64,000 bases of DNA, taken from positions 1-64,000 of the forward strand of contig PKXJ01000007.1 of the NCBI GenBank assembly GCA_003132305.1, given 5' to 3'. Both the position numbers and the translations under genes were made by a program. Positions 1 to 64,000 of the stretch are shown here, one piece after another. The notes under the pieces are model-generated. The model saw only the letters and a list, made by a program, of their open reading frames with translations. It was not told the DNA's origin and made no database searches. Position 1 is the stretch's first letter. Each line of letters begins with the position of its first letter. Origin of the DNA: Acidimicrobiaceae bacterium. Its GTDB lineage: Bacteria; Actinomycetota; Acidimicrobiia; Acidimicrobiales; RAAP-2.

Positions 1-204
1 CGGGACGGGGCCGACCAGGCGCTCTTCGTGGGGGAGGACCAGGATCCAATTCTGATTGATCGTTCGGCGCTACAGATTGCGATTAACCAAGGGTGGGCGA
101 CCGCCAACGCCTCGAACGTACCCGTTCTCTCCTTCAGGCCGAACTCCGACCGCGAGCTCGAAGCGATTGATCTTGATATTGACCTTGGTCCGATATTCGA
201 ATAA
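1..204 (+). CDS. C-terminal end of an unrecognised protein (5' truncated by window edge)
   Basis: The first reading frame is open from base 1 to a TAA at 202-204 and gives the last 67 residues of a protein that begins to the left of the window. The peptide is acidic and ends in an Asp/Ile/Leu-rich tail. I recognise no family motif. It is followed closely by two small genes that look like parts of an integrated element, so it may belong to that element. It is judged real from the long open frame and ordinary codon choice. Confidence 0.45.
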   Translation, partial: RDGADQALFVGEDQDPILIDRSALQIAINQGWATANASNVPVLSFRPNSDRELEAIDLDIDLGPIFE

Positions 205-239
205 GTGGCATAAGAAATGGCGAGCGGGAGGAATCTGAG

Positions 240-356
240 ATGACGGTGAGTCATTCACGCGAAGCAAAAGTGATTCGCTTCCAAGACGCCATCGGCGGCT
301 TCATGAGTGAAGCGTTGCGGTCACAGCCCGAACGCCTTCTTCTCGAGCAGCCTTAG
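240..356 (+). CDS. small hypothetical protein (38 aa)
   Basis: ATG at 240 follows a GGGAGGA ribosome-binding site with suitable spacing, and the frame ends at TAG 354-356. The 38-residue product is charged, with no membrane segment or known motif. It sits 35 bases after the partial gene and 14 bases before an excisionase-like frame, as in the small-gene runs of integrative elements. It is a plausible real small gene; no function is proposed. Confidence 0.35.
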   Translation: MTVSHSREAKVIRFQDAIGGFMSEALRSQPERLLLEQP

Positions 357-370
357 GTTGGTGATGAGCA

Positions 371-571
371 ATGAGCGCGCGTAACGATCGCGAACAGGTC
401 GCCGTTGATCTCATTTCGATACCCACCGCTACAAGTCGAATCGGCTTGTCAGCCGAGACTGTCTATCGTCTCGCGCGAGCGGGCCAGTTCGAGCCATCGA
501 TTCGAGTTGGCGCTAGATGATTGGTCAGCGTTCCGCGTCTCGAAATCTTCCTTCATGGCGACCCAAAAGGT
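371..571 (+). pseudogene. excisionase/MerR-like helix-turn-helix protein, interrupted by TGA
   Basis: ATG at 371 opens a frame with the pattern of the small excisionase-type DNA-binding family: an N-terminal helix-turn-helix (IGLSAETVYRLARAGQF, about residues 24-40) followed by RVGAR. In this family the next residue is usually Trp, then a stretch ending in a leucine-rich helix. Here the codon is TGA (518-520), and the same frame continues with VSVPRLEIFLHG, which fits the expected tail. The simplest reading is a TGG-to-TGA nonsense change in a decayed element. Recoding of TGA as Trp is not suggested, because other genes in the window use TGA as a stop. Confidence 0.6.
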
Positions 572-616
572 ATCTTGAGTTTCGACATTCAGCCTCCATT
601 CTTCGCTGCCACCGCG

Positions 617-844
617 ATGGCGGTCACAGCCAAAGATGAAGGGACCACCGAGTTCGCGATTGTCATTACCGCAGACGAGGTGGCGGTAGGAGTGTGTTTC
701 GCTTGGCCCGTGATCAAGGACACCCGTCTCGCGTTTCCGTCAGTTAAGACCATATCGACCGAGACCCGGTTCTCGACACGAAGAGTCATTCGTGCACTGC
801 GTTCTCTCGTCGCCAGCGGCATCGTTGAGGTCGTCGGTCGCTAG
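617..844 (+). pseudogene. winged-helix (replication-initiator type) fragment
   Basis: From ATG 617 a 75-residue frame ends at TAG 842-844. Its last 40 residues (AFPSVKTISTETRFSTRRVIRALRS and on) match the winged-helix pattern found in plasmid and phage replication initiators and in HTH_36 proteins: a 'PS..TIA..TG.S.RTV.RAL..L...G.I.V' layout. The product stops right after the wing, so it is probably truncated. It lies in the same frame as the broken excisionase-like gene upstream, consistent with rearranged remnants of an integrative element. Confidence 0.4.
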
Positions 845-1257
845 CCATCACTTGGCGACTTCTTTCGCGCACAATCGCGCGCCGATTGACGCGCAGTCCG
901 CTAGTCCGAATTGCTAGCGCTTTCTCAGACACGACGCGACGCGCAAGTGGCCACTCGCTCATGAATGGATGAGGTAGGGGCTTGGACCGCTGTGCTAGCC
1001 ACTCCGATTAAGTCGATTCTGAGAGTGAGATTCGACGTTGTACCGCAAACGTCCAAGAGGCGGACAGCGACGCTCACAGGCTCTCGTGTAGGTGATCTAC
1101 AGCCTCAGCTGTTTACGGGCTGCGTTCATCGTGCCCCACAAAATGCTCCACAAATCGCGTCGCGTGCAGTTTTCTCACGTCGTATTGCGGTGCCATTGTC
1201 CCTCGTCAAGTGGTATGGCGTCGTGTCGAATCGTCTGGTGAAAAATGTCTTGACACT
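845..1257. other. no intact gene; possible decayed integrase region
   Basis: About 410 bases lie between the winged-helix fragment and the tRNA-like fragment. Reading both strands I found no integrase catalytic motif and no ribosome-binding site before a long frame. In pSAM2-type elements the order is xis, int, att, so an integrase might once have been here, but the sequence does not show it. Confidence 0.4.
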
Positions 1258-1299
1258 TTCACACGGCTGAGGTCGCAGGTTCCAGTCCTGCAGCGCCCA
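1258..1299 (+). other. 3' half of tRNA-Val(CAC), probable attachment site
   Basis: The stretch folds as the 3' part of a tRNA: anticodon loop TTCACAC (1258-1264, anticodon CAC), 3' anticodon strand 1265-1269, five-base variable loop AGGTC (1270-1274), T stem GCAGG/CCTGC (1275-1279 and 1287-1291) around a seven-base loop, acceptor strand AGCGCCC (1292-1298) and discriminator A. The five bases before the loop do not pair with the 3' anticodon strand and there is no D arm, so this is not a gene. tRNA 3' halves of this kind are left as attachment sites by tyrosine-recombinase elements. Confidence 0.65.
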
Positions 1300-1314
1300 C
1301 TGCTTGCCGACGGC

Positions 1315-1421
1315 TCATTAGATAAGGCCCTTCGAAACGCCTCACCCCGTTTTCAGTTCGAGTCACTCGGAGCCAACCGCGTTGATACGGGATCGCAATC
1401 GAGAGCAGACCCTGTCAACTA
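1315..1421 (+). pseudogene. degenerate copy of the small gene at 3215-3394
   Basis: Bases 1315-1386 closely match the reverse complement of about 3304-3375. In the shared frame both copies read LD(K/E)ALR(N/D)A, then FQFESLG and R. This copy has no start of its own, lies directly after the tRNA fragment and diverges after about 24 codons before a stop at 1420-1422. It is read as a partial, inverted duplicate flanking the tryptophanase gene. Confidence 0.45.
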
Positions 1422-1437
1422 GACCTTACGAAAGGTC
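1422..1437 (-). terminator. hairpin downstream of tryptophanase
   Basis: A perfect six-base stem GACCTT/AAGGTC with a four-base loop lies 46 bases past the tnaA stop. No T tract follows on the minus strand, so terminator function is uncertain. Confidence 0.3.
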
Positions 1438-1482
1438 AGGCCCCCCTGCTCGGTGGCGACGACGTCAATTTAGAAAGCGCCG

Positions 1483-2862
1483 CTATGCGATTGGTTCGAA
1501 TTGGGCGGTGAAGTGGCGCAGGGCTTGCGGCTCTTGGACCATTCGATACCCAGGCAAGGAGGCAGCATCTTTGGCGACCGAAGTGACGACCTCAATCACA
1601 TAATCAATATGGCTCTGGGTATAGGTTCGCCGTGGAATCGCCAATCGGACTAACTCCATCGCGGCGGGCGTTTCCGTACCGTCAGGTTGACGGCCGAACA
1701 TCACTGTGCCAATTTCACAACTTCGAATACCACCCGCTTTGTAAAGGGCTACCGCGAGCGCTTGACCCGGATACTGCAGCGGAGCAATGTGACTGAGCAA
1801 CGCCTTGGCATCCACGTATACCGCATGGCCCCCAATGGGCTTCACGACGGGAACTCCGGCTGCGTCGAGTGCGTCGCCTAAATACGCGGTGGAGCGAATC
1901 CTGTAGCGCAAGTAGTCGGGTTGCACCGCTTCCTTCAGACCCTGAGCCAATGCTTCAAGGTCTCGCCCGGCCAACCCGCCATAGGTGGGAAAGCCTTCGG
2001 TCAAAATCAACATGCTGCGACACTTCTCGGCGAGATCATCATCGTTCAGGGCCAACCAACCACCAATGTTGCCAAACGGATCCTTCTTAGCGCTCATCGT
2101 CATACCATCGGCCAAGGATGCAATCTCTCGGACAATGTCGCTTATGTCTCTTTGCGATTGTCCCTCTTCGCGTTCATGGATGAACCATGCGTTTTCGGCA
2201 AATCGGCACGCGTCCAAGAAGAATGGAACGCCGTACCTTCGACAGATTTCACTCACGCCTCGAATATTGGCCAACGAGACAGGTTGTCCGCCCCCCGAGT
2301 TATTAGTTATGGTCAAGAAGACCACAGGGATAGTGGCCGCGCGCTCTTGGAGAAGAGTCTCGAGCGCACCGAGATCCATGTTCCCTTTGAAGGGGTGAAT
2401 CTTTGCCGCGTCGTGACCTTCAGGGATCACCAGATCTCGTGCCTCGGCGCCGGAGAATTCAACATTTGCCCGCGTCGTATCGAAATGGGTGTTGTTGGGA
2501 ACTAGCTTTCCCGGTCCACCAACGACCGAGAAGAGAATTCGCTCGGCGGCCCGGCCCTGATGAGTTGGAATAACGTGACGAAAAGGAAACAATTCCTTCA
2601 CGGCGGCTTCAAAACGAAACCACGACGGTGAACCTGCGTAGCTCTCGTCACCATGTTGAATGGCGGCCCACTGGTCACGAGACATTGCTCCAGTTCCAGA
2701 GTCAGTGAGCAGATCGATTAGAACATCTTCGGCGTGAAGGTTGAACAGGTTAAAGCCAGCATGTTCAATTGCGAAAGAACGCTCCTCTGCCGTGGTCATG
2801 CGTAACGGTTCGACCGAGTGAATTCTGAATGGTTCGATAATGGTAGTGAAAGGCTGGCTCAT
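1483..2862 (-). CDS. tnaA: tryptophanase (tryptophan indole-lyase)
   Basis: PLP-dependent beta-eliminating lyase that splits tryptophan into indole, pyruvate and ammonia. The 459 residues match the usual length. The family signature THQGRAAE is at 100-107, and the Schiff-base lysine lies in SAKKD (Lys260) followed by NIGG. EGFPTYGGLAGRD is at 289-301. The related tyrosine phenol-lyase carries Arg in its Met-Glu-Arg motif, which contacts the phenol; here the matching triplet is Cys-Glu-Ile (382-384), as in tryptophanases, so I call tnaA. No tnaC-type leader or tnaB permease is adjacent; the gene stands alone. ATG 2862 has no ribosome-binding site but has TACCAT six bases upstream. Confidence 0.88.
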   Translation of the reverse strand: MSQPFTTIIEPFRIHSVEPLRMTTAEERSFAIEHAGFNLFNLHAEDVLIDLLTDSGTGAMSRDQWAAIQHGDESYAGSPSWFRFEAAVKELFPFRHVIPTHQGRAAERILFSVVGGPGKLVPNNTHFDTTRANVEFSGAEARDLVIPEGHDAAKIHPFKGNMDLGALETLLQERAATIPVVFLTITNNSGGGQPVSLANIRGVSEICRRYGVPFFLDACRFAENAWFIHEREEGQSQRDISDIVREIASLADGMTMSAKKDPFGNIGGWLALNDDDLAEKCRSMLILTEGFPTYGGLAGRDLEALAQGLKEAVQPDYLRYRIRSTAYLGDALDAAGVPVVKPIGGHAVYVDAKALLSHIAPLQYPGQALAVALYKAGGIRSCEIGTVMFGRQPDGTETPAAMELVRLAIPRRTYTQSHIDYVIEVVTSVAKDAASLPGYRMVQEPQALRHFTAQFEPIA

Positions 2863-2868
2863 AGCCTG

Positions 2869-2874
2869 ATGGTA
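2869..2874 (-). promoter_or_regulatory. -10 element TACCAT, leaderless tnaA
   Basis: TACCAT ends six bases before ATG 2862 with no Shine-Dalgarno between, the same layout as at many other genes here. Confidence 0.5.
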
Positions 2875-3214
2875 CCGTCATTAGGCCATTCGTCGGAAAG
2901 CGGTAAGGGTCAGTCGCGTGCAACGGCGCCACCGAGTGATGTGCCCCGTCTTTCGTTCAGAGGAAAGCCTTTCAACCAATCTTCTTCAATCCACTCGCAG
3001 GTTGTGAACTAATGACGTCCGCTGTCCCTACCGGTCCATTTCCGTGGAAAATAGTGCGACAATCCATATTGTGAATGCCTACGTCGCGAGATTGACGTCA
3101 GGTGCAGTAGTCGCCGTCATCACGTGGTTCCTCAGTTATCGGTCCAATCAGCAACAATGGTGAGCCACTGCGCAAGAACCTGTCTCTGCACAGTTCCTAC
3201 TAACCATTAGCCGT
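2875..3214. other. intergenic stretch without a recognised gene
   Basis: About 340 bases between the tnaA promoter and a small minus-strand gene. No reading frame has both a start signal and protein-like composition, and no RNA fold was recognised. Confidence 0.4.
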
Positions 3215-3394
3215 TCAGCGAAAGTTGTAGCTTTGGCCGCGATGGTAGGAGTTAGGCAAAGTTTCGGGCGTCTTCGCCGTTCCTATCAACTCTCCCGGTT
3301 CAGCGCGGTAGACGCCGAGAGACTCGAACTGAAAACCATGTGCGGCGTCTCGAAGGGCCTCATCTAATAAACCCTCTGATTGCCGACGGGACAT
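3215..3394 (-). CDS. small hypothetical protein (59 aa)
   Basis: From ATG 3394 the minus strand reads 59 codons to TGA 3215-3217. The product contains LLDEALRDAAHGFQFESLG and ends in a polar Tyr/Asn/Arg tail. The central part is repeated in a degenerate inverted copy at 1315-1386, and the amino acid pattern is kept better than chance, which supports coding. The frame stays open upstream of the ATG, so the true start may be earlier or this may be the tail of an older, longer gene. No clear ribosome-binding site is seen. No family is recognised. Confidence 0.35.
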   Translation of the reverse strand: MSRRQSEGLLDEALRDAAHGFQFESLGVYRAEPGELIGTAKTPETLPNSYHRGQSYNFR

Positions 3395-3505
3395 ACCAGG
3401 TGACTCACGCAGGCGAGCCCCAGCGCCTTTTTGACGCGCACTGGAGACATTTCGAAGTGGGGGCGCCGAGTCTTGCGCACGCCCACGAGAGCTACGTCGC
3501 GTTGG

Positions 3506-6500
3506 CTACTGCTTGAGCGTTGTCACCGTGGCCTTATCGACGGCGACGGTCGTCACGCTCTTTATCGTCACGAGAACCGCGCCCCGGCTCCACAGGTAGT
3601 TGGCAATCGTCGTCGCACGACCCTGCGCGAGGGCCGTGTTGCCCATCGCGTAACCGGTGACGGTCACCGAGGCGCCGGCTCTCAACTGCTTGGCAAGTGC
3701 TTGTAGGGCTACCTTCGATCGGGCGCTCAGTGCGCTGCTCTTGGCTGTAAACAGCACCGTGACGACGGCGGGAAGAGCGCTCGAGACCTTGGGCGCGAAC
3801 GTAATGGTGGTGGCCGACGACGAGACCCTGAGATACGAGGCGTCTCCGGCCTTGGTCGCGATGACGACGCAAGTTCCGGCGCTCGTGGCGCGCAGTGAAC
3901 TACCGGAAATCTTGCAACCAGCCGCCGTGCCCTTGGCGGCGGCGAACGTCACCAAGCCACTACCCGAACCGCCGCTCGTTAGGAGGGTTAGGTACGAGCC
4001 CACGCGACCGTGGAGCGTGGTGATCGTGAGTGTCGACTGTACGCCAGGGGGAGGAGTGCCACTTCCGGTTGATGGCGGCGACGGAGGTGGAGGAGGTGGA
4101 GGAGGTGGAGGAGGCGGAGGAGGTGGAGGAGGCGCCGCCGGGGTAATCGAATTGGAGGCGGAGGAGGCGGGACCGGTACCCACAGAGTTGGTCGCCGTAA
4201 CGCTGAAGGAGTAGAGGTCACCGTTCGTGAGACCGGTCACCGTGCACGAGGTCGCGCCTGTCGTCGTGCAGGTCTGTCCACCGTGACTGCTGGTGGTTGC
4301 GTCGGCAGCGGTGACGTTGTAGGAAGTGATCACGCTGCCGCCATTCGAGGAGGGGACGCCCCAACCCGTCGTTCCTGAGGCGTCGCCAGCAACGGCAGTA
4401 GCGAGGTTCGGCGCGCCGGGAGCCGTCACGACGCCCGTGCCGGTCATCGTGACGGTTTGTACGCCGCTTCCGTCGTTGCCTTCCAAGAGCCAGGTTGCCG
4501 AGACGGGCCCGCTCGAAGTGGGCGTGAACTTCACGGACTCCTGAATCGACGTGTTAGGGGCGAGCTGTCCACCATCGGCGCCGAGTTGCGTAAACGGGTC
4601 GGTGAGCGCGGCGAAGCCGTTCGTTCCCGGCGGCGTGGACTTAGTGATCGTGAGCGGAAGGCCCCCTTGGTCGCCGAGGTCGAAGTTGATTGTTGCGGAG
4701 GAACCGAGCGCGACGTCACCAAAAGTGAGTGTTGTCGGGACGATATTAATTTGAGCGGCGGGATCGGCCGCTCCCGAGACCGGCACACCAAAGTCACCCA
4801 CGCTGGTATGAAGAGTCGCCACCCCGCCGAAAACGTTCTCGAAGTCGCCAGAAGATCCCGGCGGCGAGAAGGTCGCCGTGACGGTGATCGAGGCGCCCGC
4901 ACCCAGTAGCGTTCCGCTGGCGGGTGCACCAGTCACGGCGAAGGGCAACGCTGGAGCGCTGAAGCCGGTGATGGTAACGGCACTCGCGGAGACGTTCGTG
5001 AACGTGACGGGCTGGGACTGCGTTGAACCACCGATGGGCTGGTGACCGAAGTCCGCGACACCGGGCGTCACGCTCTGCGGTTCAGTCGCGCTGATCGGTT
5101 CAGTCGCGCTCAAACCATCGCCACCCAGCGTGAGCGCGGCGGTGCCACTGGTGACGTTGGCCACTAACGTTCCGGCATTCGCGCCAATGGCGTTCGGCGT
5201 GAAGGTGACCGGCACGGTAATCGACTGGCCCGCGGACAACGACGCGGGCAGTGTCTGGTCGGGGCCGCCCACGGTGAACGCGGAGCCGGTCTGGGTGAAT
5301 GACGACACGGTGGTCGACGTCGTTGCGGTGAACGTCGCCGTCTCATTGATCGACTGCGAGACGGTTGTTGGGGGGAAGTCGACGTTGTCACCGGTGAGTG
5401 CAGGCGTCGACGACGACAAGAGACCGAAACCGAGGAGCGTGCCGTCTTTGGTGCCCACGTAGATGATCCCGTTGTCGACGCCGGGCTCAGAAAACTTCGA
5501 GGAAGTGAAGGTCGGAGAGTTCCACACGTCTTGGAGGGTCCCGTTCGGACCGGGGTTCTGAGGTATCGGATTATAGGCTTGGAGCTGGGCACCAGTCCCA
5601 CTCAAATTGCCGTCGTGGATGATCCAGAGCAGCGAAGAGCCCGAAGTGGTGCCGTTCGAAGTGACTATTGGTTTACCGGAGCCAAAGCTAAACGTGTTAC
5701 CGGAGTTCGTCGTGGCGCCGACGCGCTGGAAGTACACGGCCCCCGAGGCGCTGACCATTCGCTGGAATACGTTGAGAGACCCGGCGTTCATCTGAAAACC
5801 AACCGTCGCGGCCGTTGGTATGTAGACGTACCCGCCGTCACCGGGCCAAACCGTCGGCTTTGACCACACGCCGCCGTACGGGCCAGTCTCGGAGGGGACG
5901 GCGTCGCTTCCGAGCGGACCGTGTTGGTATCCCCCCAAGGCGTTCATGTTGAGGGCGTAGATGATGCCCTCCTTGCCCACGTCCAGAAGGACGTGGGGCT
6001 CCTGCGGCGTTCCCATGCTCGCCGGCAGGGCGACGGGGCCTCCCGAGCCGAGATCGCCGTCCACGACATTAAGCGTTTTCGCGTCCGAAGGGATGAAAAA
6101 GTTGACCGGATGCAGTGTGCCACTGGACGTGCTGAGCTCGACGACCGCCTCGCCGAAGTTGTGCACCGAGGTGTCGGTACCCGACTTGGGACTCGAAGGT
6201 ATGTCACCGTTGCCGGTCGCGACGTAGATGTTTCCTTGAGCATCGACCACCGGCGCCGAGCCCGACTGCCAGATGCCGCCACCGGGATGAAGGGGGGGCG
6301 GGTTGACGACACCGGTCTCGCTCGACCACATGGTCGTAATGGCGGCCGAGGTTTCGGACACCCCAATGACCCAACCCTGCCAACTGCCATAGTCACACTG
6401 GGAGCCGAAGGCGGCGTAGACGACCCCATTCACGAGCACCAGTCCCGGGCGCTGGGTCTGATATTGGCCATTAAAGACCGTGCCGGGGTCGCCGTCGGCG

Positions 6501-7120
6501 GAGCCCCGGATGGGTACCCCGGCCGCCGGCCAGCCCGCGGGCGTCGCGCCGGTCTGTACGTTGACGGCGTCCATAAACCACTCCGTAGCGCCTCCGGTGC
6601 CGCCACTCGTCCCGGCGACAAAGTACGCGGTGCCGGTCGCCGGGTCGATGACCGGCGTGCCGGTGATTCCCATGTTCGCGCCGATATCCGCGCAACCGAT
6701 TTGTAGGAGTGGATCCGCCTGTGGACCGTAACTTCGTTGCCACGTGATGGCGCCACTCGTGGCGTTGAGCCCGTAGACGTCGTCGTCCTCCGTGACGGCG
6801 AGCACGGTCGGCTGGCTAATCAGCGGCTGAGCGTAGACCGCTCCAGTTAACTGCGTGTCGAACAGCTCGCCAAAGTCACCTCCGGTGACCGCCGAGGGCG
6901 CGAGTTGGGGCTCGTTCGGGTACCAACCAGTCTCGAGGTTGTCGGACGACATCTGCAAGGTGTCCGCCGTGGCGCTCGTGACGCTCACGAAGGAAGTGAA
7001 CGTCACACCAAAGGCAGTTAGTGCGACGAGGGTGCTCGCGACGATCCTCGTCGTGACCCAAGGCCGGCGGCGTGACCGAGATCTGTCGTGCCCTGGTCTG
7101 ATCCGGGCGATTCTGCACAT
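3506..7120 (-). CDS. large secreted multidomain protein: beta-propeller, choice-of-anchor D repeats, Fn3, OmpA-like end
   Basis: 1204 residues. An Arg-rich start and hydrophobic stretch (about residues 22-50) ending in ATADT looks like a signal peptide. Next comes a PQQ-type beta-propeller of about 500 residues (VYGLNATSGAITW and similar blades). It is followed by two or three ASH/choice-of-anchor D domains (ADFGHQPIGGSTQSQPVTF; LTFGDVALGSSATINF), then one fibronectin type III domain (PGAPNLATAVAG to TGPASSASNSI). A 17-proline run leads to a Thr/Ser-rich domain and a C-terminal stretch resembling an OmpA/peptidoglycan-binding fold (VLFTAKSSALSARSKVALQALA). It probably acts outside the cell, perhaps wall-bound; substrate unknown. 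ATG 7120 is preferred over an earlier GTG at 7165 because TACGGT lies seven bases before it. Confidence 0.75.
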   Translation of the reverse strand: MCRIARIRPGHDRSRSRRRPWVTTRIVASTLVALTAFGVTFTSFVSVTSATADTLQMSSDNLETGWYPNEPQLAPSAVTGGDFGELFDTQLTGAVYAQPLISQPTVLAVTEDDDVYGLNATSGAITWQRSYGPQADPLLQIGCADIGANMGITGTPVIDPATGTAYFVAGTSGGTGGATEWFMDAVNVQTGATPAGWPAAGVPIRGSADGDPGTVFNGQYQTQRPGLVLVNGVVYAAFGSQCDYGSWQGWVIGVSETSAAITTMWSSETGVVNPPPLHPGGGIWQSGSAPVVDAQGNIYVATGNGDIPSSPKSGTDTSVHNFGEAVVELSTSSGTLHPVNFFIPSDAKTLNVVDGDLGSGGPVALPASMGTPQEPHVLLDVGKEGIIYALNMNALGGYQHGPLGSDAVPSETGPYGGVWSKPTVWPGDGGYVYIPTAATVGFQMNAGSLNVFQRMVSASGAVYFQRVGATTNSGNTFSFGSGKPIVTSNGTTSGSSLLWIIHDGNLSGTGAQLQAYNPIPQNPGPNGTLQDVWNSPTFTSSKFSEPGVDNGIIYVGTKDGTLLGFGLLSSSTPALTGDNVDFPPTTVSQSINETATFTATTSTTVSSFTQTGSAFTVGGPDQTLPASLSAGQSITVPVTFTPNAIGANAGTLVANVTSGTAALTLGGDGLSATEPISATEPQSVTPGVADFGHQPIGGSTQSQPVTFTNVSASAVTITGFSAPALPFAVTGAPASGTLLGAGASITVTATFSPPGSSGDFENVFGGVATLHTSVGDFGVPVSGAADPAAQINIVPTTLTFGDVALGSSATINFDLGDQGGLPLTITKSTPPGTNGFAALTDPFTQLGADGGQLAPNTSIQESVKFTPTSSGPVSATWLLEGNDGSGVQTVTMTGTGVVTAPGAPNLATAVAGDASGTTGWGVPSSNGGSVITSYNVTAADATTSSHGGQTCTTTGATSCTVTGLTNGDLYSFSVTATNSVGTGPASSASNSITPAAPPPPPPPPPPPPPPPPPSPPSTGSGTPPPGVQSTLTITTLHGRVGSYLTLLTSGGSGSGLVTFAAAKGTAAGCKISGSSLRATSAGTCVVIATKAGDASYLRVSSSATTITFAPKVSSALPAVVTVLFTAKSSALSARSKVALQALAKQLRAGASVTVTGYAMGNTALAQGRATTIANYLWSRGAVLVTIKSVTTVAVDKATVTTLKQ
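4083..4133 (-). repeat. proline-codon low-complexity repeat
   Basis: On the plus strand this reads as GGAGGTGGA/GGAGGCGGA units; on the coding strand it gives the polyproline linker of the large secreted protein. The near-perfect nine-base period makes it prone to length change by slippage. Confidence 0.8.
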
Positions 7121-7127
7121 AGCGGAC

Positions 7128-7133
7128 ACCGTA
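7128..7133 (-). promoter_or_regulatory. -10 element TACGGT of the large secreted protein gene
   Basis: TACGGT ends seven bases before ATG 7120. This decides the start in favour of 7120 over the in-frame GTG at 7165, which has no signal before it. Confidence 0.45.
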
Positions 7134-7351
7134 CTCCGGCGGCCGCGAAGAGCCCAAAAAAGCACAGAACAGCCGTCTGAGCGTATTTCTGGAGAGCATC
7201 CCCTTCGGTTACACGCTGGGCAGATTCACTTCACTACGTTGCTTATCGAGGGCGAGTCCCCTTTAGAACGTACGGAAAGTGAGGATAAATACGGATTTGC
7301 CCGATAGTAGAGATAGTCGAACGGCCGCAGCTTTCGTTTGACGATCGAACG

Positions 7352-9043
7352 TTACGAAGGGCCAGGCCCCGTACCCGGCGCGTTGCACGATCTCGGGTCG
7401 TACGAGGCGAGGGCTTGTGACACGGCGCTTGGTGCCGTGAAGTCGCCGTTGCCCTTCAAACCGGGTGGGACGTACGCGGTGGTGGTCGTCACCGACGTGG
7501 TGGAAGAAGACTTCGAGTGAGGCTTCGTCGTCTTCGTGGTGGGCGCCGGCTTGACGGTAAGTCCGGTTCCCGTTTGCACCGTCACGATGGCGCCGGGGGT
7601 CACGGACTTCGGGTTGTAACCGAGAATGGCCGGACCTTGTAGCTGCGCGAGCACCGCCTGCGCCGCGGCGAGACCGGGACTCGTCCAGTTCCCGTGCGCG
7701 GGCGGGGGAGGCCCGCCGTACCAGACCACCGATTCACTGACGGGCCCCGGCGACGTGACGTCACCCGTGGAGACGATGTCAAAACCCTTCGCGCGCAGGG
7801 GGTTCGCGATCGAAGCCGCCTGATTCGCGGCGCCCGTGCCGTTTTCCACGGTGATCTTCAGACTCGATGGAGACGGCAACGCCGCGCCCGTGAACGAGTT
7901 GACGCCGGCCTTGACGTCAAAGATCTGATTCACGGCGTCGAGTCCGTTGGGCTGCACGGGAAAGACGACGTCACCGTAGTAGTAGCCGTAGAAGAGGAGA
8001 GACCCCGTGACCACGTTGGTGACGGGAAACGTGAACTGGGGGACGTTGGTGATACTCGTGTGGGCAAACGTGCGAGCCAAGCTCACCATCTCGCCTTCGC
8101 TGAATCCACTATCGACCGTCAGGTCCGGCAGTACCGAGGTTGCGATGTTCTGATCGGTGAGGGGATTGCCGAGTCCTCTCGTCGCGACCTTTTCGGCCAG
8201 CACGCGCAAGAACTCGTGCGTGCGTCGAATGCGCGCCAGATCCGAGAGCGCCTCCAGGGGCCACGATCGAGGGTCGTGATTCGAGGGATTGGGCTGAATC
8301 TGCAAGTGGCGTGCTCGCACGACTCGGAGGGCGTGTAAGCCGTCGAGCGTGTAACAGCCCTTTCGTTCGATGTTGAGTCCCGACTCGGCGTCGAAGATGG
8401 GAACGGGAAAGTACATCTTCACTCCACCGAGCGCGTTCACGACGTTCGCGAAGGTGTCAAAGTTCAACACCACGTAGTGATTGATCGGAATGGCGAAGTC
8501 TTCTTCAATGGCCGCGATGAGCTGGCTGGGCCCCTCGTAGAGCGCGGCGTCGATCTTGTTCGAGCCGATTTTTCGTGCGTTGGGAACGAAGAGGTCTCGA
8601 GGAATTGAGAGCAGCGACACCGATCCGGTACTCGGCACGAGGTGAAGAATCATGTCGATGTCGCTGTTGACGCCACTGTTTTGGGGCGAGCACAGTCCGT
8701 ACGCCTTGTTCTGCACCTTCAGCGCGCACCGACTGGTTGAGCCAATAAGCAGGATGTTCTCGGCGGAGCCGCTGCCATTTTGAAGGCCGTTCACGTTCAC
8801 TTTGTTGACGAGTGAGCCGAGGTAGAAGTAGTCGGCCGCGACGCCTCCGATTATCAACACCACGGCGAGTCCTACGGCGATGATTGATCGTCGTATCCAG
8901 ACGCGCCGTCGGCTGCGCGAGCTCTTGCCTCGTCCGGTGCCGCGGCGTCGATCCACGGCCTCGCCCATGGCGACCAAGCGATCGTGATTGGCGATTTTTC
9001 CTTGGGGAGGCTCGAGATTTTTGCCACCACTATCGCGAGTCAC
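7352..9043 (-). CDS. LytR-CpsA-Psr (LCP) family cell-wall glycopolymer ligase with LytR_C domain
   Basis: Membrane-anchored enzyme family that transfers undecaprenyl-linked glycopolymers (arabinogalactan or teichoic acids) to peptidoglycan. The 563 residues have a basic cytosolic tail and one transmembrane segment (about 52-72). The LCP domain shows LLIGSTSR, SDIDMILHL, SIPRDLFVP, NKIDAALYEG and GLHALRVVRARH, and is followed by a LytR_C domain and a Thr/Ser-rich tail. The usual GSDSR motif reads GSTSR here, so an acidic residue is replaced by Thr; the two arginines (PRD and VRARH) are kept. GTG 9043 has TAGAAT six bases upstream. Confidence 0.85.
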   Translation of the reverse strand: MTRDSGGKNLEPPQGKIANHDRLVAMGEAVDRRRGTGRGKSSRSRRRVWIRRSIIAVGLAVVLIIGGVAADYFYLGSLVNKVNVNGLQNGSGSAENILLIGSTSRCALKVQNKAYGLCSPQNSGVNSDIDMILHLVPSTGSVSLLSIPRDLFVPNARKIGSNKIDAALYEGPSQLIAAIEEDFAIPINHYVVLNFDTFANVVNALGGVKMYFPVPIFDAESGLNIERKGCYTLDGLHALRVVRARHLQIQPNPSNHDPRSWPLEALSDLARIRRTHEFLRVLAEKVATRGLGNPLTDQNIATSVLPDLTVDSGFSEGEMVSLARTFAHTSITNVPQFTFPVTNVVTGSLLFYGYYYGDVVFPVQPNGLDAVNQIFDVKAGVNSFTGAALPSPSSLKITVENGTGAANQAASIANPLRAKGFDIVSTGDVTSPGPVSESVVWYGGPPPPAHGNWTSPGLAAAQAVLAQLQGPAILGYNPKSVTPGAIVTVQTGTGLTVKPAPTTKTTKPHSKSSSTTSVTTTTAYVPPGLKGNGDFTAPSAVSQALASYDPRSCNAPGTGPGPS

Positions 9044-9049
9044 CGGACA

Positions 9050-9055
9050 ATTCTA
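9050..9055 (-). promoter_or_regulatory. -10 element TAGAAT, leaderless LCP gene
   Basis: TAGAAT lies exactly six bases before GTG 9043; no Shine-Dalgarno is present. Confidence 0.55.
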
Positions 9056-9242
9056 GTGGACTGACAATGGACTTCTCGGTATCCGTTGTCCTCATTATCT
9101 GAGCGCCACGCCGGGAGAAAGTGTCGAATCGCGATTCTCGCTTTACGCCGTCTAGTGAGCGTCGAAGTAGAACTCGATCATTGTCCCCTATTTCACTAGT
9201 TGCGTAGTAAAAAGCATCGCGCCGACCGAGCGACTGCACGCA

Positions 9243-9851
9243 CTACTTGTTCAAGACCACGTCTTTCTGCACGGCTTCGACGTGAAGGTAGCGCGGTCCA
9301 CCCTTGGCGCAGGCCGCGAAGGGAAAGGCGATCACCTTCGACGCTCTCTGTCCGGGCGGGTAGACGCGAAGTCCGGCCGCCGAGATCTGGCTGCACATGG
9401 ACATGGGATAGTTCTCCACATCGGTGATTTGCAGTATTACGGTCGCCGTGTTGCGCGTGCTCGCGGACTCGAGCCCCCGCGCGGTCCGGGCGCTCGTCAA
9501 CGTAATGACCGCCGGGGCGACGGCGTTATCGCGAGCGGCGCTGCTTCCGACCTGGTGGTTCGCTAAGGAGACGCCCGAGACGCCGGGGTAGCCCTTGAGC
9601 GTGCACGAGTGGGCGGAAAGATTGGTGAAGTTCAAGTTGTAGTACGAGCTTCCCGCGGCTCCACTGCCCACGGTGTTGAGCCAGATGACGAGGTTGGACG
9701 TGGTGCACGGAGGCGTCGTCGCGGCGAACGCGGCGGTCGGCCCCGTGGGTAGTCCCCAGACGAAGAGGCCTGCAATCAGGGTGAAAGTTCCGGTCCAGCC
9801 GACCACGTGGCCCAGGAGTCTCCCTCGATGGTGAAGTGAAAGACTGCGCAC
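9243..9851 (-). CDS. secreted DUF4232 domain protein
   Basis: 202 residues with an N-terminal hydrophobic segment and an AFAAT cleavage-like site (about 20-45). A DUF4232 domain follows: CTTSNL near its start, YYNLNFTNLSAHSCTLKGYPGVS in the middle and a late Cys pair (MCSQI, FAACAKG). Proteins of this type are exported and common in actinobacteria; their molecular role is not established. GTG 9851 is preceded by AAGGAGG with six-base spacing, a strong start signal. It stands between the LCP gene and the glycosidase, both on the same strand, as its own unit. Confidence 0.75.
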   Translation of the reverse strand: MRSLSLHHRGRLLGHVVGWTGTFTLIAGLFVWGLPTGPTAAFAATTPPCTTSNLVIWLNTVGSGAAGSSYYNLNFTNLSAHSCTLKGYPGVSGVSLANHQVGSSAARDNAVAPAVITLTSARTARGLESASTRNTATVILQITDVENYPMSMCSQISAAGLRVYPPGQRASKVIAFPFAACAKGGPRYLHVEAVQKDVVLNK

Positions 9852-9964
9852 GATCCGCCTCCTTGGTGATGGCTGAGAAACCGTTCAGCAAACGGAGTTG
9901 TCGAACAAATTCTCACCACAAATCGTAGGGGGCCACACGGCCGAAATTCGACGGAAGGACCAAT

Positions 9965-10026
9965 GTGTCACGTAGTTGTAAAGAAGTTTCGCGTAGTGTC
10001 ACGCAGTTGTAAAGAAGTTCCGCGTG
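9965..10026. repeat. tandem 31-bp duplication at the end of the glycosidase gene
   Basis: Two copies of a 31-base unit starting GTGTCACG and containing AGTTGTAAAGAAGTT stand head to tail with period 31 and a few differences. One copy holds the last codons and stop of the GH1 gene; the other lies just past the stop and is not in frame. Confidence 0.75.
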
Positions 10027-11177
10027 GCGTCGGCGAACCAGTGCGCCGAGGGCTTGAGCGTGCGCGCAAAGGTCGATCGGTCGACGCCCACGATGCCGAA
10101 CTTCGGCCGGTACCCCAAGGCCCATTCGAAGTTGTCGAGCAATGACCACTGGAAGTAGCCGCGTACGTCAACGCCGTCGCCCAAGAGCGTACGAACACCC
10201 TCGAGGGCCCCCGTGAGATAGCGGATTCGCTGGGCGTCGTCTTGGGTCCCGATACCGTTTTCGGTCACGATGATCGGCGCCTTCGTTAACGTGGCAGCGC
10301 GGCGAACGGTGTACTCGACACTCTGGGGCCAAAACAGGTAGCCCATGTCGGTCAACTCGCCGTCGGGGAGATTCACGATGCCGTCGGGACCAAGGATGAT
10401 CTTCGTATAGCACTGCACGCCGACGTAGTCTTCGCCGCGCAAAGAGAGTAAGTACTTGTCCTCCATCTCGACGCGAAACGAGTCCAGTCGATCTTCGAAT
10501 CCCGGCAGCGCTTCGTACTCTTGCATCGACAGCGGAAGTCCGACGGGGAAGGTTCCGGGCCCTTCTTTTAGAACGTCGCGCATCGCGACGTGACAGGCCC
10601 GCATGGTTTCGTTCACCGCGACGAAGCGCTCCCAACTGGTGACCTGGGGTGGGAAGAGTCCGAGCAGATAGCCCATAATCGCCACGATGTTGGGTTCATT
10701 GATCGTGCACGCGACACCGATGAGGTCTCCGAGCGTCTCACTGACCTTGGTGGCGTAGTTGGCCATCCACCGGGCGATGTCGGGATGTTCGAAGCCGCCG
10801 TGGTCGGCTACCCATAGTGGCAAGGTGAAGTGGTGAAGGGTGACGACGGGCACGATGTTGCGCTCACGACAGGCCACGAGGACGGCTCGGTAGTGATCGA
10901 GTGCCTCACTCGAAAAGTTGCCCTGTGCTGGTTCGATGCGGGCCCACTCGACCGAGAGACGAAATGAGTTGAGACCAAGTGACGCAATAATGTCGAGGTC
11001 CTCTTCGTAGCGATGCCAGGAGTCGCAGGCGTCCCCGCACACTTCCACCGCGGCCGTTCCCTCCGCGCGCTCGAAGCGCCACCAATCGGTGTTCGAATTA
11101 CCTCCTTCAATCTGGTACGCCGACGTGGAGGTGCCCCAAGAAAACCCGTCAGGGAAGTGGACTTCGTGAGCGGTCAT
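9999..11177 (-). CDS. glycoside hydrolase family 1 (beta-glucosidase-like)
   Basis: Retaining beta-glycosidase with a TIM barrel fold. The N-terminal FPDGFSWGTSTSAYQIEG is the GH1 signature. The acid/base Glu is in TINEPN (Glu161) and the nucleophile in IVTENG (Glu306); a WSLLDNFEWALGY block near the C-terminus is the usual aglycone region. At 392 residues it is shorter than typical beta-glucosidases (about 440-480), mainly through shorter loops, with both catalytic residues kept. There is no signal peptide, so it is cytosolic and would act on imported small beta-glycosides. No sugar transporter is adjacent. ATG 11177 has TAACTT six bases upstream. Confidence 0.88.
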   Translation of the reverse strand: MTAHEVHFPDGFSWGTSTSAYQIEGGNSNTDWWRFERAEGTAAVEVCGDACDSWHRYEEDLDIIASLGLNSFRLSVEWARIEPAQGNFSSEALDHYRAVLVACRERNIVPVVTLHHFTLPLWVADHGGFEHPDIARWMANYATKVSETLGDLIGVACTINEPNIVAIMGYLLGLFPPQVTSWERFVAVNETMRACHVAMRDVLKEGPGTFPVGLPLSMQEYEALPGFEDRLDSFRVEMEDKYLLSLRGEDYVGVQCYTKIILGPDGIVNLPDGELTDMGYLFWPQSVEYTVRRAATLTKAPIIVTENGIGTQDDAQRIRYLTGALEGVRTLLGDGVDVRGYFQWSLLDNFEWALGYRPKFGIVGVDRSTFARTLKPSAHWFADATRNFFTTA

Positions 11178-11183
11178 GTCACC

Positions 11184-11189
11184 AAGTTA
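11184..11189 (-). promoter_or_regulatory. -10 element TAACTT, leaderless GH1 gene
   Basis: TAACTT stands six bases before ATG 11177 with no Shine-Dalgarno between. Confidence 0.5.
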
Positions 11190-11264
11190 CGGCGGACCCG
11201 GCCAACGGGGCGCCCCTCAGCCTCGTCGGAGACGCGATAAGACGCGACTAGCGTTGCTCGGACT

Positions 11265-11915
11265 ATGAAGCTCAGTCACAAGATCCCCGAGACCCCGTGG
11301 CGAGCGAAGAGTACGTGGTCGTTTCGACCTCGCATGGTGTTGCCGTTGGTGCTCGGACTCGCCCTGTTTGGCCTGGGCGAAGGTCTACTCGTCCAGTCCC
11401 AGTGGGGCGCGACGCCCTGGACCGTGTTCGCCCAAGGCGTCTCTCGCCACACCCACTGGTCACTCGGTTGGTCGACCGCCGTCATCAGTCTCGTGGTCTT
11501 GCTGGCGTGGTTTCCACTACGCGAACGTCCGGGAATCGGCACGCTGGCCAACTTGGTCATCATCGCGTACGTCCTCGACCTCGTGTCGACCAATCTCGCG
11601 GTTCCCCACGTCGTTTGGTGGAAAATCATCTACGTCGTGGGCGCCGTTGTGGCGATCGGAGCGGGCAGTGCCCTCTACCTCACGACAGGGCTCGGGCCCG
11701 GTCCTCGAGACGGGCTGATGACGAGCCTGCACCGGCGTTTTGGCGTCAGTGTGGTTTACGTCCGTCTCACGTTGGAAGTGAGTGTGCTCGTGATTGGTTG
11801 GCTCATGGGAGGGACCGTCGGCGTCGGTACCGCGTTCTTCGCCGCCACCATCGGCTTTAGCATCGGCGCCAGTTTGAGGGTGATGGATCTACTCGTGCGA
11901 AGGTTCTCGTCGTGA
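11265..11915 (+). CDS. YczE/YitT family integral membrane protein
   Basis: 216 residues with about five hydrophobic segments. Features typical of the YczE (COG2364) family are the GLALFGLGEGLLVQSQWGATPWTVF block near the N-terminus and LTTGLGPGPRDGLMTSLHRR in the middle. The role in this family is poorly known. It overlaps the downstream LysE-type exporter by four bases (GTGA), so the two are probably co-transcribed. Confidence 0.75.
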   Translation: MKLSHKIPETPWRAKSTWSFRPRMVLPLVLGLALFGLGEGLLVQSQWGATPWTVFAQGVSRHTHWSLGWSTAVISLVVLLAWFPLRERPGIGTLANLVIIAYVLDLVSTNLAVPHVVWWKIIYVVGAVVAIGAGSALYLTTGLGPGPRDGLMTSLHRRFGVSVVYVRLTLEVSVLVIGWLMGGTVGVGTAFFAATIGFSIGASLRVMDLLVRRFSS

Positions 11916-12553
11916 TCAGCGCGGGACAACTCGCCACGTTCTTGGTGGCGTCAATGGCGATCATCATCGTGCCGGGGCCGAGCGTGCTCTTTACCCTGGC
12001 CCGCGGCGTGGCGTGGGGCAGGACGGTGGCGGTCTTGACGGTGCTCGGCAACAGCACGGGCACCCTGGTGTTGTCAGTCATTGTCGCGGTTGGTTTGGGG
12101 CCACTGCTCGCGCACTCCAAGGTCTTCGCCGTCGTGTTGCAACTCGCGGGTGGCTGCTATCTCTTGTGGCTGGGCTACGACGCGCTGCGCCACCGTCACG
12201 AGCACGCGCGAGCCATGGCCCAACGTGAAGCGCAGCGACCCTCGAACGTCGTCGTGGTGCGTCAGGGTTTCGTCGTGGGGATATTGAATCCGAAGTCGCT
12301 CGTCTTCTTTGCGGCGGTGTTTCCGCACTTTGTCGATCGCTCCCAGGGCAACGTCACGTTGCAACTACTGCTCTTTGGGGTCATCTTCAGCGTGATGGCC
12401 TTTTGTAGCGACGCAACGTGGGGCGTCATCGCGGGCACCGCTCGGGAGTGGCTCGCGGACTCACCTACGCGACTCGTCGTCCTTCGAACGATTGGCGCCT
12501 GCGTGATGATGACCCTCGGCGTCATCATCGTGGCGAGTGCGATCACGTCGTAG
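11912..12553 (+). CDS. LysE/RhtB family amino acid exporter
   Basis: 213 residues with six predicted membrane segments. Family marks are the early VPGPSVLFTLARGVAWG and GFVVGILNPKSLVFFAAVFPHF about half-way along. Members export amino acids such as lysine, homoserine or threonine; the substrate cannot be read from sequence. GTG 11912 overlaps the end of the YczE-like gene by four bases, which points to translational coupling. Confidence 0.85.
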   Translation: MISAGQLATFLVASMAIIIVPGPSVLFTLARGVAWGRTVAVLTVLGNSTGTLVLSVIVAVGLGPLLAHSKVFAVVLQLAGGCYLLWLGYDALRHRHEHARAMAQREAQRPSNVVVVRQGFVVGILNPKSLVFFAAVFPHFVDRSQGNVTLQLLLFGVIFSVMAFCSDATWGVIAGTAREWLADSPTRLVVLRTIGACVMMTLGVIIVASAITS

Positions 12554-12569
12554 TGTCACATCCACTTCC

Positions 12570-12575
12570 TACGGT
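12570..12575 (+). promoter_or_regulatory. -10 element TACGGT before ATG 12582
   Basis: TACGGT is followed by exactly six bases and then ATG 12582. This supports that start over the in-frame ATG at 12612. Confidence 0.45.
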
Positions 12576-12581
12576 GTGGCC

Positions 12582-13052
12582 ATGGGACATCTGCAGTTAA
12601 CCGGTGAGAGGATGTCGGTTCCGGCGACGGTCGAATCCTTTCTCGCCAACCTCCCCGAGTTGTTGGGGACAATGTTGCGCGATCCCCGCTGCCTCGTGGC
12701 CATCGCGGAGTTTACGTACGGGCGTTACGTGCAGTTTCGCGTTGATGGTGGACTCGTCATCGCCGAAGTGGTGTCGAATCGGTACATTGTCGATTTCGTC
12801 GATGGCGACGAGGCACTTCTTTCGGAAAGCGATGAAGCGTTGCTCCGAGAACACGGGTGGGAGGAGCCGACGTTGAGCGATTGCCCCAACTGGCGTTGGA
12901 CGAGCGATGACGCGTCAAACCTGCTTCTCTTGGCGGGCATGGTTCGAGAAGTCGTCGTGCGCATCTTTCACGAACGACCATTTGAAGAGATGCTTTTTCA
13001 ACTCTGGGTCTTTCAAGAATCTGCGCCAAACACATCGATCACCGCCGCGTAG
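12582..13052 (+). CDS. TY-Chap N-terminal-like / YbjN-type small protein
   Basis: 156 residues, soluble and acidic. A YVQFRVDGGLVIAEVVSNRYI strand-rich motif, a helix with the LSESDEALLREHGWEEP pattern and then PNWRW match the actinobacterial TY-Chap N-terminal family, whose fold resembles secretion chaperones. Function is unknown. It stands alone between the exporter pair and the ABC transporter. The start is taken at 12582 from the leaderless promoter; a start at 12612 would remove ten residues without touching the domain. Confidence 0.6.
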   Translation: MGHLQLTGERMSVPATVESFLANLPELLGTMLRDPRCLVAIAEFTYGRYVQFRVDGGLVIAEVVSNRYIVDFVDGDEALLSESDEALLREHGWEEPTLSDCPNWRWTSDDASNLLLLAGMVREVVVRIFHERPFEEMLFQLWVFQESAPNTSITAA

Positions 13053-13153
13053 TTCTGCTCAGCTCGTAATCGCGTCGAAGCCGGGCCGTAGAACATGGCG
13101 ATGCTCGTCGCGTCGGATTGTCTTCCTACACTGCGTGGTACGAAGGAGTTCTA

Positions 13154-15034
13154 ATGAGCATGCACGGTGCGGGCGGCGCGGGCCGAATGGGGATGCGATC
13201 GCTGTCGCGCGATCGCAAGATTCTCCAACATCAGCTGAAAAAGGGCACCCTGCCGCGCATCTTGAAGTTCGCCAAGCACTACCGGCCCGCGCTCATTTTT
13301 TTCTTGACCGTCGTCATTCTCGACGCCATTATCTCGTCGGTGTCGCCGTTGTTGCTACGCGAAATCATCGACGTGGGCATTCATCACCACCGCGCCCACC
13401 TCGTCATTGGACTCGCCGTCGCGACGGCGATTCTCGCAATATTCGACGCGGGTTTACAGATGGTCGAGCGAAAGATCTCCGCCATTATCGGCGAGGGGCT
13501 CATCTACGACCTGCGGGCCGAGGTCTTTCGCCACATTCAAGAGATGCCCATTGCTTTCTTTTCGAGGACCCAGACCGGGGCCCTGATCAGTCGGCTGAAC
13601 AACGACGTGATCGGCGCCCAGCAGGCGTTCACGGACCTCTTTTCTAACGTCGTGGGCAACGTCGTCCTCGTGCTCATCATTCTCATCGTGATGTTGACGT
13701 TGAGCGTGCCGATCACGCTCGTGGCGCTGATACTGCTGCCCGTCTTTCTCGTTCCCGCTCGACGGGTGGGTCGAAAACTGGGCACGCTCTTTCAGCGCGG
13801 GATGGAGTTGAACGCCGAGATGAATATGGTCATGAGCGAGCGCTTCAACGTTGCCGGGGCGATGCTCGTGAAGCTCTTTGGACGCCCTAATGAAGAGCGC
13901 GCCGCCTTCGAGCAGCGCGCCGCGCAGGTGCGCGACATTGGGATTCATCAAGCGACCTATCAGCGGTACTTCTTCATCTCGCTCTCATTGACCGCGTCGC
14001 TCGCGACGGCCTTCGCCTACGGCTTCGGTGGTGTCGAGGCCGTGCACGGGGTGATAGCCGTGGGCACGGTCGTGGCGTTGACGGCGTACCTCGCGCGCCT
14101 CTACGGTCCCCTCACGCAGTTGTCGAACCTGAACATTGACTACATGTCCGCCATGGTCAGTTTCGAGCGACTCTTCGAAATCCTCGACCTTGAGCCCATG
14201 ATCAAGGAGAGCCCGAACGCTCGGACCATTCCCGATGGTCCGGCCGAACTGCGGTTCAATCACGTGGACTTCTCCTACCCGGGCGCGGAGGACGTCTCGC
14301 TCGCCTCCCTCGAAGCCGTCGCGCGACTTGACGACACGCCGCGCACCCCGGTCCTGCACGACATCACGTTCGTGGTGAAGCCGGGCACGATGACCGCGCT
14401 CGTGGGTCCGAGTGGGGCCGGGAAAACCACGATTTCGATGTTGATCTCGCGACTCTACGACGTGGACGCGGGATCAGTGACGATCAACGGGCTCGATATT
14501 CGAGAGGCCACGACGGCGTCACTCAACGCGACGGTCGGTGTCGTCACGCAAGACGCTCACCTCTTTCACGACTCACTGCGCGCCAACTTGTTGTTCGCTA
14601 AGCCCGACGCCACCGACGAAGAGATCGCGCGCGCGCTCGCCGCCGCGCAGATCGCGGACCTCGTGGCGTCGCTGCCGATGGGACTGTCGACGGTGGTGGG
14701 CGAGCGCGGTTATCGCCTCTCGGGGGGTGAGAAGCAGCGCGTCGCCCTCGCACGACTACTCCTCAAGTCGCCGCGCGTCGTCGTGTTGGACGAAGCCACG
14801 GCCCATCTCGACGCGGAGAGCGAAGCCGCCGTGCAACGCGCCCTCGACGAGACGATGAATCAGCGCACGTCGGTGGTCATTGCGCATCGTCTCTCCACCA
14901 TTCGCAGCGCCGACCAGATTCTGGTGGTGGACGAGGGGCGAATCATCGAGCGTGGCACGCACGCGGAGCTACACGATCGGGTCGGTCTCTATCGTGATCT
15001 CTACGAAACACAGTTCGCGGGTCAAGAGGACTAG
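13154..15034 (+). CDS. ABC transporter, fused permease and ATPase (exporter type)
   Basis: 626 residues. The N-terminal half holds six membrane segments of the type 1 exporter fold (about 45-330). The C-terminal nucleotide-binding domain has Walker A GPSGAGKTT (about 418), a Q-loop (VVTQDAHLF), the signature LSGGEKQR (about 522), Walker B VVVLDEATAHLD and the switch His in IAHRLSTIRSA. It would work as a homodimer exporting lipids, peptides or drugs; the substrate is unknown. ATG 13154 is chosen because GAAGGAG precedes it. The gene ends four bases inside the convergent fabI. Confidence 0.88.
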   Translation: MSMHGAGGAGRMGMRSLSRDRKILQHQLKKGTLPRILKFAKHYRPALIFFLTVVILDAIISSVSPLLLREIIDVGIHHHRAHLVIGLAVATAILAIFDAGLQMVERKISAIIGEGLIYDLRAEVFRHIQEMPIAFFSRTQTGALISRLNNDVIGAQQAFTDLFSNVVGNVVLVLIILIVMLTLSVPITLVALILLPVFLVPARRVGRKLGTLFQRGMELNAEMNMVMSERFNVAGAMLVKLFGRPNEERAAFEQRAAQVRDIGIHQATYQRYFFISLSLTASLATAFAYGFGGVEAVHGVIAVGTVVALTAYLARLYGPLTQLSNLNIDYMSAMVSFERLFEILDLEPMIKESPNARTIPDGPAELRFNHVDFSYPGAEDVSLASLEAVARLDDTPRTPVLHDITFVVKPGTMTALVGPSGAGKTTISMLISRLYDVDAGSVTINGLDIREATTASLNATVGVVTQDAHLFHDSLRANLLFAKPDATDEEIARALAAAQIADLVASLPMGLSTVVGERGYRLSGGEKQRVALARLLLKSPRVVVLDEATAHLDAESEAAVQRALDETMNQRTSVVIAHRLSTIRSADQILVVDEGRIIERGTHAELHDRVGLYRDLYETQFAGQED

Positions 15035-15810
15035 CCCATCGCGTGGGCGCCCCCGTCGACGTGAATGACTGAGGCGGTCGTGCCACGGAGCAACGGTGAC
15101 AGTAGGGCCACGCCGGCGTCGGCGACGGCGCTGGCGTCGCGCACGTCCCAGCCGAGCGGCGCTCGATCGCCCCACGTCTCTTCGAAGAGCGCGAACCCCG
15201 GTATCGACTTGGCGGCCATGGTGCGAATCGGCCCGGCGGCGAGCATGTTGACGCGAATCTTGTCCGGGCCGACTTCGCGCGCCAGGTAGCGACCGAGCGA
15301 TTCGAGAGCGGCCTTCATGACGCCCATCCAGTCGTACATCGGGTAGGCCCTCGAACCGTCAAAGTCGAGCGCCACCACCGACGCCCCGCCCAGCGCCGTG
15401 CTCTTTTGCAACAGCGGACGAAAGGCTCCAACCAGGGCGGCGAGTGAGTAGGTGGAGGCGTGCATGGCCACGGACACGTCCTCGAAGGGCGCCACGAACA
15501 TGCCCGAGCCGAGACAGCTCGCCGGGGCGTAGCCAATGGCGTGCACCAGTCCGTCCAGGCGTCCAAAACGAGACTCGATCTCTAGAACGGCGGCGTCGAT
15601 CTGAGCCGGGTCCGTGACGTCGAGTTCGATGACCTCACCGACGTCACCGAGTTGTTTTGCTGTGCGCCTCGTGATCGAGGTGCCGCGTCCAAAGCCCGAG
15701 AGCGCGAGCGTGGCGCCTTCTTCGAGGGCGCGCTTCGCGATGCCAAAGGCCAGGGAGTCGTCGGTCAAGACGCCGGTAACCAAGATACGGTGATCGCTCA
15801 GGAGTGCCAT
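15031..15810 (-). CDS. fabI: enoyl-[acyl-carrier-protein] reductase (NADH), InhA/FabI type
   Basis: Short-chain dehydrogenase that reduces trans-2-enoyl-ACP in the last step of each fatty acid elongation cycle. 259 residues. The catalytic Tyr159 and Lys166 lie in YPMYDWMGVMKAALES with the Y-x6-K spacing of this family. Phe150 matches the InhA active-site Phe, and AAGPIRTMAAKSIPGF is the conserved substrate loop, closer to mycobacterial InhA than to proteobacterial FabI. No maoC or fabG partner is adjacent. TACGCT six bases before ATG 15810 suggests leaderless transcription; the gene diverges from the F420 reductase. Confidence 0.9.
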   Translation of the reverse strand: MALLSDHRILVTGVLTDDSLAFGIAKRALEEGATLALSGFGRGTSITRRTAKQLGDVGEVIELDVTDPAQIDAAVLEIESRFGRLDGLVHAIGYAPASCLGSGMFVAPFEDVSVAMHASTYSLAALVGAFRPLLQKSTALGGASVVALDFDGSRAYPMYDWMGVMKAALESLGRYLAREVGPDKIRVNMLAAGPIRTMAAKSIPGFALFEETWGDRAPLGWDVRDASAVADAGVALLSPLLRGTTASVIHVDGGAHAMG

Positions 15811-15816
15811 CTTGTT

Positions 15817-15822
15817 AGCGTA
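15817..15822 (-). promoter_or_regulatory. -10 element TACGCT, leaderless fabI
   Basis: TACGCT is separated from ATG 15810 by exactly six bases (AACAAG on the coding strand). Confidence 0.5.
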
Positions 15823-15853
15823 CTTCTAGGCATTACGAGCAACGAGGACGACA

Positions 15854-16504
15854 ATGACGACAGTGGGCATTTTAGGAGGTACTGGTCCGGCCGGACGAGG
15901 CGTCGCTCTCCGTCTCGCGAGCGCCGGTTACGACGTCATACTCGGTTCTCGCGACGAGACGCGCGCGCAAGTAACCGCGAGCACGCTGCTCGCGCGCGGA
16001 GAGGGCGTCGTGCGCGGCGCGTCGAACGAAGTCGCCGCGCACTGCGATCTCGTCGTCGTCGCGACACCCTGGGACTCCGCCGTTTCGACCGTGAGCGCCC
16101 TGAGGAGTTCACTCGCGAACAAGACGGTGATCTCTATGGTCAGCGCACTCGCTCGTGAGGGCAAGGAACTCGTCCCGCTCTATGCGCCGCGCGGTTCGAT
16201 GGCGGCGCAACTGGCCTTCGCCCTACCCGAGAGCACGATCGTGGGCGCCTTTCACCACTTGCCCGCGAGCGAGATGGAAGATCTGGACAGTGATCTCGAC
16301 GCGGACGTCATTATCTTCTCGGATGACAACGACGCCAGAGAAGAAGTGTCCGCCGTCATCAACGCCATGGCGGGCCTTCGCGCGGTGGTCGCGGGATCGA
16401 TGTCGCTCGCCAGCGCCGTCGAAGCCTTCACGGCCGTGTGTGTCTCGATCAATATTCGCCATAAGGCCCACAGTTACGTGAAGCTCGCCGGACTCAAGCG
16501 CTGA
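15854..16504 (+). CDS. npdG: NADPH-dependent F420 reductase
   Basis: Transfers hydride between NADPH and the deazaflavin coenzyme F420. 216 residues with an N-terminal Rossmann loop GILGGTGPAGRG, SRDE for the NADP phosphate and VVATPWDSAV. A conserved middle block reads GAFHHLPASEMEDLD, and the C-terminal substrate region is VCVSINIRHKAHSYVKLAG, both typical of this family. It implies that the organism uses F420. Its stop overlaps the mshC start by one base (TGATG), so the two redox-related genes are coupled. A GAGGA site precedes ATG 15854. Confidence 0.85.
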   Translation: MTTVGILGGTGPAGRGVALRLASAGYDVILGSRDETRAQVTASTLLARGEGVVRGASNEVAAHCDLVVVATPWDSAVSTVSALRSSLANKTVISMVSALAREGKELVPLYAPRGSMAAQLAFALPESTIVGAFHHLPASEMEDLDSDLDADVIIFSDDNDAREEVSAVINAMAGLRAVVAGSMSLASAVEAFTAVCVSINIRHKAHSYVKLAGLKR

Positions 16505-17625
16505 TGCAGCTCTACGACAGTGCCCGTCGGGGCGTGTTTCCCCTCGAGGCGGGTCCCGTCACGACGATGTACAGCTGTGGCATTACGCCCTACGACTCGG
16601 CGCATCTCGGACACGCCTTTGTCTATCTCACCTTTGACGTGTTGACTCGTCGACTCCTCGACGCCGGTCACGAAGTGCGCTGCGTGCGCAACGTCACGGA
16701 CGTCGATGACGACATCCTTCGCAAGGCTCGAGAGCTGGGCGTGAACTACCTCGATCTCGCCGCCCAGGAGATGGTCACCTTCGAGCGCGACATGAAGCTC
16801 ATCAATCTGTTACCCGTCTACGCTGAGCCCCGCGCCACGGGCGCCATCCCCGAGATTCTGACCCTGATCGGTCAGACGATCGATCTGGGACTGGCCTACG
16901 AAGTGGACGGTTCGGTGTACTTCGAAGTGTCGAAGTTCCCACGCTTTGGCCAGGTCAGTCACGACAGCCGCGACCAGATGCTCGAACTCGCGGCGCTCAA
17001 CGGCGGACGACCCGACGATCCCAACAAGCGTGACCCGCTGGACTTCGTTCTCTGGCAGCCGTCACTCGAAGACGAACCCGCGTGGGAGTCACGTTGGGGC
17101 GCCGGACGGCCGGGTTGGCACATCGAGTGCTCCGCGCTGGCGCTGCGCGAGTTGGGCGAAACGGTGGACGTGCACGGCGGTGGGCGAGATCTCGTCTTTC
17201 CCCACCACGAGTGCGAGGCGGCGCAGAGCGAGTCGGTGACCGGCGCACCGTTCGTGAAGCACTGGATGCACACGGGACTCGTGGCCCTCGACGGGATCAA
17301 AATGAGCAAGTCGCTGGGCAACCTGCTCTTCGTGCACGAGCTCGTCAGCCGCTCCGAGCCAGCGGCCGTTCGACTTTCGCTGCTCGACCAGTTCTACCGC
17401 GACGACTGGGAGTGGCGTGACGAGCTGTTGTTGCACGCGCAGTCGAGACTCGCGACGTGGCGTTCGACGATGACGACGGGTCGAGCTTCTTCGGTACTCG
17501 ATGACGTTCGCGACGCTCTCGACGACGACCTCAACACGCCCGCGGCACTTCGCGCCGTCGACGCCGCCGCGTACGCCGGCGCCCACGTCGCTTCGGCGGC
17601 GTCGTTGCTCGGCGTTACGCTGTAG
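16504..17625 (+). CDS. mshC: mycothiol cysteine ligase (cysteinyl-tRNA synthetase paralogue)
   Basis: Joins cysteine to glucosaminyl-inositol with ATP, the third step of mycothiol synthesis. 373 residues of class I synthetase fold: HLGH (34-37), KMSKS (266-270) and zinc ligands around Cys25, Cys209 and His234. MshC rather than CysS is indicated by YSCGITPYD (CysS has TVYD), by DVDDDILRKA, by GRPGWHIECSALALR with DVHGGGRDLVFPHHE, by the DDWEWRDELL ending, and by the lack of the tRNA-binding C-terminal domain of true CysRS. With mshD at 60514-61362 it shows a mycothiol pathway. Confidence 0.82.
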   Translation: MQLYDSARRGVFPLEAGPVTTMYSCGITPYDSAHLGHAFVYLTFDVLTRRLLDAGHEVRCVRNVTDVDDDILRKARELGVNYLDLAAQEMVTFERDMKLINLLPVYAEPRATGAIPEILTLIGQTIDLGLAYEVDGSVYFEVSKFPRFGQVSHDSRDQMLELAALNGGRPDDPNKRDPLDFVLWQPSLEDEPAWESRWGAGRPGWHIECSALALRELGETVDVHGGGRDLVFPHHECEAAQSESVTGAPFVKHWMHTGLVALDGIKMSKSLGNLLFVHELVSRSEPAAVRLSLLDQFYRDDWEWRDELLLHAQSRLATWRSTMTTGRASSVLDDVRDALDDDLNTPAALRAVDAAAYAGAHVASAASLLGVTL

Positions 17626-17641
17626 GCAGCGAAAGGCCACC

Positions 17642-19624
17642 ATGAACGACCTCAACGTAGAGCTACCCGACGGCAGCACTCGCACGCTGAGCGAAGGATC
17701 GACCGCCCTCGACCTCGCGAAAGCCATCGGGCCACGCCTCGCGAAGGACGCCCTCGCGGCGCGCGTCAATGGGCTCCTGACCGATCTCTCGACGTCACTG
17801 GCTGATCGTGACCGCGTCGCTATCGTGACCCCGGCGAGCGAGGACGGTCGCGAGGTACTTCGTCACTCGAGCGCTCACGTCTTGGCCCAAGCCGTGACGC
17901 GTCTGTGGCCTGGGGCGCTCTACGCGATTGGACCCGCTATTCGAGACGGCTTCTACTACGACTTTGAACTTCCTGGTGGCGACCACTTTAGTGACGATGA
18001 TCTCGCGCGCGTGGACGCCGAAATGCGCGCCATCATCGCCGAAGAGCAACCCTTTACTCGGGCGGAGCACTCGATCGAAGAGGGCCTCAAGATCTTCAAG
18101 GATCAACCCTTCAAGATCGAGATCATCGAGGCCGTCGTCCGGGGCGGTAACGCGGAAGACCTCGCCGAGACGGCAAGCAGCACGATGGTGTCGACGTACT
18201 CGAACACGAGTGCCTTCGTTGATCTCTGTCGCGGACCCCACGTGCCCACGACCGCGCGCCTCGGGCACTTCCAACTGACGCGCGTCGCGGGCGCCTACTG
18301 GCGTGGCGACGAGAAGAATCCGCAACTGCAACGTATTTACGGCACGGCGTGGGAGTCCAAGGAGGCGTTGGCAGCGCACTTGACGCAACTCGAAGAGGCC
18401 GACAAGCGCGATCATCGCAAACTCGGTCACGAACTCGACCTCTTCTCCTTTCCCAGTGAGATCGGATCGGGGCTGGCGGTCTTTCACCCCAAGGGCGGCA
18501 TCATCCGTCGCGTGCTCGAGGAGTACTCGCGCCAGCGCCACGAAGTGTCCGGTTACGAGTTCGTGTACACACCGCACATCTCCAAGGCCGAGCTCTTCGA
18601 GACCTCCGGTCACCTGTCCTGGTTCGCCGAGGGCATGTACCCGCCCATGGTGCTCGACGAGGGACAGGAGTACTACCTAAAACCAATGAACTGTCCCTTT
18701 CACGTGTTGATCTTCATGGCGCGCCAGCGCAGCTATCGCGAACTGCCACTTCGCATGTTCGAGTTCGGTTCGGTCTATCGCTACGAGAAGTCTGGGGTCG
18801 TGCAAGGGCTCACGCGCGTGCGCGGCATGACCCAAGACGACGCGCACATCTTCTGTACGCGTGACCAGATGGCCGACGAGCTCGCGAGCCTCTTGAAGTT
18901 CGTACTCGATCTTCTACGTGATTTCGGACTGAGCGAGTTCGACTTGGAGCTCTCGACGCGCCCACCCGGCAACGCGGTGGGCACCGACGAGGAGTGGGCC
19001 GAAGCCGAGGCGACGCTGTTATCCGTTGCTCAAGCCGAGGGACTTGATCTCGTGCTCGACGTGGGCGGCGGGGCGTTCTACGGACCGAAGATATCGGTCC
19101 AGGCGCGCGACGCCATCGGTCGCTCTCACCAGTTGTCGACGATTCAATTGGACTTCCAAGAGCCCAAGAACTTTGACGCCACGTACATAGCGCCGGATAA
19201 CACTCGTCAACGCCCGATCATGATTCACCGCGCGCTCTTTGGATCGGTCGAGCGGTTTCTCGCGATTCTCATCGAGCACTACGCGGGGAACCTTCCGACG
19301 TGGCTCAGCCCCGAGCAGGTGCGCGTACTGGGCGTACGTGACGATCACGACGGCTACGCCTACGACGTGGCGGCCCTCCTTCGAAAAGAGGGCGTTCGCG
19401 TCAGCGTGGATGAAGCCAGTGAACCGCTCGGTGCTCGGATCCGAAAGGCCAAGCTCGAGAAGATTCCCTACGTCGTGGTCGTCGGTGACGACGACGTCGC
19501 CCAGGGGACGCTGGGCGTCAACGCGCGCGGATCGAACGATCCCGAGCGCGGCGTGGCGCTGGGCGTCTTTAGTGAGCGCCTCGTAGACGAGATTGAACGT
19601 CACGCCTCGCCCGAGGCGCCCTAG
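17642..19624 (+). CDS. thrS: threonyl-tRNA synthetase
   Basis: Class II synthetase, 660 residues. Order: TGS domain (1-60), editing domain with the HSSAHVLAQAV motif (about 79), SAD with DLCRGPHV, catalytic core with PMNCPFH (zinc Cys), FEFGSVYRYEKSGVVQGLTRVRGM (motif 2) and HRALFGSVERF (motif 3), then the anticodon-binding domain. ATG 17642 follows AAAGG 16 bases after mshC. It is the first gene of the mycobacterial-type thrS-HIT-pgsA-patA-pimA run and overlaps the HIT gene by one base. Confidence 0.95.
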   Translation: MNDLNVELPDGSTRTLSEGSTALDLAKAIGPRLAKDALAARVNGLLTDLSTSLADRDRVAIVTPASEDGREVLRHSSAHVLAQAVTRLWPGALYAIGPAIRDGFYYDFELPGGDHFSDDDLARVDAEMRAIIAEEQPFTRAEHSIEEGLKIFKDQPFKIEIIEAVVRGGNAEDLAETASSTMVSTYSNTSAFVDLCRGPHVPTTARLGHFQLTRVAGAYWRGDEKNPQLQRIYGTAWESKEALAAHLTQLEEADKRDHRKLGHELDLFSFPSEIGSGLAVFHPKGGIIRRVLEEYSRQRHEVSGYEFVYTPHISKAELFETSGHLSWFAEGMYPPMVLDEGQEYYLKPMNCPFHVLIFMARQRSYRELPLRMFEFGSVYRYEKSGVVQGLTRVRGMTQDDAHIFCTRDQMADELASLLKFVLDLLRDFGLSEFDLELSTRPPGNAVGTDEEWAEAEATLLSVAQAEGLDLVLDVGGGAFYGPKISVQARDAIGRSHQLSTIQLDFQEPKNFDATYIAPDNTRQRPIMIHRALFGSVERFLAILIEHYAGNLPTWLSPEQVRVLGVRDDHDGYAYDVAALLRKEGVRVSVDEASEPLGARIRKAKLEKIPYVVVVGDDDVAQGTLGVNARGSNDPERGVALGVFSERLVDEIERHASPEAP

Positions 19625-20124
19625 TGCCGTTGGACCGATTCTCAGCGGCGTGGCGCGAAGAGTACGTGTCCAGTGCCTTCGCCGGCGAACTCGACAAGGA
19701 GTCGAACGAGTGCGTCTTTTGTGTACTGGGCGCCGAGCCGGTCGACGAGTCGACCGGAGTTTTGAAAAAGACCGCGTACTCGTTCGTCGTCCTCAACGCC
19801 TTTCCCTACGGCTCCGGTCACCTCTTGGTGTTGCCCTTTCGTCACGTGGGATCGCTCGAAGACCTCGACGACGAGGAGTACCAGGACTTCTTCTTCGTCC
19901 TGCGCGATACCGTGCGCGCCTTGAAGGGGGCCTACGGCCCCGAGGGGATGAACGTAGGGATGAATCTCGGCCACGCGGCCGGCGCGGGCATACCGCAGCA
20001 CCTGCACGCGCACGCACTGCCGCGCTGGCAGGGCGACACCAATTTCATGACCACGATTGGCGAGACTCGCGTTCTGCCCGAGTCGCTCCAGTCCACGTGG
20101 CGCAAGGTCCACGCCCACCTCTAA
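19624..20124 (+). CDS. HIT family protein (AP4A phosphorylase-like)
   Basis: 166 residues. The nucleotide-binding histidine triad is in HLHAHALPRW, with LNAFPYGSGHLLVLPFRHV before it and an ECVFC cysteine pair near residue 35 that may bind zinc. The layout matches the actinobacterial protein encoded between thrS and pgsA1 in mycobacteria, where AP4A phosphorolysis has been reported for the family. GTG 19624 shares its G with the thrS stop, so translation is coupled. Confidence 0.85.
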   Translation: MPLDRFSAAWREEYVSSAFAGELDKESNECVFCVLGAEPVDESTGVLKKTAYSFVVLNAFPYGSGHLLVLPFRHVGSLEDLDDEEYQDFFFVLRDTVRALKGAYGPEGMNVGMNLGHAAGAGIPQHLHAHALPRWQGDTNFMTTIGETRVLPESLQSTWRKVHAHL

Positions 20125-20125
20125 G

Positions 20126-20140
20126 CCCGGCGTTACCGGG
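20126..20140 (+). terminator. hairpin after the HIT gene
   Basis: CCCGG and CCGGG form a five-base stem around CGTTA directly after the HIT stop. No T tract follows. A new promoter-like hexamer begins ten bases later, which fits a transcript boundary. Confidence 0.3.
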
Positions 20141-20149
20141 TGGTACAAG

Positions 20150-20155
20150 TAGACT
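20150..20155 (+). promoter_or_regulatory. -10 element TAGACT upstream of pgsA
   Basis: TAGACT lies seven bases before an ATG (20163) that opens a six-codon frame, and 33 bases before the pgsA ATG. Confidence 0.4.
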
Positions 20156-20162
20156 CGCCACC

Positions 20163-20183
20163 ATGAGCCAAGAGGGTCGATAG
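20163..20183 (+). CDS. possible leader micro-ORF of pgsA (6 aa)
   Basis: ATG 20163 begins Met-Ser-Gln-Glu-Gly-Arg and stops at TAG 20181-20183, five bases before the pgsA start. The AAGAGGG inside it could be the pgsA ribosome-binding site. Translation of this leaderless peptide could control pgsA, or the ATG may be chance. Confidence 0.25.
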   Translation: MSQEGR

Positions 20184-20188
20184 CGTCG

Positions 20189-20854
20189 ATGTTCGACGGC
20201 AAGTTCCGCCAGTCGGTTGACGCGACGACCGCGCCGATCGGTCGCTGGCTCGTGCGAGTTGGTTTTTCCGCCGATGTTCTCACGGCGTCGGGACTCGTCT
20301 TCGCCGGCGCCACGGCCTGGGCTATCGCCGTGGGCTTGCACTACTGGGCCGTTGTGTTGTTGACGCTGACGGGATTCCACGACCTCTTCGACGGCCCCGT
20401 CGCCAAGGCTTCGCACCGCGCCAGCCAGCGTGGCAGTTTCTTTGACTCGGTCGCGGATCGCATTGCCGACGCCGTTATCCTCGGCGGCGCCGCCTACTAC
20501 TTAACGGCCCATCACCACGGTCAGCTCGTGTTACTGCCCTTCGCGATACTCACCACGACCTTCATGATCTCCTACCAACGCTCGAAGGCGGAGAGTCTGG
20601 GTCTCGTGGCCAAGGGCGGGCTCATGGAGCGCGCCGAACGGATGATCCTCTTGGGGGTCGGGCTCCTGGCCACGCCCATCTTTATTCCCGTGCTCTGGAT
20701 CATGTTGGCCCTGACGGCGATGACCGCTAGCGGACGATTCTGGCGGGTGTGGCAGGTGGCCGCGCGTCCCGCACCTTCCACGACGTCGAACCTTCGTGCT
20801 CGCCAGCACAGTCGGCGCCTTCGTCGAGGTCTTAGTCGCGCCTCGCGTCACTAG
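20189..20854 (+). CDS. pgsA: CDP-alcohol phosphatidyltransferase, probable phosphatidylinositol phosphate synthase
   Basis: Membrane enzyme joining CDP-diacylglycerol to inositol phosphate. 221 residues and several membrane helices. The CDP-OH-P signature reads DLFDGPVAKASHR then GSFFDSVADR, with all Asp residues kept; the usual Arg after DGxxA is Lys, a mild change. Position between HIT and patA, as pgsA1 in mycobacteria, favours the inositol substrate over glycerol phosphate. The following acyltransferase and mannosyltransferase use its product. Confidence 0.85.
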   Translation: MFDGKFRQSVDATTAPIGRWLVRVGFSADVLTASGLVFAGATAWAIAVGLHYWAVVLLTLTGFHDLFDGPVAKASHRASQRGSFFDSVADRIADAVILGGAAYYLTAHHHGQLVLLPFAILTTTFMISYQRSKAESLGLVAKGGLMERAERMILLGVGLLATPIFIPVLWIMLALTAMTASGRFWRVWQVAARPAPSTTSNLRARQHSRRLRRGLSRASRH

Positions 20855-20856
20855 AC

Positions 20857-21744
20857 GTGGCCAAAAAGGCGCGCGTCGCGCTCTTTAAAACCGTGGGCGC
20901 CGTAATGGAGGCACTGCCCGAACGCGTTGACGTCGCTCTCGCGCGTTCGATTGCGGAGTCGCTCGGACGGCGTATCAAAGTCAGGCGAGAGAATCTCTCC
21001 AACAACCTCGAGCACGTTCTCGCGGCGCCGGGAACGCACGTGGAGGGAGAACTTCTCGACGAGTTCGTCCGTCGCGGTTTTCGTAGTTACGGCCAGTACT
21101 GGGCCGAGGGCGCGAAACTGCCCGCTCTGTCAAAGTCCACGATCTACGACCGCTTCACGATTTGCGAGGGCCTCGAGCATCTCAGAGAAGCCAAAGAGCG
21201 CGGCCGGGGCGCGATCGTGGGGCTGCCGCACATAGGTTCGTGGGAGTGGGGCGGCTCGTTTCTCAACTCGCTGGGTCTCGGCATGACCGCCGTCGCCGAA
21301 GTGCTCGATCCGCCCGAACTCTTCGAGTGGTTCAAGGAGAAGCGAGAGTCCATCGGCATTCGTATCGAGCCCCTCAACGATCACGTCGGTTCGACGCTCT
21401 TGTCGGCGTTGCGTCGAGGCGCGGTCGTGGGGCTGCTCTGTGATCGCGATCTTCAAGGAAACGGCGTCCCGGTCGAGTTCTTTGGTGAACGCGTGACGAT
21501 GCCCGCCGGGCCGGCGACCCTCGCGCTGCGCACCGGCGCGACACTCGTAGCCTGCGCGTGTTACGCCGGACCGGGCCGCGACCACTTCGCCGTCGTGACG
21601 CCACCGATTCCCACGGAACGTTCGAAACGACTGCGCGACGACGTGACGAGAGTCACCCAGGCCCTCACCCGAGAGCTTGAGGGGCTCATTCGCCGCGCGC
21701 CCGAACAGTGGCACGTCCTCGAGCCTCGATTCGCGTCGTCATGA
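20857..21744 (+). CDS. patA: phosphatidylinositol mannoside acyltransferase
   Basis: Member of the LpxL/HtrB-like acyltransferase superfamily, 295 residues. The catalytic H-x4-D/E motif is seen as LPHIGSWEW, and later CDRDLQGNGVPVEFFGE and MPAGPATLALRTGA are the usual blocks. It would transfer a fatty acyl chain to the mannose of PIM at the inner face of the membrane. GTG 20857 starts two bases after the pgsA stop, and the end overlaps the pimA ATG (ATGA), so the three genes form one operon. Confidence 0.85.
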   Translation: MAKKARVALFKTVGAVMEALPERVDVALARSIAESLGRRIKVRRENLSNNLEHVLAAPGTHVEGELLDEFVRRGFRSYGQYWAEGAKLPALSKSTIYDRFTICEGLEHLREAKERGRGAIVGLPHIGSWEWGGSFLNSLGLGMTAVAEVLDPPELFEWFKEKRESIGIRIEPLNDHVGSTLLSALRRGAVVGLLCDRDLQGNGVPVEFFGERVTMPAGPATLALRTGATLVACACYAGPGRDHFAVVTPPIPTERSKRLRDDVTRVTQALTRELEGLIRRAPEQWHVLEPRFASS

Positions 21745-22850
21745 GTATCAAACGCGTCGCGATTGTTTCGCCCTACGCGTTAAGTGTCTTTGGGGGCGTC
21801 CAGGAACAAGTCCTCGCGATGAGCCGTGTGCTGAGCGCACGAGATAAAGAAGTCCTGGTCGTAGCGCCCGACGCGGACGACGAAGCGGTCTACGACACGC
21901 CGGCGAGGGTGCTGCGTCTCGGGCCGCGCTGGTCGTTTCCCGCGAACGGATCGAAAGCACCCCTCACGATCTCGCCGTTGGCCTCGTGGCGAGCGAAAGA
22001 GGCCATCGAGGCCTTCAACCCCGACGTCGTGCACTTTCACGAGCCCTTCGCGCCACTGCTGGGTTGGTCCACGCTGCACGCCCACCGCCGCGCGGCGGTC
22101 GGCACGTTTCATCGGAGCGGTCAAGGCCCCGCGCTGCGCTTCACCAAACCTCTGCTCGAGCGCTTGGCCACGCGCCTCGACGTCGCGGTGTCGGTAAGTA
22201 AGGCCGCCGCGCGAACGATTGAGAACGCCTGCGGCTTGAAGAGCGACGTACTCTTCAATGGATTTGAAATGGAACGATTCGTCGCGACGCCGCGTCTACG
22301 TTCCTCGGAGACGGTGCTCTTCTTCGTTGGTCGTCTCGAACAACGTAAGAGCGTCGCGACGGTCATTGAAGCGGCGCACCACCACAACGCTCGTAGTGAG
22401 AGGCCGTGGCTGCTCGTGATCGCGGGTGACGGACCGGAGCGGGCTCGACTCCAAGCGCTGGCGGCGCGCTCACAACGGATTGTTTTCATTGGGACCATCA
22501 GCGACGAAGAGAAGCGAGGGTGGCTTCGCCGCGCGAGCGCCCTCATCGCGCCGTCGACCCGCGGTGAGAGTTTTGGACTCGTGCTGCTCGAGGGCATGGC
22601 CAGCGAGACCTTGGTCGTCGCGAGTGACATCGAGGGATACCGCGAAGCGGGTGGCCAGTACGCGACCATGTTTACTCCCGGGAACGTCTCGTCGCTCGAA
22701 GGGGCGACCATTCGCGCGCTCGAGGGGGAGAGCGAGGCGAGCATTGCCTCGGCGCGTCAACACGCCGAACGTTGGTCGATGACGTCGCTGATGGACGCGT
22801 ACGAAGAACGCTACGAAATGGCGAGGAAACTTTTTCAAGCCACCAAGTAG
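21741..22850 (+). CDS. pimA: phosphatidyl-myo-inositol mannosyltransferase
   Basis: GT4 retaining glycosyltransferase adding the first mannose from GDP-mannose to phosphatidylinositol. 369 residues. N-terminal SPYALSVFGGVQEQVLAMSRVL with the GG donor loop and HFHEPFAP are typical. The C-terminal Rossmann domain holds VGRLEQRKSVATVIEA, the E-x7-E motif in PSTRGESFGLVLLEGMA and SDIEGYREAG. ATG 21741 overlaps the patA stop. The assignment rests on both motifs and the conserved gene order. Confidence 0.87.
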   Translation: MSIKRVAIVSPYALSVFGGVQEQVLAMSRVLSARDKEVLVVAPDADDEAVYDTPARVLRLGPRWSFPANGSKAPLTISPLASWRAKEAIEAFNPDVVHFHEPFAPLLGWSTLHAHRRAAVGTFHRSGQGPALRFTKPLLERLATRLDVAVSVSKAAARTIENACGLKSDVLFNGFEMERFVATPRLRSSETVLFFVGRLEQRKSVATVIEAAHHHNARSERPWLLVIAGDGPERARLQALAARSQRIVFIGTISDEEKRGWLRRASALIAPSTRGESFGLVLLEGMASETLVVASDIEGYREAGGQYATMFTPGNVSSLEGATIRALEGESEASIASARQHAERWSMTSLMDAYEERYEMARKLFQATK

Positions 22851-22859
22851 CCTTGGGGC

Positions 22860-23762
22860 GTGGCAACCAAGCAACGACCGCGCTCTCGCCGCTCTAACGT
22901 CTCGAGGGACCGCGGGCCTCGCTACGTGGCGCCCGTTCTCGATCCGACGTGGCAGAACCCCTACGTACCCTCGACGAGCGAACGCCACCACAACGAGCGT
23001 GTCCTACGCCGCTTCGCCTTTCGACGCCGTCTCCCTCAGACCATCGTCGCGCTCGTCGTCGCGCTCGCGCTCGTCGCGGGCGTCGCCGTCGTGCCGTGGT
23101 TGCCCGCCGCGGGCGTTCTGGTCGCTCTCGTCTACGCCTGGGACCTTCGTCGAGCCGTGGACACCTACGCCAAGCGCGGTCAGAGTCTCGGCGCGTTACT
23201 ACTCGCTCAGTTTTCACCGGGGGGCGACTCCATCGAGCGTCTACGTCTCGTTACCGTCCTCGACCGGTTGGCGGCGACCTTCGGGGTGGACCACGTGAGC
23301 GCGTTCATCATTGAAGACTCCGGCTACAACGCCGCGCTCGTGCCCGACGGTGCCAACTTCTCGCTCTACGTGACCAGTGCGCTGATGCAGGACTTCGAAC
23401 TCATCGAACTCGAAGGCGTCGTCGCGCACTGTCTCGCTCGCCAACGCCTCGGACTCTTGGAGCGAGAAAGTCTCGCGTGCGTCACGACGCTCAGTGACGA
23501 CGCTCGCAAAGTTCTCGCGGGAAGTGGCAAGGCCTACCGGGCCGACGAGGTCGCGGCCGCGAGCATTCGCTACCCGCTGGGTCTCGCCGGCGCCCTACGA
23601 AAGTGCGCCCGTCAACAGCTGGCCCCGGACTCGTTTTTCTCCTCCTCCGGCTACGACCAGTGGCGTTGGGTCTTTTTCAACCAGTGGAGTGACCAGCGCG
23701 AGAGCGACATCGGTGACCTCGACGACGTCGAACTGAGAGCGCGCGCCCTCGAAGAGTGGTAG
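22860..23762 (+). CDS. membrane protein resembling an M48 peptidase with a lost active site
   Basis: 300 residues: a basic N-terminus, two close membrane segments (about 60-96) and a soluble domain. In M48 metalloproteases a strand-turn-helix runs into HExxH; here the same layout reads FSLYVTSALMQDFELIELE followed by GVVAHCLARQRLG, so Glu is replaced by Cys191 and the second His by Arg194. If the resemblance is real the protein cannot bind zinc in the usual way and would be a pseudoprotease. It follows pimA by nine bases, in the place of an uncharacterised gene of the PIM cluster. Confidence 0.5.
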   Translation: MATKQRPRSRRSNVSRDRGPRYVAPVLDPTWQNPYVPSTSERHHNERVLRRFAFRRRLPQTIVALVVALALVAGVAVVPWLPAAGVLVALVYAWDLRRAVDTYAKRGQSLGALLLAQFSPGGDSIERLRLVTVLDRLAATFGVDHVSAFIIEDSGYNAALVPDGANFSLYVTSALMQDFELIELEGVVAHCLARQRLGLLERESLACVTTLSDDARKVLAGSGKAYRADEVAAASIRYPLGLAGALRKCARQQLAPDSFFSSSGYDQWRWVFFNQWSDQRESDIGDLDDVELRARALEEW

Positions 23763-23773
23763 AGCCCGGCCAT

Positions 23774-23779
23774 TAGGCT
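23774..23779 (+). promoter_or_regulatory. -10 element TAGGCT, leaderless pdxS
   Basis: TAGGCT stands six bases before ATG 23786, the same hexamer and spacing as at rel (39068-39073). Confidence 0.6.
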
Positions 23780-23785
23780 GGAACT

Positions 23786-24682
23786 ATGAGTTCTTCTAAA
23801 AACCCTTCGGTCACCGCAACCGCGCTCGTCAAGCGCGGACTGGCCGACATGTTGCGCGGTGGCGTGATCATGGACGTCGTGAACCCCGAGCAGTCGAAGA
23901 TCGCCGAAGACGCGGGCGCCGTCGCGGTCATGGCCTTAGAGCGCGTGCCGGCCGACATTCGCCGAGACGGCGGCGTCGCTCGGATGAGCGATCCGTTGAT
24001 GATTCAAGAGATCCAGGCGGCGGTGACGATTCCGGTGATGGCTAAGGCGCGCATTGGCCACTTCGCAGAAGCGCAGATTCTTCAAGCCCTTGACGTGGAC
24101 TACATCGACGAGTCCGAGGTCCTGACGCCGGCCGACGAAGAGAACCACATCGACAAGTGGCGTTTCAGCGTACCCTTCGTCTGTGGCGCGACGAACCTGG
24201 GTGAAGCCCTGCGTCGAATCAGCGAAGGCGCGTGCTTGATCCGCTCCAAGGGTGAAGCGGGCACCGGCAACGTCGTCGAAGCCGTTCGACACCTGCGCAC
24301 GATTAACGCGCAGATGCGTCGACTGCACAGCGCCGACCAGAACGAGCTCTACGCTCTCGCGAAGGATCTTCAAGCGCCGCTCGCGCTCGTCCAAGAGGTT
24401 GCCCAAGTCGGAAAACTACCGGTACCGCTCTTTTGCGCTGGTGGAATCTCGACGCCGGCCGACGCGTCGCTCGTGCTACAACTCGGCGCCGAAGCCGTCT
24501 TCGTCGGCTCGGGCATCTTTAAGAGTGAGGACCCCGAGCGTATGGCCCGAGCCATCGTCGAAGCGACCACGCACTTTGAGGACCCGAGCGTCGTCGCGAA
24601 AGTGTCGACCGGTCTCGGTTCGGCCATGAAGGGTTGGGAGACGGCCTCGCTCGAGCAGCGTCTCGCCGAGCGCGGTTGGTAG
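23786..24682 (+). CDS. pdxS: pyridoxal 5'-phosphate synthase, PdxS subunit
   Basis: Makes PLP from ribose 5-phosphate, glyceraldehyde 3-phosphate and ammonia as a dodecameric barrel. 298 residues. [25 protein letters not shown] contains the early catalytic Asp; [11 protein letters not shown] has the first active lysine; [18 protein letters not shown] carries the second lysine and the phosphate loop; [12 protein letters not shown] closes the barrel. It overlaps pdxT by one base. ATG 23786 has no Shine-Dalgarno. Confidence 0.96.
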
Positions 24683-25266
24683 TGACACGCGTTGGGGTCC
24701 TCGCACTGCAAGGTGACGTGGGCGAGCACGTCTCGATGCTCGAGTCCCTCGGATGCGAAGTCGTCAAAGTTCGTACGGTTGAAGACCTCAACAGTGTCGA
24801 AGGACTGGTGCTGCCCGGTGGTGAGTCCACGACCATTGCGTACCTCCTGACGACCTCGGGCCTGAAGGACGTCCTCGGCGCCAAAATCAGCCAAGGACTG
24901 CCGGTCTTTGGCACGTGCGCGGGACTCATTCTCTTGAGTTCCGAGGTGCTCGACGGGCGAAGTGACCAGTGGAGTTACGGCGCGTTGTCGCTCTCGGTGC
25001 GACGCAACGGCTACGGGCGCCAGATCGCGAGTTTTGAGTCGCCGCTCGAAGTAAAGGACGTCGGGACCGTACCGGGGGTCTTTATCCGCGCGCCGAGGAT
25101 CGAAACGTACAGCGACGACGTTGAAGTGCTGGCCACGCTCGATCACGGTGACGGCCTCGGCGAACACCCCGTGTTTGTTCGCCAGCACCAGGTCTGGGGC
25201 GCCTCGTTTCATCCCGAGTTGACCGGCGACGCGCGCCTGCATCAGCTCTTTCTCAACTCGCTCTAA
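24682..25266 (+). CDS. pdxT: pyridoxal 5'-phosphate synthase, glutaminase PdxT
   Basis: Class I glutamine amidotransferase that supplies ammonia to PdxS. 194 residues. GVLALQGDVGEHV starts the fold; LPGGESTT forms the oxyanion loop; the nucleophile Cys is in FGTCAGLILL, and the His/Glu pair in SFHPELTGD. GTG 24682 shares its G with the pdxS stop TAG, so the subunits are translationally coupled. Confidence 0.95.
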   Translation: MTRVGVLALQGDVGEHVSMLESLGCEVVKVRTVEDLNSVEGLVLPGGESTTIAYLLTTSGLKDVLGAKISQGLPVFGTCAGLILLSSEVLDGRSDQWSYGALSLSVRRNGYGRQIASFESPLEVKDVGTVPGVFIRAPRIETYSDDVEVLATLDHGDGLGEHPVFVRQHQVWGASFHPELTGDARLHQLFLNSL

Positions 25267-25307
25267 TTTTCGCTACGATAGCCAAGCCTTTCCAGGCAGG
25301 AGGAACT

Positions 25308-26057
25308 ATGTCCGGGCACTCCAAGTGGGCAACGACCAAACACCGCAAGGGCGCCAAGGACTCCGCGCGCGCCAAGGTTTTCGCCAAACTCATTCGTCAA
25401 GTCGAGGTCGCGGCCCGTGAAGGGGGCGGCGACGCCAACACCAACGCTGCGCTGCGCACGATGTTTCAAAAGGCCAGAGAAGCCTCAGTGCCCATCGACA
25501 CGATCGAACGGGCCATCAAACGCGGCACGGGCGAGCTCGAGGGTGTTCGTTACGAGGCCATCAGTTACGAGGGCTACGGGCCGAGTGGGGTCGCGGTCAT
25601 CGTCGAGACCTTGAGCGACAATCGCAACCGCACCAGCGCCGAGATCAAGCACCTCTTTGGCAGGAACGGGGGAGCAATCGCCGAACCCGGCGCGGTGTCG
25701 TGGCAGTTCGATCGAAAGGGCGTCCTGGAAGTAGAGGGACCCGTCGACGAAGATCAACTCCTGGAGTGGATCATGGAGGCCGGCGCGGAGAACTACGAAG
25801 CTAACGGCAAGAACTACACGGTTACTACCGAGCCCCACGACGTGGCCTTCGTGCGCGACGCGTTGGAAAAGCACGGCCTCAAGGTCCAAAGTGCCGACCT
25901 CACGCTCGTGGCGCAGAACACCATTCCCGTCACGGAAGAGTCGGAAGCGAAGAAGATTCTGCGCCTGATGGAAGCCATTGACGACCACGACGACGTGCAG
26001 AACGTCTACGCCAACTTCGACATCCCCGACGAACTCCTGGCGAGTTACGACGGTTGA
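25308..26057 (+). CDS. yebC: YebC/PmpR family protein
   Basis: 249 residues beginning with the near-invariant SGHSKWATTKHRKGAKD. GTGELEGVRYEAISYEGYGPSG and ETLSDNRNRTSAEIKHLF are family blocks. The family has been described as transcription regulators and, more recently, as a factor easing ribosome stalling at proline runs. The latter fits a genome that encodes a 17-proline stretch (4083-4133), though that link is inference. ATG 25308 has a clear AGGAGGA site. It precedes ruvCAB as in many bacteria. Confidence 0.93.
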   Translation: MSGHSKWATTKHRKGAKDSARAKVFAKLIRQVEVAAREGGGDANTNAALRTMFQKAREASVPIDTIERAIKRGTGELEGVRYEAISYEGYGPSGVAVIVETLSDNRNRTSAEIKHLFGRNGGAIAEPGAVSWQFDRKGVLEVEGPVDEDQLLEWIMEAGAENYEANGKNYTVTTEPHDVAFVRDALEKHGLKVQSADLTLVAQNTIPVTEESEAKKILRLMEAIDDHDDVQNVYANFDIPDELLASYDG

Positions 26058-26083
26058 TTCCTAGTTTTGGACCCCTGACGGGG

Positions 26084-26089
26084 TAACAT
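26084..26089 (+). promoter_or_regulatory. -10 element TAACAT of ruvC
   Basis: TAACAT is seven bases before ATG 26097 and follows a five-base-stem hairpin (26071-26084). It overlaps the LexA-like box by one base. Confidence 0.5.
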
Positions 26090-26104
26090 CGAACGTATGT
26101 TCGT
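26089..26104 (+). promoter_or_regulatory. LexA (SOS) box over the ruvC start
   Basis: TCGAAC-GTAT-GTTCGT is a near-perfect palindrome matching the actinobacterial/Gram-positive SOS box (TCGAAC-N4-GTTCGA) at all but the last base. It spans the ATG of ruvC and abuts the -10 hexamer, so LexA bound there would block initiation of ruvCAB. Confidence 0.6.
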
Positions 26105-26609
26105 ACTCGGGATCGATCCTGGACTGACCCGTTGCGGGTTCGGTCTCGTGGAAGGGTCTTTCGAGGGCGTTGAATCGTTTCGAGCGGTACGAGCCGGCAC
26201 CATTGAAACCGATCCGAAGATGCCCGTCGAGCGGCGACTGCGCCAGCTCCACGTCGAACTCGACGAGCTCTTAAAGGAGACGACGCCCGACGCCGTGGTG
26301 GTCGAGCGCGTCTTCTACCAACGAAACGCCAAGACCGCGATACCCGTGGCTCAGGCCAGTGGGGTGGCGATCGCGCTCGCTGGAAGTGACGACGTCGCCG
26401 TTCGTCAGTTCACCGCCCAAGAGGTGAAGTTGGCCGTAACCGGCTACGGGGCGGCGAGTAAGTCCCAAGTGCAGGGCATGGTCGCGAGGCTCTGTGGTCT
26501 GAGTGAGATCCCTCGCCCGGCCGACGCCGCGGACGCGTTGGCCCTCGGCATTGCGTACTTCATGATCGTTCGCACCGAACGCCGTTATCCCCTGGGCAGT
26601 CGCGCGTGA
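26097..26609 (+). CDS. ruvC: Holliday junction resolvase RuvC
   Basis: RNase H-fold endonuclease that cuts Holliday junctions. 170 residues. Acidic residues appear in order: Asp7 in LGIDPGLTRCGFG, Glu in VVVERVFYQRNAKTA and the paired Asp in PADAADALALGIAYF. It is first in ruvC-ruvA-ruvB, overlapping ruvA by four bases. A LexA-type box lies across its start, consistent with DNA-damage induction. Confidence 0.94.
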   Translation: MFVLGIDPGLTRCGFGLVEGSFEGVESFRAVRAGTIETDPKMPVERRLRQLHVELDELLKETTPDAVVVERVFYQRNAKTAIPVAQASGVAIALAGSDDVAVRQFTAQEVKLAVTGYGAASKSQVQGMVARLCGLSEIPRPADAADALALGIAYFMIVRTERRYPLGSRA

Positions 26610-27178
26610 TTGGTTGGCTCAGCGGTCGCGTCACGCATCAACTGAAAAACGGCGCACTCCTCGTCGACGTGCAGGGCGTCGGCTACGAGGTCCACGTCGC
26701 CTCGAGTGAGTTGCCGCCCTTTGATGAACTCATTGAACTCTTTATCTTCACCGTGGTGCGAGAGGACGCCCTACAACTCTTTGGCTTTCACACGATCGAA
26801 GATCGAGAGTTCTTCGAACTCCTCCTGGTGACGCCCGGCGTGGGGCCTTCGACGGCGCTCGGAGCCCTTAGAACCATGAGCGTCGCCGAGTTGGCCTTCG
26901 CGATCGAAAGCGACGACGCCAAAAAGGTCGCGACGATCTCGGGCATTGGACCAAAGACGGCGAGTCGCATCGTGCTCGAACTTAAGGGAAAGGTCTTGAC
27001 CGATAACTCCTTCGAGCCGTCGGCGCCCACCGAGCACGTCGACGCCGCGATCGTCGACGCGCTGCGCGCGCTGGGCTACACCAGCCACGAAGTTCGTGAA
27101 GCGCTGCGTGACGTGGTGCTGCCTTCGAACGAATCAGAAGCTCTTCGAACGGCGTTGCAACTCTTGAGGCACGCGTGA
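26606..27178 (+). CDS. ruvA: Holliday junction branch migration protein RuvA
   Basis: 190 residues: N-terminal OB fold (IGWLSGRVTHQL), two helix-hairpin-helix motifs (LLVTPGVGPSTALGAL and VATISGIGPKTASRIVLELKGK) and the flexible C-terminal domain that contacts RuvB (ALRALGYTSHEVREAL). It forms tetramers on four-way junctions. GTG 26606 overlaps ruvC by four bases and its end overlaps ruvB by four. Confidence 0.94.
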   Translation: MIGWLSGRVTHQLKNGALLVDVQGVGYEVHVASSELPPFDELIELFIFTVVREDALQLFGFHTIEDREFFELLLVTPGVGPSTALGALRTMSVAELAFAIESDDAKKVATISGIGPKTASRIVLELKGKVLTDNSFEPSAPTEHVDAAIVDALRALGYTSHEVREALRDVVLPSNESEALRTALQLLRHA

Positions 27179-28215
27179 GTAAGCGAGAGATCAACCTCGA
27201 GCAACTGGTCGATCACGTGGTGACGTCCGAGGCCAGCGAACTCGAGCGCCGCGCGGAGGTCTCCCTGCGTCCTTCGACGTTGGAGGAGTTCGTTGGTCAA
27301 CGCGATCTGGTCGGTCACCTCCAGGTCGTCCTCGGTTCGGCCCGGGCTCGACATCAATGCGCCGATCATCTGCTCTTTGCCGGTCCACCGGGACTCGGCA
27401 AGACGTCCCTCGCGAGCATCGTCGCCAGTGAAATGGGAACGGGTTTTCGCGTGACGTCGGGACCGGTGCTGTCACGCCCCGGGGACCTTGCGGCGCTTCT
27501 CACCGACCTCCAAGACGGCGACGTGCTCTTCATCGACGAACTCCACCGACTGTCGCGCGCCGTCGAAGAGGTGCTCTATCCCGCGATGGAGGATCTGCGC
27601 CTCGACGTCATGATCGGCCGGGGACCGTCGGCGAGGTCGATTCGACTCGATCTGCCGAACTTTACGTTGATCGGAGCGACCACGAGAACGGGACTCGTCG
27701 CGGCGCCCTTGCGCGACCGATTCGGCTTCATCGGCCAACTCGATCTCTACGAGGTCGATGAACTCACCTTGATCGCGCAGCGATCGGCCGGGTTGTTGAA
27801 CGTCGCACTCGATCCCCAGGCCGCCGCCATCATCGCCTCGCGCAGTCGCGGGACGCCGCGCATCGCGAATCGACTTCTTCGTAGAGTGCGAGACTTCGCC
27901 TCGGTGAAGGGACACGAGAAGGTCGACGCCAACGTCGCCACGGACGCGCTCCTACTCTTTGGTGTCGATGAGTTCGGGCTCGACAAGATCGACCGCAGGA
28001 TTTTGACGCTGCTCTGCGAGCAGTTCGCTGCGCAGCCCGTCGGGCTCACCACGCTGGCCCACGCCTGTGGTGAAGAGCCCTTCACCATCGAAGACGCGTA
28101 TGAGCCGTATCTCCTTCGCGCGGGGCTGATGGTGCGAACGCCGCGCGGACGAGTGGCGACGGAGCGAGCGTACGAACACCTAGGGATTCAGCCACGTCAC
28201 GGCGGCCTGTTCTAA
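27175..28215 (+). CDS. ruvB: Holliday junction helicase motor RuvB
   Basis: AAA+ ATPase of 346 residues that pumps DNA through the RuvA-junction complex. Walker A GPPGLGKTSLAS, Walker B VLFIDELHRL, sensor 1 LIGATTRTG, arginine finger region APLRDRFGF and sensor 2 GTPRIANRLLRRVRD are all present, followed by the winged-helix DNA-binding domain. GTG 27175 overlaps ruvA by four bases. It ends the SOS-type operon. Confidence 0.96.
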   Translation: MSKREINLEQLVDHVVTSEASELERRAEVSLRPSTLEEFVGQRDLVGHLQVVLGSARARHQCADHLLFAGPPGLGKTSLASIVASEMGTGFRVTSGPVLSRPGDLAALLTDLQDGDVLFIDELHRLSRAVEEVLYPAMEDLRLDVMIGRGPSARSIRLDLPNFTLIGATTRTGLVAAPLRDRFGFIGQLDLYEVDELTLIAQRSAGLLNVALDPQAAAIIASRSRGTPRIANRLLRRVRDFASVKGHEKVDANVATDALLLFGVDEFGLDKIDRRILTLLCEQFAAQPVGLTTLAHACGEEPFTIEDAYEPYLLRAGLMVRTPRGRVATERAYEHLGIQPRHGGLF

Positions 28216-28269
28216 AGGCTTATCGCCTAGCGAGTAGAGTTTCCCTGTCCGTTAACGAAGGAAATCCTT

Positions 28270-28596
28270 ATGTTGGTTGCTTCAGGCTCTAGTTCATCGT
28301 CGATTCTCATTATTTACGTCATCGTCTTTGGCGCGCTGTACTTTTTCTATCTCCGTCCTCGCTCGAGGAAGCAAAAGGCCCAGCGTCAAGAGGGTCGCAA
28401 AGTCGAAGTCGGCCAGCGCGCCCAGACCATCGGCGGCTTCGTGGGAACCGTCGTCAAGAGCGAGAGCGACCTCGTCACGCTGCGTACCGACGCCGGGGTG
28501 GAGTTGGACTTCGTACCCTCGGCCATCGCGCGCCGCTACAACCCGGTCGTGCCCGAGTCCACCGACGATCACCCGACGGAAGGTGACGCGAAGTAA
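28270..28596 (+). CDS. yajC: preprotein translocase subunit YajC
   Basis: 108 residues: one N-terminal membrane segment (about 14-32) ending in FYLRPRSRKQKAQ, then a small beta domain (VGQRAQTIGGFVGTVVKSESDLVTLRTD). It associates with SecDF at the plasma membrane. ATG 28270 follows AAGGA. It touches secD by one base (TAATG). Confidence 0.9.
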   Translation: MLVASGSSSSSILIIYVIVFGALYFFYLRPRSRKQKAQRQEGRKVEVGQRAQTIGGFVGTVVKSESDLVTLRTDAGVELDFVPSAIARRYNPVVPESTDDHPTEGDAK

Positions 28597-30092
28597 TGCC
28601 CCCACAGGTTGGTTCACGACGATCGTTGATCGTCAGCCTCGTTCTCACCGTCGCCATCGCCTTTGGATCACTCGCGGCGACGCTGTCGCTGGGGTGGGGG
28701 CCGAAGTTGGGTCTCGACCTCGCGGGTGGACTCTCGGTGGTCTACAAACCAACCACTCAAGCGTCTCTGGCCGACATGCAAGAGGTCGTGACGATTCTGA
28801 CGAACCGCGTCGACGGACTCGGCGTCTCGGGCGCCACGGTCAACCTTCAAGGCACCGAAGTGGTCGTGAGCGTGCCGGGCGTGAAGGACGCGCGACAAGT
28901 TTTGGCCGCCGTGGGCCAGACCGCGCAACTACTGTTTCGCCCCGTGCTCTGTGAAGCGGGCGTTGGTACCAAGCTCGTCAAAACTCCGCTGCCCGCGTGC
29001 GCACCTCAGTACCAAGACACTGAGGCGAACTTGAACGTGAACACGACGACCGGCAACCCCGTCAACATCGCGCCCGATCCCGCGTTTACGGACATCGCCT
29101 CGACGAAACCGGCGAAGGATCTCGCGCAGGACACGGTGCTCTTGCCCCTTCTCGGCCAGCCCGGTGTTCGCTACGTCTTAGGAAAGTCGGAGCTGACGGG
29201 TCACTCGATCAAAAAAGCGATCGCGCAACAGGACCAGGCCGGCGCCTGGGTCGTGAACTACACGCTCACCTCAACCGGCAGTCCCCTCTGGGACAAGGTC
29301 GCCGCCGAAAACTTCCACCAACTCCTCGCCATCGAACTCGACGGTGTGGTCCAGTCGGCGCCCCTCATTCAGCCCAACCAGGCGAGCTTCACCAGTTTCG
29401 ACGGTCAGGGTCAGATATCGGGCTCGTTCACCGAAGCGTCGGCGAAGACGCTGGCGCTCGCGATGAACTTCGGCGCACTGCCCGTGCGCCTCCAGGCGCT
29501 GACCACGGTGACCGTTTCGCCGACGCTGGGCCACTCGGCCCTCGTCGCGGGACTCGGTGCGGGTCTCGCGGGTCTCGCGTTGGTCTTGCTCTACACCATT
29601 CTCTACTACCGCGCGCTCGGCCTGGTCATCGTGTTCGGACTCGCCGTGACGGCCTCGCTGTTGTGGGCCATCATTTCGGCGCTCGGCCATACGGCCTTCG
29701 CGCCCAGTTTCGACTTGGCTGGTGTTACCGGATTAATTGTGTCCATTGGTATCACGGTGGACAGTTACATCGTGTACTTCGAACGATTGAAAGACGAGGC
29801 CCGAGCAGGGCGCTCGGTACGCTCCTCGGTCGATCGGGGTTTTCGCTCGGCCTGGCGCACGGTGTTGGCCGCCGACACAGTGAGTCTGCTCGCCGCGGTG
29901 TTGCTCTACATCATCGCGGTCGGTGACGTGAAGGGCTTCGCCTTCTTCTTGGGACTCTCCACGTTGATGGACGTCTTCATCACCTGGTACTTCACTCGTC
30001 CGCTCGTGGTTTTGCTCGGGCGACGTGGGTCCTCGAGCACGTCCAAGCTTTCGATGGCCGCTGGTCTGCACGCGGGAGCTCCGAGTGAGTAA
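28596..30092 (+). CDS. secD: protein translocase subunit SecD
   Basis: RND-type protein that uses the proton gradient to complete export through SecYEG. 498 residues: a first membrane helix, the LGLDLAGGLSVVYKP motif, a large P1 extracellular domain (about 60-300) including FTSFDGQGQISGSFTEASAKTLA, and a C-terminal five-helix bundle with VTGLIVSIGITVDSYIVYFERLKDE. It overlaps secF by eight bases. Confidence 0.94.
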   Translation: MPPQVGSRRSLIVSLVLTVAIAFGSLAATLSLGWGPKLGLDLAGGLSVVYKPTTQASLADMQEVVTILTNRVDGLGVSGATVNLQGTEVVVSVPGVKDARQVLAAVGQTAQLLFRPVLCEAGVGTKLVKTPLPACAPQYQDTEANLNVNTTTGNPVNIAPDPAFTDIASTKPAKDLAQDTVLLPLLGQPGVRYVLGKSELTGHSIKKAIAQQDQAGAWVVNYTLTSTGSPLWDKVAAENFHQLLAIELDGVVQSAPLIQPNQASFTSFDGQGQISGSFTEASAKTLALAMNFGALPVRLQALTTVTVSPTLGHSALVAGLGAGLAGLALVLLYTILYYRALGLVIVFGLAVTASLLWAIISALGHTAFAPSFDLAGVTGLIVSIGITVDSYIVYFERLKDEARAGRSVRSSVDRGFRSAWRTVLAADTVSLLAAVLLYIIAVGDVKGFAFFLGLSTLMDVFITWYFTRPLVVLLGRRGSSSTSKLSMAAGLHAGAPSE

Positions 30093-31227
30093 CGACACCG
30101 TCTCATTCGCTCCGGTCGACCCCAAGAACTACGGTCGAGCCGGCCGCCTCTACCACGGACTCACGACGGTCGACTTCGTTGGTCGACGCAAGATCTGGTT
30201 CAGCGTCTCTCTCGTCATCATCGTGCTCGGACTCGGTTCACTCGCCATTCGCGGCTTCAATCTCGGCATCGACTTCAAGGGCGGCAGCTCGTGGGAAGTA
30301 CTGGCGCCGAACACGTCCATTCTCAATATGACCCACGCCGTCGAAAAAGCCGGGCTCACCAATCCGAGTGTTGAGAAGTTGGGCTCCGATACGTACCAAG
30401 TCACCGCCGATATCAACGCGCTCTCTCAGAGCCAACAAGCGGTCGTGACTACTCAGGTCGTCGACGCCATGGCGAAAACCGCCCACGCGAATCCCATCCA
30501 GGTCTCCACCAGCAACGTGGGTCCCACCTGGGGCGGTCAGATCACGAACAAGGCGTTCGAGGCGCTCATCGTGTTCTTCATTGCCGTCGTCGCGTACATC
30601 AGTATTCGCTTCGAACCCAAGATGGCCATTGCGGCCTTTATCGCGATGGTGCACGACCTGCTCGTCACGGTGGGTGTGTACTCGATCTTCGGCTTCCAGA
30701 TAACCCCGGACACCGTCATCGCTATTTTGACGATTCTCGGTTATTCCCTTTACGACACGGTCGTGGTTTTCGACCGCGTTAGAGATAACACCCAAGGTGT
30801 CCTCAAGGGCGGCGACCTCACCTACAGCGAGATGGTCAATCTCTCGATGAACCAGACCCTCGCGCGTTCGATTAACACGTCACTGGTCGCCATCTTGCCG
30901 GTGCTCTCGGTGCTGCTTATTGGCGCGGATCTGCTCGGCGCGACGACGTTGCGGGACTACGGCCTGGCCCTCTTCGTGGGTCTCATGAGCGGGGCGTACT
31001 CGTCGATATTTATTGCGAGCCCGCTGCTCGCGTGGATGAAGGAGCGCGAACCTCGCTACCGTGATCTCGCCGTGCGCGTTAACGTGAGGACGGATCGCCG
31101 TACGTTGACCGCGTCGAGCGCGGCGCTGCAAGGGGCGCAGACGAGTGCGTCGAACGCCCGTCCCCAGCGCTCGGGCGGCGCCAGTGGGACCATCCAAGCT
31201 CGCGCACGCAAGCCCAAGCGGCGCTAA
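30085..31227 (+). CDS. secF: protein translocase subunit SecF
   Basis: 380 residues, partner of SecD. The first helix is followed by NLGIDFKGGSSWEV, a short periplasm-type domain, then helices with ILTILGYSLYDTVVVFDRVRDN and NTSLVAILPVLSVLLIGADLLGATTLRDYGLALFVGLMSG. The C-terminal tail is basic. GTG 30085, inside the end of secD, is the best start and gives translational coupling. In mycobacteria apt and rel follow; here an accessory block intervenes. Confidence 0.93.
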   Translation: MSNDTVSFAPVDPKNYGRAGRLYHGLTTVDFVGRRKIWFSVSLVIIVLGLGSLAIRGFNLGIDFKGGSSWEVLAPNTSILNMTHAVEKAGLTNPSVEKLGSDTYQVTADINALSQSQQAVVTTQVVDAMAKTAHANPIQVSTSNVGPTWGGQITNKAFEALIVFFIAVVAYISIRFEPKMAIAAFIAMVHDLLVTVGVYSIFGFQITPDTVIAILTILGYSLYDTVVVFDRVRDNTQGVLKGGDLTYSEMVNLSMNQTLARSINTSLVAILPVLSVLLIGADLLGATTLRDYGLALFVGLMSGAYSSIFIASPLLAWMKEREPRYRDLAVRVNVRTDRRTLTASSAALQGAQTSASNARPQRSGGASGTIQARARKPKRR

Positions 31228-31397
31228 GTCCGGACAGAACGGTGCCCCGCGCTTAGAGTTCCCCTTCTGCTTCGAAGTGGCTGCATAAGTTTTCCTCAAA
31301 TAGTTTCGGGCGCGCAACGATGTGCGGGTTCCCGTCGGGGCGAGGTGGCGGCTGCGGACTGCGGGAATCGAGGGCTTAGCGAGCGGCATCGAGCGTG

Positions 31398-31403
31398 GTA
31401 TGG
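31398..31403 (+). promoter_or_regulatory. possible -10 element TATGGT
   Basis: TATGGT lies 66 bases before the GTG start of the secreted protein gene in a GC-rich leader of about 240 bases after secF. Unlike most genes here this one has a strong AAGGAG site, so a leadered transcript is expected. Confidence 0.25.
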
Positions 31404-31469
31404 TTCGCGGCAGCGGCGAGGGCCCGTCCCTGGGGTTATCTTTCCGACGAGACCACAAGGAGAATTCCC

Positions 31470-33245
31470 GTGCGACGCCTATTATTTTCACTCGCGTTAA
31501 TTGCCGCGGTGCCGGCTGCGATAACCGCAGCCTCACCCAGTGCCCTCGCCAGCTCGTCAAACCCGTCGGCGAACGTGACCTACACGTCATCGACGGTGGC
31601 CCTGCAGAAGGTGGGAACGGTGAACCTGAGCGCTGCCGCCCCCGTGAGTGCCGCTGCCGCGTTGGCCGGTGCGCCGACCGCCGTGCGATTCGGCGCACCG
31701 CCCGTCGACTTCGCCAAAGGCGGATTCGCTGGGGCCAGTACGATCAGCACTGCCGGTGCTGTTGCCTCCGGTAACGCGATCTCGGTGCAGCGCGACAAGC
31801 AAGCGACGGGATTCGAAGGGATCAGCGGACCCCAGCAGGCTGCCGTCAACAACGGGGGCGACCTCGAGCCGCCCGACCAGGGCACCTGCGCGGGCCCGAG
31901 TGACTCCCATGGCACCGTCACCGTGGAGATAGTCAACAATGCTCTCTCGGGGTACACGCCATCGGGAAAACAGGTGCTGCCCGTGACTCCCACCTTCGCG
32001 CTGTTCGACCAGTCCAGCACGACGTTCCTCTCCGACCCGCGCTGCTACTTCGACGCGCAGACCCAACGGTGGTTCTTCACTGAGTTGGCCATCAACACGG
32101 GCACCAGTAGTACTGAGTACCTCGCGGTGAGTGTTAACGACAACCCGTTTGGCAACTACACGGTGTTCAGCATCGACACGACCGACGCGGCTAACCCCAT
32201 TGGAGACTGCCCCTGCTTTGGCGACTATGACCAGATCGGCGCCGACGCGAACGGTTTCTATATCGCGACGAACGAATTCTCGATCCAAAACGTCACGGGG
32301 GCCGTCTACAACGGTTCCGTGGTGTACGCGATCTCCAAGTGGCGCCTGGCCACCGCCGCCGATAGGGGCCCTCTGCCGTCAGTCGCGAGGTATCAGATCA
32401 CCGCCGACTCCTTCGGCACCAGCGTTGGCGGCGCGAACAACGGGCCGTATCACGTCTCGCCCGCGTCGACGCCGCCGGACGGCAGTTACGCGAACAACAC
32501 CGAGTACTTCGTCGAGTCCAACTCGGATCTGTTCAGCGACAATCACCTGATCGTCTACGCGTTGACGGGAACCGACGCGCTCAACCACGGCGGCGTTCCC
32601 TCGTTGCAGGCCACCGAGATCGTGAGCGAGGGTTACGCATTCCCGCCGAACGCCACTCAGAAGAACGGCCCGCTGCCGCTGGGCGCGACCGTCGGCGCGA
32701 CGTCGCCGTCGGGCATTGCGGCTGACTTCAACGCGGTCCAGCAAGTGACCTACACCAACGGTCAGCTGTACGGCGCCATGGACACGGGGGTCGGCAGCCC
32801 GACGCCGACCGACGGCATCGCCTGGTTCAACCTCAACCCGTCGACGCACTCGCACGGCCTGTCGGTGCAAGTCTCGGGTCAGGGTTACGTGAACAGCAGT
32901 CAGAACCTCCTGTATCCCGACGTCGTCGTCAACGGATCGGGCCAGGGCTACGTCGTCTTCTCCGTCTCGGGACCGGCCGAGTACCCGAGCCCGGGCTATA
33001 TTGCGTTCGACCCGCGGTCCGGGCCGACCGGCAACATCCGCCTGGCCACAGTGGGCTCCGCGCCCGAGGACGGGTTCACGTGTTACCCGGAGTTTATTGG
33101 CAGTAGTACCTGTCGCTGGGGTGACTACTCCGGCGGCGCCGAGTGGAACGGACAGTTCTTCTTGATGGCGGAGTACATCCCGCCGAGCGCCCGCGACTAT
33201 TACACCAACTGGGGCACCTTCGTGTGGACCCCTTCTGGTCACTAA
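31470..33245 (+). CDS. secreted protein of unknown function, propeller-like
   Basis: 591 residues. GTG 31470 follows AAGGAG with seven-base spacing and opens a signal peptide (RRLLFSLALIAAVPAAITAA, cleavage near ALASSS). The mature part is rich in Gly, Thr, Asn and Tyr and has repeated short strands with Asp/Asn turns. Blocks such as FDQSSTTFLSDPRCYFDAQT, DCPCFGDYDQIGADANGFYI and SSTCRWGDYSGG suggest a beta-propeller of the exported hydrolase/lectin sort, with Cys pairs likely bridged. I recognise no catalytic motif. A strong hairpin follows, so it is a single-gene unit. It opens the accessory block between secF and rel. Confidence 0.7.
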   Translation: MRRLLFSLALIAAVPAAITAASPSALASSSNPSANVTYTSSTVALQKVGTVNLSAAAPVSAAAALAGAPTAVRFGAPPVDFAKGGFAGASTISTAGAVASGNAISVQRDKQATGFEGISGPQQAAVNNGGDLEPPDQGTCAGPSDSHGTVTVEIVNNALSGYTPSGKQVLPVTPTFALFDQSSTTFLSDPRCYFDAQTQRWFFTELAINTGTSSTEYLAVSVNDNPFGNYTVFSIDTTDAANPIGDCPCFGDYDQIGADANGFYIATNEFSIQNVTGAVYNGSVVYAISKWRLATAADRGPLPSVARYQITADSFGTSVGGANNGPYHVSPASTPPDGSYANNTEYFVESNSDLFSDNHLIVYALTGTDALNHGGVPSLQATEIVSEGYAFPPNATQKNGPLPLGATVGATSPSGIAADFNAVQQVTYTNGQLYGAMDTGVGSPTPTDGIAWFNLNPSTHSHGLSVQVSGQGYVNSSQNLLYPDVVVNGSGQGYVVFSVSGPAEYPSPGYIAFDPRSGPTGNIRLATVGSAPEDGFTCYPEFIGSSTCRWGDYSGGAEWNGQFFLMAEYIPPSARDYYTNWGTFVWTPSGH

Positions 33246-33257
33246 CAAGGAGGACTT

Positions 33258-33295
33258 CAGTGCCGGGCGCGGGTGTGAACCTGCACCCGGCACTG
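33258..33295 (+). terminator. strong hairpin after the secreted protein gene
   Basis: CAGTGCCGGG pairs with CCCGGCACTG and inside it GCGGG pairs with CCTGC around a six-base loop, with one C/A mismatch: about 15 pairs in all. It starts 13 bases after the stop. There is no T tract, as is common for actinobacterial terminators. Confidence 0.65.
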
Positions 33296-33419
33296 AGGAC
33301 TTGCGAGAAGGATCAATCAGTTTACAGATTCTGGGGACTGCCCTCGTCAGTATCTCGGTCTTGTTGACCGTGGTGCACGCTGGTTGACGTGACGGCGCTG
33401 TGGCGGAGGAGTACGTTGC

Positions 33420-33506
33420 TCACTTCGTCGCGCGGTTAAAGTCGTTCCACTTCTTCGGATCGAAGGCATTGGGGACACTGAAACTGCCGTAGAACGTGGG
33501 GAACCC
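33420..33506 (-). pseudogene. C-terminal remnant of an unidentified protein
   Basis: On the minus strand 28 codons, bounded by an in-frame TAA (33507-33509) and a TGA (33420-33422), read GFPTFYGSFSVPNAFDPKKW and on to a Lys. The codon choice and aromatic/proline pattern look like a true protein tail, but there is no start codon. It probably is all that is left of a lost gene. Confidence 0.3.
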
Positions 33507-33514
33507 TTAAAGCA

Positions 33515-33530
33515 CGGCGCTAAGGCGCCG
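33515..33530 (-). terminator. hairpin downstream of the glycosyltransferase gene
   Basis: CGGCGC and GCGCCG form a six-base GC stem with a four-base loop. On the minus strand it lies about 63 bases after the stop of the 33594-34577 gene and is followed by TGCTTT. Confidence 0.4.
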
Positions 33531-33593
33531 GGATAGTCAAGTGACCCATGGTAAGGACTACATGGGGAGTCGCCGTTGACGACTTGTCCATAT

Positions 33594-34577
33594 TTATCCC
33601 GAGTGAGCCTTTTCAGATGTTTTGGAAAGTAAGACTTTCCGGGCGCGGTTGAATCCAAAGGAGAGCTGTATCACGTGCAGTGCTCGAGCCGAACGTGTCT
33701 CCGTTTTCCAAGCTCTTACTCGACCTGATAGGTATGAAATTGCCATCACCGTCGCGGCTGATAGTGGCCGGACGAATGATGTTCCAAGGTATCGAGCAAC
33801 GTGCCTCTGCTGTTCGGAGAGTGGGAAAAACGAGTTTAAATCTCCCTCAAGTGACGGATACTCGTTCATCAGTCGCGCCATTGCTTCACCACTTCGTTGG
33901 CACTCAGCGGAGAATTTTCGCAGGGTCCGACTATGCGAATGCTCTGCTAACAGAGATCGATGAAAGACTGCCTCTAAGCCCGCATCTCGACATTGAAGAC
34001 CAAATTTTAAGTCCTCATGATACCCAAGTCGACCTTCTGCGTCAGACGCAACGGCCAGAGCATTGTCACGCCTAATGGAGATGTTGCCGGCCCATAAATG
34101 AGTGAAGATTGAACTCGAGTCGCTTTCGTATAACCGACAAGTGGCTTCGTAGTACTCCCCATACAGAAGTGTCGTCGCTTGGCCTGACCTTCGCGGCGTG
34201 GGGACAATCGTGGGCATGTAACCCACAACAAGTCGGTGATCACTTCCAACATGTGAACGAGCGTGGCCACCTATGAGTCCGGCATGTGCTTTCACATCGT
34301 CATCCAAAAGTACGACGGTGTCGAATCGTGCCTCCTTAATTCCGCTTCGCCGTGCCTTGGCCTCACCGCCGTTCTCCTGAAATAGAACGCGAAGCCGCGG
34401 TTCCCTCAGAGCCCACTCACTGAGAAACTCAAATGATCCGTCGGTGCAGCCGTCGATCACGACTATGACCTCTCCGCAGCTCGCGTCCTCTAATACTGGA
34501 TCAATGACTTTGGCAAGCGACGCCCTTCTATTGAACGTTGGGATCACCACGCTGACGCGACTTTCTGACGCACTCAT
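33594..34577 (-). CDS. glycosyltransferase family 2
   Basis: 327 residues. A GT-A fold begins with VSVVIPTFNRRASLAKVI; VIVVIDGCTDGS and the metal-binding VVLLDDDVKAH (DxD) follow, and WAGNISIRRDNAL with HEDLKFGLQCRDAG matches the acceptor region. The C-terminal 100 residues are basic with weak hydrophobicity, which suggests membrane association. Sugar and acceptor are unknown. ATG 34577 is chosen over 34610 because GGAGGG precedes it. Base composition is lower in GC than the core genes (one hand-counted line about 53%), suggesting acquisition. Confidence 0.8.
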   Translation of the reverse strand: MSASESRVSVVIPTFNRRASLAKVIDPVLEDASCGEVIVVIDGCTDGSFEFLSEWALREPRLRVLFQENGGEAKARRSGIKEARFDTVVLLDDDVKAHAGLIGGHARSHVGSDHRLVVGYMPTIVPTPRRSGQATTLLYGEYYEATCRLYESDSSSIFTHLWAGNISIRRDNALAVASDAEGRLGYHEDLKFGLQCRDAGLEAVFHRSLLAEHSHSRTLRKFSAECQRSGEAMARLMNEYPSLEGDLNSFFPLSEQQRHVARYLGTSFVRPLSAATVMAISYLSGRVRAWKTETRSARALHVIQLSFGFNRARKVLLSKTSEKAHSG

Positions 34578-34774
34578 TTCGGACCCTCCCGTAACGTCAT
34601 CGTTCCGCACGAATTAGCAAGATAATTCGTCAGTTTAGTTAAGAAAATTCTAGTTCTAATTTGCGCACGGTCCAATGAGAGGACTGCTCCGAGTTGTTTA
34701 ACTTTTAGTTTTGGCATTGCTGGCTCGAAGGAATCAAGTCGACAAGCCAGAGCAGGATTAGGGGGAGCTTCTAT

Positions 34775-34903
34775 ATGAAATCCGAACTCACTCGGAAGGA
34801 CCTCGCTCAGCGTGAGCGCCGCGCCGCTCTGATGGTGCTGACGTGTACGACGGTGCGGCGTGCAGTTCTGCTCGAAGTAGTTGGTTCGAGTGATAATGAA
34901 TAA
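34775..34903 (+). CDS. possible small protein (42 aa)
   Basis: ATG 34775 follows GGGGGAG with seven-base spacing, the best ribosome-binding site in this interval, and the frame runs 42 codons to TAA 34901-34903. The product is basic at first (TRKDLAQRERRAAL), then hydrophobic, with one Cys. No family is recognised. The rest of the roughly 460-base gap between the two glycosyltransferase genes shows nothing else. Confidence 0.25.
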   Translation: MKSELTRKDLAQRERRAALMVLTCTTVRRAVLLEVVGSSDNE

Positions 34904-35035
34904 CTAGATCCAACTCGAAGTGCTGGTATCGGAGAAGGACTGGAACTCGTGGCGCTAGGTGAATGGAACAACTCCATCAGTCCCGGCGTCGTCAACACGT
35001 ACTCGGGAATTTCTTCCCCAATCACAATGGGGTAC

Positions 35036-35965
35036 CTAGTGGGACTCCGTGCGTGGTTCCTTGGTTGGTGTAGAAGGACGCTTTCCAAAGACATCAATGC
35101 GAGCTTGTCGCAGGCCCAATCTCAGAGTCACTCTTGGCGAAAGCAAGAACGCTAGTCCGAGTGAGCCAAGCATTGCAACGTAGTGGTGGTGAGTTCGTGC
35201 TAGGTGCGCATTACGAATTGCGCGCGCCGCTCGACCAGTCGGCGAAAGTGACAAACTGCGCTGGATCGCTTTCATAATATCGACCTCACCTCGGGGCTCT
35301 AAAATGTAGAGATGCTGCATGAGGATCAGCTTCAATTGCTCGCCGCCTGATACCGGCAGCGACAAGTTTGAGCTATGTCTGCGGTACTCTGTTAGCTCCT
35401 CGGGTAAGAAACTGACCACGCTTTCTCGTGCGATGCGGTACAGCAAATCAAGATCTCCGCAAAGCAAAAGGAGCGAGTTAAAGCCACCTACCTCTTGGAT
35501 AAGCGACTTTCTAATCATGGTCGTGGAAATGAGAACTGCTCCGTTTTCTCCGAGAAAATCGCGGTATTGAAAATCCTTCGATTCTCCCGCACCAGTAATT
35601 ACCCCATTTTCATCAATGATGCGGAACTGCGTATGACAGAAGCCGATGTTTTCATCGCTCATCACTCGAAACTGGGCTAGGAGCCGATCGGGCAACATCC
35701 GATCATCATCATCAAGAAGCGCGACAAGCTCTGAGCGCGTGTGACTAATCCCAACGTTTCGCGCAATGGACTCACCTCGATTTCGTTGCCGAAATATTCG
35801 AATTCGTGGATCGCTGTGTTCGATGTCCGAAAGATCATCATCGCATCCGTCTAAGACAACAACGAGCTCCCAGTCCGTCAGCGTTTGCGCTTGCACCGAT
35901 GCAATGGCTTCGCGTAGGAACCTGCCGCCACGAAAACTTGGAATAACCACGCTCACAGTCGACAT
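35036..35965 (-). CDS. glycosyltransferase family 2
   Basis: 309 residues with the same GT-A layout: VSVVIPSFRGGRFLREAI, LVVVLDGCDDDLSDIE, RNVGISHTRSELVALLDDDDRMLPDRL (DxD), then GGFNSLLLLCGDLDLLYRIA. The end is basic with a short hydrophobic stretch (YVAMLGSLGLAFLLS) that may anchor it. It is probably related in role to the 33594-34577 enzyme, for example extracellular polysaccharide or glycolipid. ATG 35965 has GAGGA six bases upstream; the upstream in-frame ATG at 36085 has none. The base composition is again atypically low in GC. Confidence 0.8.
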   Translation of the reverse strand: MSTVSVVIPSFRGGRFLREAIASVQAQTLTDWELVVVLDGCDDDLSDIEHSDPRIRIFRQRNRGESIARNVGISHTRSELVALLDDDDRMLPDRLLAQFRVMSDENIGFCHTQFRIIDENGVITGAGESKDFQYRDFLGENGAVLISTTMIRKSLIQEVGGFNSLLLLCGDLDLLYRIARESVVSFLPEELTEYRRHSSNLSLPVSGGEQLKLILMQHLYILEPRGEVDIMKAIQRSLSLSPTGRAARAIRNAHLARTHHHYVAMLGSLGLAFLLSPRVTLRLGLRQARIDVFGKRPSTPTKEPRTESH

Positions 35966-36106
35966 GCTCTTCCTCGTCAAAGTTGTCAAACGGAGCCGAC
36001 AACTTCGGCCCAATTTCTCTCGACACTCTATAGTGCATCCTCCAATGAGGGTTGTCTTGTGGCGACACACTCGGTCCGTTCTCAACCAGAACCATGAGAA
36101 GTAGAG

Positions 36107-36385
36107 TCACGTTCCGTTCAGAGGCGCACCAGTGCTCAGTCCGATCCGACGAACGTGCACGTGGGCTAAACCACGAACTATTGAAACAGCAACGCGGTGG
36201 TGACCGTCGACGAATTGGAAACTCGAACTGCCGGGAGTCCGAGCGACAATGATGTCGTCCTCTGGTATTACAAATTGATCGCGAACGTAAGAGAGATTGC
36301 GACGGGCAGTGGCTGGCGAGTCGAGAGTGTTAGATGTCTGTTGGCTTTCAAGGGCCGACCGTAACGATCTACTGGGACCCGACAT
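36107..36385 (-). CDS. ParB/Srx-like domain protein, short
   Basis: 92 residues. The C-terminal half, FQFVDGHHRVAVSIVRGLAHVHVRRIG, has the DGHHR core and following helix of the ParB N-terminal/sulfiredoxin-like fold, which in ParB binds CTP. No helix-turn-helix domain follows, so it is a stand-alone or truncated copy. The start at 36385 lacks a ribosome-binding site and a TANNNT box, so the true N-terminus is uncertain. It is AT-richer than core genes and sits beside the glycosyltransferases. Confidence 0.5.
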   Translation of the reverse strand: MSGPSRSLRSALESQQTSNTLDSPATARRNLSYVRDQFVIPEDDIIVARTPGSSSFQFVDGHHRVAVSIVRGLAHVHVRRIGLSTGAPLNGT

Positions 36386-36443
36386 CGTTGTCGAGGCGAT
36401 GGTGTCACCCTGTTGTGGATTGAACTATCTAGTATCGGAGTTG

Positions 36444-36572
36444 ATGGTGATTCTATGCGCTGACTGTGGCTGCTTGGTTGATCGTGGCGTTCGCATCACG
36501 GTGTGCGCCGATCCGATGTGTTGTTGTCGCGATTTGCCCATTCGTGAAGATGGCGTCGAAGCCGTTCCCTAA
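36444..36572 (+). CDS. tiny Cys-rich protein (zinc-ribbon-like, 42 aa)
   Basis: ATG 36444 starts a 42-codon frame to TAA 36570-36572. The product has seven cysteines in about 25 residues: a CxxCxC knuckle (LCADCGC), a lone Cys and a CCC run (CADPMCCCRD), then an acidic tail. Such clustering suggests zinc or another metal. GGAG lies close upstream and TAGTAT eight bases before the ATG. I recognise no named family. It faces away from the ParB-like gene. Confidence 0.4.
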   Translation: MVILCADCGCLVDRGVRITVCADPMCCCRDLPIREDGVEAVP

Positions 36573-36915
36573 GAAAGGACGGCGACTCTCTCTAGGGGTA
36601 CGTTGTTGGTACCACCGCACCCGCAAACTGCGTTGCGACGTCAAAGTAATGTGAGTACCCAAACAGTGACCGATGTCACACAAGAGGGCCGAGGTCAGGA
36701 ATCTAACGGCGAAACAACAGCCTGGGGCCCCGATGAGGTAGTGGCAATTCCTGAAAGATCGCGGCCTCTGATTTAGAAAAAATAAATGACCAAAACCAGA
36801 AGGCTCGACCGTTGGCGTTACAACCTCTGAGGTCAGATGGTGCTGGAGATGTGCTCCGTCTGAACTTCGCCTATCTGTCGATCACTTCAATCATCCTGGG
36901 CATCCCTTGCGTGGG
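36573..36915. other. intergenic stretch without a recognised gene
   Basis: About 340 bases between the Cys-rich frame and the end of the ATP-grasp gene. It holds a palindrome AGTGA-N6-TCACA (36666-36681) and an AT-rich patch (about 36775-36790), but no supported gene. Confidence 0.4.
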
Positions 36916-38124
36916 TCAACACAGTCGCACGTCGAGACACGCCTCTGCCCGTCGAAGGGCCGCTTCAACGAATTGCGGTGTCGTTCCACGGGCGAAGATG
37001 AACCCCAGGTAACGATCGCCTTCGGGCAGTGGCACCACCGAGCGCCCCGGCGCAATACTGATGTCGAGACCAACCACACCTTCGACGGCGAGGGCGCGTT
37101 TCTGTCCGGACACGTGCTCGAGAACTCCGGCCGCGCGGATCGGCAGCATCATCACGCCCGACGCCTGTGGTTCACGGGTGAGGCCGCCGAGTCCCATGCC
37201 CAGGGCATGACGAATAATCACCTCTTCGAGGCTCACCCCCGCTCCGAATCGCAGAGCTCGCGCGCATAAGCCCCCGATGGACCGGGCCGCCAGTTCGAGT
37301 ATGGTCACCTCGCCACCGGCGCCAATTCGCAGCTCGACGTGGACCGGACCTTCGTGAAGCCCCAATGCCGCGGCTGCCTGAGCGGCGATAGTTTCGATCT
37401 CGGTGAGGATCGCAGGAGGTTGGCGCGACGGCGTGACGTAGATCGTCTCTTCGAAGAAGGGGCCGTCGAGGGGATCGGGCTTGTCGAAGACCGCGAGTAC
37501 CTCCAGGCGTCCCCCCGTGAGCAGACCCTCGGCGGCGACCTCGTCGCCGGGCACGAAGCGCTCGACCAGCAGGGATTCGGGACAGTTTGCAATCATGGCG
37601 CGAATACGCAGGCCGGCCGCGTCGGCCTCGACGGCATCGTTGACACGGATGACCCCCTGGCTGGCCGAGCGCGACACCGGCTTGACCACGCAGGGGTACC
37701 CGATCTGCTGCGCGGCCGCGACGACGTCGCCACCGGGCGGGACAATTCGGTACGCGGGCTGGCGTAGCAAGGCGGCTCCGAGGCGCGCGCGCATGATCGT
37801 CTTGTCCCTCGTAGCGGCGATCGCGTCGGGCGGATTGTGGCGCAGTCCCAACCTGGCGGCCGCCGCAGAGGCAATCGCCACTCCCGGGTCGTCGACCGCT
37901 AGTACCGCGTCAAGGGGGCTGCGTTGATGCAGAGCCACGATGGCGTCGACCGCGGCCGCGACATCGGTCAGGGACACCAGCACCGCGCGGTCACCCATGG
38001 AGCCGGACAGGGCCTGGCGATGTTCGGATCCAACCACGACGTCGACTCCTAGATGAGCGGCGGCGGCGAGGAAATCCGGGGCCCGGTAGGTGGCGGTGGG
38101 CAACAGTAACAAGATCCGGGTCAC
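36916..38124 (-). CDS. ATP-grasp family ligase/carboxylase-like enzyme
   Basis: 402 residues. A preATP-grasp domain starts with TRILLLLPTATYRAPDFL and VVVGSEHRQAL. The ATP-grasp fold follows: ATRDKTIMRARL, a glycine-rich lid region (PCVVKPVSRSASQGVI), LLVERFVPGDEVAAEGL, and metal ligands in GPVHVELRIGAGGEVTILELAARSIGG. Such enzymes join a carboxylate to an amine or thiol through an acyl phosphate. The layout resembles amino-acid or peptide ligases more than biotin carboxylase; the substrate is unknown. GTG 38124 is preferred by homology of the opening strand. It diverges from the nfu gene by 43 bases. It is GC-richer than the core (one counted line about 72%). Confidence 0.72.
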   Translation of the reverse strand: MTRILLLLPTATYRAPDFLAAAAHLGVDVVVGSEHRQALSGSMGDRAVLVSLTDVAAAVDAIVALHQRSPLDAVLAVDDPGVAIASAAAARLGLRHNPPDAIAATRDKTIMRARLGAALLRQPAYRIVPPGGDVVAAAQQIGYPCVVKPVSRSASQGVIRVNDAVEADAAGLRIRAMIANCPESLLVERFVPGDEVAAEGLLTGGRLEVLAVFDKPDPLDGPFFEETIYVTPSRQPPAILTEIETIAAQAAAALGLHEGPVHVELRIGAGGEVTILELAARSIGGLCARALRFGAGVSLEEVIIRHALGMGLGGLTREPQASGVMMLPIRAAGVLEHVSGQKRALAVEGVVGLDISIAPGRSVVPLPEGDRYLGFIFARGTTPQFVEAALRRAEACLDVRLC

Positions 38125-38167
38125 TCCTTTATGATGGCCGAAACTGACGAGCTCGAGACGAGGCACC

Positions 38168-38824
38168 GTGACCCGCATCGATTCAGGTGGCGCCGTCGTC
38201 ATGCACGCGACGGACGCAGCGCTGGCGATGGTTCTGGAATTGCGGTCCAGTGAGGTGGATCCGGAGTCACTGGCCCTGTGGATCGAAGTCACCGGTTCAA
38301 GCAAAGACGCTTACACCTACGGCATTTACTTCCAGGCGATCGGCGACGCCGGTCCCGATGACTGGTCCGAGGAACGTGGCGGGCTCACGATAGTGGTGCC
38401 AGCTGACAGCACCGACAAGATTCGCGGCTCGGTTATCGACGTCAAAGCCGATGCCGAAGCAGGCGCCATGTTCATCGAGAACCCCAATCAGCCGCCGCGC
38501 CCCGCCGGCGCAAGCCCGGCAATGGCCGGGCCACCGGTCGACCTCAGCGGAGACGTAGCGCAAAGGGTCATACAGGTCCTCGAGCAACAGATCAATCCGA
38601 GCATTGCGGCCCACGGTGGTCGGGCTGACCTGGTCGCGGTGGAAGGTGAGGCCGCCTATCTCCGCCTGAGCGGTGGATGCGCGGGCTGTGGCATGGCGAC
38701 GGTGACCTTGAGCCAAGGGATTGAGGTAGCCCTTTGCGAGTCGGTCCCGGAGATTACTCGGGTCATCGACGTCACTGACCACGCGGCCGGCACCAATCCC
38801 TACTACGAAGCGGCCAAGAAGTAA
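38168..38824 (+). CDS. NfuA-type iron-sulfur carrier protein
   Basis: 218 residues in two domains. The first 100 residues resemble an A-type (IscA/HesB) domain that has lost its cysteines (SLALWIEVTGSSKDAYTYGIYF). The C-terminal NifU domain (about 130-205) contains RLSGGCAGCGMATVTLSQGIE with the CxxC that binds a [4Fe-4S] cluster between two subunits. It delivers clusters to target proteins. It diverges from the ATP-grasp gene; a shared task is possible but unproved. GTG 38168 follows GAGG. Confidence 0.85.
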   Translation: MTRIDSGGAVVMHATDAALAMVLELRSSEVDPESLALWIEVTGSSKDAYTYGIYFQAIGDAGPDDWSEERGGLTIVVPADSTDKIRGSVIDVKADAEAGAMFIENPNQPPRPAGASPAMAGPPVDLSGDVAQRVIQVLEQQINPSIAAHGGRADLVAVEGEAAYLRLSGGCAGCGMATVTLSQGIEVALCESVPEITRVIDVTDHAAGTNPYYEAAKK

Positions 38825-39067
38825 CTCCCGCGATCCAGCTCTGGAGTGCACCGCACCGAGAGAACTTACCCTCCATTGACGTGGTGGCAAGAACTCCAAG
38901 TTCTGCGCTCGCGGTGGTTAGTAGAACCACATGATCGTTGCGGAATTAAATGGGGGGTGCCGCGTGAGTTCGTGTGGCGGATCCGACGAAACAGATCTGC
39001 CACGATGCACTGGTGACTCGCGTGACGTTCCAGATCGTGTGTCGAAGAGCCGTCGTTGACCCAACGG

Positions 39068-39073
39068 TAGGCT
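39068..39073 (+). promoter_or_regulatory. -10 element TAGGCT, leaderless rel
   Basis: TAGGCT lies six bases before ATG 39080, identical in sequence and spacing to the pdxS element. Confidence 0.6.
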
Positions 39074-39079
39074 GAACCT

Positions 39080-41290
39080 ATGGTTAGTCTCACTTCACGC
39101 TCCACCGCCGACTCCGTGTTGCTGAGCTCGATTGAGCGCCTTATCGCGCGATTTAACGAGCATCACGTCAACGGCGACGTGGACCTGATTCGTCGTGCCG
39201 GGATTGCCGCCATCAACGCCCACGAGGGTCAACTTCGCCGCACGGGCGAACCCTACGTCACGCACCCCATCGCGGTGGCCGGGATAACGGCCGATCTGGG
39301 TCTCGACGAGGTCACCATCGCCGCGGCGCTGTTGCACGACGCCGTGGAGGACACCGGGGTCACGATTGAGTGGCTGGACAGTGAGTTCGGCGCCCAGGTG
39401 GCGGCGGTCGTCGACGGCGTGACCAAACTGGATCGTCTGGAGTTCGACTCGAAAGAGGCTCAACAGGCGGCCACGATTCGAAAGATGTTCATCGCCATGG
39501 CCCAAGACTGGCGGGTCTTGCTGATCAAATTGGCCGACCGACTGCACAACATGCGAACCATTTCGGTGATGCCCATGCCCCGTCAGCGCGCCATCGCCCA
39601 AGAGACGCTCGACGTCTACGCGCCGCTCGCGCACCGCCTCGGTGTCCAACAGGTCAAGTGGCAGCTCGAGGACCTCAGTTTCGCGACCCTGCACCCTAAG
39701 CGGTACGCCGAGATCGAACAGATGGTCGCCGCGCGTCAGCCCGAGCGCGAGACCTACCTCGCCGAGGTGATGGGGACGCTGCTCGCCAAGCTCGACGAGT
39801 TCGGCATTGGCGCGGAAGTTCACGGTCGACCGAAGCACTTTTGGAGCATCTACGAGAAGATGGTCGTCGGCGGCAAGGAGTTCGACGACATCTTCGACCT
39901 CGTGGGCCTTCGCCTCATCGTCGACGAAGAGCGTGACTGCTGGGCGGCGCTCGGCGCCATTCACGCCCTGTGGTCGCCCGTGCAGGGCCGATTTAAGGAC
40001 TTCATCAACTCACCGAAGTTCAACCTCTACCAGTCGTTGCACACGACGGTCATTGGCCCCCGCGGCAAGTCGGTGGAAGTTCAAGTACGCACCCAAGAGA
40101 TGCACCGCCGCGCGGAGTTCGGCGTCGCCGCGCACTGGAGCTACAAGGAGGGCGCCACCGCCAAAGAAGTCGCGTGGATGCAACGTCTCGCCGACGTAGA
40201 ACAAGAAGAGACGGACCCCATCGCCTTTTTGGAGGCCCTGAAGCTCGACCTCGGCCAAGACGAGGTCTACCTCTTCACGCCCAAGGGTCGCGTCATTGCT
40301 CTCAACGAGGGCGCGACGCCCATCGACTTTGCCTACGCGGTACACACCGAAGTGGGGCACCACTGCGTCGGGGCGAAGGTGAACGGCCGCTTGGTGCCAC
40401 TCGACACCGTGCTGCGCTCGGCCGACGTCGTCGAAGTAGTGACCAGCAAGAACGAGAACGCGGGTCCGTCACGGGACTGGTTGAACATCGCACAGTCCTC
40501 GAGGGCCAAGTCCAAGATCCGTCAGTGGTTCCAGCGCGAACGTCGCGACGACGCCATTGAAGGTGGTCGAGAAGAACTGACCAAGGCGCTTCGCCGTGAG
40601 GGTCTGCCGATCGCGACCTCGCTCTCTTCGAGCGCGCTCGACGCGGTGATCGCCTCGATGAATCTAGAGGACCGGGACGCTTTGTTCATGTCGATCGATA
40701 GCGATCAGATCTCGGCGCTCGCGGTGGTCCAGCGCCTGGACCGTGAACTGCGCGGGGGCGACGCCGAACAGATGCCCACGACGGTCACGAAAGTGCCGCG
40801 CACCAGTCGCACGACGCGCCGTACGGCCGGGGTCTACGTCGAGGGTCTCGACGACGTCATGATTCACCTGGCGCGCTGTTGCTCGCCCGTTCCCGGCGAC
40901 AGCATTATGGGTTTCATCACGCAAGGGCGCGGCGTGTCGGTGCACCGTGACGACTGCTCGAACGCGGTGGCCCTGGCGCAACGACTCGGTGAGCGCATCA
41001 TCGACGTGGAGTGGGACGGATCCTCCGGCGGTCAGTACCGTGCCGTCCTCGAGATCATGGCCTTCGATCGTTCGCGACTGCTCCTGGACGTCTCGAAGGT
41101 CGTCGCGGAGTATCACCTCAACATCATTTCGAGCAGTTCGACCACCTCGGGCGCGCGCATTGTGCGCATGATCTTTGACGTCGAGCTCGCCGATCCCACG
41201 CACCTGTCGAGTCTCTTGGCCGCGCTGAAGGGCGTCGACGGCGTCTTTGACGCCTTTCGACAGTTGCCGGGTCAGCACAAGACCTCATGA
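39080..41290 (+). CDS. rel: bifunctional (p)ppGpp synthetase/hydrolase
   Basis: 736 residues. The hydrolase domain has His62 and LLHDAVEDTG (His86, Asp87). The synthetase domain contains GRPKHFWSIYEKM, FDLVGLRLIV and KFNLYQSLHTTVIGP. A TGS domain (about 395-455, VYLFTPKGRVIALNEGATPIDFAYAVHTEVG), a zinc-finger-like region with HLARCCSPVPGD, and a C-terminal ACT domain follow. The intact HD motif shows both making and breaking of the alarmone, as in a single actinobacterial Rel. It overlaps hisS by four bases. Confidence 0.93.
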   Translation: MVSLTSRSTADSVLLSSIERLIARFNEHHVNGDVDLIRRAGIAAINAHEGQLRRTGEPYVTHPIAVAGITADLGLDEVTIAAALLHDAVEDTGVTIEWLDSEFGAQVAAVVDGVTKLDRLEFDSKEAQQAATIRKMFIAMAQDWRVLLIKLADRLHNMRTISVMPMPRQRAIAQETLDVYAPLAHRLGVQQVKWQLEDLSFATLHPKRYAEIEQMVAARQPERETYLAEVMGTLLAKLDEFGIGAEVHGRPKHFWSIYEKMVVGGKEFDDIFDLVGLRLIVDEERDCWAALGAIHALWSPVQGRFKDFINSPKFNLYQSLHTTVIGPRGKSVEVQVRTQEMHRRAEFGVAAHWSYKEGATAKEVAWMQRLADVEQEETDPIAFLEALKLDLGQDEVYLFTPKGRVIALNEGATPIDFAYAVHTEVGHHCVGAKVNGRLVPLDTVLRSADVVEVVTSKNENAGPSRDWLNIAQSSRAKSKIRQWFQRERRDDAIEGGREELTKALRREGLPIATSLSSSALDAVIASMNLEDRDALFMSIDSDQISALAVVQRLDRELRGGDAEQMPTTVTKVPRTSRTTRRTAGVYVEGLDDVMIHLARCCSPVPGDSIMGFITQGRGVSVHRDDCSNAVALAQRLGERIIDVEWDGSSGGQYRAVLEIMAFDRSRLLLDVSKVVAEYHLNIISSSSTTSGARIVRMIFDVELADPTHLSSLLAALKGVDGVFDAFRQLPGQHKTS

Positions 41291-42570
41291 GCGAGCCCGC
41301 CGCGCCCTTTAAGGCGCCCATCGGCACGCACGACGTACTCGGCCCCGCGTCCGCGTCGTGGGAGGGTCTCGTCACCGTCTTCGCCCAGAGCGCGTACCGC
41401 TACGGCTTTTCGCTCGTGATGACGCCCATCTTCGAAGACGTGGGCGTCTTTCTTCGGGGCATCGGTGAAGAGAGCGACGTCTTTAAAAAAGAGATGTACG
41501 TCTTCGAAGACCGGTCCGAGCGCCGCTACGCCCTTCGCCCGGAAGGGACCGCCTCGATAGTTCGCGCGTTCGTGCAACACCGGCCCACGACCCCCTGGAA
41601 GGCCTGGTACCTGACGCCGGCCTTTCGCTACGAGCGTCCACAGAAGGGCCGCTATCGACAGCACTATCAGCTCGGCGTCGAGGTGCTCGGCACCGACGAT
41701 CCGGCCGTCGACGTCGAGGTCATCGCCCTGGCGCACGGCTTCTATCGTTCGATTGGACTCCGCCAAGTTCGCCTCTTGATCAACTCCATGGGTCACGACG
41801 TCTGTCGCGCGACCTACGTGAAAGTGCTGCGCAAGTACTTAAAGGCGAATCAGGACCACCTCTGCGACGAACACCGCGAGATCTGGCGCGAGAATCCGTT
41901 GCGGGTTCTCGACTGCAAGCGAGCACCCTGTGTCAAGGTCACGTCCGAGGGTCCGATGTTGATCGACCACATCTGTGACGACTGCCGCGCGCACTTCGAC
42001 AGGGTGGTGGCGGGACTAGAAGCCCTCGGTATCGAGAGCGCGCTGAGTCCGCGTCTCGTGCGAGGATTTGACTACTACAACCGCACGACTTTCGAGTTCA
42101 TCGCCGACGCGTTCGACAGTGCCCAGAACTCGATTGGTGGCGGCGGGCGCTACGACAAGTTGGCCGAAGAGCTCGGTGGTAAGCCCACGAGTGGTGTCGG
42201 CTTTGGCATCGGCGTCGAACGCGTACTACTCGCGCGCGCGGCCGAAGGAATTGACACTGAGCTCTTAAAGCGTTCGCTCGACGTGTTCGTTGTTGACACG
42301 ACCGGTGACGCTACCGTCAGCGTCCTCGTCGAGCGCCTGCGTGAGGCCGGTATCGCGACGGATCGCGCCTACGACCAGCGATCCCTGAAGGCGCAGATGA
42401 AGGTGGCGGACAAGTCCGGCGCCCGCTGGGCCGTCCTCGTTGGCCCCGAGGAACTGGCCGCCGTTGAGGTTACGATTAGGGACCTGCGAAGCCAGGACTT
42501 TGAGCAGACGCAACTGCGCGTGGCCCAAAGCGAGCTCGTTTCGACGGTCGCCAATCTACTGACGAAGTGA
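41287..42570 (+). CDS. hisS: histidyl-tRNA synthetase
   Basis: Class II synthetase, 427 residues. It begins with FKAPIGTHDVLGP. Motif 2 is YLTPAFRYERPQKGRYRQHYQLGVE; the histidine-specific loops are LSPRLVRGFDYYNRTTFEF and GGGRYDKLAEELGG; motif 3 is GVGFGIGVERVLL. The anticodon-binding domain closes the protein. ATG 41287 overlaps the rel stop by four bases. It is followed one base later by aspS. Confidence 0.95.
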   Translation: MSEPAAPFKAPIGTHDVLGPASASWEGLVTVFAQSAYRYGFSLVMTPIFEDVGVFLRGIGEESDVFKKEMYVFEDRSERRYALRPEGTASIVRAFVQHRPTTPWKAWYLTPAFRYERPQKGRYRQHYQLGVEVLGTDDPAVDVEVIALAHGFYRSIGLRQVRLLINSMGHDVCRATYVKVLRKYLKANQDHLCDEHREIWRENPLRVLDCKRAPCVKVTSEGPMLIDHICDDCRAHFDRVVAGLEALGIESALSPRLVRGFDYYNRTTFEFIADAFDSAQNSIGGGGRYDKLAEELGGKPTSGVGFGIGVERVLLARAAEGIDTELLKRSLDVFVVDTTGDATVSVLVERLREAGIATDRAYDQRSLKAQMKVADKSGARWAVLVGPEELAAVEVTIRDLRSQDFEQTQLRVAQSELVSTVANLLTK

Positions 42571-42571
42571 A

Positions 42572-44320
42572 GTGACAATGCCCAGGGAAATTGAAGCCAC
42601 CAGTCTGCGCGACTTGCTCTGTGGGTCCGTGAACGAAAATCACGTGGGCGAGCGCGTGAGCGTCTGTGGTTGGGTGGCCAAACGACGCGAACACGGTGAA
42701 CACCTCGCGTTTCTGGACCTTCGCGACCGCTCGGGCGTGTTGCAGGCCGTGGTGGAGGGTTCCGTTGACGTTCGCAGCGAGTACGTCGTTCGCGTGACCG
42801 GTACCGTGACCCCGCGTCCCGAGGGCACCGTCAACGTTCGATTGACGACCGGGGCGGTCGAACTCAGTGACTGTCAGGTTGAAGTCCTCGCGCTCGCTGA
42901 CGTGCCGCCCTTTCAACTGGACGATCGCGTCGACATCGATGAGCAGGTTCGCCTTCGCTATCGCTTCTTGGACCTGCGTCGTGATCAGATGCAGCGGAAC
43001 CTTCGCCTCCGCGCCAAGGTGAACGCGGCGTTACGCCAAGCCATGGACGCGCAGGGCTTTTGCGAAGTGGAGACGCCGCTGCTCTGGGCGCCCACGCCCG
43101 AGGGCGCGCGCGAGTTCGTGGTGCCCTCTCGACTTCATCCCAGCGAGTTCTACGTTCTGCCCCAGAGTCCCCAGATCGCCAAGCAACTCTTGATGGTGGG
43201 CGGCTTCGACCGTTACTTTCAGATTGCGCGATGCTTGCGCGACGAAGACCTGCGCGCTGATCGTCAGTTCGAATTCACGCAACTCGACCTCGAGGCGAGT
43301 TTCGTCACTCAAGACGACATTATGGGTTTCGTCTCCGAGGCGGTACTCGACGCCGCCGAAGTGGCGACGGGCGTGCGTCCGGGCGAGATCGGACGTATGA
43401 CCTGGGCCGAGGCGCTCGACCACTACGGCACCGATAAGCCCGACTTACGCTTCGAGATGGTGCTGCAGGACCTCTCGGAGATCTTCGCCAACAGCAACGT
43501 CAAAGCCTTCGCCGCGCCGACCGTGAAGGCGCTTCGCGTCGAGGACGGCGCGAGTTTGCCTCGCTCGAAGCTTGACGATCTCACCGACCAGGCGAAGAGT
43601 CTCGGCGCGAAGGGTCTCGCGTGGTTTCGCGTCACCGACGAAGGACTCGACTCACCACTGGCGAGATTTCTCAGTGAGCGTGAAGCGGCCGCGATTCAGA
43701 GCGTGGACGGGGCAAAGATCGGCGACCTGGTGCTCGTCGTCGCCGACGAGTACGTCGAGGCCTGTCGGGTCCTCGGGGCGCTACGCGTCACGCTCGGCTC
43801 ATTACCCGTAGGCGAGGGGCCACACCACTACGTCTGGGTGACAGAGTTTCCGTTGTTCGAAGGCATCGACGACGACGGCAATCTCCAAGCCGCGCACCAC
43901 CCCTTCACGATGCCCAATCCCGACGATCTTTCGCTCATCGAGAGCGATCCGCTGAAGGTTCGTTCGCAGGCCTACGACTTGGTGCTGAACGGTTGGGAAC
44001 TGGGCAGTGGATCGGTGCGCATTCACCGCGCCGACATCCAGTCACGAATCTTTCGCGCGCTCGGCATCAGTGACGAAGAGGCCCAGAATAGATTCGGCTT
44101 CTTGCTCGGCGCTTTTAAGTACGGCGCACCGCCGCACGCCGGCTTCGCCTTTGGCATTGACCGCTTAGTAGCGATCTTCGCGGGCGAGGAGAACATCCGT
44201 GAGGTGATCGCCTTTCCCAAGACCCAGTCCGGGAACGACCTGATGACCGGCGCGCCGAAGAGCATTAGCGAACGTCAGACGCGCGACCTGCACCTTCGTT
44301 TCACGCCCAAAGGTTCGTGA
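42572..44320 (+). CDS. aspS: aspartyl-tRNA synthetase
   Basis: Class IIb synthetase of bacterial type, 582 residues: N-terminal OB anticodon domain (VCGWVAKRREHGEHLAFLDLRDRSG), catalytic core with FVVPSRLHPSEFYVLPQSPQ and RDEDLRADRQFEFTQLDLE, the bacterial GAD insert (about 280-410), and motif 3 PPHAGFAFGIDRLVAIFAG. The start may be GTG 42572 or ATG 42578, two codons apart. It is directly behind hisS; expression is probably coupled. Confidence 0.95.
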   Translation: MTMPREIEATSLRDLLCGSVNENHVGERVSVCGWVAKRREHGEHLAFLDLRDRSGVLQAVVEGSVDVRSEYVVRVTGTVTPRPEGTVNVRLTTGAVELSDCQVEVLALADVPPFQLDDRVDIDEQVRLRYRFLDLRRDQMQRNLRLRAKVNAALRQAMDAQGFCEVETPLLWAPTPEGAREFVVPSRLHPSEFYVLPQSPQIAKQLLMVGGFDRYFQIARCLRDEDLRADRQFEFTQLDLEASFVTQDDIMGFVSEAVLDAAEVATGVRPGEIGRMTWAEALDHYGTDKPDLRFEMVLQDLSEIFANSNVKAFAAPTVKALRVEDGASLPRSKLDDLTDQAKSLGAKGLAWFRVTDEGLDSPLARFLSEREAAAIQSVDGAKIGDLVLVVADEYVEACRVLGALRVTLGSLPVGEGPHHYVWVTEFPLFEGIDDDGNLQAAHHPFTMPNPDDLSLIESDPLKVRSQAYDLVLNGWELGSGSVRIHRADIQSRIFRALGISDEEAQNRFGFLLGAFKYGAPPHAGFAFGIDRLVAIFAGEENIREVIAFPKTQSGNDLMTGAPKSISERQTRDLHLRFTPKGS

Positions 44321-44356
44321 CCTACGTCGCTCTTTGACGACGCCGTCAACGAGCGT

Positions 44357-45646
44357 TTGCGCGACGCGGCTCCGTTGGCGGAACTACTGCGCCCGCGCAC
44401 GCTCGACGAAATCGTGGGTCAAGACCATTTGGTCGGCGCGGACGGACCGCTGCGTCGATTCGTGGAGTCTCGGCAGTTGACGTCAATGATTCTTTGGGGT
44501 CCCGCGGGGACCGGCAAGACCACGCTCGCGCGCATCCTGGCCGCGTCGGCGGACTACGTCATTGAGAGCCTTTCGGCCGTTTCGAGCGGCGTGAAGGACG
44601 TTCGCGAGGCCCTGCAGCGCGCTCGCGATCGCCTGGGCGAACACGGACAGCGAACGGTGCTCTTCATCGACGAAGTGCACCGCTTCAACAAGGCCCAGCA
44701 GGACCTCTTGTTGCCCGCGACCGAGACCGGTCAGGTCGTGCTGATCGGCGCCACCACCGAGAATCCCTACTTCGAGGTGAACGCGGCCCTAATGAGTAGA
44801 TCAACGCTGTGGCGACTGCACCCACTGGGCGAGAAAGACCTCGCCACGCTGGTTCGTCGCGGACTGGAACTCAGGGGCGCGACGATCACCGACGACGCGC
44901 TTCGCGCGGTGACGTCCTCGGCGGACGGTGACGCGCGAAGCGCGCTGACGACACTCGACACGGCGATCGTGCTCGCCACGATGGAGTCTCACGGCCAACC
45001 CGTCGAGGTCAGTCACGTGGCTCGTGCGAGAGACGGTCGGCTCTACCACCAGTCCGCGGACACGCACTACGACCAGATCAGCGCGTTCATAAAATCGGTA
45101 CGCGGTTCAGACCCCGACGCCGCGCTCTACTGGCTCGTGACGTTGCTCGAGAGCGGGGAGAGCGCCCGGTTTCTCGCTCGTCGTCTGGTCATTCTCGCGA
45201 GCGAAGACGTGGGCCTCGCTGATCCCCTCGGGCTTCTCGTCGCGGAGTCGGCGGCGCGCGCGGTGGAGTTCGTGGGGCTACCCGAGGCTCGACTCACCCT
45301 CGCGCACGCGACACTCACGCTCGCTCTCATGCCCAAGAGCAACTCGGTGACGCGCGCGTTAGGTGCCGTGACCACGGCGGTGCAGTCCGGGGGACTCACG
45401 GACGTTCCCGCACATCTGCGCGACGCGTCGTATCGAAGCGCGGGGCTGTTGGGACACGGCACCGAGTACCGTTACGCGCACGACTTTCCCGACGGTTGGG
45501 TCGACCAGCAGTACCTACCCGACGCCCTCGTCGAGTCGACGTTTTTTAATCCCTCGTCGTACGGTCGAGAAGGTCCACTCGTCGCGCAGTGGCGTTCGCG
45601 AACGAGCCGCTCTCACCAGGACGAACCAACCGCGCCAGTAGAGTAA
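44357..45646 (+). CDS. rarA: replication-associated recombination ATPase RarA (MgsA)
   Basis: AAA+ clamp-loader-like ATPase acting at stalled forks. 429 residues from TTG 44357. PLAELLRPRTLDEIVGQDHLVG, Walker A WGPAGTGKTTLARI, Walker B VLFIDEVHRFNKAQQD and sensor 1 LIGATTENPYFEVN are seen, followed by the tetramerisation domain. Family members usually begin with Ser-Leu-Phe-Asp upstream of this point. Here the frame upstream of the TTG reads TSLFDDAVNERL from ACG 44324, with no ATG, GTG or TTG. The true start may be ACG 44324, nine bases after AAAGG. Confidence 0.88.
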   Translation: MRDAAPLAELLRPRTLDEIVGQDHLVGADGPLRRFVESRQLTSMILWGPAGTGKTTLARILAASADYVIESLSAVSSGVKDVREALQRARDRLGEHGQRTVLFIDEVHRFNKAQQDLLLPATETGQVVLIGATTENPYFEVNAALMSRSTLWRLHPLGEKDLATLVRRGLELRGATITDDALRAVTSSADGDARSALTTLDTAIVLATMESHGQPVEVSHVARARDGRLYHQSADTHYDQISAFIKSVRGSDPDAALYWLVTLLESGESARFLARRLVILASEDVGLADPLGLLVAESAARAVEFVGLPEARLTLAHATLTLALMPKSNSVTRALGAVTTAVQSGGLTDVPAHLRDASYRSAGLLGHGTEYRYAHDFPDGWVDQQYLPDALVESTFFNPSSYGREGPLVAQWRSRTSRSHQDEPTAPVE

Positions 45647-45651
45647 CTCTC

Positions 45652-48201
<2,550 letters not shown>

Positions 48202-48208
48202 GTACGGG

Positions 48209-48625
48209 ATGACGCGGCTACTTGGAATCGACCCCGGCGCGGCGCGGTGTGGTGTCGCGATCACGGACTCGGCGGCGACGTTGGCTTTTCCAAGACCGGC
48301 GCTCGCCAACGACGACGCCCTGATTCTTTCGATACGAACACTGGTGCAAGAGGAGAACGTCGGGGGCATCGTCGTCGGTCGACCCGTGGCGCTCTCGGGC
48401 AATGAAACCGCGAGCACCAAGCAGGCCGACGCGCTCTTCCAAACACTCGTCGACGCCTTCGATGAGATCGCCGTGACCCAGTGGGACGAGCGGCTCACCA
48501 CCTATGAAGCGCAGCGATCTCTCTCGCAGGCTGGCCTAAAGGCCAGAGAACACCGCGATCACGTTGACAGCGCCGCGGCGGTCATCATGCTGCAAAACTA
48601 CGTTGATGGCCACCATGCCGACTAG
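48209..48625 (+). CDS. ruvX: putative pre-16S rRNA nuclease YqgF/RuvX
   Basis: 138 residues, RNase H-like fold. LGIDPGAARCGVAITD holds the first Asp; GGIVVGRPVALSGNET is the conserved glycine-rich turn; DERLTTYEAQRSL and DHVDSAAAVIMLQNYVDG hold the last acidic residues. The family has been implicated in 16S rRNA 5' maturation. It sits between alaS and mltG as in many bacteria and overlaps mltG by up to 20 bases. Confidence 0.9.
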   Translation: MTRLLGIDPGAARCGVAITDSAATLAFPRPALANDDALILSIRTLVQEENVGGIVVGRPVALSGNETASTKQADALFQTLVDAFDEIAVTQWDERLTTYEAQRSLSQAGLKAREHRDHVDSAAAVIMLQNYVDGHHAD

Positions 48626-49619
48626 GCCACTGGGCCGTCTCGTTCTCGGGGTCGTGCTCCTCGTGGTGCTGGTCGTGGTTTGGTTCGCGCTGCAGGTCGA
48701 CCCAGTCTTTGCCGGGAAGGGTAAGGAGGTCATCGTCACGGTGCACCGCGGCGACTCCTTCTCGACGATCGCCGGAGAACTTCACGCGAAGGGCGTGATC
48801 GCGTCGACCTTCGCCTTTCGTCTCGACGGTCTCGTCTTAGGCACGCCACCGGTCGAGGCTGGTTCCTACGAACTTCGACAGGGTTCGTCGTTCGCCAAGG
48901 TTCGTTCCGTTCTGGGCAACGCGCCGAACGTCGAGGTGGTGATCGCCTCGCCGGGCCTGACCCTGCACGAGATCGCCCTCAACGTGGCGAGCGATAGGGG
49001 TCCCGCCTTCGCCCACAGTTTCGTGGCCGACGCGACGGCCGCCGTCACGTCGAGCTCGTTCAGTCACGGCAGTTCCCTCGAAGGGCTCATCGGAGCGGGA
49101 ACCTACGTCATCGCGCCGTCGACGACGCCCCTCGACCTCGCGCACGAGATGGTTCGGGGCTTTGAGAAAGAGGCGACCTCGGTCGGTCTCACGCCGTCGA
49201 CGACGATCAATGGACTGGACGCCTACCAATTGATTACGTCGGCGTCCATCGTCGAAAAAGAGGGCTACTACCCGAGCAACATGCCCCAGGTGGCGCGCGT
49301 TATCTTCAATCGACTGGCGCGCGGTGGACCACTGCAGATGGACTCCACGGTGCTCTACTACTTCCAACAAGACGGCGGCACCATCACCAGGGCCATGCTG
49401 GCGACGGTGACTCCTTACAACACGTACCTCAACACGGGACTGACGCCGACGCCAATCTGCACCGTGTCAACATTCGCCCTCAACGCCGTCTTGCACGCGC
49501 CCGTGGGAACGTGGCTCTACTTCACCCTGATCGATAAGAGCGGCAAGGAGGCCTTCGCCACGACGTTCGCCCAGCAACTGAAGAACGAGCAGCTCGCCCA
49601 CAAGAACGGTCTCGAGTGA
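48606..49619 (+). CDS. mltG: endolytic murein transglycosylase MltG
   Basis: Single-pass membrane enzyme (segment about 9-28) that cuts growing glycan strands. 337 residues: a LysM-like region (VHRGDSFSTIAGEL), then the YceG catalytic domain with SASIVEKEGYYPSNMPQVARVIFNRLARG containing the catalytic Glu, and QMDSTVLYY, NTYLNTGLTPTPICTVS. Start ATG 48606 lies inside ruvX; ATG 48615 is an equal candidate. It overlaps aroE by four bases and works with the SEDS proteins downstream. Confidence 0.9.
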   Translation: MATMPTRPLGRLVLGVVLLVVLVVVWFALQVDPVFAGKGKEVIVTVHRGDSFSTIAGELHAKGVIASTFAFRLDGLVLGTPPVEAGSYELRQGSSFAKVRSVLGNAPNVEVVIASPGLTLHEIALNVASDRGPAFAHSFVADATAAVTSSSFSHGSSLEGLIGAGTYVIAPSTTPLDLAHEMVRGFEKEATSVGLTPSTTINGLDAYQLITSASIVEKEGYYPSNMPQVARVIFNRLARGGPLQMDSTVLYYFQQDGGTITRAMLATVTPYNTYLNTGLTPTPICTVSTFALNAVLHAPVGTWLYFTLIDKSGKEAFATTFAQQLKNEQLAHKNGLE

Positions 49620-50398
49620 ACTGGCGCGTTGGAATTGCCGGCTCGCCCGTGGCGCACTCGCTCTCGCCACAACTCCACGAAGCGGGTCTTCGACTAGCCG
49701 GCCTCGAGGGCACGTCAACGCGCGTGGAGGTCGGGCTCAATGACGCGGAGCGACTGCGCGGACTTATCACCACCGAGTTCGACGCCCTGTCGATCACCAG
49801 CCCGTTGAAACACGTGGCCTATGAACTCAGTGAAGAACGCAGTGACGTCGCGACGCGCACGCAGTCCGTCAACTCACTCCTTCGTCGCGACGGGGTTCTC
49901 TACGGTGAGAGCACCGACGGCGAAGGATTCATCAACGCCCTGGTGGCCGAGTTCGGTTTGGTCGTGGAGAACGCGCACGCGGTGGTACTGGGAGCGGGGG
50001 GAGCCGCCAGCGCGATTGTTGACGCGTTGGTGCACCACGGCGTCGCCTCGGTCGTGATTCACGCGCGCCACGAAGCCAAAGTCGAGGAACTGTGTCATCG
50101 GTACCAGAACGTCTTTTCGAGTTCGTTGGTCTACCGACCGGTTGACCTCGTGGTGAACACGGTGCCGGTCGCGGGGCGCGGTCTCGAAGCCGCGGTGTTA
50201 CAGGGCGTGCATCACGAGACTGTCGCGGTGGACATTACCTACGAACCGCGCGAATCGTCGTGGCGAGAACTCTACGAAGCTGCGGGGTGTCGCACGATGA
50301 ACGGGCTCGCGATGTTGGCCTATCAAGCGGCGCTGCAAATGCAGTGGTGGTGGGGCGTAGCCTTAGATGGCGCAAAACTTCTCGAGGCACTCCAATGA
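49616..50398 (+). CDS. aroE: shikimate dehydrogenase
   Basis: NADPH-dependent reduction of 3-dehydroshikimate to shikimate. 260 residues. The substrate-binding SPVAHSLSP serines, the catalytic Lys in TSPLKH, Asn in QSVNSLLR and Asp in ESTDGEGF are present. The nucleotide loop is VLGAGGAASAI, and NTVP and GLAMLAYQAALQ (substrate Gln) close the site. GTG 49616 overlaps mltG; the end overlaps the rodA-like gene by four bases. Confidence 0.92.
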   Translation: MNWRVGIAGSPVAHSLSPQLHEAGLRLAGLEGTSTRVEVGLNDAERLRGLITTEFDALSITSPLKHVAYELSEERSDVATRTQSVNSLLRRDGVLYGESTDGEGFINALVAEFGLVVENAHAVVLGAGGAASAIVDALVHHGVASVVIHARHEAKVEELCHRYQNVFSSSLVYRPVDLVVNTVPVAGRGLEAAVLQGVHHETVAVDITYEPRESSWRELYEAAGCRTMNGLAMLAYQAALQMQWWWGVALDGAKLLEALQ

Positions 50399-51537
50399 GT
50401 GACACCCTGAGCGCCCTGTCCACTCGACTTCGCCCCAAGGACTCTTTCGACCTGGGACTCTTTTGGGGAATGCTGTTGCTTGGCGGGACCGGCGTCGTCG
50501 CGATCTACAGCGCGACGCGCCAACAGCTCGTGAACCTGGGAGAAAATCCGCACTATTTCGTCGAGCGCCAAGGATTCTTCCTGGTTTTGGGCGTCATTGC
50601 CATGTACGTGGTCTCACGAATTGACTATCGCCGCTTCGAAATTGCCGCGACCCCGCTCTACGTGGGTTCACTCTTCGCGCTCGCGGGCGTGTTCGTCCTC
50701 GGCAAGGCTGCCCTCGGCGCGCAACGTTGGTACAGCATTGGCAGTTCGATTCAGGTTCAACCCAGCGAGTTCACGGTGTTGTTTTTGATTCTGGCGATCG
50801 CGACGTTCTGCGCACGAAGATCCGAGGGCCTCAAGATGTACGACGTCATGCGGCTCCTGTTGATGGCGGTCGTGCCACTGGCCCTCATCGTGAAAGAGCC
50901 CGACCTCGGCACGTCGGTCATCATCGTCCTGATCGTTTCGGCGATGATGGTGATCGCGGGCGTGCCGCCACGGTTCATGACCATGCTGGCGGTTCTCGGT
51001 TCGCTGGGTCTCGCGGCGGCGTTGTACCTCGATCTCTTGCAGAAGTATCAAGTCGACCGCTTCGTGTCGTTCCTCAATCAAAACTCCACGAATCCGAAGT
51101 TGACGGCGCTTCTTCTCGAGGTCAACAACGCCAAGAGCGCCATTGGATCGGGTGGGATCCACGGTGCGGGACTCTTTCACGGGATGCAGACGGTGCTCGG
51201 CTACGTCCCCGAGCAGCAGACGGACTTCATCTTCACCGCGATCGGCGAGCAGATGGGATTCATTGGTTCGGTGCTGATCGTCTTGTTACTGGCCTTCGTG
51301 GCCTTTCGAATGTTCGTGATCGGCAAGAACGCGAAGGACACGATGGGACGGCTGCTCTGCATCGGGGTGTTCATATTTTTCGCCTTCAGCTGTTTTGAAA
51401 ATATTGGTATGACCATGGGCATCATGCCCGTGACGGGAATTCCGCTGCCGCTGCTCAGTTACGGCGGCTCGGCGGAACTCGTGTTCTTCGTCTCGGCCGG
51501 CATGGTGCTCTCGGTCTCGCGACGTGTCGGCCGTTAG
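50395..51537 (+). CDS. rodA: SEDS family peptidoglycan polymerase, RodA-like
   Basis: 380 residues and about ten membrane segments. Family marks are GAQRWYSIGSSIQVQPSEFT, KEPDLGTSVIIV (the catalytic-type Asp), a long external loop with HGMQTVLGYVPEQQTDFIFTAIGEQMGF and the final GIPLPLLSYGGSAELVFF. It polymerises glycan strands at the cell wall with a class B PBP. ATG 50395 overlaps the aroE stop (ATGA). A second SEDS gene lies 0.5 kb further on the other strand, so the symbol is by similarity only. Confidence 0.85.
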   Translation: MSDTLSALSTRLRPKDSFDLGLFWGMLLLGGTGVVAIYSATRQQLVNLGENPHYFVERQGFFLVLGVIAMYVVSRIDYRRFEIAATPLYVGSLFALAGVFVLGKAALGAQRWYSIGSSIQVQPSEFTVLFLILAIATFCARRSEGLKMYDVMRLLLMAVVPLALIVKEPDLGTSVIIVLIVSAMMVIAGVPPRFMTMLAVLGSLGLAAALYLDLLQKYQVDRFVSFLNQNSTNPKLTALLLEVNNAKSAIGSGGIHGAGLFHGMQTVLGYVPEQQTDFIFTAIGEQMGFIGSVLIVLLLAFVAFRMFVIGKNAKDTMGRLLCIGVFIFFAFSCFENIGMTMGIMPVTGIPLPLLSYGGSAELVFFVSAGMVLSVSRRVGR

Positions 51538-51549
51538 GGTTAGGGCCCT

Positions 51550-52044
51550 ATGAGTGATGACGCACCCGCTACCAAGGACGTAGTTCCAACGGGTGAATCG
51601 AGCGAAGAACTGGAATCGTCGTCGAGCGTTGAGGACGTCGCTTTTCGCGTGATGCACCTCGAGTCAGTGCTGTACGACTTGACTGATCCTTCACCGCTCG
51701 TGCACTTACTTGAGGCCGAATCGCCCTTTCGCTACCTGGTCGTTCCCCTGGCCCTGAGCGACGCCACGGCACTGCAGCACGCGCACAGCGCGATCGAGGG
51801 TCGTCGTCCGAGTACGCACGAACTGATGACGACGATCTTGACTCGTTTACAAGCCGAAGTCATCGCGGCGCGCATCGTTCGATACGAGGGCGGCGTCTTT
51901 TACGCCGAACTCGATCTCATGACGCCCCGGGGACGCGAAGTCTTCGACTGTCGCACCAGTGACGCCTTGTCCCTGGCGCTTCGCCAAAGCGTGCCGGCGC
52001 CGATTCTCTGCGCCGAGGACGTGCTCCAGTCGTACTACGCGTGA
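51550..52044 (+). CDS. bifunctional nuclease domain (DUF151) protein
   Basis: 164 residues: a disordered acidic N-terminus (about 1-30), then the BFN domain with FRYLVVPLALSDATALQHAHSAIEGRRPSTHELM and GREVFDCRTSDALSLALRQSVPAPILCAEDVL. The family binds or cuts nucleic acids in some members; the physiological role is unclear. It converges on the second SEDS gene with a ten-base overlap of coding ends. Confidence 0.85.
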   Translation: MSDDAPATKDVVPTGESSEELESSSSVEDVAFRVMHLESVLYDLTDPSPLVHLLEAESPFRYLVVPLALSDATALQHAHSAIEGRRPSTHELMTTILTRLQAEVIAARIVRYEGGVFYAELDLMTPRGREVFDCRTSDALSLALRQSVPAPILCAEDVLQSYYA

Positions 52045-53405
52045 GTGAAATGGACGGCGACAATTTCGCCGCCGCGTTTCTCGGTGTTCCCTTCGTCGGA
52101 GATCCGTAGCAAGACGGCCACCACGAGATAGTTCGCGATGAGCGAGTTCGCGCCGTAGGCCATGAACGGCAACGTGATGCCCGTGAAGGGTAGGAGACGA
52201 AGGATGCCGGCCATGATGAAGAACGCTTGAAAGCCCAAGAGGGCCGTGAGGCCCGTGGCGGTGAGTCGCACGAAGTCCGACGTGGCTCGTTGGGCGATGC
52301 GAAATCCCTCGCCCACGAAGGCGGCGAAGAGACAGAGCACCAAAATGACGCCGAGAAAGCCGAGCTCTTCCGCGACGGCGGCGAAGATCATGTCGGACGT
52401 GATGAAGGGAATGTTGCCCGACTGGCCGAGACCGAGGCCGGTGCCGGTGACGCCGCCGGCGGCGATCGAGAACCAGCCATAGGCCAGTTGATATGAGTAG
52501 TGAAAGTTCGCGGCCGACCAGGGATCGAGCCACTCGCTCACTCGAACTTGCACCTGGACGAATAGCTTGTCCGCAATGATCGCGCCGCCGATCAGCAGTC
52601 CGAGGCCGAGAACGGCGTAGGACTTTAACCCCGTCGTCACCCACAGCAGGGAGATGAACAGCGCGAAAATGAGAATCGCGAAGCCGAGGTCGTTCTCCGC
52701 GCCCAAGATAACGACCGAGAGACCCCACGCGGCGAGAATCGGCACCAGCACTTTTGGCGGCACGACCCTGGCGGGCCCCAGGCGTTGGGTGGGAATGGAG
52801 AGAAGTTCGCGGTTGGCGGCAAAGTACGACGCGAAAAAGAAGATCAGGAGGATCTTGGCGAACTCGACCGGTTGAAAGGCGTAGGGGCCCACGTCGATCC
52901 ACAGTCGCGCGCCGTTGACCGTCGTGCCGACGTGGGGCAAGAGGGGGGCGACCAGTAAGGCGAGGGCCGCGACCAACGTGAGGTAGCGATACCGGTCGAG
53001 GTCGCGCACGTGGCGAACAAATTTGAGCGTGAGGGCGAGTCCGAGGGCGCTCGCGAGAAACCACAGGGACTGACTGCGCGCCAACGGTGGGTCCCATCGA
53101 GCGATCTCGACGTAACCAATGCCGTTGAGCAAGGTAGCGATCGGCAAGAGGACCTGCGAGGAGTTGGGAGCGTAGCGCACGACCGCAAAGTGCATGAGGA
53201 GTGAAATGAGTACCATTCCCCCCAGAAAAAACAGAAACCGAGGGGGCATTTTGCCCTGTGCCCCCAACGAGGCCAAGACGTAGTACACGGTGGTGATAAT
53301 CCACGCCAGGGCCATGAGGCCCAACTCGGTGAAGCGATAGTTCGCTTGAACACTCGGCGGCGGCGCACTGGCTCGGGCAACCTCGTTGCTTGCGTGTTTC
53401 GCCAC
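52035..53405 (-). CDS. SEDS family protein, FtsW/RodA-like
   Basis: 456 residues with ten or more membrane segments. NGARLWIDVGPYAFQPVEFAKILL, GAENDLGFAILIFALF (Asp in the catalytic position), QSGNIPFITSDMIFAAVAEELGFLG and ITLPFMAYGANSLIANY define the SEDS fold. It has an extra N-terminal helix pair compared with the 50395 protein, as in the actinobacterial SEDS gene near penicillin-binding protein and protein kinase genes. GTG 53405 is preceded by TACTGT at six bases. Confidence 0.85.
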   Translation of the reverse strand: MAKHASNEVARASAPPPSVQANYRFTELGLMALAWIITTVYYVLASLGAQGKMPPRFLFFLGGMVLISLLMHFAVVRYAPNSSQVLLPIATLLNGIGYVEIARWDPPLARSQSLWFLASALGLALTLKFVRHVRDLDRYRYLTLVAALALLVAPLLPHVGTTVNGARLWIDVGPYAFQPVEFAKILLIFFFASYFAANRELLSIPTQRLGPARVVPPKVLVPILAAWGLSVVILGAENDLGFAILIFALFISLLWVTTGLKSYAVLGLGLLIGGAIIADKLFVQVQVRVSEWLDPWSAANFHYSYQLAYGWFSIAAGGVTGTGLGLGQSGNIPFITSDMIFAAVAEELGFLGVILVLCLFAAFVGEGFRIAQRATSDFVRLTATGLTALLGFQAFFIMAGILRLLPFTGITLPFMAYGANSLIANYLVVAVLLRISDEGNTEKRGGEIVAVHFTHA

Positions 53406-53411
53406 GTTTCA

Positions 53412-53417
53412 ACAGTA
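53412..53417 (-). promoter_or_regulatory. -10 element TACTGT, leaderless SEDS gene
   Basis: TACTGT stands six bases before GTG 53405 on the minus strand; no Shine-Dalgarno intervenes. Confidence 0.5.
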
Positions 53418-53466
53418 GTCGTACGATGGTAAGAAACTATTGACTCATTAGAGGGAACCGACCGCC

Positions 53467-55536
53467 TTGGGTATAGATCTGTCGTCGTTTGGACCCGAGA
53501 GGTTCTCGAGTCGTGAACTCTCACGTCTCGAATTTGGCGCGCGACTTTTGGACCTCGGCGACGACCAGAATCTGCCGATTCTCGAACGATGCAAGTTCGT
53601 GGCGATCTTCGCCGAGATGATCGATGAGTTCTTTCAAGTTCGTGTCGTTAGTCTCGAAGACAAAGTCGCGGCCGGAGTGCAGACGCCGTCGATTGACGGC
53701 ATTCGCCCTCGTCAACAGTTGGCCGCGATTCGTGAGAGCGTGCTCGAACTCGTGGAGCGACAAGATCGCCTCATGATCGACTCGATTCTGCCCGAACTCG
53801 CCGCCGGCGGTATTGGCATCGTTCACCACGACGATCTCGACTTCGAGGCCAAAGAGTTACTCGCCAAGTACTTCGACGAAAACGTCTACCCCGTACTCAC
53901 CCCACTCGCCGTCGACCCGGGCCATCCCTTTCCGATGATCTCCAATCTCTCGTTGAACATTGCCGTCTCGGTGCGCGACGACCTGACCCACGACGAACGA
54001 AGCGCGCGCGTGAAAGTGCCGAACTCGCTGCCGCGCTTCTTGCAGGCCGGCCCCGAGCAGTGGTGCCTGTTGGAAGAGCTCATCGTTGCCCACCTAGACC
54101 GGCTATTCCCGGGCATGACGATCGGGCGCGCCGATCTCTTTCGCGTCACGCGTAACGCGGACCTGACCCTGGAGGAAGACGAGGCCGACGACCTCTTGGT
54201 CGCGCTCGAAGTGGAGCTTCGGCGCCGACGCTTCGGCGAGGCCCTTCGCGTCGAGATTCATCGCGGCATGTCCGAGGAGTTTTTGAAGTTGCTCGTGGAC
54301 CAGCTCGAACTCGACCCGTCGAACGTCTACGTCACCGACGCGATGTTGGGACTGAGCGACCTGTGGAGCCTCTACAAGTTCGATCGTCCGGACCTCAAGG
54401 GCGAAGGCTGGTCGCCGCTCACGCCCAAGCGCCTCCTCGACGGCGACCACGTGGGTAACGTCTTCGCGGCTATTCGAGAAGGCGACATTCTGTTGCACCA
54501 CCCCTACGAGTCCTTCACCGACTCGGTCGAAGCCTTCACCGCGCAAGCGGCCCTCGATCCAAAAGTCGTCGGCATCAAACAGGCCCTCTATCGAACGTCC
54601 GGTGACTCACCTATCGTCGCGTCACTGATTCACGGCGCCGAGCGCGGCAAGCAGGTCGTGGCCCTCGTGGAACTGAAGGCGCGCTTTGACGAGGCCGCCA
54701 ATATTGAGTGGGCCAAAGCGCTCGAAGACGCGGGCGTGCACGTGGTGTACGGCATCATGGGTCTCAAAACCCACTCGAAGATCACTCTGGTACTGCGCTC
54801 GGAAGGCGACACCACCGTGCGCTACGTGCACATTGGCACGGGAAACTACAACGACAAGACGGCTCGAATTTACGAAGACTTCGGCCTTTTGACCTCTGAC
54901 CCCGCGATCAGTCACGACGTGGGCGAACTGTTCAATTTTCTCACCGGTTTCTCGCGCATCGGCAACTACGAAAAGCTCATCGTGAGTCCGCTGAACACGC
55001 GTTCACGCGTCGTCGAACTCATCAACGCCCAGCGCGACCGTGGACCGCTCGGCAAGATCGCCATCAAGGTGAACGGACTGACCGATCCCACGATCATCGA
55101 CGCGCTCTACGAAGCGAGCATTGCGGGCGTCGAGATTCGCATGGTCGTAAGAACGCTGTGCAGTTTGCGACCGGGCGTCGCCGGACTCTCGGAGAACATC
55201 AAGGTTCACTCGCTGGTGGGCGAGTTCCTCGAGCACTCGCGCATCTTGGCCTTTGGTCAACAGGGCGATCCCGACTTTTCGATCTACATCGGATCGGCGG
55301 ACCTCATGGAGCGAAACCTGGACCGTCGCGTGGAAGTCCTCGTGCCCATCGAAGACGCGTCACTGCAGAGCGAACTGCTCGAAGCTTTTGAAATCACGTG
55401 GCGAGATGATCTCTTTACCTGGGTCCTCGGCACGGATCGTCGTTGGCGCCGACTCCAGCCGGTGAACAACTTCTCCGCGCAACTGGAGTTCAAACGTCGG
55501 GCAATGGATCGGTCGCGCTCGCTGTCCCAGGTGTAA
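53467..55536 (+). CDS. ppk: polyphosphate kinase 1
   Basis: Transfers the gamma phosphate of ATP to a growing polyphosphate chain. 689 residues with the N, H, C1 and C2 domains. RELSRLEFGARLL opens the protein; HHPYESF, KQALYRTSGDSPIV, the autophosphorylated His455 in VRYVHIGTGNYNDKTARIYED and IYIGSADLMERNLDRRVEVL are conserved. TTG 53467 is the only start fitting the family N-terminus. Its 3' end overlaps the convergent flippase-like gene by 47 bases. Confidence 0.93.
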   Translation: MGIDLSSFGPERFSSRELSRLEFGARLLDLGDDQNLPILERCKFVAIFAEMIDEFFQVRVVSLEDKVAAGVQTPSIDGIRPRQQLAAIRESVLELVERQDRLMIDSILPELAAGGIGIVHHDDLDFEAKELLAKYFDENVYPVLTPLAVDPGHPFPMISNLSLNIAVSVRDDLTHDERSARVKVPNSLPRFLQAGPEQWCLLEELIVAHLDRLFPGMTIGRADLFRVTRNADLTLEEDEADDLLVALEVELRRRRFGEALRVEIHRGMSEEFLKLLVDQLELDPSNVYVTDAMLGLSDLWSLYKFDRPDLKGEGWSPLTPKRLLDGDHVGNVFAAIREGDILLHHPYESFTDSVEAFTAQAALDPKVVGIKQALYRTSGDSPIVASLIHGAERGKQVVALVELKARFDEAANIEWAKALEDAGVHVVYGIMGLKTHSKITLVLRSEGDTTVRYVHIGTGNYNDKTARIYEDFGLLTSDPAISHDVGELFNFLTGFSRIGNYEKLIVSPLNTRSRVVELINAQRDRGPLGKIAIKVNGLTDPTIIDALYEASIAGVEIRMVVRTLCSLRPGVAGLSENIKVHSLVGEFLEHSRILAFGQQGDPDFSIYIGSADLMERNLDRRVEVLVPIEDASLQSELLEAFEITWRDDLFTWVLGTDRRWRRLQPVNNFSAQLEFKRRAMDRSRSLSQV

Positions 55537-56551
55537 CTTCCGCGGGTCGGCGCCACTGCAGACTCGCGTAAGACAAACCACCCAGGGGAATGGGAATCCA
55601 GAAGTTCACGAGACGGTACGCGAGCACCGCCAAAATGGCTTGACTGTGGGGCACGCCAAAACCCACGAGCGTGGTAATGAGCACGCCTTCGACGACGCCC
55701 AGTCCCGCGGGCGTGACGGGAATCGCGGCGAGCACGTTCGCGAGGCCGTACGCGACGAGTAGATCGATCGGTGAGACCACGGCGCCAAAGGACCAGAGAA
55801 AGACCCAGAGACAGGCGGCGTCTAAGAGCCAGTTGAGGGCGGCCCAGGTGAAGGCCCACCACAGCTTGCGTCGGTTGGCAATGAGCAGCGTGATGCGATC
55901 GGCGACCTTTCTCAGTAGCGCGGACACCGCGTCGGGATTGATCGAAGGAACGCGTCGCGCGATGGCGCGTAGCCACGCGTCCGCTCGTCGTTGGCCCCGA
56001 GTGATGAGAAGAATGGTGCCGAAGAAGGCCAGTAGGAGAAAGACGCCCGCGAGGGCCGCGAAGCCGTAGGCCGGGTTGAAGCCGTCGAGGGGAATGGAGA
56101 TGACGAGCGCGATCCAAAAGATGATGTTGAGGACCACCGCCGAGCCCGAACCCTGGGCGGCCAGGCCAAAGGCGTTGGTGTCCTTGGGCACGCCGAGTTC
56201 GTTGAAGATCCGATAGGCCAGCGCGCCCGCGGGGGCCGTGCCGCCCGGAACGACGTGGCTGATCGCGAGACCGGCCATGTTCACCCGCAACGTGTTGTAG
56301 CGACTTGGGGCGTAGGGGTAGAGCACCGTACGAGTCAACTCGACGTAGGCGAGAATGGCGCTCACTTCCAAGAGCACGCCGAACACCACCAGGATCGGGT
56401 TCACCGAGGCGAGCAGCGGCAGCGACGATCGCGCCGAACCGAACTGGGGCATCACGAGGTACCCAACAACGAAGACCAGGGAGCCAAAACTAAGAATTAG
56501 GCGAATCTCACGTGGCAACGTGAGGCGCTTTTTCGAGGCGGCTTCGGGCAT
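55490..56551 (-). CDS. flippase-like (UPF0104/LPG synthase TM) membrane protein
   Basis: 353 residues and about eight membrane helices. LAISHVVPGGTAPAGALAYRIF, ALNWLLDAACLWVFLWSFG and PVTPAGLGVVEGVLITTLVGFGVP are the blocks of the flippase-like domain family found in MprF N-termini and AglD-like proteins. Such proteins may move or modify lipid-linked sugars. The convergent overlap with ppk and the divergent neighbour ppm1, which makes a lipid-linked mannose, suggest a lipid-glycan role, by inference. Confidence 0.75.
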   Translation of the reverse strand: MPEAASKKRLTLPREIRLILSFGSLVFVVGYLVMPQFGSARSSLPLLASVNPILVVFGVLLEVSAILAYVELTRTVLYPYAPSRYNTLRVNMAGLAISHVVPGGTAPAGALAYRIFNELGVPKDTNAFGLAAQGSGSAVVLNIIFWIALVISIPLDGFNPAYGFAALAGVFLLLAFFGTILLITRGQRRADAWLRAIARRVPSINPDAVSALLRKVADRITLLIANRRKLWWAFTWAALNWLLDAACLWVFLWSFGAVVSPIDLLVAYGLANVLAAIPVTPAGLGVVEGVLITTLVGFGVPHSQAILAVLAYRLVNFWIPIPLGGLSYASLQWRRPAEVTPGTASATDPLPDV

Positions 56552-56624
56552 AGGACTACCTCTAGCGTGTCACGTTCTCACACCGCGGGGGCGGAATTCG
56601 ACGGACCAAGTCTAGGTCACGTCG

Positions 56625-56630
56625 TAGGAT
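56625..56630 (+). promoter_or_regulatory. -10 element TAGGAT, leaderless polyprenol-phosphate-mannose synthase
   Basis: TAGGAT precedes ATG 56637 by exactly six bases. Confidence 0.55.
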
Positions 56631-56636
56631 TTCCTA

Positions 56637-57368
56637 ATGCGCACGCTGGTCGTGGTTCCCACGTACAACGAGATTCTCAACGTCGCCGAGATGCTGCGCG
56701 CGCTGCGTGAAGCCGTGCCGGAGTGTCACGTACTCGTCGTGGACGACGCGAGTCCCGACGGCACCGCCGCCCGGGCCCGTGAACTGAGCAGCGAACTAGG
56801 CCAGATCGACGTGCTCGAGCGCAACACCAAGAGCGGGCTCGGTCGCGCCTACCGCGCGGGCTTCACGTGGGGCTTGGCGCAAGGCTTCGACTTCTTCGTC
56901 GAAATTGACTGCGACTTCTCTCACGATCCGCACGCGCTGCCGGGACTGCTCGCAGCGGCGCGTGAATACGAGGTGGTGATCGGATCTCGCTACGTCGAGG
57001 GCGGACAGATTCCGCGTTGGACGTGGTCGCGGCGAATGCTCTCTCGCGGGGGCAACCAGTACGCGTCGGTGGTGCTCGGACTTCGCGTCAACGACTCGAC
57101 GTCGGGCTTTCGCGTCTACGCCAGATCCGCGCTGGAGAAGATCGACTACGAGACCGTACGGGCCGACGGCTACGGCTTTCAGATCGAGATGACGTACCGC
57201 GCGCGCAGCCACGGCGCGACGATCATCGAAGTGCCGATTTCCTTTTCGGATCGCCAACGAGGCGTGTCAAAGATGTCGAGCGCGATCGTTCTGGAGGCGC
57301 TGGCTCTGGTCACGAAGTGGGCGATTGAACGACCGTTTCAGCGTCAATCGTTACACGCGGTCAACTAG
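56637..57368 (+). CDS. ppm1: polyprenol monophosphomannose synthase (Dpm1-like GT2)
   Basis: Transfers mannose from GDP-mannose to polyprenyl phosphate, the donor for outer mannosylation of lipoglycans and proteins. 243 residues. VVVPTYNEILNVAEML, LVVDDASPDGT, VEIDCDFSHDP (DxD), GSRYVEGGQIPRW and DSTSGFRVY are diagnostic of the DPM family. Only the catalytic domain is present; the acyltransferase half of the mycobacterial Ppm1 fusion is absent. Its end overlaps menF by 18 bases. Confidence 0.87.
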   Translation: MRTLVVVPTYNEILNVAEMLRALREAVPECHVLVVDDASPDGTAARARELSSELGQIDVLERNTKSGLGRAYRAGFTWGLAQGFDFFVEIDCDFSHDPHALPGLLAAAREYEVVIGSRYVEGGQIPRWTWSRRMLSRGGNQYASVVLGLRVNDSTSGFRVYARSALEKIDYETVRADGYGFQIEMTYRARSHGATIIEVPISFSDRQRGVSKMSSAIVLEALALVTKWAIERPFQRQSLHAVN

Positions 57369-58592
57369 CACCGACGTCAGGACACTCGCGAGTTTGTCCT
57401 TCGTCTCTTCGCGTTCCGCGATGGGATCTGATTCACTCACGATGCCCGCGCCGGCCCACGCTTCGAACTCGCGGCCCTTCACCAAGACGCCGCGTATCCC
57501 AATCCACCACTCACCGTCGCCCTGAGCGTCCATCCAACCGAGCGGTCCCGCGTAGTGACCGCGGTCGTGTTGCTCGAGACGACAGATCAGTTCGTACGCA
57601 CTCTCTCTCGGAACGCCACCCACGGCGGCCGTGGGATGGAGCATCCGCAGCACTTCGAGCGCGTCGGGCGCCGTGTCGAGGTCACTCGAGCGAGCGCTCA
57701 CCCAGGCACCTAAGTGCGCCACCGTTCGAAGTGTGACGACGGAGGGTTCGGGATCCGCGTAGACGTCGTCGTAGACGTTGGCGAGATTTCGAAGAATCTC
57801 GTCGACCAACACGCCGTACTCGTGCAAATTCTTCGTACTGCCGAGAAGCCAGGTCTGATAGTCGTCGGGCGCGACGTTCGGCGGCAGGGTGATGGTGCCG
57901 GCGAGTGGGTGGCACTGAATCTCTACGCCCGTTCGACGCACGAGGAGTTCGGGACTGGCCCCCACGAAGCGGCGACCCTCGCTCGCGGGAAGGCTGTAGA
58001 GCGTGCAGATGGGCTCGCGGAGTCGGAGTCGTTGAGCAATGGCCGCCGCGTCGATGGGCTCGGGCACTGATCCCAGCACGGCCCGAGCGAGGACCACCTT
58101 GTCGATCTCCTTGCGGCGAAGGATTTCCACGGCCAGGGCCACGTTGTGCGCGTACTCCTCGGGCGTTGGTTGATACGTGAGCGATCGAAGGCTCTGGGTC
58201 TCCTGGGTGGGCAGGGCCACCGCGTCGAACCACTCACGCCAGTTCGAGGAACCTTCTCGGCACGTCAGCCACGCGTCACCCGACGTGGACTGGGTTATCA
58301 AGAACTCCGGGACCTGCAGCTCTCCCGGAGCGTTTCGGTCGAAGGGCAACGTCGCAAAGGCGACGACGCCCGTGCCCGAAGGACCGTCGTCGCCGTGGAG
58401 TTCGTGTCGTTGCAACGCCGTCGTAGCGTCAGTGGGTAAGTGCAGACCACCGTCGAGTTGGATGAGGTCGGCGACGGGTCCAAAGCCGACGCGAAGAATG
58501 TCGGGCGACTCGACGAGCCAGCCGTCTCGGGCGCCGAGGGCCCGCAGCGTGTCGAGGCGAACGGGTTCAATGAAGGTACGACGGAACTTCAC
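57351..58592 (-). CDS. menF: isochorismate synthase (MenF/EntC type)
   Basis: Converts chorismate to isochorismate for menaquinone. 413 residues with a chorismate-binding domain: IDKVVLARAVLG, CTLYSLPASEGRRFVGASPELLVRR, HPLAGTI, LLGSTKNLHEYGVLVDEI, LHPTAAVGGVPRESAYELI, GPLGWMDAQGDGEWWIGIRGVLV and AGAGIVSESDP. The Leu-Ala-Gly-Thr segment is usual for isochorismate and salicylate synthases. menG directly upstream (four-base overlap) points to menaquinone rather than siderophore synthesis. Confidence 0.85.
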   Translation of the reverse strand: MKFRRTFIEPVRLDTLRALGARDGWLVESPDILRVGFGPVADLIQLDGGLHLPTDATTALQRHELHGDDGPSGTGVVAFATLPFDRNAPGELQVPEFLITQSTSGDAWLTCREGSSNWREWFDAVALPTQETQSLRSLTYQPTPEEYAHNVALAVEILRRKEIDKVVLARAVLGSVPEPIDAAAIAQRLRLREPICTLYSLPASEGRRFVGASPELLVRRTGVEIQCHPLAGTITLPPNVAPDDYQTWLLGSTKNLHEYGVLVDEILRNLANVYDDVYADPEPSVVTLRTVAHLGAWVSARSSDLDTAPDALEVLRMLHPTAAVGGVPRESAYELICRLEQHDRGHYAGPLGWMDAQGDGEWWIGIRGVLVKGREFEAWAGAGIVSESDPIAEREETKDKLASVLTSVLVDRV

Positions 58593-59281
58593 GCGGTTCT
58601 CGTCGCGAGAAACTGTTGACTGAGTCCGCCCATCACCCTGCGGTTATTGACCGAAGAAAAACCGGCACGATTCAACATGGCCGAGATCTCCGGAGACGGT
58701 GGCAAGTAGGCCGTTGACGCGGGCAGGTAGTGATACGCCGCGCGGTCCGAGACGAGCGATCCGATGAAGGGGACCACTTTATGAAACCAGAGTCGAAAGC
58801 CCGTGCGAAAGAGTCCCGACGCTGGTTCGGCGACCTCGAGCAGCGAGAGTCGTCCCCCGGGGCGTAGCACGCGCGCCATCTCCGCGAAGGTCGCGGGCAG
58901 GTCGGTGAAGTTGCGCAACGCGTAGCCACAGGTGACCCCGTCGAAGGAGGCGCTTCGAAAGGGGAGCCGTGACGCGTCAGCCTGCACGCGTTGGCGTACC
59001 GCTCTTCCCGCGTGCAGCATGTTGTAGCTGAGATCGGTGGCGATGGCCCGCTGGCCTTGGCGATGCAGTTCGCGAGTGAAGTCGCCGGTTCCCGCGGCCA
59101 CGTCCAAGACCACACTGTTTCGCGAGAGTCGCAGGTCACTCACCGCGCGTCGCCGCCACTGGCCGTCGAGGCCGAACGTCATGAGCTTGTTGACCAGCTC
59201 GTAGCGCGAGGCAATGGCGTCGAACATCGAGCGAACCTGTCGCGTCTTCTCGTCGCCTTGGGGCAGGGGAGTACTCGTCAC
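58589..59281 (-). CDS. menG: demethylmenaquinone methyltransferase
   Basis: UbiE/MenG SAM methyltransferase, 230 residues. VRSMFDAIASRYELVNKLMTFGLDGQWRR is the family opening, VLDVAAGTGDFTREL binds SAM, and GYALRNFTD with VLRPGGRLSLLEVAEP follow. It performs the last step of menaquinone synthesis. GTG 59281 begins four bases after the stop of the MaoC-like gene; the end overlaps menF, forming a three-gene unit. Confidence 0.9.
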   Translation of the reverse strand: MTSTPLPQGDEKTRQVRSMFDAIASRYELVNKLMTFGLDGQWRRRAVSDLRLSRNSVVLDVAAGTGDFTRELHRQGQRAIATDLSYNMLHAGRAVRQRVQADASRLPFRSASFDGVTCGYALRNFTDLPATFAEMARVLRPGGRLSLLEVAEPASGLFRTGFRLWFHKVVPFIGSLVSDRAAYHYLPASTAYLPPSPEISAMLNRAGFSSVNNRRVMGGLSQQFLATRTA

Positions 59282-59285
59282 GTCG

Positions 59286-59741
59286 TTAGTGGTAGTAGCG
59301 GTACACCACTTGAGCGACGCACGAGGGCTTGGCGGCGTCTTTGACTTCAACGGTGACGTCGAGGGTCACCTGCGCGCCACCGGCGATGTCGTCCACCGAG
59401 ACGAGGGTGGCGCCGGCGCGTACCTCGGACCCCACGGGAACCGGCGACGTGAATCGGACTTTATTCGTACCGTAGTTGACGCCCATGGCGACACCGTCGA
59501 CTTTGATGACGCCGCCGAGCAGCACCGGGATGAGGGACAACGTGAGATAGCCGTGGGCGATGGTGTGACCAAAGGGGCCCGTGGCCGCGCGTTCGGGGTC
59601 CACGTGGATCCACTGATGGTCGCCCGTGGCGTCGGCGAAGAGGTTGACTTCTTCTTGCGTGACTTTTCGGTAGTCGGAGTAGCCGAGATGCGTGCCTACC
59701 AACTTCGTCAGTTCTTCAATGCTGTCCACGTGCGTGGTCAT
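59286..59741 (-). CDS. MaoC-like (R)-specific enoyl-CoA hydratase/dehydratase
   Basis: 151 residues, single hot-dog domain. The catalytic Asp and His are in NLFADATGDHQWIHVDPERA, followed by GPFGHTIAHGYLTLSL, the overhang typical of R-hydratases. It acts on acyl-CoA or acyl-ACP; the exact substrate is unknown. ATG 59741 has GGAGG six bases upstream, better than the in-frame ATG at 59762. It heads the menG-menF operon though not known as part of that pathway. Confidence 0.85.
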   Translation of the reverse strand: MTTHVDSIEELTKLVGTHLGYSDYRKVTQEEVNLFADATGDHQWIHVDPERAATGPFGHTIAHGYLTLSLIPVLLGGVIKVDGVAMGVNYGTNKVRFTSPVPVGSEVRAGATLVSVDDIAGGAQVTLDVTVEVKDAAKPSCVAQVVYRYYH

Positions 59742-59806
59742 CGCGTACCTCCGAGGCAACACTATCTTTCACGACTTGATCACTGATCGCTCTACGGACC
59801 CCGTCG

Positions 59807-59812
59807 TAGACT
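59807..59812 (+). promoter_or_regulatory. -10 element TAGACT, leaderless VIT1 gene
   Basis: TAGACT precedes GTG 59819 by exactly six bases. Confidence 0.5.
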
Positions 59813-59818
59813 CACAGC

Positions 59819-60520
59819 GTGAGCGAACTCGCCAGCACCCCGCACCACCGCCAGATCAGTGGCGGCGGCTTTCGCGCGGCCCTCTTTGGCCTCATGGACG
59901 GACTGGTCACGAACGTCTCGCTCATCCTCGGCTTCGCCGGCGCCAATCCTGGCCACAACATAATTCGCCTCGCCGGACTCGCGGGACTGGTGGCGGGCGC
60001 CTTTTCGATGGGCAGTGGCGAGTACCTCTCGATGCGGGCACAAAAGGAGCTCTACGGGTACGAGATTGACGTGGAACGTCGCTCGCTCCAAGACGATCCC
60101 GACTTGGAGCGTGAAGAGCTTCGCGACATATTCCTCGGGCGCGGTATCGACGCCGATCTCGCCGATCGACTCTCGACCGACTTGATGCGAGACCCCGATC
60201 TCGCGCTTCGCACGCACACGCGCGAAGAGCTCGGCATCGACCCCTCGGCGACGGGATCACCCTGGATCGCGGCGTTCTCGTCCTTCCTCTTCTTCTCGGT
60301 CGGCGCGTTCATACCCTTACTGCCGTGGATTGTCATCTCGACGGGCAACGTCATATGGTGGTCCGTGGGCCTGGCTGGCGCTTCGATACTTTTCGTTGGC
60401 GCCGCGGTCGGTCACTTTACAAGGCGCGGCATCATCTACTCGGCCCTGCGAGCGTTGATCATCATGTCGCTCGCCTCGGCCGTTACTTTTGGCGTGGGCT
60501 ATCTCGTGGGCGTTCAGTAA
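59819..60520 (+). CDS. VIT1/CCC1 family iron/manganese transporter
   Basis: 233 residues with five membrane segments. FRAALFGLMDGLVTNVSLILGFAGA is the metal-site first helix and AGAFSMGSGEYLSMRAQKELY the second; a cytosolic Glu/Asp-rich linker (DLEREELRDIFLGRG) follows. Plant and yeast members move Fe2+ or Mn2+ into vacuoles; bacterial ones would export these ions across the plasma membrane. Its end overlaps the convergent mshD by seven bases. Confidence 0.85.
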   Translation: MSELASTPHHRQISGGGFRAALFGLMDGLVTNVSLILGFAGANPGHNIIRLAGLAGLVAGAFSMGSGEYLSMRAQKELYGYEIDVERRSLQDDPDLEREELRDIFLGRGIDADLADRLSTDLMRDPDLALRTHTREELGIDPSATGSPWIAAFSSFLFFSVGAFIPLLPWIVISTGNVIWWSVGLAGASILFVGAAVGHFTRRGIIYSALRALIIMSLASAVTFGVGYLVGVQ

Positions 60521-61362
60521 TTGCGAGAAAAGCGAACGAGTCGATCTTCTCGTTCGAGACGAAAACCGAGCGAATCGTAGAGTTTCTTGGCGGCGTCGTT
60601 GGACTCGTCCACGAAGAGCACGGCGTCCATGACGCCCTTTCGAAACAGGACGTTTAGGCCCTGGGTCACCATGACGCGTCCGAGATGGTGGCGCTGAAAG
60701 TCCGGATGAACCGAGACCACGTAGATCTCACCGAAGCGGTCGGGGTGAAGTTCGTGGACCTTGGTCCAACACGACGCCGCGATTCGCCCGTCGATCTCTA
60801 GGAGCAGGAACCCCGAGGGGTCGAACCAGGGTTCGTTCGTTCGCTCGTCGAGGTCGTGTTGGTGCCACGCGCCTTGTTCGGGATGGTTCGCGAAGGCGGC
60901 ATTGTTCTGTTCGAGCCACGCGCCCTCGTCACGACGGGTTTCAAAGTTGCGCAGGACGGCACCGGGCGGGACGTCGTCGACGGGCACCGGCAGTTTGACG
61001 CGGAGCATCTGCAACATGCGTATGACGGTGCAGTGGGCGTACTCACAGGACTGGGGACCACGGGTCCACCAGTCGACGACTTCGTGCGCCGCGAGAAGGT
61101 GCGCGAGGAGCTCTTCGTCGTAGTCGCCCCCGCACATCTCCACGATGGCGTGTTCGTCGCCGCTCGACATGGCGTACTTGGTCAGGACGCCTTCGTCGTA
61201 GTAGAGCCAGTGTTGCGCGCGCCAGCCGTGCACGACCGCGCGACGACGGCCTTCATCGATCGCTTCGCGTCCTAGCAACGCCTCCGACCGATTGAGCAGG
61301 CTCAGTACGTCGAGGCGCTGTTGTGGCGACAACGAAAGCACGCACCGCCACGGAGAAGCCAT
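60514..61362 (-). CDS. mshD: mycothiol acetyltransferase (mycothiol synthase)
   Basis: Acetylates the cysteine amino group in the last step of mycothiol synthesis. 282 residues with two GNAT domains, the second well formed: NNAAFANHPEQGAWHQHDLDER, NEPWFDPSGFLLLEID, GEIYVVSVHPDFQRHHLGRVMV (acetyl-CoA loop) and AKKLYDSLGFRLE. The first GNAT half is degraded, as in known MshD. With mshC at 16504 it supports a complete pathway elsewhere in the genome. TAGTGT lies six bases before ATG 61362. Confidence 0.88.
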   Translation of the reverse strand: MASPWRCVLSLSPQQRLDVLSLLNRSEALLGREAIDEGRRRAVVHGWRAQHWLYYDEGVLTKYAMSSGDEHAIVEMCGGDYDEELLAHLLAAHEVVDWWTRGPQSCEYAHCTVIRMLQMLRVKLPVPVDDVPPGAVLRNFETRRDEGAWLEQNNAAFANHPEQGAWHQHDLDERTNEPWFDPSGFLLLEIDGRIAASCWTKVHELHPDRFGEIYVVSVHPDFQRHHLGRVMVTQGLNVLFRKGVMDAVLFVDESNDAAKKLYDSLGFRLEREDRLVRFSRNY

Positions 61363-61368
61363 GGTCAG

Positions 61369-61374
61369 ACACTA
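61369..61374 (-). promoter_or_regulatory. -10 element TAGTGT, leaderless mshD
   Basis: TAGTGT precedes ATG 61362 by six bases; it lies between mshD and a small gene on the same strand. Confidence 0.5.
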
Positions 61375-61384
61375 CCGGTGGGTC

Positions 61385-61573
61385 TTAGAGAGCTCGACCG
61401 GCAACGCGAGTAAGGCGTCGAAGCAGCGCACCCACCGTGCGCTCCGCCGCGACGAGTTCGGCGAACACGTCGGGGGGCATCGCGTCGCCTTCGGCTTCGA
61501 CGAGGGTGGTGATGCGCGTCGAGAGTTCGGTCATGGTCGAGGTGATGGTGTTCAGTTCCGTCTGCATGCTCAT
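61385..61573 (-). CDS. small hypothetical protein, probable coiled coil (62 aa)
   Basis: Met-Ser-Met-Gln start with a run of Thr/Leu heptad-like spacing (LNTITSTMTELSTRITTLVEA), then AELVAAERTVGALLRRL. It is predicted to be all helical and soluble. AGGTGG lies upstream of ATG 61573. No family is recognised. It is 23 bases ahead of mshD on the same strand and may be read with it, although mshD has its own promoter-like hexamer. Confidence 0.45.
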   Translation of the reverse strand: MSMQTELNTITSTMTELSTRITTLVEAEGDAMPPDVFAELVAAERTVGALLRRLTRVAGRAL

Positions 61574-61616
61574 TGGTGACCACCTCGATCGCGGCGGGTT
61601 TCACCACGCTGGCGCA

Positions 61617-61622
61617 TACTGT
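61617..61622 (+). promoter_or_regulatory. -10 element TACTGT of ygfZ
   Basis: TACTGT ends eight bases before ATG 61631; no ribosome-binding site is present. Confidence 0.4.
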
Positions 61623-61630
61623 AATAGTTC

Positions 61631-62329
61631 ATGAGTACGACTGGAAACGACACCACCACGCACACGCTGGCGTGGTCGGTGCTGAAGGCCCGCGGCCCCG
61701 AGACGGAGTCCTTCCTCCAGGGCCAGCTCAGCCAGGATCTGGCCCTGGTCAGTGGGACCGGTGCTTGGGCCCTCATCCTCGAGCCCGACAGCGTCGTCAT
61801 GACGAGCTGTTTCGTGCAACGGCGTGAGGACGGCTTTGACGTGATCGTGCCCAGAGAACTGGCCGAGGTCGCGGCGAAGCGACTGAAGCGATTCCTCCTT
61901 CGCACGAAGTGCACCATCGAAGTCGAAGAGGTCGACGACGGACCCTTCGCCACGCTGGACGAGCAGATCCGCGCCAACTGGCCGGGCGTGCGCGAATTCG
62001 CGTTGGCCCTCACGCCGCACAGCTTTGGCCGATCGTTCGTGGCGGCCACGATCTCCTTTCAAAAGGGCTGTTTCACCGGTCAAGAGTTGGTCGGACGACT
62101 CGACGCTCGGGGCTCGAGCGTGCCGTGGCGATTCGTGCACGTGCGTGGCGCCAACTCCGCGATCGTCGACAAGTACTTGAAGTCGAAGGGCCCCGCGGGT
62201 CCCCAGGGCGTGACGAGTGCGTGGATGACGAACGGTCGCCTCGAAGGGTTGGGCGTCGCGCACCGCACGCTGCTCGGCGCGACCAGTGACCAAACTGACA
62301 ACGACGTCAGCGTTGAAGAGGTTGACTGA
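61631..62329 (+). CDS. ygfZ: folate-binding protein YgfZ
   Basis: 232 residues related to the GcvT T-protein. The family signature K-G-C-[YF]-x-G-Q-E is present as KGCFTGQE with its reactive Cys. The N-terminal region (ETESFLQGQLSQDL) aligns with the GcvT fold. YgfZ helps assemble or repair certain iron-sulfur enzymes in a folate-dependent way. The protein is shorter than E. coli YgfZ (326) but the core is intact. Confidence 0.87.
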   Translation: MSTTGNDTTTHTLAWSVLKARGPETESFLQGQLSQDLALVSGTGAWALILEPDSVVMTSCFVQRREDGFDVIVPRELAEVAAKRLKRFLLRTKCTIEVEEVDDGPFATLDEQIRANWPGVREFALALTPHSFGRSFVAATISFQKGCFTGQELVGRLDARGSSVPWRFVHVRGANSAIVDKYLKSKGPAGPQGVTSAWMTNGRLEGLGVAHRTLLGATSDQTDNDVSVEEVD

Positions 62330-62375
62330 GTCGATTCGTCTTGCGTGAGTAACGTACCAATCATGGAGATAGTAC

Positions 62376-63035
62376 GTGCGACTCACGGCTGAGGGCCTCT
62401 ACATCAAGATCTCAGGGATCACCTCGGAGGACGACGCGCTGTTTTCCATTGGCCTTGGCGCCAGCGCCGTCGGCTTCGATTTTGCGTTGACGTCCCGTCA
62501 GATCTCGGTGAGCGCGGCGCACGACATCGTTCGTCGACTTCCCCAAGGCGCGGGGTCCGTCGGCGTGTTTCGAAACGAACTGCCCCAGCGAATCGTCGAG
62601 ATCGCCAACACGCTCGGACTCAGCGCCGTGCAGATCGACGGCCCCATCACGGCCGACGAGCTCAGTTACGTTACCGAGCGGGTGAACACGGTCTTGCGAA
62701 TGGTTCCCGACGGCACGGAGCGCCTCGGACTAGCGAACGGGGTCGACTGCCTGGTGCTTCCCGAGAGCGACGAACCCGAGGCGCTCGTAGACTCACTCGA
62801 ACTCTTCCTGGAGTCGAGTCCGCGCGTCCCGGTGATCGCGTCGGGCGGCCTGAACGCCTCGAACGTCGTTGACGTCGTACAGAACTTTCCAGTCTTTGGC
62901 GTGGACGTGCGCTCGGGGGTCGAGAGCGCGCCCGGCGTGAAGGACCCGGTGATGCTCGGGGAGTTCATCGCCAACGCGCGCTGGGCGTACGACAACACGT
63001 ACGTGGAGCGCCACTTCGATGAGTGGACGTTGTAG
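62376..63035 (+). CDS. TrpF-like (phosphoribosylanthranilate isomerase fold) protein with altered active site
   Basis: 219 residues with the TrpF barrel pattern: YIKISGITSEDDA, GFDFALTSRQIS, GLSAVQIDGP, VPVIASGGLNASNVVDVV and FGVDVRSGVESAPGVKDP. In PRA isomerases the general base is Cys in KICG, a His follows in VQLHG and the general acid is Asp in the next strand. Here these are Ser13, Asp89 and Pro129, while the phosphate-site SR and GVE motifs are kept. It is therefore unlikely to be a standard TrpF. Actinobacteria commonly use PriA for this step, so the copy could be free to change. GTG 62376 has GGAG upstream. Confidence 0.7.
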   Translation: MRLTAEGLYIKISGITSEDDALFSIGLGASAVGFDFALTSRQISVSAAHDIVRRLPQGAGSVGVFRNELPQRIVEIANTLGLSAVQIDGPITADELSYVTERVNTVLRMVPDGTERLGLANGVDCLVLPESDEPEALVDSLELFLESSPRVPVIASGGLNASNVVDVVQNFPVFGVDVRSGVESAPGVKDPVMLGEFIANARWAYDNTYVERHFDEWTL

Positions 63036-64000
63036 CTAGCCGTGAAAGCGTCGAAAGATGACGCTGCCGTTGTGACCACCGAAACCAAAGGAGTTGGACA
63101 GAACTATCTCCACGTCGGCCGGGCGCGAGGCGCCGATCACCACGTCGAGGGCGATCGCGGGATCGATATCGGTCGTGCCAGCGGTCGGGGGGATGAGCTG
63201 GTTTTGCAGCGTCAGCACTGACGCGACGCCCTCGAGCGCACCGGCGGCCGCGAGAGAGTGACCGAGGTGACCCTTGTTGGAAGTGGTCGGTGGCGCGTCG
63301 TCGCCAAAGACGCGGTGTACCGCGATGGCTTCGGCGAGATCGTTCAACGGCGTCGAGGTACCGTGCGCGTTGATGTGCGAGACGTCGCTCGCGGTGATGT
63401 CCGCGTCGGCGAGGGCCAGCTCCATGCAACGAATCGCGCCGGCCCCGCTCGGGTCGGGCGCCGTGATGTGGTAAGCGTCCGCCGTCGACGCCGCGCCGAG
63501 AACCTCGGCGAAGATCGGCACGCCCCGACGGAGGGCGTGGTCCCACTCTTCGAGGATCAGGACGCCGGCGCCTTCACCCAAGACGAAGCCGTCTCGATTG
63601 ACGTCAAAGGGGCGAGAGAGGTTCTGCGTGGAGAGCGCCGTCATGTTGCGAAAGCCCGCCTCGGCAATCTCGACGATGACGGCTTCGGCGCCGCCCGCGA
63701 CGACCACGTCACAGCGACCCGACGCCACGAGGCGAGCGGCGTTGCCAATGGCGTGCGTGCCGGCCGCGCACGCGGTCGTCACCGTTTCACACGGTCCGCC
63801 CAGGCCAAAGCGCATGGAGACGGCGGCGGTCGCGGCGTTGGGCATCATCATCGGCACGAGAAAGGGCGAGACCCGTTCGGGACCCTTTTGCAAGAGCACG
63901 ACGCCTTGATTCAGCGTCGACTGAAGACCGCCGATGCCGGTCGTGACGATGCTGCCGGCGTCGGGGAGAGGGCCGACAAGACCACTCTGGCGCCAGGCCT
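63036..64000 (-). CDS. fabF: beta-ketoacyl-ACP synthase II (5' end outside window)
   Basis: The frame is open to the right edge, giving 320 C-terminal codons of a KAS II-type condensing enzyme; the N-terminus lies beyond 64000. The catalytic Cys is in TTACAAGTHAIGNA, the two His in INAHGTSTPLND and NKGHLGHSLAAAGALEG, and RPFDVNRDGFVLGEGAG and SNSFGFGGHN are conserved. It elongates fatty acids and may be functionally linked with fabI at 15031. It converges on the TrpF-like gene with no gap. Confidence 0.93.
   Translation of the reverse strand, partial: AWRQSGLVGPLPDAGSIVTTGIGGLQSTLNQGVVLLQKGPERVSPFLVPMMMPNAATAAVSMRFGLGGPCETVTTACAAGTHAIGNAARLVASGRCDVVVAGGAEAVIVEIAEAGFRNMTALSTQNLSRPFDVNRDGFVLGEGAGVLILEEWDHALRRGVPIFAEVLGAASTADAYHITAPDPSGAGAIRCMELALADADITASDVSHINAHGTSTPLNDLAEAIAVHRVFGDDAPPTTSNKGHLGHSLAAAGALEGVASVLTLQNQLIPPTAGTTDIDPAIALDVVIGASRPADVEIVLSNSFGFGGHNGSVIFRRFHG

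Follow-up and report, generated by a model that had tools for sequence, protein, structure and literature searches.

The stretch of 64,000 nucleotides analysed here (hereafter the window), from contig PKXJ01000007.1 of an Acidimicrobiaceae bacterium (GenBank assembly GCA_003132305.1), poses a testable question, namely what preserves an enzyme barrel once its chemistry is gone. TrpF, the phosphoribosylanthranilate isomerase (PRAI), is a standard model of barrel evolution, and a gene between ygfZ-like and fabF-like neighbours in the window (hereafter the orphan) encodes a protein of this fold with a disarmed active site. The features of the locus are collected in Table 1.

Table 1. Features of the orphan locus in the window.
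Feature	Position	Strand	Basis
VIT1 family gene	59819..60520	+	Pfam; flank common to the window and L187
Mycothiol-synthase-like GNAT gene (mshD)	60514..61362	-	profile match; homologue adjoins trpE in L187
ygfZ-like gene, ends 46 bp 5' of the orphan	61631..62329	+	NCBIfam YgfZ models, scores below cut-offs
Shine-Dalgarno-like GGAG, 7 nt 5' of the orphan GTG	62365..62368	+	direct reading
Orphan gene of the TrpF fold (219 aa) with a disarmed active site; start GTG at 62376, stop ends at 63035	62376..63035	+	ORF, Pfam, residue alignment, AlphaFold2, Foldseek
Codon of Ser13, replacing the catalytic Cys (T. maritima Cys7)	62412..62414	+	alignment
Codon of Asp88, replacing the active-site His (T. 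maritima His83)	62637..62639	+	alignment
Codon of Pro129, replacing the general acid Asp (T. maritima Asp126); Glu130 next	62760..62762	+	alignment
fabF-like ketoacyl-ACP synthase gene, convergent, cut by the window end	63036..63998	-	Pfam, synteny

A TrpF fold with changed catalytic residues

The orphan product matches the Pfam PRAI profile (PF00697) over the whole length with 77.7 bits against a cut-off of 22.7, and the Pfam search with E values up to 0.01 returned PRAI only, without the HisA/PriA profile (PF00977). It scores below the NCBIfam PRAI cut-offs, which is uninformative because the canonical TrpF of the same genome does likewise. An AlphaFold2 model built with 16 sequences displays a full-length TrpF fold (pLDDT 86.7, pTM 0.87); the top PDB matches of this model in Foldseek (1lbm, 1nsj, 1dl3, and 1v5x) are all TrpF, and the 12 highest-ranked PDB entries are structures of TrpF or of TrpC-TrpF.

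The catalytic positions were read by alignment to the TrpF of T. maritima, whose Cys7, His83, and Asp126 we take to be the catalytic residues, with Asp126 as the general acid. All three are changed in the window orphan, and the preliminary description of a TrpF fold with three altered catalytic residues is borne out by the alignment, Pfam, AlphaFold2, and Foldseek. Its numbers for Ser13 and Pro129 were correct, while the changed His corresponds to Asp88 instead of the proposed Asp89, residue 89 being Gly. Among 61 orphan rows from 60 genomes (the window's own is entered twice, one row is a partial gene, and 59 are full-length), Cys is kept in none, His in 2, and Asp in 4; the Asp-keeping rows (L038, L039, L041, and L042) are close relatives without Cys and His. 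Sequencing error, chance, or contamination as the cause was rejected, since the same losses recur across these rows and genomes. All three residues are kept in 79 of 81 cluster TrpF rows, which have trpC or trpB adjoining and include the window's own genome twice. The P-G-S-G substrate loop that follows the general acid is absent from the window orphan, where it is replaced; cluster TrpFs have P in 80/80, G in 80/80, S in 79/80, and G in 80/80.

The claim that the phosphate-binding motifs remain holds only in part, as the motif DVSSGVE reads DVRSGVE in the window orphan. Across the full-length orphans, Gly157 is present in 53/59 and Gly158 in 54/59, and the first Ser/Ala of the second phosphate motif is replaced by Arg179 in 47/59. 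Ser occupies position 13 in 53/59 and Pro occupies position 129 in 55/59, whereas position 88 holds Asp (29), Glu (12), or another residue (18). Thus, the suggested Ser/Asp/Pro group forms a clade of its own, as described below, without being strictly Ser/Asp/Pro. Fifty of the 59, hereafter the core orphans, share an acidic residue 130 (Glu/Asp), Asp132, Arg108, and Gly158 (50/50 each) together with Ser13 (48/50), Arg179 (47/50), and Gly157 (47/50). The nine divergent orphans miss parts of this catalytic-face residue set.

Two cluster TrpFs carry single changes: in L076 (G134), Asp replaces the catalytic Cys (KIDGVT), and in L074 (G097), Gln replaces the active-site His (QLQG). Both are sisters of the orphans and each is the sole TrpF found in its genome, so that one such change does not necessarily abolish TrpF activity.

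The former site of the trp cluster

The gene order in the window is VIT1, mshD, ygfZ, orphan trpF, and fabF. For two loci of relatives, every gene was annotated. The order in L187 (G028) is VIT1, mshD, trpE, ygfZ, trpC, trpF, trpB, and trpA, then fabF (L072), with ygfZ located by tblastn and no Pfam match there; in L184 (G163) it is trpE, ygfZ, trpC, trpF, trpB, trpA, and fabF. The fabF homologue is the downstream border of the old trp cluster. In the ancestral cluster, ygfZ lies inside, between trpE and trpC (L184:1484-8266; L187:3515-9256). The mshD product of the window scores 160.6 bits, just below the curated mycothiol-synthase cut-off of 163.1.

Within the stretches taken, many of them short or ended by a contig, the 32 cluster TrpF loci that lie at the old site or belong to other genera of the family have ygfZ in 23, fabF in 21, and both in 16 cases, and 0 of 49 relocated trpF loci (one locus duplicate) have ygfZ or fabF nearby. 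Of the orphan loci, 57/59 have a codirectional ygfZ as the immediate upstream neighbour and 56/59 a convergent fabF downstream, in two of the 56 at 512 and 861 bp from the orphan; L016, L017, and L018 are without fabF in the 1.5-kb stretch. An IS605/TnpB-type transposase gene (2209-3573) stands upstream of the intact orphan in L022 (G133), where close relatives have ygfZ, and a 709-aa ORF without a Pfam match takes the place of ygfZ upstream of the intact orphan in L086 (G099). The gene had been described as flanked by ygfZ and fabF instead of standing among trp genes; the first part is correct, and the second has to be revised, for synteny identifies this place as the former site of the trp cluster. 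Because relatives hold the trp cluster between the same flanks (L184 and L187), the orphan is most simply explained as the original trpF, left with ygfZ after trpE, trpC, trpB, and trpA moved.

The source genome (2.9 Mb, 35 contigs, 95% complete) contains a second PRAI gene, a canonical TrpF within a trpC-trpF-trpB-trpA cluster (G000:C23). A trpD-like (PF00591) gene adjoins this relocated cluster, and a trpE-like gene is on another contig. The orphan is spare because of this canonical TrpF, and not owing to a dual-function PriA as had been supposed. The HisA/PriA-type protein of the genome scores 160.5 bits with HisA and 99.8 bits with PriA, both below the curated cut-offs, and judged by these scores its gene is predicted to be HisA-like, not PriA-like. 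Its homologue in Acidimicrobium ferrooxidans is named HisA in the available part of PMC4462073. PriA covering for TrpF was therefore rejected, given the HisA-like gene and the canonical TrpF. The relocated TrpF (L001:1465-2103 and relatives) is itself fast-evolving, yet keeps Cys, His, and Asp; its mean distance is 0.93 against 0.23 for TrpB in 29 genomes.

Descent and distribution

In a quick tree of 139 rows, the 59 orphans fall on one side of a single branch (SH-aLRT 100), with long branches above L038/L039/L041/L042 and above L040/L045. In a careful tree of 59 chosen rows, 20 orphans form one clade (support 100/100), and their nearest relatives are the old-site cluster TrpFs of G117, G028, G097, and G134 (95/88). 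The FabF tree agrees in outline, with a conflict at G117, which falls among the orphan genomes. The FabF of G117 (L075) groups inside these genomes and its TrpF is canonical and at the old site, so recombination at the locus is possible. G062 and G102 are also nested within the orphan genomes in the FabF tree, and the orphan was thus probably lost there secondarily; in both (L180 and L181), ygfZ and fabF nearly abut and the orphan is cleanly deleted.

Both synteny and the tree group the orphan with the old-site TrpFs, and its horizontal acquisition was rejected on this ground. For the relocated cluster, horizontal acquisition is unsupported as far as TrpB is concerned, which groups with the genus; the TrpB L068, from another genus, falls among these sequences and was flagged as a long branch. 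The relocated TrpF is placed beside G009/G088, perhaps through long-branch pull, and monophyly of the orphan, its four sisters, and the relocated TrpF was not rejected (p-AU 0.252).

Among the 99 genomes searched in the genus, 85 are inferred to carry the orphan, 82 on the strength of at least two matches, and G114, G162, and G170 by reading. The orphans read comprise 59 full-length genes from 59 genomes and those of G100, G162 (partial), and G170. Eleven genomes lack the orphan and possess the old-site cluster (G009, G028, G056, G072, G078, G088, G097, G110, G117, G134, and G163). In three of the 99 genomes (G062, G102, and G129), the relocated TrpF is present and the orphan was not found; ygfZ was not found in G129 either. 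In G114 and G170, which are 86% and 70% complete, the orphan is the sole TrpF-fold gene found.

The 14 named orphan records (L148-L161), all MAGs, are titled Acidimicrobiaceae in seven cases (L148-L151, L153, L155, and L156), Acidimicrobiales in one (L152), Actinomycetes in two (L154 and L158), Acidobacteriota in one (L157), and uncultured actinobacterium in three (L159-L161); L162 is a canonical TrpF from an Acidimicrobiia MAG. In a search that covered 298 genomes of the order, among them those of the genus itself, the best three TrpFs from outside the genus (L168-L170) are canonical, and the orphan may also occur elsewhere in the order, where some genomes, such as G217, G260, and G273, have two matches. 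All 27 records of a plasmid search have less than 60% identity, and no orphan occurs among the best 20 of the 27.

Selection and the conserved face of the barrel

The orphan is under strong purifying selection, as supported by several comparisons. In 69 of 70 close pairs (at least about 80% identity), dN/dS is 0.025-0.225 by simple Nei-Gojobori counts with dS often near or above 1, and one pair was not computable. None of the 59 full-length orphans has an internal stop. Across the 36 genomes that yielded a reading of each copy, 596 of 630 pairs show higher conservation in the orphan than in the relocated TrpF, with mean pairwise identities of 0.59 and 0.47, respectively. Its dN is lower than that of TrpF in 51 of 52 close pairs, the exception being G075-G139; these pairs were picked by orphan identity, which favours a low orphan dN.

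Sites were allotted manually to the catalytic or the opposite face on the basis of the predicted secondary structure, and adjacent sites are not independent of one another. Mean pairwise identities on the catalytic and opposite faces are 0.54 and 0.66 in the orphans (59 rows), against 0.70 and 0.44 in the old-site and family cluster TrpFs (32 rows) and 0.61 and 0.41 in the relocated TrpFs (48 rows). In matched genomes the face difference between the two proteins is 0.31, a value reached by 0 of 20,000 permutations of the labels. With the seven key sites removed, permuted face labels reach the difference in 1 of 20,000, and when the comparison is restricted to the core orphans and the 32 cluster TrpFs, in 0 of 20,000. 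The catalytic face minus the opposite face gives -0.08 for the core orphans and +0.26 for the old-site and family cluster TrpFs. These results support a flip of conservation from the catalytic face to the opposite barrel face.

The largest conservation gains in the orphan include L22, P56, T105, L82, Y98, G81, L55, E101, R54, and R102. The best-kept loops of the opposite face are alpha2-beta3 (R54-L55-P56-x-G58), alpha3-beta4 (N78-x-L80-G81-L82), and alpha4-beta5 (Y98-E101-R102-V103-T105), with R54-L55-P56 invariant and G58 near-invariant (56/59). Among the differences between 1lbm and the monomeric T. maritima variant 1dl3 is one in the stretch aligned to residues 57-60. By analogy with this change beside R54-L55-P56, it is suggested that R54-L55-P56 and G58 belong to a contact surface.

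Possible roles of the orphan

The history of the locus may be summarized in a path that synteny and trees support. The original trpF stayed in place; trpC, trpB, and trpA are now found at a different site together with another, canonical trpF, and trpE is on a further contig. The data also support the loss of Cys, His, Asp, and the substrate loop in the stem of one orphan clade, strong purifying selection on the orphan ever since, and the best conservation today on the barrel face opposite the active site. The orphan presumably no longer isomerises phosphoribosylanthranilate and would be a pseudoenzyme, a folded barrel that binds itself or another protein via the opposite face. The partly kept phosphate site (Gly157-Gly158, Asp177, Arg179, and Glu183) may bind a phosphorylated ligand in many members, and such a ligand would tune the partner contact.

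The presumed loss of the TrpF chemistry together with the constraint on the opposite side fits a partner-binding pseudoenzyme, and the orphan is an enzyme homologue that has lost catalytic residues and is kept by selection. Against it stand the new shared catalytic-face residues in 50/59, which resemble what a new active site would show, the single changes in the sister TrpFs, the clean deletion in G062 and G102, and the partner test described below, in which no pair with the orphan stood out from the controls. We put a single neofunctionalisation to a pseudoenzyme working via its non-catalytic face at about an even chance. The fuller account, of a TrpF barrel stranded by an operon move that became a pseudoenzyme with its working side opposite the active site, guarded more tightly than the working TrpF, is held somewhat more tentatively, at a little under even.

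The main rival is a new enzyme acting on a phosphorylated substrate, with an active site of Ser13, Asp/Glu88, Arg108, Glu/Asp130, Asp132, and Arg179. Such an enzyme would account for the residue set common to the 50 core orphans and for the purifying selection; however, the core orphans too have a catalytic face less conserved than the opposite one (-0.08, vs +0.26 in the old-site and family cluster TrpFs), parts of the set are missing in the nine divergent orphans, and position 88 is variable (Asp in 29, Glu in 12, others in at least 10). This explanation is a serious possibility, at roughly a third. A back-up TrpF that still isomerises phosphoribosylanthranilate by a changed mechanism is unlikely. 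Although the fold and part of the phosphate site are kept, the sister sole TrpFs L076 and L074 do without Cys or His, and the orphan is the sole TrpF-fold gene found in G114 and G170, these two genomes are incomplete (86% and 70%), Cys, His, general acid, and substrate loop were lost together in the clade, and a canonical TrpF is present in the same genome.

Slightly less likely still is a structural partner specific to YgfZ and made from one message. The upstream, codirectional ygfZ in 57/59 loci, 46 bp away in the window, speaks for such a partner, but this neighbourhood was inherited from the old trp cluster, the orphan is intact where a TnpB/IS605-type gene (L022) or the 709-aa ORF (L086) intervenes, and G062 and G102 keep ygfZ without the orphan. 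The partner test, by partial correlations of distance matrices in 29 genomes given FabF and TrpB, yielded 0.50 for orphan-TrpF (0 of 2,000 permutations), 0.32 for orphan-YgfZ (5), 0.32 for orphan-MshD (9), and 0.19 for orphan-TrpC (51), so that YgfZ equals MshD. The control pairs TrpF-YgfZ (0.59), TrpF-MshD (0.55), and YgfZ-MshD (0.66) are higher, and co-evolution of the orphan with a partner does not stand out from the controls in these 29 genomes. The least probable reading is a decaying relic heading for deletion that survived by chance: the clean deletion in G062 and G102 and the long branches above L038/L039/L041/L042 and L040/L045 would suit it, but it is contradicted by the dN/dS of 0.025-0.225, the 0/59 internal stops, and the 596/630 pairs.

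Relation to known barrels and meaning

The orphan resembles TrpF (PRAI, PF00697) in fold, profile match, descent, the GG of beta-strand 7, and the SGVE of beta-strand 8, and differs from it in lacking the catalytic Cys/His/Asp and the PGSG loop, in conservation on the opposite face, and in having no adjoining trpC or trpB. The TrpF of Jonesia denitrificans (PDB 4wui), an actinobacterial structural match to the orphan, has 26% identity and, unlike the orphan, intact KVCG, QLHG, and SSGVE motifs. According to the parts available of PMC13055916, PriA, SubHisA, SubTrpF, and AdeK of Actinomycetota are likewise phosphoribosyl-isomerase barrels whose function changed after gene gain, loss, or expansion; these are complementation-tested members of the HisA/PriA family, whereas the orphan belongs to the TrpF family and has lost catalytic residues. 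The same parts treat TrpF in Streptosporangiaceae, and functional shifts of HisA-family barrels are treated there and in the available part of PMC4462073. Wording on catalytic residues was not found in the accessible portions of PMC4732765 and PMC7591586, and neither a TrpF pseudoenzyme nor an acidimicrobial trpF paralogue was found among the open-licence papers listed.

The annotation "phosphoribosylanthranilate isomerase" is probably wrong for the orphan clade. The locus offers a probable natural loss of catalysis that can be set against close catalytic relatives in the same position, a working paralogue that serves as a control within the cell, and a measurable shift of constraint. If the pseudoenzyme reading is true, the orphan would be a natural example of an enzyme that has been turned round to serve as a binding protein.
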